Shown here: positions 1-22,418 of the stretch, piece by piece | Position numbering within the stretch: the stretch's first letter is position 1 | Layout: each line of letters starts with the position of its first letter | Origin: a virus | Reading direction: 5' to 3' (one strand) | DNA: 22,418 nt | Virus record (IMG/VR): IMGVR_UViG_3300010354_000737 | Coordinates: 1 to 22,418 of that record | Notes under the pieces: generated by a model | Seen by the model: only the letters and a program-made list of their open reading frames with translations | Database searches by the model: none | What the model was told of the DNA's origin: nothing | Position numbers and translations under genes: made by a program

Positions 1-3000
1 ACCAGATCTAATTCTCTTACCTTTATAATAAGTTCCTTCGTAATATCTGTGGAATGATGCATTTTCAGGTATTGATGTTCCACCTCTCCCAGAAACTGGA
101 GGAACATAAACATCATCAACTTTCACCCACTCTTCTCTAGTTGTTGCAACATTTCCAGGAGTTGTTTGAGGTGGGGGTGGCGGCACTATCCAATCCTTTG
201 TATTGAAAACTTGTTTAGTAATGACGCTGCTTGTTGATACTACTGCATTAGAAACCTCTACACTTATGGTATGCCTACCTTTTGTTAAAAATCTTTTTAC
301 TAAAGATGGGTTTTGTATATTTGGTCCATCTAATTGAGATACTTCCACACCATCAATCAACAAACGACCATTATCATCTTTTGCACCCTTAACTCCATAA
401 AAACCATCATAAGGAATATCAATTTGCCAATCATTTCTAAAAACAGTTCCCGAAGAATCACTACCAGGAGTTGGTAATGGTTTTACTGGAGAAATTGCAT
501 AGCGATTCATGAAGTTGCTCCATCCAGGGATGATTGTAGTTTCAGTAATGGGTTCTTGTGTTGATGGTGAATCTACGTTTCCCTCTAGAATATATGTAAG
601 TTCAAAAGTTGATCTTCCACCTATCTGACTTCTTTTACCACTTTTGAAAAGTCCATTTCCATTAGGAACACTTATCTGCATGTCATCATTATCATTAGAT
701 GAAATTGTAAAATCTGCAAATATTGTTGATCCTGTTTCCTCACCCTTTTTAACTTTTGCTTCTTTATTTTTTCCTTTCTGAGAGATTAATCCTTGTTCTA
801 GTTTACCAGTTACTTTTGATGATGGATCAATACTTGCATTTACAATATAAACAACGTTCTTTCTAATCTTTATTTTTTGGGACTTTCTATCTTTATCCTT
901 ATCCACATTTGTAATTACAAAAGTATCAAGACCATCTTGAGATGTAAAGACGAATCTTATATTAGAATTTCTTTTCATCTTTTTACCACCTTCACCATAA
1001 ACATTGAAAGTTACTTCTTGTCGATCTGAAGTTTCTTTTTTTTGTGGAGATGTTGTTATAGATTCTTTTCTTCCCGTAAATCTCACGGGATACCAAGGGG
1101 TAGTTGAAGTTGGAAATCTAGTTGACCATATTGGATTTGGTGGGCATCTTCCTTCCTGAACTGGTAATGCTTCTTTGGGGGGAACTGGTTCAGGGGCATC
1201 AATGGTTAATGCAACGCCAAAAGGATTTTCATACCAAGACTTTGAAGAGATTACTTGCTGAGAAGTGACCGCAACTTCTATGTTGACCGACAGTGCCATC
1301 CCGTTTCCTTTGGCCAAAGGAGCAAAATTAACTTGCTCCAATTCTGCTCTAATTCTATATTTTCCTGCCTTAAAAAATTTAGTCTCTACAGTTGTGCCAG
1401 TGCTCTGGCCAGATCTAGTAAACCCCTGTTTTTTGATGATTACCTCATCACCACCTCTCTCAATATTTTTTAATCCATTACCAATGTTAGCAGCTCCACC
1501 TCCAGCGCGATTGCCAATATAAAGCACTGCATTATCATCACATGAAATTTCAATTCTATAGTTTCCATCAACAGGAAATTCTACATACTCCCATTTGATT
1601 GTGTGAGTGCCCGCAAAACTATTAGTCTGTGCTTCTTTCGAATTAAAATCAAAAGGAGAGACTCCATGTGACGTACCAGGAACTTTCCAAAGTTTTCTAT
1701 TTGCCTTATCAATAAAATCTGCGGTATTGAAAATTCTTTTGTTTTGTAAGGATGATTGAGTGCCTGCGGGAATTAATCTAGGTGCAGATAATTGTCTTGC
1801 ATTAACTGCGGTAAGTTTGGCATTTACATCATTACCACCACCATCAAATAGATTTATTCTTTGTTGTCTTTGATCTGGATTTGGTCCAGTATTTACAATG
1901 TCAGGTGCTTTAGATCCAGCTGCCCTACCTTCAAATATAATAGGACCATATTTCTTATTTGTTTTGAATGTCCCTGTTGCCTTTACAGATCCCTTAGTGC
2001 TACTTAATGGTCTTTTTAAAACAACGGGCCCGCCTCTTTCAGTTGGAATGGTAATTTTAGTTGCAGCATATCCAGCAATACCTGGATTATCATCCCAATC
2101 GAAGGTAAAATCAATCTCTACTATATCATTACCACCCGCAAGCATGTAATATTGGTTTCCTTCTTTAATGAATAAACTTCCTGCTGCCTGAGTTTCTGTT
2201 TTATATACAGTCTTTGTTTCATATTGAACTTGATTCAACAAGTCAACCTGAATTGTATGATTTCCTTCTATAATAGTTTTTGAGAATGGTTTCGCTGGAC
2301 CTTTAAAATTACCTAAATCAAAAAGTTTTTCCCCGTCAAGATAAAGTGTTGCGATGTCATCACATAAACCTCTAAAAATATATTCTCCAGAAAGTGGAAA
2401 GTCTTGTTGCCATTCCATTGTAAAAGTTATTCCAGCATTATCACTACCTCTAACTTGAGATGGTTTAACTGGACATATGGCATAAGTATTCATGAACTCG
2501 GACCAGTCTCTGTCAAAAGTTACATCATAAGATTGATCGACTGTTGTTCCATCACTTTTAGTAATACTTATTGGTTTATTTTTTCTAGTAGTCCAGAAGG
2601 GATTTTGAAGTTGCTCAAGTTGTTTCTGGTATGTATCAATTTCTACTTGAATTGGATCTACCGTAGTTGATGTATAAACTCTAGGATCCCATGTGCCAAG
2701 TTCTTCTCCATTTGGACCATAGTTAAGACCATACCCAACTTCAGTATCTGGACATGGAAAGTACTCTTCAAAGTCATCTTCATCTGCAAAAATTTCAACT
2801 GAATCTGCGGTCTCTCCTAAGATAGAAGTCAATACTGCACCAGATCCAAAATTACAATCATCTCTTGCTGCAACTAGTGGTGGAAACTTATATCCATGCC
2901 CACTTCTAACAACATCAACTGCTAATAAAGATCCATCTCTACCTATGATTGGATTTGCAGTTGCACCTACACCATCTCCACCAAAAACTTGAATTTCTGG

Positions 3001-3270
3001 AGGTCCGCATTGTGTAATTGTTTGTATGCCGCCACATTCATCCTTAGTTGTAGAGACTATATCAGATGTTGTAAGTTTATTTACATCATTAATAGTCAAA
3101 TATAATATTTCATTATTACCATTTATGAATATAAAAATTGTTCCTGGGTTATTCTTTGCGTAATTATTGGCTTCACAAACAGAGACATTGTTGATATACC
3201 CCAAATCTGGATCAACATATCCAACTCTAATGTCATCTATAGATGCTGGCCCAAATAAATTAAAAGACAT
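1..3270 (-). CDS. Giant virion structural protein with PA14-like modules (partial, C-terminus off the left edge)
   Basis: An open frame of 1,090 codons runs from the ATG at 3270 to base 1 with no stop, so the C-terminus lies outside the window. Residues about 256-350 and 917-1015 are related modules: both open with a W-x-x-F-M-N-x-Y-A-I-x-P-V-K-P block, continue through a G-S-D block, W-Q, a D-D-x-x-x-L-x-(I/L)-D-G strand and end with G-x-H-T-I. A weaker copy lies near 527-655. The D-D-x-x-x-L-x-(I/L)-D-G pattern resembles PA14-type beta-sandwich domains, which often bind carbohydrate in surface proteins; this is a resemblance, not a proven family match. The gene follows the gp5-like gene by 41 bases and has its own late promoter overlapping the gp5 stop. 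That position suggests a baseplate- or fibre-associated part that may contact the host surface. No T4 homologue is recognised; cyanophages carry large structural proteins of unclear role here. Confidence 0.8.
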   Translation of the reverse strand, partial: MSFNLFGPASIDDIRVGYVDPDLGYINNVSVCEANNYAKNNPGTIFIFINGNNEILYLTINDVNKLTTSDIVSTTKDECGGIQTITQCGPPEIQVFGGDGVGATANPIIGRDGSLLAVDVVRSGHGYKFPPLVAARDDCNFGSGAVLTSILGETADSVEIFADEDDFEEYFPCPDTEVGYGLNYGPNGEELGTWDPRVYTSTTVDPIQVEIDTYQKQLEQLQNPFWTTRKNKPISITKSDGTTVDQSYDVTFDRDWSEFMNTYAICPVKPSQVRGSDNAGITFTMEWQQDFPLSGEYIFRGLCDDIATLYLDGEKLFDLGNFKGPAKPFSKTIIEGNHTIQVDLLNQVQYETKTVYKTETQAAGSLFIKEGNQYYMLAGGNDIVEIDFTFDWDDNPGIAGYAATKITIPTERGGPVVLKRPLSSTKGSVKATGTFKTNKKYGPIIFEGRAAGSKAPDIVNTGPNPDQRQQRINLFDGGGNDVNAKLTAVNARQLSAPRLIPAGTQSSLQNKRIFNTADFIDKANRKLWKVPGTSHGVSPFDFNSKEAQTNSFAGTHTIKWEYVEFPVDGNYRIEISCDDNAVLYIGNRAGGGAANIGNGLKNIERGGDEVIIKKQGFTRSGQSTGTTVETKFFKAGKYRIRAELEQVNFAPLAKGNGMALSVNIEVAVTSQQVISSKSWYENPFGVALTIDAPEPVPPKEALPVQEGRCPPNPIWSTRFPTSTTPWYPVRFTGRKESITTSPQKKETSDRQEVTFNVYGEGGKKMKRNSNIRFVFTSQDGLDTFVITNVDKDKDRKSQKIKIRKNVVYIVNASIDPSSKVTGKLEQGLISQKGKNKEAKVKKGEETGSTIFADFTISSNDNDDMQISVPNGNGLFKSGKRSQIGGRSTFELTYILEGNVDSPSTQEPITETTIIPGWSNFMNRYAISPVKPLPTPGSDSSGTVFRNDWQIDIPYDGFYGVKGAKDDNGRLLIDGVEVSQLDGPNIQNPSLVKRFLTKGRHTISVEVSNAVVSTSSVITKQVFNTKDWIVPPPPPQTTPGNVATTREEWVKVDDVYVPPVSGRGGTSIPENASFHRYYEGTYYKGKRIRSG

Positions 3271-3308
3271 ACTTATATTTTATCTTTACTGTCTGCATCT
3301 TTATTTTT

Positions 3309-3316
3309 TATTTATC
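3309..3316 (-). promoter_or_regulatory. T4-type late promoter, GATAAATA
   Basis: On the minus strand the octamer GATAAATA fits the nATAAATA late-promoter element of T4-like cyanophages. It overlaps the TAA stop of the gp5-like gene. Its 3' edge is 38 bases before the ATG of the giant structural gene at 3270, leaving an AT-rich leader of roughly 30 bases. No host-type -35 box is evident. Confidence 0.6.
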
Positions 3317-5003
3317 TAGATCTAAGGGAAGATGGTGGAGTTGCATATGGTTTCTCAGTAACTGTAGGTGGTGTAACTGGTTGTTGAGCTCTATCGTTGA
3401 CATTGGAGAAACTTGGTAATTGACTTTGCTTAGAACCACCACTTCCATTTTGCAATGTATAGTAATCAGAAGCAGGGCAATTTGGAGTTAAGTCACACCC
3501 AAAAATATTCAACTTAATATTTTCGAAACTTAAAGCAGAAGTTAGACTTCCACTTACAGATCCAATTAAAGATTGAACTCCTCTCACTGCCCCAGTAACA
3601 CCTGAAAGTTCTCTTTGCATATCAGATAAAAATTTATCCACACTCTTTAATGCATCATCAGTCCCTTTATTCATAGCATCCATATTTGTCTGAATAACAT
3701 TTCCAACTAACTCCTCAACAGAACAAATAGGAGTTACGGGTGTTGTAAGAGGGAGTGGTGAGTAATCTAATTTTAGTGCCTTATCTAAAAATCCCTGAAT
3801 CTGTCCACAGAGATTATTTGTAATTTTACTGTAAAGGCAAGTAATTATATCTGTTATTCTTTCTTTTATATCAATAAATTTGTTTCTTTTATTTGGGGGC
3901 ATTGCATCTATAGTCTTTGCCAAAGCCTTATTAATTTGCTTCAATACATACTCCATAATCTTATCAAAGATTATTTTCATATATTTTGCTATTTCACATG
4001 CAATATTTGCAATTAAACTTCTTATCTCCTGAATTACATTTGACACTGCATCAATATAACTTAGTGCCGCATTTACAACCTTATCAATATCCTTTGTTAA
4101 ATTTTCTAACGCAACTTGAATTGCTTTCAATGCTGAAGATGTCATATTACATGGACTCATCAGCACAGTTTTTCTTAGATAATGATCATTTCTTTTTACA
4201 TCTGCAGCAGATAATTCATGAACTGCATCTACATTTTCTCTAGTAGCACCCGGTTGCGTTGGTGAAGTAGGAGAGTTTGCAGACTCGCATCTAGACTTAA
4301 TTCCAGAAGAAACTGCTTTCTGAATAAAATTACTTCTCTCTAATCCAACCAACCCTCTTGCATCTGCTTCTGCTGCTGCACTTTGCTGATCTTTATATTG
4401 TTGTTTGTTTAAAGATAAATCAGATCTCAACCCAAATTCATTTACGCTTACTCCAGCTGGTGGTGGAGAACATTCTTGAGATTGCTCTTTAGACTTTGGT
4501 TTATTGACTACAAGACCTTCATCAGGAACTTTTATATTTGGATCTTTATTTCCATCCGCAGGAGTTGCATGACCACTAGTAGATGCAAAATTAGACTGAT
4601 CTGTTCCAATTTTTGTCCCTAATGCAGTCTGAGCATTACTACCAAGAACTCCCATAATGACTGGGACTTGCTGTTCTGCCCCATCAAGAAAAAATCCAAA
4701 AACAAAATTTCCTTGTCTGAGATTTGCAGTTGCTCCCGCGTTTGCTTGCCCACCGCCACCCGTCACTGGGTACATGACCTGAGCCCAAGGAAGTTGATCA
4801 GAAGGTAATACCTTCTCTTCCCTATCGTGAAGACCTATAATTCTGACTTTATATCTGCGTCCCCAACCAGGAATTTGATCTTTACTTTCGAATTTTCCAG
4901 GCAAACTATTATCTCGCCAAGTTGAATCACTGGCAATTTGCCCTACCCACCAATTAAAACTTGCTCCAAGAAATCCTGGATTAAATAAAGATCCACCTTC
5001 CAT
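3312..5003 (-). CDS. 5: gp5-like baseplate hub / tail spike protein without lysozyme domain
   Basis: 563 aa. Residues about 15-128 look like the gp5 N-terminal OB-fold: a W-V-G-Q-I start, a G-R-R-Y-K-V-R-I-I-G strand, the P-W-A-Q-V-M-Y-P segment and the G-D/G-N-F-V-x-G-F-F-x-D-G-x-x-x-x-P-V-I-M-G-V-L-G ending. In T4 this part sits on the gp27 trimer at the tip of the tail tube. T4 gp5 then has a lysozyme domain and a triple beta-helix. Here there is instead a Pro/Gly/Ser-rich linker (130-270), a long helical region (about 285-420) with several Cys, and a Ser/Pro-rich tail; I see no lysozyme catalytic pattern. The neighbouring gp27-like gene supports a hub role. The peptidoglycan-cutting function probably moved to the 954-aa protein encoded upstream. 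Confidence 0.85.
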   Translation of the reverse strand: MEGGSLFNPGFLGASFNWWVGQIASDSTWRDNSLPGKFESKDQIPGWGRRYKVRIIGLHDREEKVLPSDQLPWAQVMYPVTGGGGQANAGATANLRQGNFVFGFFLDGAEQQVPVIMGVLGSNAQTALGTKIGTDQSNFASTSGHATPADGNKDPNIKVPDEGLVVNKPKSKEQSQECSPPPAGVSVNEFGLRSDLSLNKQQYKDQQSAAAEADARGLVGLERSNFIQKAVSSGIKSRCESANSPTSPTQPGATRENVDAVHELSAADVKRNDHYLRKTVLMSPCNMTSSALKAIQVALENLTKDIDKVVNAALSYIDAVSNVIQEIRSLIANIACEIAKYMKIIFDKIMEYVLKQINKALAKTIDAMPPNKRNKFIDIKERITDIITCLYSKITNNLCGQIQGFLDKALKLDYSPLPLTTPVTPICSVEELVGNVIQTNMDAMNKGTDDALKSVDKFLSDMQRELSGVTGAVRGVQSLIGSVSGSLTSALSFENIKLNIFGCDLTPNCPASDYYTLQNGSGGSKQSQLPSFSNVNDRAQQPVTPPTVTEKPYATPPSSLRSR

Positions 5004-5010
5004 TTACTTA

Positions 5011-5229
5011 TCAATCTTCATAGATTTTACACTCAGAAGCATCTGGATTATCATCACAATATAGTTCTAAAGGAGTTGGATCGTGATCATCTTCTGGATG
5101 TCTTTCAGCATATCTCTGTAATGATGCCAACTCTTCCTCAGTATGCCTACGTGCTTGAGGAGATGTTTGTGGATCATCTAAAATCTTTTTATCCTGCTCT
5201 ATGTGCTGGTAAATGTTTTTGTCGTTCAT
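5011..5229 (-). CDS. Small acidic protein between gp27-like and gp5-like genes, function unknown
   Basis: 72 aa, strongly charged and acidic, probably helical (residues 1-45). The C-terminal tail has two cysteines nine residues apart (E-L-Y-C ... S-E-C-K) among Asp/Glu residues. The start codon overlaps the gp27-like stop as ATGA, so translation is probably coupled, and the gp5-like gene begins 7 bases after its stop. No family is recognised. Its place between the two hub genes suggests a hub assembly factor or minor hub component; that is inference from position only. It does not look like the T4 gp5.4 PAAR tip protein, which is longer and lacks this acidic character. Confidence 0.75.
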   Translation of the reverse strand: MNDKNIYQHIEQDKKILDDPQTSPQARRHTEEELASLQRYAERHPEDDHDPTPLELYCDDNPDASECKIYED

Positions 5230-6563
5230 AATGGAATACTACCTGATGTGTGATTTCCCTTTCTTCCAAAAGAATCTCTGACTAAATTAAGTTTAGTATA
5301 AGTTTCTTTTGGTGAAATGTAATGACATAGATCTGCTATAATATATAGACCCCCACTCTGCTTGTTTACTTCATCATTTTTTTCAGAGTTTTGTGGAGGC
5401 GCATCAATAAAAATTACATCTCCTGCATGTAAAGAAAAGTCACCTGCTATTGTAATAGTAGTCTTTCCAGAATACAGTTGATTATACCTCATAATAGATT
5501 GGTTTAAAATGTTTTTAACATCAAAATTTTGTTCTTCTGATTTTTGAATTTGTTGTTCTGTAGTCCCTGAGGGAAGAGTCCCTTTGTCTAACAAATAATA
5601 AGTTGTTCTAGAAAATTCTTTATTTGATCCTGATTGATTAAACTCTGGATTTAAAACTGGTAATTCTTTTCCAGCCAACTTTAAATCCTTCTCAGACTGC
5701 TTAGCATTTGGGGTGACAACTTCATAATAACAAGTAAATGGGTCGAATAAAATAGTGCGAGTGGAAAATGCACCCATCTTTAATTTTTCCTGAACATCTA
5801 CTCGACTGTCTTTAGAATAATTGAGTGCTTTTGTATCATATCCAGCGGGAATATTTGTTCCTTTTGAATCTGGAGATTCGTTGTATATGATGGACTTTTT
5901 TTTATCTTGACTTAGTAAAGAATCAATAGATCTAAATTTAAATCCCTCTGATGTTTCAAAGAAAAAATACCCGGCAGTCTTTCCCTCAGATCCAGGAATA
6001 CTTGGAACTGCTTTTTTAGACAACCAGTTCATTGCATAATATGGTTTTCTATTGTTTCCGATAAAATTATATGTGTTTAATGTCTCTTCAATATCAAGTT
6101 TTTTAGTTGTTTTAAGATCTTTTGTTAGAATGTATCTAATATGATCAGAAATTTTTCCATCGAATCTTTTATTTAATCTTATCTTTTCGTTCATAATAAA
6201 CTCTTTAGAAACTAAATCAAGTTGAACCATTGATTTAGTTGTATCGTCAGTTAAAGGAGTAACTTTATTAACATACAGTGTTAAATTTAACGATACATTA
6301 TTATTATCACGGAACTTAACAGAAACTTTTTCTTGCCCAACAATAGGCAATCCTTCAAGAGCTGTTTTTTTATCGACAGCATTTCCAGTATCAGCAAAAG
6401 TAAAAGTTGCCTTTATAGTATCTTGTAAAATACTTTCATAATACATAAGTCTCACACTACCACTGATCAAACTAGCAATTTTACTTTGATCTTTATTTGA
6501 AAAAACATCCATTCTTTCAATAAAAGATGGTTCAGCAGATTTAGTTGATACTTGATTTGCCAT
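5226..6563 (-). CDS. 27: gp27-like baseplate hub protein
   Basis: 445 aa, close to T4 gp27 (391 aa). The N-terminus holds a beta-rich tube-like domain: strand-forming segments such as Y-E-S-I-L-Q-D-T-I-K-A-T-F-T-F followed by G-Q-E-K-V-S-V-K-F and L-N-L-T-L-Y-V-N-K-V. The middle has Y-A-M-N-W-L-S-K-K-A and a G-Y-F-F-F-E-T-S-E-G-F-K-F-R-S-I-D stretch, both typical of hub proteins that adapt sixfold tube to threefold spike. The C-terminus keeps the G-D-F-S-L-H-A-G-D-V-I-F-I-D-A-P motif common to this fold. It is followed, with ATGA overlap, by a 72-aa gene and then gp5, the T4 partner of gp27. An AGAGGT ribosome binding site precedes the ATG at 6563. Assignment rests on the fold pattern and the neighbourhood. 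Confidence 0.8.
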   Translation of the reverse strand: MANQVSTKSAEPSFIERMDVFSNKDQSKIASLISGSVRLMYYESILQDTIKATFTFADTGNAVDKKTALEGLPIVGQEKVSVKFRDNNNVSLNLTLYVNKVTPLTDDTTKSMVQLDLVSKEFIMNEKIRLNKRFDGKISDHIRYILTKDLKTTKKLDIEETLNTYNFIGNNRKPYYAMNWLSKKAVPSIPGSEGKTAGYFFFETSEGFKFRSIDSLLSQDKKKSIIYNESPDSKGTNIPAGYDTKALNYSKDSRVDVQEKLKMGAFSTRTILFDPFTCYYEVVTPNAKQSEKDLKLAGKELPVLNPEFNQSGSNKEFSRTTYYLLDKGTLPSGTTEQQIQKSEEQNFDVKNILNQSIMRYNQLYSGKTTITIAGDFSLHAGDVIFIDAPPQNSEKNDEVNKQSGGLYIIADLCHYISPKETYTKLNLVRDSFGRKGNHTSGSIPL

Positions 6564-6586
6564 TTAATATTACCTCTTACTTATAT

Positions 6587-9451
6587 TTACCCACCTTGAT
6601 ATAAAACATCAAATGGATCGTCTCCCTCTCCATCATCAAAGAACGGTAATCCTCCGCCCGATGATTGTGACTCATATCCACTAAAAGTCATATTTGGAGT
6701 GGCATCTTCAACTACAACTGTTTGCTCTGATCCAGATTCATAAGATGCATATGATTGAAGTATGTTGGCAATTTGTGGTTTAGATTTTGCCATATTAAGT
6801 TTTTCAACTAATCCTGGAGCAAGAGAGTCTAGACCTTGTGTTGTATCAGCATCGATGACAAATTCTTCCCCTCTCTCTCCAATTAATGCTTTTGTAGGTC
6901 CACCAACTCTACCACCCTTTGCCATTGTCACCAAACCACCACCACCCAAAAATTCCTTTAAAGTTTTTCTAACTCTTGCAGATCCAGCGTAATCTTTTGC
7001 GCCAATGGCACCAGAACCTCCCCACTGTGCTCCAGGAATATCAAATGCAAGTCCAGAGTAATGATATGATCCAGAAGCATGTCCCCCCACTGGATTGAAA
7101 CCTTGGAACTCCGTAACTTGAATTCCTTTAGATTTGAAGAAATTGTATGCTCTTACTGCAGTTGCTCTGTCTCTAAATGCAATATGATCGTGATAATTTG
7201 ATGGCGATCCATGACCTGCTCTATCAAATCTCCCAAAAGGAGTATTAGGATCTCCAGTAATATATTCAGCAACCGCACCACCTACACCACCTCTATCCAT
7301 CCCACCACCCATTCTACCAGATCTACCTTTACCAAAACTTGTCAATGCATCAGCAGCAAATTGATATCTCCTAGGATAATTTGGAGTTCCTGCCTTTTCC
7401 ATTTCGCGTTCAAATATTTCAACCGCTTTTTTAACATCAGTAACACCCTTTAATCTATTAAGTGTTCCATAAGATCTCATCTCTTTCATCATCCATTCAA
7501 CTTGAGTATCTAATTTCCAAGGATCTTTTCCAGATGATGCTGCCCAAGCAACTAAAGCATCCCATCTACCACCACTTCCAGGTCCAGTTCCCCACTGCAT
7601 AATACCTCTTCCTGGACCACCACCAAGTTGTCTTGATTGTGGATTAACTCCAGATTCTTGCATAAGATTACCAATCACACCAGCAGCAGCCTGTTCAGTA
7701 AACCCGTATCCTATCAGGTAATTAAATACCTTTTCAGCATTCGTATTTCCTACTAAAGAACCTGTTCCTGGCGGCATTTGATCTTCAGTAGGAGATCCAG
7801 CAGGACCACCACCTTCTTTTTTCAGTCTGAGATTTTCTTGTATTTCTCTTAATGTTTTTTGAGCATTTGTTTCTGTTGCGTCCTTAAATGCTTTAGAAAT
7901 CCAATTACTAACATCGCCACCTTCAGAAATAGCATCTAATGCCTTTGGATCAACAAATCCACCTTCAGCAAAAGCAGCAGCAAGTCCGCCTTTTAATTTA
8001 CCATCAGATATTCCTTTTGATATTAAAAGATTAATACCCAATCCAACATTTTCATAATCTCTTTGAGTTGGTTTTTGTCCAAGAATAATTTTAGAAGTTA
8101 TTGAAAGAATAGGACCGAAGTAATCACTCTTACCAAGATTTTTCCCGGCATTAAAAATAATATTAAATGGATTCATAAAGTCAGGTAATTTTGGTTTGGG
8201 AAATATTCCAAATAATTTTTCTTCACCACCAATATCAGATCCTGGTTTTATATCAGAATCTTCTCTTGGTTTTTTTGTAGTTACTTTTCTCTTATATTTT
8301 TTACTACCACCTTTACCTTTAGATACGGATCTTTTTACCCCACCTTGAGATTTGCCACCCCTTGTTATACCACCACCAGCAACTCCCATAAAGGATGGTC
8401 CAGAAAAATAAGGAGTTCTTTTTTGAACTTGCTTATCAGATACTCCAGGTTTTCCACCAAATGCTCTTCCAATATTCTTATCAAACTCTTTTCCACCCAT
8501 AAATTCACGAGCAATATCAAGTGCTAGGAATGCCCATCCAGCAACAGGAATTGCAGTTCCGAATGAAAGTAGTCCACCAACATAATCACCACTCTTAATC
8601 CTCATTATGCCTTCAGTTATTGCAAGACCAGCTCCTAAAAGTGGAACTGCTTTTAATGCTTTAGATCCAAATTTAGATGCCAGTTTTGCTCCACCCTTTC
8701 CACCAAGACGAGCACCAGCTCTTGTTAATGTTCTACCCGCACCTCTTCGTGCGAGAGTTCCTGCACCCTTCTTAGAAGCCTTTTCTGCACCCCTTCTACC
8801 TAAACGATCCATTCCAAAATCAGCACTTGCCATTCCAACAATAATGGCAATGTTTATAAATTTTTCAAACTCACTTGCAAGTTTATCAAAATTCTTTAAT
8901 GCATCGTCACCGAATGTTTTTCCAACCATTCCACGAGTAGCATCAATTGCTTTATATCCCCAATCCACAAATGTTACTAACCCATTTAAGAGTTTGCCAC
9001 CAATATCAAGAATAAAATCTGTTGCTTTTCCTAAGAATTTAATAATGGGTATTATTTTTGGTAGATGATCAACTAATCTAACTGCAAAGTATCCAAGAAT
9101 AATATTTCCAATAAAGTTTTTAATCCAATCCAAAAATCCCATTTTAGGAAATTTTGGCATCGTGATTTTACCCTTTTCTGCTTTTGGTTTTGTCTCTAAT
9201 TTCTCTTCTAATTTTTCTCTTCGTTTAGAACTCTCTTGCTTCTTTGCTTCGTTTAGTTTTTTCTTTTCAGAAGCTAAAGTTCCCCTCAATAAACTATCAA
9301 CTTCTATTACTTTAACACGAATAACACCAATGTCCTGTAGCGATTTTTCAGAAAGAGACACTATTGAAGAACTCTTAACAGTTATTTTTTTTACTTTTGC
9401 GAGTGCTCCTCCTTTTGATGAAGGCAAAAACTTCTGAGTATTAACTGCCAT
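6587..9451 (-). CDS. Tape-measure-like hub protein with tail lysozyme and M15-like peptidase domains
   Basis: 954 aa. Residues 40-100 are a basic coiled coil. Hydrophobic segments lie near 104-128, 197-208 and 292-311, followed by a basic Gly/Lys-rich linker (about 350-400). Residues about 570-705 match a phage tail-lysozyme domain: G-V-I-G-N-L-M-Q-E-S-G with the likely catalytic Glu, then R-G-I-M-Q-W-G. Residues about 740-835 resemble an M15-type peptidase: an H-D-H-I-A-F strand and an S-x-H-x-x-G-x-A-x-D-I-P motif near 790-805. After this comes a tape-measure-type segment, G-E-R-G-E-E-F-V-I-D-A, near 855-870. The layout fits a protein inside the tail tube that is delivered on contraction and cuts the cell wall. 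The gene starts 5 bases after the 812-aa tape-measure-like gene ends. No direct T4 homologue; it may share the gp29 role. Confidence 0.8.
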   Translation of the reverse strand: MAVNTQKFLPSSKGGALAKVKKITVKSSSIVSLSEKSLQDIGVIRVKVIEVDSLLRGTLASEKKKLNEAKKQESSKRREKLEEKLETKPKAEKGKITMPKFPKMGFLDWIKNFIGNIILGYFAVRLVDHLPKIIPIIKFLGKATDFILDIGGKLLNGLVTFVDWGYKAIDATRGMVGKTFGDDALKNFDKLASEFEKFINIAIIVGMASADFGMDRLGRRGAEKASKKGAGTLARRGAGRTLTRAGARLGGKGGAKLASKFGSKALKAVPLLGAGLAITEGIMRIKSGDYVGGLLSFGTAIPVAGWAFLALDIAREFMGGKEFDKNIGRAFGGKPGVSDKQVQKRTPYFSGPSFMGVAGGGITRGGKSQGGVKRSVSKGKGGSKKYKRKVTTKKPREDSDIKPGSDIGGEEKLFGIFPKPKLPDFMNPFNIIFNAGKNLGKSDYFGPILSITSKIILGQKPTQRDYENVGLGINLLISKGISDGKLKGGLAAAFAEGGFVDPKALDAISEGGDVSNWISKAFKDATETNAQKTLREIQENLRLKKEGGGPAGSPTEDQMPPGTGSLVGNTNAEKVFNYLIGYGFTEQAAAGVIGNLMQESGVNPQSRQLGGGPGRGIMQWGTGPGSGGRWDALVAWAASSGKDPWKLDTQVEWMMKEMRSYGTLNRLKGVTDVKKAVEIFEREMEKAGTPNYPRRYQFAADALTSFGKGRSGRMGGGMDRGGVGGAVAEYITGDPNTPFGRFDRAGHGSPSNYHDHIAFRDRATAVRAYNFFKSKGIQVTEFQGFNPVGGHASGSYHYSGLAFDIPGAQWGGSGAIGAKDYAGSARVRKTLKEFLGGGGLVTMAKGGRVGGPTKALIGERGEEFVIDADTTQGLDSLAPGLVEKLNMAKSKPQIANILQSYASYESGSEQTVVVEDATPNMTFSGYESQSSGGGLPFFDDGEGDDPFDVLYQGG

Positions 9452-9456
9452 TTACC

Positions 9457-11895
9457 CTACCTCGAAATACCCAATGTTTTTGCCTTTGATGCAGATCCTT
9501 TTGTAGAAGCACTAAAACTTGGTGTTCTTGTTCTGGAAGATCTTCCTCCACCTTGTCCACCACCTGCAACATTGGACTTTGTTCTTACAACTTTTACTGT
9601 TGGTTTTGGTGGTGGTTTAACTGCACTAACACCAGCATTTCTTGGACGAGCAAATCTTGATTTATAAGGTCCAGTCTGTTTTCTTCTAGGATCATTAGCA
9701 CCATACATCGTAACTCCTTGCCCTAAAGATTTTTGTTCTTTTGGTTTTCCTGATATGCCAAGTAATCCACCAAGTAATGTTTTACTTGCAGATAATCCCC
9801 AAGATTCTTTGGCAGTTCTTTTTCCACCGAGAACCATATCAACATCACCTTTTCCTTTAAGTGGATTTAATTGGTGAAGTGCTTGAAGTCTTTGTTGAAC
9901 TGATTTCCCCTTTCCAAATAAAACACTCATGGGATCTTTCATTTTATCAAAATCATACTTGTCTTCAATACGATATCCACCACCTTCTTTTTTAGATCTT
10001 TGAGTTGCCCAGAATTGCCCAAGAATATTTTTTGCGTTCTTAGCAGACTCACTCATATTACCTTTTTCATCTGCATAGTCTGCATACTGAACTCTGATCC
10101 CACCTGCCTTCAATTTTTTTAAGAAACTCTTTTGGGTCTCAAGTGCGGGATTACCATCTTTTGCGCCCTGGGCACGGAGTTCTTTAATCTTTGCTTCTGC
10201 TTTTGAAATTTCGGATCCAGTCCTTTTCTTTGCTCTCTGTATTGCATTTTGCAACTCTGCTTTAGACTCTTTTGATAGATCTCTCTCACTTATTGGTCCA
10301 CCGAATCCACCAAGCATTTGTTTTGCGTAGATTGATCCAGCGTCTCTATAAGTTGCTGCTCCGGATCCCTTAAGTTTAGACATAACTTCCTGAACAGGAC
10401 CGGGCATTCCAGGCATCTTAATTCCACTTGGAATTCCAGGCATCTTAATTCCAGCACCTTTTATGCCAGCCATTCTTTGAATTGCACCCATAGGATTGGT
10501 CAATAAAGATCCAGTAGAGGAGGAACCCGCGCTGGAAGGAGTTGCATTTATCCCAGATGGAATTCCCCATGTTGATTGTCTGTTTAAATCTGCTCCAAAT
10601 TTAAACTTAACAAATCTATTGATTGCTCCTAAAGGATCCTTTGCAAAGGGTACATTTGCATCAGAACTACGATATCCATAACTCTTATCTTTACCAATCT
10701 GTCCACCGCCGGCAGCATATGTTGTTCCACTGATCACTTTGGGTTTATTTGTTCCACCTCCAGCAGCATTCATTGCTTCCAGAGTGTCAACACCATATTT
10801 TGCAACTGCTCCGCGAGACATGACAAACTCACCGTCACTCAACATTGCGGGAATTTTATCTACTCCCTTCTCCCCACTTACATACCCATTAAGTAAATTA
10901 CCAAACCCAGAATTAAGTCCACCACCATAAAATTTTAGAATGTTTACTGGTCCACCACCAAAATATGCAGGAGTCTTTGATTCAGAATCATCACCACTGA
11001 ACGCTCTCTGTGCAAGTTGAGTTGTTGCATATGTACCAGCAGCAAGTGCTAGAGCAGTCTTGGGATTATTTTTTCCAAATCTCAATAATGCTGGAATTGC
11101 TTTTGCAAGTCTAGCAATTCCAGATAGAGCAATTCTTGTGAGAATTCTAACTCCTTTGCCAAATCTTGTTCCAAATATAATAAATCCACCGAGAAGTGCA
11201 GGCCACCAATCAGTTAAAAATCTGATAATAGTTTTGACCTTACCTGCATTTTTTGGATCTCCCATCCACTCAAGGAGTTTATAAACAATTCTACCAAATA
11301 AAATTGTAGTGAAAAACTGAATGATTCTATCAAGTAAAGACTTGACTGGTGCGATTATTTTTTCTGCTGCTTTTTTTAAACCTTCAAATCTTTTCTCTAA
11401 TTTATTTTCTGCTAGATTTCTTTTTTCCTGTTCTGATTTTCTTCTCTCATAAGAAGATGCATCATCAGAAACTTTTTTTTGTTCTTTTAATGTTTCACTT
11501 ATTGAATTCATAGAAGCAGCAATTGCCGCTATATTATCTTCTAAAGTCTTAGATATGGAAGATGCTCCAACAGAAGCAGTTCCAGGTAGAGACTTAAATT
11601 GCTTTGCACCAATAACTTTTTGCTTAATGTTGCCAACACCAAAAGAACCTGCTGTTATTTTTTTCTTTTTTATTCCAAATCTACCTTGATCTTTCTTACT
11701 CTTTACTCTTCTATATTCTTCAGTCAGAAGCATAACTTCTTCGGTAGGAATAGTCTTTGTGGACATCCTACCTTTAACCATTGCCTCCTTGAGAAGAGTC
11801 AAATATGTTTCATAATCTAAGTCAAAAACATCCTCAAGCCCAATAAGCCTCAGTATCCTAACATCTATTTCCTCTTTTGGATTAGAAATGGGCAT
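9457..11895 (-). CDS. Tape-measure-like tail/hub protein
   Basis: 812 aa. The N-terminus is charged, with a helical Lys/Glu-rich stretch at about 135-180. Hydrophobic segments lie at about 188-207 and 228-245 and again near 255-290. At about 348-368 is L-S-D-G-E-F-V-M-S-R-G-A-V-A-K-Y-G followed by a Gly-rich run, a signature seen in many phage tail tape-measure proteins. The C-terminal third is basic and Gly/Pro/Ser-rich and probably disordered. It overlaps gp51 by 14 bases. In T4, 26-51 are followed by 27-28-29, where 29 is the tail-length determinant, so this position fits a gp29-type role. Sequence identity to T4 gp29 is not evident by eye. Hydrophobic segments could enter the host membrane on ejection. 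Confidence 0.75.
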   Translation of the reverse strand: MPISNPKEEIDVRILRLIGLEDVFDLDYETYLTLLKEAMVKGRMSTKTIPTEEVMLLTEEYRRVKSKKDQGRFGIKKKKITAGSFGVGNIKQKVIGAKQFKSLPGTASVGASSISKTLEDNIAAIAASMNSISETLKEQKKVSDDASSYERRKSEQEKRNLAENKLEKRFEGLKKAAEKIIAPVKSLLDRIIQFFTTILFGRIVYKLLEWMGDPKNAGKVKTIIRFLTDWWPALLGGFIIFGTRFGKGVRILTRIALSGIARLAKAIPALLRFGKNNPKTALALAAGTYATTQLAQRAFSGDDSESKTPAYFGGGPVNILKFYGGGLNSGFGNLLNGYVSGEKGVDKIPAMLSDGEFVMSRGAVAKYGVDTLEAMNAAGGGTNKPKVISGTTYAAGGGQIGKDKSYGYRSSDANVPFAKDPLGAINRFVKFKFGADLNRQSTWGIPSGINATPSSAGSSSTGSLLTNPMGAIQRMAGIKGAGIKMPGIPSGIKMPGMPGPVQEVMSKLKGSGAATYRDAGSIYAKQMLGGFGGPISERDLSKESKAELQNAIQRAKKRTGSEISKAEAKIKELRAQGAKDGNPALETQKSFLKKLKAGGIRVQYADYADEKGNMSESAKNAKNILGQFWATQRSKKEGGGYRIEDKYDFDKMKDPMSVLFGKGKSVQQRLQALHQLNPLKGKGDVDMVLGGKRTAKESWGLSASKTLLGGLLGISGKPKEQKSLGQGVTMYGANDPRRKQTGPYKSRFARPRNAGVSAVKPPPKPTVKVVRTKSNVAGGGQGGGRSSRTRTPSFSASTKGSASKAKTLGISR

Positions 11896-12070
11896 TGTTC
11901 ATCTGTTGTTTTTGTTTTAATTCTTCTTCTTCAAGATGCTGTTGTAACAATGTAACATATATGTCTCTTTCCCATGGGATCATATTTTCAATCTCCCATA
12001 ATGAGTATTTATGGTACTGGATCAAAGAAAAATTGAGACGAAAATAATTCTCAAGGTCCATGTGGACCAT
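11882..12070 (-). CDS. 51: gp51-like baseplate hub assembly protein
   Basis: 62 aa, rich in aromatic residues and Glu, with the block L-W-E-I-E-N-M-I-P-W-E-R-D-I-Y at residues 24-38 and a C-terminal Glu/Gln helix. This block is typical of small proteins encoded next to gp26 in T4-like phages. In T4, gp51 (249 aa) is needed for hub assembly but is not part of the finished hub, so the present protein would be a much reduced version, and homology to T4 gp51 itself is uncertain. The gene begins 2 bases after the gp26 stop and overlaps the tape-measure-like gene by 14 bases, so the three are surely co-translated. Confidence 0.7.
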   Translation of the reverse strand: MVHMDLENYFRLNFSLIQYHKYSLWEIENMIPWERDIYVTLLQQHLEEEELKQKQQMNNAHF

Positions 12071-12072
12071 GC

Positions 12073-12792
12073 TTATGCGAAAAAACTTGCTAAGCCCTCA
12101 AGAACAACATCGCTTTCAACACCTGTAACTGGATTCTTAACTTTAATTGTGTGAGATAGTCTTGGCATTGTTTCAAAGAATTTTTCAATATCCTTAAACT
12201 GCGAAGAGTTCATTGATTCTAGAAATTCAGACATCTCTTTTTTAGTTACATCTGAAGAAGACCAAACTTCTTCTTCCGTAAAAATTTTATCAATACAAGA
12301 TGCAATCAATTCAAATGATTGATCCATTGCATTTTTGTCATTAAAATCAAAATTGTTTTTGATAAACTGATCTAATGATGGATACTTCATTTCCATCATA
12401 ATAGAATTATCGACTTTAATCCTATTCGTATGCTCTTCATTTTTCTGAACTTTAATATCATCTAGATTGATCTTCATTGGAACTTGAGTCTCACCGTCAT
12501 CAGGACAAATAACGTTTACTTCAAGTTCTTCCCCAACTGACTTACCACGGATATTTAAAAACAAATATTCAATATCAAAAGTAGGAAGTGATTCTACCTT
12601 AACTTCTTTGGTAAGAATACAACTTTTAATAACAGATTTAATTGCTGTAGTAATTTGCTTAGTGTCTTCACTCTCTAAAGCAATTACAAGTAATTTTTCT
12701 TCTTTAACAAGAAAAGGTCTATATTGAATTGTTTCTCCAGTTGATGGCAATTCAAGTTCATATGTTGGTGTAGCAATCTTTGGTAAAGGCAT
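12073..12792 (-). CDS. 26: gp26-like baseplate hub subunit
   Basis: 239 aa (T4 gp26 is 208 aa). The N-terminus P-T-Y-E-L-E-L-P-S-T-G-E-T-I-Q-Y-R-P-F is followed by V-K-E-E-K-L-L-V-I-A, the hallmark opening of the T4 base plate protein family. A middle beta-rich segment includes a C-P-D-D-G-E stretch around residue 95. The C-terminus is helical and ends with V-T-G-V-E-S-D-V-V-L-E-G-L-A-S-F-F. gp26 is a hub component required for tail assembly. It is the first gene of the minus-strand hub run, with a perfect late promoter 28 bases upstream of its ATG, which suits late expression. Confidence 0.88.
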   Translation of the reverse strand: MPLPKIATPTYELELPSTGETIQYRPFLVKEEKLLVIALESEDTKQITTAIKSVIKSCILTKEVKVESLPTFDIEYLFLNIRGKSVGEELEVNVICPDDGETQVPMKINLDDIKVQKNEEHTNRIKVDNSIMMEMKYPSLDQFIKNNFDFNDKNAMDQSFELIASCIDKIFTEEEVWSSSDVTKKEMSEFLESMNSSQFKDIEKFFETMPRLSHTIKVKNPVTGVESDVVLEGLASFFA

Positions 12793-12819
12793 AATGTCCT
12801 ATAGGTTGTTCAGTGTGAT

Positions 12820-12827
12820 TATTTATA
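12820..12827 (-). promoter_or_regulatory. T4-type late promoter, TATAAATA
   Basis: The minus strand reads CCTATAAATAATC, an exact match to the classic T4 late promoter core. It lies 28 bases before the gp26 ATG and would drive gp26, gp51 and the two tape-measure-like genes. Recognition would require gp55, gp33 and the sliding clamp; gp33 is encoded in this window. Confidence 0.85.
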
Positions 12828-12881
12828 GGAGGTGGTCAGAACAAGAAGTGTCCACCCCATGCATAAAGGGAGTTTCAGTGG

Positions 12882-12890
12882 TGCTATAAT
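12882..12890 (+). promoter_or_regulatory. Extended -10 host-type promoter for the two-gene cassette
   Basis: TGC-TATAAT is a perfect -10 hexamer with the TGn extension. No good -35 box is found at 16-18 bases, as is usual for extended -10 promoters. The expected start site is near 12897, about 15 bases before the ATG at 12912. This would be read by unmodified host RNA polymerase, so the cassette may be transcribed early in infection, unlike the late genes around it. Confidence 0.65.
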
Positions 12891-12911
12891 AACTACAGTT
12901 CAAACAAAACA

Positions 12912-13157
12912 ATGAAAGGACTCCTCAACTTTTATCTTGCATCTGCACTGACTGTAACCACGGCAGCTACTGGTGCTTGCTTTGTGTGGTATGTTCAAGA
13001 ATATGATGCTGCTTATAAGTACCATAAAGTTGCCCCCGATGTTTCACAAATTCATCGTAACAATTCTCTTTGGTTGGGTCTCTGGGGCGGTCTTTATGGT
13101 CTGACTGGTGTGGTGAGTGCAATCGGACTTTCTCAGGGTCTCAAGAAAGAGCAATGA
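12912..13157 (+). CDS. Small membrane protein with two transmembrane segments (cassette gene 1)
   Basis: 81 aa. Hydrophobic segments lie at about 5-27 and 52-75, the second rich in Gly/Leu/Trp; they are joined by a polar loop with Y-D-A-A-Y-K-Y-H-K. The C-terminus is L-K-K-E-Q. No Shine-Dalgarno sequence is visible; the leader is only about 15 bases. The stop overlaps the next start as ATGA. Codon use and base composition (I estimate about 46% GC) differ from the AT-rich flanking genes, which suggests separate origin. Function is unknown. Size and topology recall phage superinfection-immunity proteins or holin-type proteins, but no motif supports either. Confidence 0.8.
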   Translation: MKGLLNFYLASALTVTTAATGACFVWYVQEYDAAYKYHKVAPDVSQIHRNNSLWLGLWGGLYGLTGVVSAIGLSQGLKKEQ

Positions 13158-13267
13158 AATCATTTTTAATCTGTCTGTTACTATCCCCTCTCCTACTTTA
13201 TAGTGCTGGATTTGTAACTCTAACTGTCCTACAAAATATAAAAGTAGAACTTCCTACTCCAAACTGA
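13154..13267 (+). CDS. Tiny single-pass membrane protein (cassette gene 2)
   Basis: 37 aa. Starts at the ATG that overlaps the previous gene's TGA, so its translation is probably coupled. A hydrophobic segment spans about residues 4-27 (F-L-I-C-L-L-L-S-P-L-L-L-Y), followed by a short polar tail ending E-L-P-T-P-N. It could be a membrane anchor or a cleaved signal peptide, but at this length an anchor is more likely. An in-frame upstream start at 13070 would read out of frame through gene 1 and is not supported. The terminator stem begins at base 13266, within the stop codon. Confidence 0.65.
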   Translation: MKSFLICLLLSPLLLYSAGFVTLTVLQNIKVELPTPN

Positions 13268-13291
13268 AGGTCATTATGACCTTCTTTTTTT
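13266..13291 (+). terminator. Intrinsic terminator ending the two-gene cassette
   Basis: GAAGGTCA (13266-13273), loop TTA, TGACCTTC (13277-13284), then seven T residues: a perfect 8-bp stem with a U tract in the plus direction. It begins inside the stop codon of the 37-aa gene. The T run overlaps the stop codon of the opposing gp54 gene, so it isolates cassette transcripts from the gp54 antisense strand. Confidence 0.88.
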
Positions 13292-14204
13292 ATGCAAAGA
13301 TTCCTTGATCTCTACCAATTTGATCTCTAGATCTAAACTGATCTAATGCGGGGTTTCCAATTGCACGACCATCTTTCTGCGTATCGCCATTAAGGAAATC
13401 ATTAAATATTGGTCCACTATTTTGCCCCTGAACACCAAATTGAGGATTAATAAAATAGTCTGGAGAACTATTCCAAGAAGATTGTTCTAACGGACTTAGT
13501 TGCATATTTTGATTGTCTGCAAGAGGAGGATCTATGCCCTTGTTCAGAACATATCTAATATAAGTCATTGATACGGTGCATTTCAAAAGAGAAGATGAAT
13601 CATATGCAATGGGCATGGATGATATGCTTATTGGATATGATCTTATAAACTCATAACTTAATATTCCAGATTGTCTCCCACCAGATGATACTCCCCCCAT
13701 ACCACTTCTTTCAAACTTAGTAACGGTTAATCCTTGAGTAGTGTAACTATCTGGATATTGAAATCTATAAAAATAATTGGAACTCTTAGAAGTAATATCT
13801 CCTCTTTCAGGTTGTGCAGTATCGCTTGATTCTTGTGCAATATACTTCATCCAAGTTTCAAATATTCTAATGGGAAGATAATGTTCTGCATCAACATAAA
13901 AAGTTAGATCAATACGATCATCATAAACTCTTCTATAAGCATGTCTTTCAGTAACACCATGAAAATCATTAGTAACTTCTAGCGTTGCAAGATTTGAACC
14001 AGGAAGAGTTGCCTCACAACACATCAGATTCAATCTATCCAAATTAATAGTATTCACACTAATACTATTCTCAGAAAAATATTTTGTTAATTTGGTTGGT
14101 AATTGGATATTAACAATAAAGTGAGAAGTTGTTGCCGGATGTAATAAAGCTGCCTTTATTTGAGATACACTCTTCGCAGTAGGTGTAGGAGGATTGGTAG
14201 GCAT
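13290..14204 (-). CDS. 54: gp54-like baseplate tail tube initiator (gp19-fold)
   Basis: 304 aa (T4 gp54 is 320 aa). The core pattern A-T-L-P-G-S-N-L-A-T-L-E-V, then R-V-Y-D-D-R-I-D-L-T-F-Y-V-D, then I-F-E-T-W-M-K-Y-I fits the tube-protein fold shared by gp19, gp48 and gp54. A later Y-E-F-I-R-S-Y-P-I-S-I-S strand fits the same fold. T4 gp54 joins gp48 on the baseplate to start tube polymerisation; gp48 is encoded nearby, supporting gp54 over the gp19 tube protein, which is much shorter. The ATG at 14204 abuts the late promoter of the divergent gp4 gene. The upstream leader is extremely AT-rich with no convincing ribosome binding site, and I find no exact late motif on the minus strand. Confidence 0.75.
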   Translation of the reverse strand: MPTNPPTPTAKSVSQIKAALLHPATTSHFIVNIQLPTKLTKYFSENSISVNTINLDRLNLMCCEATLPGSNLATLEVTNDFHGVTERHAYRRVYDDRIDLTFYVDAEHYLPIRIFETWMKYIAQESSDTAQPERGDITSKSSNYFYRFQYPDSYTTQGLTVTKFERSGMGGVSSGGRQSGILSYEFIRSYPISISSMPIAYDSSSLLKCTVSMTYIRYVLNKGIDPPLADNQNMQLSPLEQSSWNSSPDYFINPQFGVQGQNSGPIFNDFLNGDTQKDGRAIGNPALDQFRSRDQIGRDQGIFA

Positions 14205-14205
14205 C

Positions 14206-14213
14206 TATAAATA
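14206..14213 (+). promoter_or_regulatory. T4-type late promoter, TATAAATA, for gp4
   Basis: Plus-strand CTATAAATAA matches the T4 late promoter core exactly. It starts 2 bases beyond the gp54 start codon on the other strand and ends 23 bases before the gp4 ATG at 14237, leaving a leader of roughly 15-18 bases. The whole gp54-gp4 divergent interval is only 32 bases. Confidence 0.82.
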
Positions 14214-14236
14214 ATTTTTTACCTTATATATTATGT

Positions 14237-14680
14237 ATGGGAGAAAGTATAAAAAGTAAGTATAAACCATCTTATCCTAAAAAGTATATTGGAGATCCAG
14301 AAAATATAATATGTAGAAGCAGTTGGGAAAGAAAGTTTTGTCGTTGGTGTGACTTAAATGAAAATATAATTGCTTGGGGGTCTGAAGAGATTAGTATCAA
14401 ATACTATGACCCAGTAAAACAAAAAGTGAGAAATTATTTTCCAGATTTCATTATTAAGGTGAGAGAACAATCAGGTGACATTAAAAAATATATTGTCGAG
14501 ATAAAACCAAAAAAACAAACAATGGCACCTAAACCAAGAGCAAGAACGACAAAATCATATCTCCATGAAGTCTATACCTATGCGACGAATCAAGCAAAGT
14601 GGAAAGCAGCACAAGAATTTTGTGAAGATAATATGATTGGGTTTAAAATCATAACAGAGCAAGAGCTAGGTATTAAGTAA
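14237..14680 (+). CDS. 4: gp4-like head completion protein (PD-(D/E)XK nuclease-like fold)
   Basis: 147 aa, the length of T4 gp4 (150 aa). Family motifs are all visible: K-Y-x-G-D-P near 16-21, R-S-S-W-E-R-K-F at 27-34, the E-E pair at 50-51, Y-F-P-D-F at 67-71 and V-E-I-K-P-K-K-Q at 87-94. The Asp of FPDF and the Glu and Lys of EIK are arranged as in PD-(D/E)XK nucleases. T4 gp4 (also called 50/65) acts at head completion, before tail joining. An upstream ATG at 14233 opens only a very short frame. The stop overlaps the next gene's ATG by one base (TAATG), so the two are coupled. It is the first gene of a plus-strand run with gp48 and gp53. Confidence 0.92.
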   Translation: MGESIKSKYKPSYPKKYIGDPENIICRSSWERKFCRWCDLNENIIAWGSEEISIKYYDPVKQKVRNYFPDFIIKVREQSGDIKKYIVEIKPKKQTMAPKPRARTTKSYLHEVYTYATNQAKWKAAQEFCEDNMIGFKIITEQELGIK

Positions 14681-15066
14681 TGGCCGAAGGTTTTGGACAA
14701 TACGTTGGAGTTCCTCCTAGAATGAGAGAACTTAAAAAAAGAATTGAGTCTACCGGAACAACAGACCCAGAAGATTTAATGCTTATTATTATGGATGTAT
14801 TAAAGGAAGAAGTTCTATATCCAGAACCAGGAAAGTTTTACACATTCATCTATAATCCAAAAACACCAGAAATTGAATATGATCAACATCCACTAATTGC
14901 ATGTACCTCATTAGAAAGATGGGGATTTAAAGCAATTAATTTTCATTGGAGAGAGGGTAGGCAATATACATGGGAAGAAGTTGCAGGAAAACTTCATGTT
15001 ATAAAATATGAAGAACTTGATGAAATGCTCTCAATACCTTATGCAAAATTCCGTCTAAATAAATAA
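14680..15066 (+). CDS. Conserved phage protein of unknown function between gp4 and gp48
   Basis: 128 aa. The N-terminus is polar with a helical D-P-E-D-L-M-L-I-I-M-D-V-L-K-E segment (about 30-44). The second half carries G-K-F-Y-T-F-I-Y-N-P-K-T-P, then Y-D-Q-H-P-L-I, then G-F-K-A-I-N-F-H-W-R-E. The order 'Y-T-F-x-Y-(D/N)-P-K-T, Y-D-x-x-P-L, G-x-N-x-H' recurs in hypothetical proteins of many T4-like and other tailed phages, from memory. Its place between head completion and baseplate genes suggests a structural or assembly role. The start overlaps the gp4 stop; the end carries an AATAAATA motif. I know no function for this family. Confidence 0.82.
   Translation: MAEGFGQYVGVPPRMRELKKRIESTGTTDPEDLMLIIMDVLKEEVLYPEPGKFYTFIYNPKTPEIEYDQHPLIACTSLERWGFKAINFHWREGRQYTWEEVAGKLHVIKYEELDEMLSIPYAKFRLNK
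15058..15065 (+). promoter_or_regulatory. Possible late promoter, AATAAATA, before gp48
   Basis: AATAAATA fits nATAAATA and overlaps the TAA stop of the 128-aa gene. It is only 15 bases from the gp48 ATG at 15081, so the transcript leader would be about 10 bases, shorter than at the other late promoters. This could be a real promoter with a very short leader or an incidental AT-rich match. Confidence 0.4.
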
Positions 15067-15080
15067 AAAACCTGTATTTA

Positions 15081-16403
15081 ATGGCGAGACCACAAATTCC
15101 AGGATGGAGTAATATTAATAATAATAAACCCGAAGAGTATTCCTCAGAATTTACTATAGGGGGATTTCGTTATGCCAACGTAACTAATGTATCTACAGGA
15201 CAAAGGCAGTTGTATTTTGTTAGTGGTTTAGGTGGAACTCCAATCACACAAAGATCATTATTGACTTCAACAAATTCATCAGGTAAGACAGAAAAGGGTG
15301 CTGCTTATGATGATTTTGTTAGAAGATTTGGGCAAGATAAATTAACTGCTGCGGATAGAGCAAATAAACAACAATCCGTTGCTCTCTTATCGAAACCAGG
15401 ATTATCGACTACACAAGAATCAAGTTCAATAAAAGGTTCGAACGAATACAAGTCAACTAGTGTTGGAACAAATGCACAAAAAAATCCACAAACTGATGAG
15501 CAAAAGGCAAAGGCAAATATTGCAACACAGCAACAAGGAACACGAAATTCTTTTTCAAGAAGTCTAGTATATCCTCTTAATCTAAAAAGTGAGAATCAAG
15601 ATACTATTCAATTTAACATGGTCAAGTATAGACCAAGACCTTTAACAAACAAAGAAGGTACATTAAATGCAGTTGGAGAAAGACCACCAGCAGGAGACAT
15701 TATTGGGACAGTAACTTTACCAATACCAAATGGTATTTCAGATAGTAATAATGCCAATTGGGGCAGTGACGAAATGAATGCTGCCCAGGGAATGGCCGCG
15801 GGCATAGCTAATCAATTCATAACTCAAGGTGGTGCTGCAGGAGCAGAAGCAGCTGGAAAAACTTTAGAGTCTGCTGCATCAGAATCTGGAAATCCAGATG
15901 TGAAACTTGCCTTTACAAATAAATTTGTTGAAATAGCAACTGGCGCTCAAAACTTATTATCAAGAACTGCAGGAGCAGTCATAAACTCAAACATGGAACT
16001 TTTGTTCCTTGGACCATCACTAAGATCCTTTAATTTTACATTCAAATTAGCATCAAGAAGTGAGCCAGAGTCTCAACAAATTTTAAAAATTATTAGATTC
16101 TTTAAACAAGGAATGTCTCCAATTAGAACTGATGCAAATTTATTTTTAAAAGCACCTCATACATTTCAAATCAGGTATTTGAATGGTAAAAATCCACATA
16201 AGTACTTAAATAGATTTAAAGAATGTGCATTAATGGCATGTAATGTGGATTACACACCAGAAGGTCAATATGCAACATTCCATGATGGTGCTATGGTTTC
16301 GTATGCAATTACATTACAATTCCAAGAACTAGAACCAATATTCAATGATGATTATGGAAAACTTGATGGATCATCAGCAGACTCTGCAGGTATAGGATAC
16401 TAA
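15081..16403 (+). CDS. 48: gp48-like baseplate tail tube cap protein
   Basis: 440 aa (T4 gp48 is 364 aa). The N-terminal half is polar and Ser/Thr/Gln-rich. The C-terminal half has the tube-protein pattern: F-L-G-P-S-L-R-S-F-N-F-T-F-K-L near residue 310, then I-L-K-I-I-R-F-F-K, and a final strand of A-I-T-L-Q-F-Q-E-L-E-P-I-F-N-D-D-Y. This is typical of gp48 proteins, which sit on the hub and, with gp54, start tail tube polymerisation. A short Ala-rich region lies at about 230-265. gp53 begins one base after its stop. In T4, 48 and 54 are adjacent in the same direction; here they lie on opposite strands with gp4 and one unknown between. Confidence 0.88.
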   Translation: MARPQIPGWSNINNNKPEEYSSEFTIGGFRYANVTNVSTGQRQLYFVSGLGGTPITQRSLLTSTNSSGKTEKGAAYDDFVRRFGQDKLTAADRANKQQSVALLSKPGLSTTQESSSIKGSNEYKSTSVGTNAQKNPQTDEQKAKANIATQQQGTRNSFSRSLVYPLNLKSENQDTIQFNMVKYRPRPLTNKEGTLNAVGERPPAGDIIGTVTLPIPNGISDSNNANWGSDEMNAAQGMAAGIANQFITQGGAAGAEAAGKTLESAASESGNPDVKLAFTNKFVEIATGAQNLLSRTAGAVINSNMELLFLGPSLRSFNFTFKLASRSEPESQQILKIIRFFKQGMSPIRTDANLFLKAPHTFQIRYLNGKNPHKYLNRFKECALMACNVDYTPEGQYATFHDGAMVSYAITLQFQELEPIFNDDYGKLDGSSADSAGIGY

Positions 16404-16404
16404 A

Positions 16405-17073
16405 ATGAGAAGTTATTTTCGCCAAGTTCCAGATTTTGAATATGTCAGCAGACTACCAGATGCCAAAATCGGTGACTTTTACAGAGTAAAAAATTTATTT
16501 AAAAAGGGAAAATTGCGTGATGATATTTTCCAAAATTTATCCATCTTTGAAAAATATCAAATTAAAGGAGATGACAGACCAGATAATGTTGCTTACGAAT
16601 TCTATCAGGATTCAACTCTTGATTGGGTTGTTCTTCTTTCAAATAACATCGTAAACATTCAAACAGAATGGCCATTACCACAAAATGACTTTGATAGTTA
16701 TTTACTAAACAAATATGGTGACTATGAAACTCTCTATGGTGGAATTCACCATTACGAAACAACTGAAATAAAAAATAATGCAGGGGTCATAATTGTTCCA
16801 GCGGGTCTCAAAGTTCAATATCCCTACCCAATAAACTTTTTTGATGACTCTACTTATAGACAAGTATTTAATGCAAATATAGCAGTTCCTGTGACAAACT
16901 ATGAATATGAGGAGAAGATAGAAAATGAAAAGAGAAATATATTTTTACTTAAACCAAAATACTTAAATATTGTATTTGATGATATGGAAGATGAAATGAA
17001 ATATAAAGAGGGTTCCACTCAATATGTGAATGAAACCCTCAAAAAAGGTGATGATATTAGATTAACTAGTTAA
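16405..17073 (+). CDS. 53: gp53-like baseplate wedge protein
   Basis: 222 aa (T4 gp53 is 196 aa). It opens with M-R-S-Y-F-R-Q-V-P-D-F-E-Y and carries D-D-R-P-D-N-V-A-Y-E-F-Y-Q-D-S, then L-D-W-V-V-L-L-S-N-N-I-V-N and W-P-L. This order (D-x-P-x-x-V-A-Y-x-x-Y, then D-W-x-x-x-x-x-N) is the LysM-like gp53 signature of contractile-tail baseplates. The C-terminus ends with R-N-I-F-L-L-K-P-K-Y, a common wedge-protein feature. gp53 joins wedges to the hub in T4. The gene follows gp48 by one base. Its TAA is immediately followed by the stop of the convergent gp32, with no terminator between them. Confidence 0.92.
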   Translation: MRSYFRQVPDFEYVSRLPDAKIGDFYRVKNLFKKGKLRDDIFQNLSIFEKYQIKGDDRPDNVAYEFYQDSTLDWVVLLSNNIVNIQTEWPLPQNDFDSYLLNKYGDYETLYGGIHHYETTEIKNNAGVIIVPAGLKVQYPYPINFFDDSTYRQVFNANIAVPVTNYEYEEKIENEKRNIFLLKPKYLNIVFDDMEDEMKYKEGSTQYVNETLKKGDDIRLTS

Positions 17074-18012
17074 TCATTCTTCAGCAAGACGCTGAAAATA
17101 ACTCAGAGCATCATCTTCATCTTCATCTTCAGATGTGATCTTGGGAAGAGAAGGAGTTGCTTTAGAACGAGCATAAGACTCTTCAAGTTCTTTAGCTACA
17201 TTATTCTCAACAGTGTTCTCAGAATAGTTGTCATACTCAGTTTCTTCATCAACAACCGATGAGCGAGAACTACCTTTTTGACCAAGAACATACTTCAGAC
17301 GCTTTTCAAGTTCTTCATAAGACTTGAATTGATCAGGAGCAGTTACTGCTGCAAGAGAATATTCTTTTTTCCAGAGAGCTTCAAGTGCATCGTCGTCATC
17401 AAGGAGCGGTGCAACGCGATCAAATTCTGACTTATCATAATTCCAATACCCATCTTTCTTTACGATTTTGAGTTTGAAATTAGCACCCTGCCAGAAATCA
17501 AAGGGATTGATAGGAGTTTCGTCCTCAAACTCAGGTTGCATTGCTTCCATGATCTTGTCAAAGATCTTCTTACCATACTTGAACAAGAAGACTTTACCTT
17601 CATTTGCAGGATTTGCAGGATCCTTCACAACGTAGATGTTGCTGTAGTAAGACAGTTTACGCTTCTGCTTACGAACAGTTTCTTTATTTGCTTCTGTACC
17701 ACTATTCCACAGTTCTCGGTTGTATTCACCAAGAGGATCTTTTTGACCGATAGTGGTCAGAGAGTTCTCAATATACCAACCACCAGGACCTTGGAAGGCA
17801 TGGGAGTACATTTTTGCCCAAGGAACATCCTCTCCCTCAGGAGCAGGAAGGAAACGAATGACTGCAAAACCGTTTCCAGTCTTGTCCATTTCGGGTTTCC
17901 AGAGACGCTCATCTGCACCTCCAGAAGTTGCACTCATCTTCTCTACTTCTTTAACCAGTTTTTGTGTGAGAGAACCCAGAGAAGATTGTTTTTTAAGGTC
18001 TGCGAAAGACAT
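17074..18012 (-). CDS. 32: gp32-like single-stranded DNA binding protein
   Basis: 312 aa (T4 gp32 is 301 aa). Three regions match T4. First, a basic N-terminus L-K-K-Q-S-S (residues 6-11), similar to the LAST motif for cooperativity. Second, a DNA-binding core with W-Y-I-E-N (79-83), K-R-K-L-S-Y-Y-S-N-I-Y-V-V-K-D-P and W-Q-G-A-N-F-K-L-K-I. Third, a very acidic tail, S-E-D-E-D-E-D-D-A-L, which in T4 binds partner proteins such as gp59. There are no cysteines at all: the T4 zinc ligand His is kept (H71) but the three Cys positions read S84, D92 and G95. gp32 protects ssDNA in replication and recombination and controls its own translation in T4. A GAGG ribosome binding site precedes the ATG. The gene is last of the minus-strand replication run. 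Confidence 0.94.
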   Translation of the reverse strand: MSFADLKKQSSLGSLTQKLVKEVEKMSATSGGADERLWKPEMDKTGNGFAVIRFLPAPEGEDVPWAKMYSHAFQGPGGWYIENSLTTIGQKDPLGEYNRELWNSGTEANKETVRKQKRKLSYYSNIYVVKDPANPANEGKVFLFKYGKKIFDKIMEAMQPEFEDETPINPFDFWQGANFKLKIVKKDGYWNYDKSEFDRVAPLLDDDDALEALWKKEYSLAAVTAPDQFKSYEELEKRLKYVLGQKGSSRSSVVDEETEYDNYSENTVENNVAKELEESYARSKATPSLPKITSEDEDEDDALSYFQRLAEE

Positions 18013-18082
18013 TTGTGTACCTCGTATTAATAGGATTTGGCTTTTGGACTTAGCTTAAGGGATTGTCTAGCCCAGATTAATT
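18013..18082 (-). promoter_or_regulatory. Leader of gp32, possible translational operator
   Basis: The 70 bases between the DUF1825-like gene and gp32 are unusually long for this compact block. They hold a potential GGGCT/AGTCC stem, a TATTAATA stretch, and GAGG 7 bases before the ATG. T4 gp32 represses its own mRNA by binding a pseudoknot leader, so an operator here is plausible. The stem is short and I cannot show a pseudoknot. TATTAATA is one mismatch from a late promoter. Confidence 0.3.
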
Positions 18083-18427
18083 CTACAGGTCGGATCCAGT
18101 TTTGTCAATCTGCTGCTTCATAGATTCAAGCATTTTGGACATATTATTAAGAATGATATTCATATCGGTTCCTTTGGGCATTCCCATCATGACTGCAGAA
18201 TTTATAATTTTTTCTTTCATTTCAACTGCCTCAGGATCATCAGACAAACTCATCCTAGTATAAAGAACTTTTTGTTTGTCAAGAAGTTTTTCCAAAACTT
18301 CAACATGTTCAAGTTTTTGTTCTTTAGACATAAAAGAAAACTTAAAAACATTTGAATAAACTTTTTCTTGAAGTTCTGCGATTTCAGTCATCTCTGCGCG
18401 GACAACTTCTGAACTGAAAAAACTCAT
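18083..18427 (-). CDS. DUF1825-like protein, cyanobacterial family, function unknown
   Basis: 114 aa. The opening M-S-F-F-S-S-E-V-V-R-A-E and the closing helix N-M-S-K-M-L-E-S-M-K-Q-Q match the layout of DUF1825 proteins found in cyanobacteria (F-F-D-S-E-x-V-x-x-E at the start and a Met-rich M-x-x-x-L-E-x-M-K-x-Q end), from memory. The body is nearly all helix, with about one third charged residues. The start overlaps the gp59 stop as ATGA, and a GGAGG ribosome binding site lies 5 bases upstream of the ATG inside gp59. The gene sits between 59 and 32, which are adjacent in T4. A role in replication or host-process modulation is possible; the function is not known. Confidence 0.75.
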   Translation of the reverse strand: MSFFSSEVVRAEMTEIAELQEKVYSNVFKFSFMSKEQKLEHVEVLEKLLDKQKVLYTRMSLSDDPEAVEMKEKIINSAVMMGMPKGTDMNIILNNMSKMLESMKQQIDKTGSDL

Positions 18428-19020
18428 TTATCCTCCAAAACTATTTCCTTTAAAATTTTTCTATAGCGGAATATATCTATATGTAGGAACGGAGAATATT
18501 TTTTTATTCTACGACTGACGGTTTCCCACACTGGGTCTTTTAATTTTTTATCAAAGTCATTCCCGAACAGGAATATTTTATCATAAATCACCAAGGTTTC
18601 TAGGCTTATATTCCCGCTCAGGAAATTTTTAAGAACAGGTGGATGTCCTTTAGAACAATCAAAAACTTCATCTACTTTTCTTTCTCCAAAAAGTTTTTCA
18701 CACTCTTCCTTAAAAACATAAGACAAAGATTGTATTCTCTTTTGCCAATTTTTATATCTATCTTCACCCTCTTTGATCATTTCACCAATCCAAAGTGTTT
18801 CTGGATCTGGGCATGATACAAAATTAGATACAAAAAAATCAACTACCTGCTGATCAGATTTCTGCCTTGAAATTTTTTCAAACCACATTCTATCTTTTCT
18901 CTTATAAAAAGACTGAACACTGGCACGACTTTTACCGCAATATTTAAAATAGTCGTAACTGTCTTTTGTAAAATGATTCTTCAATGACAAATAAGTTTTA
19001 TAGGAATCAAACGGCATCAT
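18424..19020 (-). CDS. 59: gp59-like helicase loader
   Basis: 198 aa (T4 gp59 is 217 aa), all helical. Visible conserved points are Y-F-K-Y-C-G-K near 24-30, R-K-D-R-M-W-F-E-K-I-S (the T4 R-R-D-K-Y-F-F-Q-K-L-S), F-F-V-S-N-F-V-S followed by W-I-G-E, and I-S-L-E-T-L-V-I-Y-D-K-I-F in the C-terminal domain. In T4 gp59 binds forked DNA and gp32 and loads the gp41 helicase. The ATG at 19020 overlaps the gp33 TAA (TAATG); a second in-frame ATG follows directly. The neighbours gp33 and gp32 preserve T4 order. Confidence 0.92.
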   Translation of the reverse strand: MMPFDSYKTYLSLKNHFTKDSYDYFKYCGKSRASVQSFYKRKDRMWFEKISRQKSDQQVVDFFVSNFVSCPDPETLWIGEMIKEGEDRYKNWQKRIQSLSYVFKEECEKLFGERKVDEVFDCSKGHPPVLKNFLSGNISLETLVIYDKIFLFGNDFDKKLKDPVWETVSRRIKKYSPFLHIDIFRYRKILKEIVLEDK

Positions 19021-19277
19021 TAAAATACTAATTTAGCACGGGAAGTTTTTTTAAGAAAATTAAGTTCCATTGCTTCATACTTAATTTTCTCTTTTAAAGG
19101 TTTTGAAATAAGTTTTGGAACAGATTCTAAATCAATATTATTTTGCTCACAAAAATGAACTATAGCATCAATATAATTCATTTCCGTGTTTACTTGCACA
19201 AGATTTTCAATCTCTTGAGCGAAACGAGACGGACAAAAGAATTTGCTCTCTAACGCTTTTTCTAATTCATTCTCCAT
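19020..19277 (-). CDS. 33: gp33-like late transcription co-activator
   Basis: 85 aa from the ATG at 19277. An earlier TTG at 19301 would add eight residues, but there is no clear ribosome binding site for it and ATG seems better. T4 gp33 is 112 aa. The pattern F-x-x-E-I-E-N-L-V (about 19-27), M-N-Y-I-D-A-I-V-H-F-C-E and P-K-L-I-S-K-P-L-K-E-K-I-K is shared with short gp33 proteins of T4-like cyanophages, from memory. gp33 bridges RNA polymerase and the gp45 sliding clamp so that gp55-bearing polymerase can fire late promoters. The gene overlaps the nuclease gene's end and is coupled to gp59 by TAATG. Placement immediately before 59 is the T4 order. Confidence 0.82.
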   Translation of the reverse strand: MENELEKALESKFFCPSRFAQEIENLVQVNTEMNYIDAIVHFCEQNNIDLESVPKLISKPLKEKIKYEAMELNFLKKTSRAKLVF

Positions 19278-19947
19278 CTGACCCAGTATTGTGATGTACA
19301 AATTCTTTAATGTAGCGAACTAATAACTTAATATAATCCCCTTTGTTTCTTTTGTCAAATATTTTGACTTCTCCACCAGGAGTGACCATTATTGTGATAA
19401 GTTTAATAGGAGGAATCTCCGTCATTTCATAATAAGCAGCAGCATAAAACATTTCCTGAACGAAGTAGTTTTCAATCCACTCTTCGGGTTTAATTTTATC
19501 CGATGTCTTAAAGTCAATTACTGCCAATTCCCCATCATATTCTGCAATGCAATCTACTCTACCAGCAAGTCCAAGATATTGAGAATATAAAGTCCTTTCA
19601 ATTGCATGGATATTATTTATCTTATCAAGATAAGGTTTTGCATGAAAAAACATAAACTTTGTTAGGGGTTGATAATCATCCCAATTTAATTCCTTGTTTT
19701 CAAGATAATCTTGACAGACTTGGTGAAAGTCAGTTCCTCTTGCAGTTGCTCGTTTCGTAATACGATTTGCTTCTTCAAGACCAACTCTCTCACGCCACTT
19801 CACAAAGATTTGACGATTATAAAAAGAAGTTACTGAAGTAATAGATGGCACCCACTCCCCGTTCGGAAGATTGTAAAGACGGATGCCATTTTTTTCTTTC
19901 TTCTCTAATTCAATTTCACCTAGGTAATTATGATGGATAAAATTCAT
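19267..19947 (-). CDS. Cas4/MGME1-like PD-(D/E)XK exonuclease
   Basis: 226 aa. RecB/Cas4-type nuclease motifs appear in order: R-G-T-D-F-H-Q (70-76, with His75), E117 in I-E-R-T-L, G-R-V-D (129-132, with the metal-binding Asp132), V-I-D-F-K-T-S (143-149, the Asp145 and Lys147 of the core) and Q164-x-x-x-Y168. No Cys cluster is seen, so it lacks the iron-sulphur site of classical Cas4 and more resembles the mitochondrial MGME1-type single-strand exonucleases annotated in cyanophages. Start overlaps the phoH stop as ATGA. Its setting with PhoH and the replication proteins suggests host DNA degradation, recombination or end processing. T4 has the unrelated dsbA and rnh at this place. Confidence 0.88.
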   Translation of the reverse strand: MNFIHHNYLGEIELEKKEKNGIRLYNLPNGEWVPSITSVTSFYNRQIFVKWRERVGLEEANRITKRATARGTDFHQVCQDYLENKELNWDDYQPLTKFMFFHAKPYLDKINNIHAIERTLYSQYLGLAGRVDCIAEYDGELAVIDFKTSDKIKPEEWIENYFVQEMFYAAAYYEMTEIPPIKLITIMVTPGGEVKIFDKRNKGDYIKLLVRYIKEFVHHNTGSDGE

Positions 19948-20699
19948 AGACCAGTTTCCATTTTAGCAATAATGTATTCTTTTACGAATCCAGAACGTAC
20001 AATATCCTCAACTCCAAATTCAACAATATCAATTGATGGCATGTTGCGAAGAATTTTCATGAAGTCAATAATTCCATTCTTCTCATTTGTTTTGAGAAGA
20101 TCAGATTGAGTAGCATCACCACAGAACATAATTTTACTATTTTCACCTACACGAGTAATAATAGAATCCAATTCGTGGAAGTTAAGATTCTGGAATTCAT
20201 CTACGATGATAATAGAATTATCTAAAGTAGTTCCACGAATAAAAGAAGTGCTCCAGAATCCTATTGTTCCCTGCGTTTTGAGATTTCCATATAGCATTTC
20301 AAAGTCAGCATCACTAGGAAGCTCAAACATATACTTTACCATATTCTTATAAGGAATTTGGTAAAGAGAAGACTTATCCTCATGATCTCCAGGAAGAAAT
20401 CCAATTTCACGAGTAGCAACAAGGGACCTAACGATATAAATTTTTTCGTAGGGTGTTCTTTCATCTAGAACATCTTGAAGAGCATTATAAAGTGTAATAA
20501 AAGTTTTACCCGTACCAGCGCAACCATAGGCAACTATATGTTGATTTTTTTCATATGCCTCATATAGTTTTTTTTGATTTTCTGTAAGAGGTTCAATATC
20601 TCTCATGATGTCGATATTGATTGGTTTTTTCCTCTTCATTTGCTTTGCAGTCATGCCAACGCCTATTGGCTGATCACTAGTTCTTTTTCTTCTTGCCAT
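19944..20699 (-). CDS. phoH: PhoH-like ATPase
   Basis: 251 aa. The N-terminus is basic (M-A-R-R-K-R and Q-M-K-R-K-K). A Walker A motif G-C-A-G-T-G-K-T-F is at 59-67, Walker B I-I-I-V-D-E at 163-168, and a following F-C-G-D-A-T-Q-S-D (192-200) typical of PhoH. The family is a RecA/helicase-type P-loop ATPase common in marine phages; its host relatives respond to phosphate starvation, but the role in infection is unsettled. There is no Shine-Dalgarno sequence before the ATG, which lies 4 bases after the 82-aa gene's stop, so coupling is likely. It starts the phoH-nuclease-33-59 overlapping run. Confidence 0.93.
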   Translation of the reverse strand: MARRKRTSDQPIGVGMTAKQMKRKKPINIDIMRDIEPLTENQKKLYEAYEKNQHIVAYGCAGTGKTFITLYNALQDVLDERTPYEKIYIVRSLVATREIGFLPGDHEDKSSLYQIPYKNMVKYMFELPSDADFEMLYGNLKTQGTIGFWSTSFIRGTTLDNSIIIVDEFQNLNFHELDSIITRVGENSKIMFCGDATQSDLLKTNEKNGIIDFMKILRNMPSIDIVEFGVEDIVRSGFVKEYIIAKMETGL

Positions 20700-20703
20700 A
20701 TAT

Positions 20704-20952
20704 TCAAATAGGTTTTACTTTTGATCCTGGTGCCTTTGATGCCTTACGAAGAACATCATTCCATCCTGGATGAGATTTTTTGAGTCTATCGTAAACCTCA
20801 CCAACTTCACCCGATGAAGGGCACGTTGATGGGTCAGACCAATCTCTATCCCAATCAGGATTGTCCTTTTTCCATTGATCCCAATCATGGACACTGAGAA
20901 CTACTTCTTTCTGTTCTCCTGTGGTTTTGTTAATAACAGGGTAAGTTGCCAA
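20704..20952 (-). CDS. Conserved small phage protein, function unknown (TTG start)
   Basis: 82 aa with a TTG start at 20952, supported by GGAGG 7 bases upstream and an in-frame stop before it; the ATG overlapping that site opens only a three-residue frame. The sequence starts A-T-Y-P-V-I-N-K-T-T-G-E-Q-K-E-V, which has the strand-loop look of FmdB-like zinc-ribbon starts, but the usual Cys pairs are missing (only one Cys, in S-T-C-P). A W-D-R-D-W-S-D-P-S motif and S-H-P-G-W-N-D-V-L-R-K-A-S follow. Short proteins of this type are common next to phoH in cyanophages, from memory. A possible late promoter precedes the gene. Confidence 0.82.
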   Translation of the reverse strand: MATYPVINKTTGEQKEVVLSVHDWDQWKKDNPDWDRDWSDPSTCPSSGEVGEVYDRLKKSHPGWNDVLRKASKAPGSKVKPI

Positions 20953-20978
20953 TCCTAATCCTCCATTTTATATGAAAA

Positions 20979-20986
20979 TATTTATT
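20979..20986 (-). promoter_or_regulatory. Possible late promoter, AATAAATA, overlapping the thyX stop
   Basis: The minus strand reads CGAATAAATATTTTC. The octamer fits nATAAATA and contains the thyX TAA stop. It ends 26 bases before the TTG start of the 82-aa gene, giving a leader of about 20 bases with GGAGG. This would give the phoH-nuclease-33-59 block a late transcription input. Confidence 0.5.
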
Positions 20987-21671
20987 CGATAGTGATAGAA
21001 GGTGCGTCTACGCATTCAGAACAACCTTCTCGCGTCCACCCAAGTGCCTCAGATACGGCAGGAAACTGGCAGGTAAAGATACAACGAACAAGCTCAGCAA
21101 TCTCCATGTGTTCCTTCTGTGTCCCATGTGCAGACCGTAGATCAATGTAATGGATCCATGACCTTACAGAACCGGTCATATAAAGTCTTGTGGGCGTTGC
21201 CAAAGGCAGCACGAACCTAGCACACTCTTTTGCCACGCCCGCATCTAGAAGGCGATTGTAGAGGTGTAGAGAGTGCTCAAAATGAACGCGAATATCCTCA
21301 GTCAAAACCAATTTCAAATGATCTGGAATATCATCAATAGAGTTCTGACGATTCTTTGTATCTTGCCTACGAAGTTCTGGAAGTGGAATCGTTTTATTCA
21401 GAAGATTTGTATCGGCATATCGCTGCGAAAATTCTTGATATGTAAAACTTCTATGACGAAGTATCTGGGCTGCAATACCTCTGGTTGTATTGATTTCTAC
21501 AGTCATTGAAGCTTGTTCAAAGATACTCCAATGCTGATGTTGAATACAATACTTAAGAAGACCAGAGAACTTTTCATTCTCTTGATTTGCAGGATTACTT
21601 ACACGAGCACAATATGCCATGTGTTTTTCTGCATCAGGAGTAACACTAACAAGTTTTACTTCTGGTTTCAT
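20982..21671 (-). CDS. thyX: ThyX flavin-dependent thymidylate synthase
   Basis: 229 aa from the ATG at 21671; a further ATG at 21710 would give 242 aa. The ThyX signature R-H-R-S-F-T-Y-Q-E-F-S-Q-R-Y is at 72-85 of the shorter form. A-R-V-S-N-P (22-27), H-W-S-I-F-E (47-52) and R-S-W-I-H-Y-I-D-L-R-S in the C-terminal half complete the family pattern for dUMP, FAD and folate binding. The enzyme makes dTMP from dUMP without producing dihydrofolate, supplying nucleotides for phage DNA. The 13 extra residues of the longer form are read from the Asp-rich tail of the upstream 56-aa gene in another frame, so the shorter form is preferred, though its ribosome binding site is weak (TTGAG). Confidence 0.92.
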   Translation of the reverse strand: MKPEVKLVSVTPDAEKHMAYCARVSNPANQENEKFSGLLKYCIQHQHWSIFEQASMTVEINTTRGIAAQILRHRSFTYQEFSQRYADTNLLNKTIPLPELRRQDTKNRQNSIDDIPDHLKLVLTEDIRVHFEHSLHLYNRLLDAGVAKECARFVLPLATPTRLYMTGSVRSWIHYIDLRSAHGTQKEHMEIAELVRCIFTCQFPAVSEALGWTREGCSECVDAPSITIE

Positions 21672-21681
21672 AAACTCAAAA

Positions 21682-21852
21682 TCAATCGGCATATCCATCG
21701 TCATCGTCATAAAATACTTCGTCGTAATCGTTTAGGTAAGGAGAAATCTCTTCGTACTTGTATGAATCTACGTCAGAATAAATTTCTGATTTAAGACATC
21801 CAACTAGAGATTCAAGATTTTGTACTATTAGTTTTAATTTTTCTTTGTCCAT
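21682..21852 (-). CDS. Small acidic protein upstream of thyX, function unknown
   Basis: 56 aa. M-D-K-E-K-L-K-L-I-V-Q-N-L-E-S-L-V starts an amphipathic helix; Y-S-D-V-D-S-Y-K-Y-E-E follows, and the tail is D-Y-D-E-V-F-Y-D-D-D-D-G. Similar short acidic proteins occur in cyanophages, from memory. The gene lies 25 bases from a strong promoter and no clear Shine-Dalgarno site is visible. Its stop is 10 bases before the preferred thyX start. The opposite-frame reading of its tail creates the repetitive M-T-M-T-M-D-M extension of thyX. Function unknown; acidic small proteins sometimes act as DNA mimics or inhibitors, but nothing here shows that. Confidence 0.75.
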   Translation of the reverse strand: MDKEKLKLIVQNLESLVGCLKSEIYSDVDSYKYEEISPYLNDYDEVFYDDDDGYAD

Positions 21853-21876
21853 TTATTAACTAATACTAACACAATG

Positions 21877-21905
21877 ATTATAGACAAAAAAAGAGGGGGA
21901 GTCAA
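21877..21905 (-). promoter_or_regulatory. Strong sigma70-type promoter for the 56-aa gene and thyX
   Basis: Minus strand TTGACT (21900-21905), a 17-base spacer (21883-21899) and a perfect TATAAT (21877-21882). The start site is expected near 21870, about 18 bases before the ATG at 21852. The -35 box lies in the loop and stem of the preceding terminator. It is the best host-type promoter in the window and suggests early expression of thyX. Confidence 0.85.
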
Positions 21906-21915
21906 GTCCCCCTCT
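21886..21915 (-). terminator. Intrinsic terminator after the 32-aa gene
   Basis: Minus strand AGAGGGGGA (21907-21915), loop CTTGAC, TCCCCCTCT (21892-21900), then a T run to 21886. The stem is nine perfect base pairs, GC-rich. It ends the transcript of the DUF4278-like and 32-aa genes. Its loop and 3' arm also form the -35 box of the next promoter. Confidence 0.93.
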
Positions 21916-21918
21916 GTA

Positions 21919-22017
21919 TTATTTTGATGCTACTAGAGTAGCAAGAGATGCTTTTTGGCGTCTCTCTTCTTTTTGCTTTTGTTCTTTAATAAGTTGAAGG
22001 AAGTTTAAACTTTTCAT
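21919..22017 (-). CDS. 32-aa basic peptide, function unknown
   Basis: 32 aa: a short hydrophobic start (M-K-S-L-N-F-L-Q-L-I) then a strongly charged helix K-E-Q-K-Q-K-E-E-R-R-Q-K, ending A-S-L-A-T-L-V-A-S-K. AAGGAGG lies 10 bases before the ATG, inside the preceding gene, and the ATG overlaps the previous stop (TGATG). The gene ends directly before a strong terminator, which supports real translation. No family is recognised. Confidence 0.65.
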   Translation of the reverse strand: MKSLNFLQLIKEQKQKEERRQKASLATLVASK

Positions 22018-22154
22018 CACTTATGCCCCTCCTTTACAAACTTAACACCACGATAGGTTTCGTTGTATTGTTGGGGTTGTTGCATCATTTGCTGTTGATA
22101 CTCAAGACGTTTTTGAGTATCGTATTCAACACCACGATAGACGACTTTCGACAT
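22017..22154 (-). CDS. DUF4278-like small protein
   Basis: 45 aa with two repeated Y-R-G-V motifs: Y-R-G-V-E-Y (6-11) and Y-R-G-V-K-F (34-39), separated by a Gln-rich stretch. Tyr-Arg-Gly motifs of this type mark DUF4278, a small-protein family of cyanobacteria and their phages. AAGGAG lies 7 bases before the ATG. It is coupled to the 32-aa gene by TGATG overlap. The family function is unknown. A hairpin-bearing leader precedes the gene. Confidence 0.75.
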   Translation of the reverse strand: MSKVVYRGVEYDTQKRLEYQQQMMQQPQQYNETYRGVKFVKEGHK

Positions 22155-22186
22155 TGGTTTTCTCCTTAGTTTTTGAGGTTAAAGAG

Positions 22187-22254
22187 CGTTCCTTCAGTCG
22201 GCGTTTGCGTTCGCTATTTGCGAATAGCGAATGAACGATCCGTTCCGCGTCGGC
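22187..22254 (-). repeat. Hairpin leader flanked by imperfect direct repeats
   Basis: Two direct copies of CGTTCC-n(2-4)-GTCGGC (plus strand 22187-22202 and 22241-22254) flank a perfect 9-bp hairpin, TTCGCTATT/AATAGCGAA with a 4-base loop (22210-22231), and a smaller one, GAACG/CGTTC with loop ATC (22233-22245). The area is much richer in GC than its surroundings. No U tract follows the 9-bp stem, so it is not an intrinsic terminator. It lies in the leader of the DUF4278-like gene. It could be a structured RNA element or a protein-binding site. Confidence 0.6.
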
Positions 22255-22272
22255 TTACTTCCGTCCTATTCA

Positions 22273-22281
22273 ATTTTAGCA
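22273..22281 (-). promoter_or_regulatory. Weak candidate extended -10 promoter
   Basis: Minus strand TGC-TAAAAT is one mismatch from TATAAT with a TGn extension, overlapping the stop of the right-edge gene. There is no good -35 box. If used, transcripts would begin near 22266 and include the whole hairpin leader. Confidence 0.3.
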
Positions 22282-22418
22282 CTTAAGTTTTACAACATCC
22301 TTTCGGAGTTCTGAAAGCAATCGGTCTTCTCTTCTTTGGTCTACTACATCGTCGTTTTTAACGATGTCCATTAGTTCCCACGCTGCGTCGCAACTTATTG
22401 TCACCTGATTGGATTTAG
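22276..22418 (-). CDS. Small charged protein (partial, N-terminus off the right edge)
   Basis: The frame is open to the window edge, giving 46 complete sense codons before the TAA at 22276-22278. It reads Q-V-T-I-S-C-D-A-A-W-E-L-M-D-I-V-K-N-D-D-V-V-D and ends D-R-L-L-S-E-L-R-K-D-V-V-K-L-K-C. The second half looks like an amphipathic helix. An internal GTG (V5 here) is a possible start, but the true start is more likely outside the window. No family is recognised. Confidence 0.6.
   Translation of the reverse strand, partial: KSNQVTISCDAAWELMDIVKNDDVVDQRREDRLLSELRKDVVKLKC

What the first reader, a model, noticed from the sequence alone, without database searches (positions are those of the whole stretch)
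12882..13291. Moron-like cassette of two coupled small membrane proteins wedged among late genes
Seen: an extended -10 promoter, two ATGA-overlapped genes (81 aa with two membrane segments, 37 aa with one), and a perfect terminator, all within 410 bases on the plus strand between the minus-strand late genes 26 and 54. Base composition is clearly richer in GC. Known: independently transcribed 'moron' units in phages often carry host-modifying functions such as superinfection exclusion. Inference: this pair may act early at the host membrane.
Basis: partly seen in the sequence, partly recalled or inferred. Interest (0 to 1): 0.72.

Follow-up and report, generated by a model that had tools for sequence, protein, structure and literature searches.

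The report
Swappable membrane-protein cassette in cyanophages
Between two tail genes, some viruses of photosynthetic bacteria carry a small plug-in unit with its own on and off signals that makes a pair of tiny membrane proteins; related viruses lack the unit or carry a different version of it in exactly the same spot, as expected for a tool that manipulates or guards the host membrane.

Summary
A self-contained plus-strand unit lies between gp26 and the tail-tube-like gene: TGcTATAAT, orf81 (two membrane helices), an ATGA-coupled orf37 (one), and a terminator. The GC claim is weak: orf81 is 44.7% GC but the unit is only at the 77th percentile. The same promoter module precedes cobS and small unknown genes across cultured cyanophages, so it is a phage-wide promoter class, not a late promoter.

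The junction is empty in 73 of 79 tabulated relatives, and the unit is inserted precisely elsewhere. Three cassette types (A as here; B homologous to A; C probably a remote relative) occupy the same slot with the same signals. In one pair with 100% identical gp26 and 99.7% identical gp54 ends, type A is swapped for type C. All three types encode a two-helix protein with HRxN-x6-W; A and C add a one-helix partner.

No database family matches. Function is inferred. I favour a superinfection-exclusion-like membrane guard (about 0.4) over modulation of a host membrane complex; a sole holin is unlikely. "Moron-like insertion" is supported; "early" is likely but unmeasured.

The parts
12820..12827 (-). 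late promoter of gp26 (TATAAATA); left boundary of the inserted unit
   Evidence: sequence; late motif NATAAATA of cyanomyoviruses (PMC2984593); kept in empty junctions
12833..12854 (+). upstream dyad TGGTCAGAACAAGAAGTGTCCA, 30 bases before the -10
   Evidence: conserved at the same spacing in cassette types A, B and C and before cobS and other genes
12882..12890 (+). extended -10 TGcTATAAT, no -35 match; leader ACTACAGTTCAAACAAA follows to about 12908
12912..13157 (+). orf81, 81-aa membrane protein, helical hairpin, HRxN-x6-W at the start of helix 2
   Evidence: 43 homologous loci, pN/pS 0.11, AF2 pLDDT 92, motif
13154..13267 (+). orf37, 37-aa single-helix membrane protein with conserved C-terminal VELPTPN, ATGA overlap with orf81
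   Evidence: hydropathy and charge
13266..13291 (+). intrinsic terminator; its T-run overlaps the stop codon of the tail-tube gene; right boundary of the unit
   Evidence: GAGGGTC..GACCCTC-T7 at the same place in most relatives
12073..12792 (-). flank: gp26, T4-like baseplate hub gene
   Evidence: Pfam T4_baseplate E 8e-78, phrog_150
   Evidence: phrog_45 E 9e-30, Pfam Phage_TTP_2

Best explanation
A mobile, exchangeable cargo ('moron') cassette of T4-like cyanophages. SHOWN: a fixed frame of dyad, -10 promoter and terminator sits in the gp26/tail-tube junction. The frame is absent from most sampled relatives and carries one of three membrane-protein modules. The frame's promoter is the class found before cobS and small unknown phage genes. 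INFERRED: the unit is expressed before the late phase by host RNA polymerase, helped by a factor that binds the dyad. Orf81 goes into the cytoplasmic (or thylakoid) membrane as a hairpin with both ends inside and the loop that carries the HRxN-x6-W region outside. Orf37 is a single-pass partner whose proline-rich tail lies on the same outer side. INFERRED, most likely function: the pair guards or modifies the host inner membrane against DNA entry by co-infecting phages (superinfection exclusion), with the module types as different specificities.
For: Empty, filled and swapped states with precise edges. Three types in one slot under the same signals: A and B homologous (hhalign E 2.3e-12), C sharing hairpin and motif. 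Type A also found at other places in other phages with the dyad at the same spacing. Promoter class shared with cobS (86 of 119 sites) and small unknown genes. Strong purifying selection on orf81. A family member in a prophage-like region of a Cyanobiaceae genome; temperate phages commonly carry exclusion genes (general knowledge). Size resembles T4 Imm (83 aa, immunity to superinfection; annotation). The cassette is dispensable (most sampled relatives lack it), as expected for a competition gene.
Against: No sequence similarity to T4 Imm and no significant hit in PADLOC, Pfam, NCBIfam or PHROGs. Near-invariance within type A is unusual for an arms-race gene and would also fit a conserved host target. 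The cassette types are not tied to the neighbouring tail genes. Infection timing and phenotype were not measured. Topology rests on hydropathy and charge only. The relation of C to A is weak by profile comparison (P 0.006).
Confidence: 0.42

Rival explanations
1. The pair modulates a conserved host membrane complex (photosynthetic or respiratory electron transport, a transporter, or an NDH- or b6f-like complex), acting like an auxiliary metabolic gene.
For: Orf81 is more strongly conserved than gp26 (pN/pS 0.11 against 0.17). In L042 and L048 the cassette lies beside a porin, an hli-like gene and a peroxiredoxin, and in L048 also a phosphate-binding-protein gene. Its promoter class is shared with cobS. 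The 37-aa partner has the size of small photosystem or b6f subunits (general knowledge).
Against: No homologue in sampled chromosomes of picocyanobacteria other than in a prophage-like region. Exchange between dissimilar module types in one slot is not typical of metabolic cargo.
Confidence: 0.33
2. A lysis module: orf81 is a class II-like holin (two helices, both ends inside, charged C-terminus) and orf37 a regulator.
For: Size, predicted topology and charged tail; a sub-threshold Pfam hit of type B to a holin family (E 0.087); holins are often diverse in sequence (general knowledge).
Against: Most sampled relatives lack the cassette yet must lyse. The promoter is not of the late TATAAATA type. 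The loop between the helices is long (about 28 residues) and conserved.
Confidence: 0.1
3. Ordinary non-essential early cargo with another host-takeover role at the membrane (for example blocking a host defence sensor or secretion).
For: Non-late promoter class, small membrane proteins, swap between types; many small early phage proteins act this way (general knowledge).
Against: Nothing here points to a particular target; no match in the defence-system library.
Confidence: 0.15

Closest known systems
Phage morons (independently transcribed accessory units of tailed phages)
   Same: own promoter and terminator, opposite strand to the flanking late genes, precise presence or absence between conserved genes
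   Different: in a T4-like cyanophage; the slot accepts three module types under one conserved promoter frame, which also uses a genome-wide phage promoter class
T4 Imm (83 aa, superinfection immunity)
   Same: length, small membrane protein, proposed action at the inner membrane
   Different: no sequence similarity; no demonstrated function; has a coupled single-helix partner; lies in a different genome position
Cyanophage early regulatory element reported for Syn9 (Doron et al. 2016, ISME J; abstract recalled from memory, paper not held)
   Same: a phage-specific element controlling early genes, said to be conserved among T4-like cyanophages; dyad-promoter sites were found in Syn9 here
   Different: identity of that element with the dyad could not be checked
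Class II holins
   Same: two helices, both ends predicted inside, charged C-terminus
   Different: non-late promoter class, dispensable, long conserved loop

Membership tests
phage moron | own promoter and terminator distinct from flanking genes | tested here: met
   (sequence signals only)
phage moron | present in some and precisely absent in other close relatives | tested here: met
phage moron | expressed independently of the flanking genes during infection or lysogeny | not testable with these tools
   needs RNA-seq; the sequence supports a non-late promoter class
T4 Imm superinfection immunity family | sequence homology to T4 Imm | tested here: not met
   hhalign of A1 against T4 Imm gives four aligned columns, E 0.44
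T4 Imm superinfection immunity family | blocks DNA entry of superinfecting phage | not testable with these tools
class II holin | two transmembrane helices, N and C termini inside | tested here: inconclusive
   hydropathy and charge agree; AF2 hairpin; topology not measured
class II holin | expressed with late genes and required for lysis | tested here: inconclusive
   promoter not of the late type and most sampled relatives lack the unit, which argues against; expression itself not measured
auxiliary metabolic gene | homologue in the cyanobacterial host chromosome | tested here: not met
   no relative in genome contigs by pattern scan; 1 of 400 Cyanobiaceae genomes, in a prophage-like region
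cyanophage early promoter class (Syn9 early regulatory element) | same motif as the published element, active early | not testable with these tools
   paper not held

The most novel reading that the evidence does not exclude
T4-like cyanophages have a dedicated exchange slot between gp26 and the tail-tube gene, in which a fixed promoter-dyad-terminator frame carries interchangeable two-protein membrane modules (shared HRxN-x6-W motif) that define superinfection-exclusion types. This would be an immunity-group system for lytic cyanophages.
Probability: 0.3. Interest if true: 0.8.

Novelty: new variant of a known kind. Interest (0 to 1): 0.58.

Why it matters
Superinfection exclusion is poorly known in cyanophages, and how early and middle genes are controlled in these MotA/AsiA-less T4 relatives was still described as unclear in a 2010 review (PMC2984593). 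This locus gives small, testable membrane-protein pairs, natural near-isogenic swap pairs (L293 and L049) and a promoter element that can be scored across genomes. If the modules set exclusion types, they would shape which cyanophages can co-infect a cell.

Tried and rejected
Host origin: pattern scan of GTDB contigs and HMM search of 400 Cyanobiaceae genomes gave no chromosomal relative except one inside a prophage-like region. The matches inside 469-aa frames at E 0.003-0.005 were treated as noise. Known families: nothing significant in Pfam, PHROGs, NCBIfam, PADLOC or PDB sequences. Fold search gave only generic helical hairpins, best E 0.49 in both libraries. T4 Imm: no similarity. Cultured phages: no orf81, type B or type C relative. 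Dyad as an RNA hairpin: considered because of compensatory variants (TGTGCCA/TGGCACA in L034, TGGCCA/TGGCCA in L029), but it lies upstream of the -10, and outside the orf81 family the arms pair only slightly better than arms re-dealt between sequences (0.528 against 0.499; 80 of 2000 shuffles reach it), so a protein-binding operator fits better. Literature: the Syn9 transcriptome paper is not held; the papers read confirm only the lack of MotA/AsiA and the late motif.

Full report
Identity and observation. The window is an IMG/VR record of 22418 bases with T4-like cyanophage tail genes; its best matches are cyanophages such as S-SM2 and Bellamy. GC is raised mainly in orf81 (44.7%); the whole unit is unremarkable (77th percentile).

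Both genes are real. Orf81 has 43 relatives in IMG/VR (58-96% identity), a mean column identity of 87% in 25 representatives, and a pN/pS of about 0.11, against 0.17 for gp26, 0.22 for gp4 and 0.58 for orf37. Orf37 evolves fast but ends in E[LF]PTPN in most members and keeps the coupled start. AF2 gives a confident helical hairpin for orf81 (pLDDT 92). Hydropathy and charge suggest both ends inside.

The promoter. Upstream of the -10 lies a dyad, TGGACAGAn5AAGTGTCCA, at a nearly fixed distance in all orf81 loci where it can be seen. It sits between the gp26 late promoter TATAAATA and the -10. Even in L042 and L048, where the cassette is in a different genome region, the dyad keeps its distance from the -10. 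In these, the first gene is cobS at 86 sites, the rest being orf81 and small unknown genes, and a related dyad precedes the -10 at the same spacing. The cobS position is confirmed in annotated Bellamy, S-SM2, SynMITS9220M01, S-SCSM1 and S-T4. A weight matrix of dyad plus -10 finds six sites in Syn9 and two in S-SM2 at scores of 18 or more, against 0.7 and 0.3 in shuffles; by the annotation they lie upstream of or near the start of cobS, gp150 or its homologue, a helicase and others. So the unit uses a phage-wide, non-late promoter class. From memory, Doron et al. 2016 reported a novel early regulatory element in Syn9; the paper is not held, so identity with this dyad is unverified. Marine cyanomyoviruses lack MotA and AsiA, and their early/middle control was described as unclear (PMC2984593).

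Presence and absence. In cultured relatives the junction is 30-43 bases. The inserts proved to be a type A unit (L187, same contig as L007), a type B unit (L188) and a type C unit (L234); L228 has only 86 bases. Alignments of filled and empty loci (L021/L191, L278/L192) place the insert between the gp26 late promoter (GATTATTTAT) and the gp54 stop; both ends carry TTTAT.

Three module types. Type A: orf81 plus orf37. Type B: 95-97 aa, homologous to A (HMM E 2e-7 against a best shuffled control of 0.17; hhalign E 2.3e-12), seven loci. Type C: 77-82 aa, in 23 of 24 loci with a coupled 40-45-aa single-helix protein that has a proline-containing tail. All seven B and 24 C loci lie in the same slot with the dyad and the -10, and most with the terminator. 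C is only weakly similar to A by profile (P 0.006), but has the same predicted hairpin and, like every A (43 of 43) and B (7 of 7) member, the motif HRxN-x6-W at the start of helix 2 (16 of 16; about 1e-4 per shuffled protein; the motif was chosen after the fact). In L293 (C) and L049 (A) gp26 is 100% identical over 717 bases and gp54 99.7% over 700, with unrelated ORFs between dyad and terminator; two further pairs (L296/L038, L276/L187) show the same at 93-97%. This is direct evidence of cassette exchange. Of the 43 orf81 loci, 39 have the slot neighbours; L040 and L041 have the unit beside gp51, and L042 and L048 in a region with glycosyltransferases, a porin, an hli-like gene and a peroxiredoxin.

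Wider family. A 97-aa relative occurs in one of 400 Cyanobiaceae genomes, inside a region with phage-type ligase, helicase, RecE and HNH genes, so probably a prophage.

Mechanism. The anatomy (small dispensable membrane pair, non-late promoter, exchangeable types in one slot, a member in a prophage-like region) fits a competition gene such as superinfection exclusion best; the strong conservation of orf81 and the neighbourhood in L042 and L048 keep a host membrane complex as a serious rival. A sole holin is unlikely because most sampled relatives lack the unit. None of these functions was tested.

Noticed in passing
Syn9 DQ149023 about 44827, 49131, 127544, 130405, 148795, 162105; S-SM2 112292, 114624: Dyad plus -10 promoter sites define a small regulon (cobS, a peptidase-like gene, a helicase, small unknown genes) in cultured cyanophages; a candidate for their early or middle control.
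   Followed up: partly
Syn9 44804 and 148771 (L172, L174): Two annotated Syn9 genes (gp61, gp183) begin upstream of a dyad-type promoter, so their true starts may lie further downstream.
   Followed up: no
L042 4318-11723 and L048 4316-11726: Phage gene cluster with glycosyltransferases, an SLH/OprB-type porin, an hli-like gene, a peroxiredoxin and a C39-type peptidase (plus a phosphate-binding-protein gene in L048) around the relocated cassette; the porin is 67% identical to one in a MAG labelled Microbacteriaceae (L169), which looks misbinned.
   Followed up: partly
L300 (G240:C1:716000-735999): Prophage-like region in a Cyanobiaceae genome with ligase, helicase, RecE, HNH and a 97-aa HRxN membrane protein.
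   Followed up: partly
L189, junction upstream of gp26: An empty junction contains a short inverted repeat GCACATTAAAGAATGTGC followed by CTATAAA, possibly a remnant or a terminator.
   Followed up: no
window 12820-12827: gp26 has its own late promoter TATAAATA facing away from the cassette, so the two promoters are back to back with the dyad between them.
   Followed up: yes
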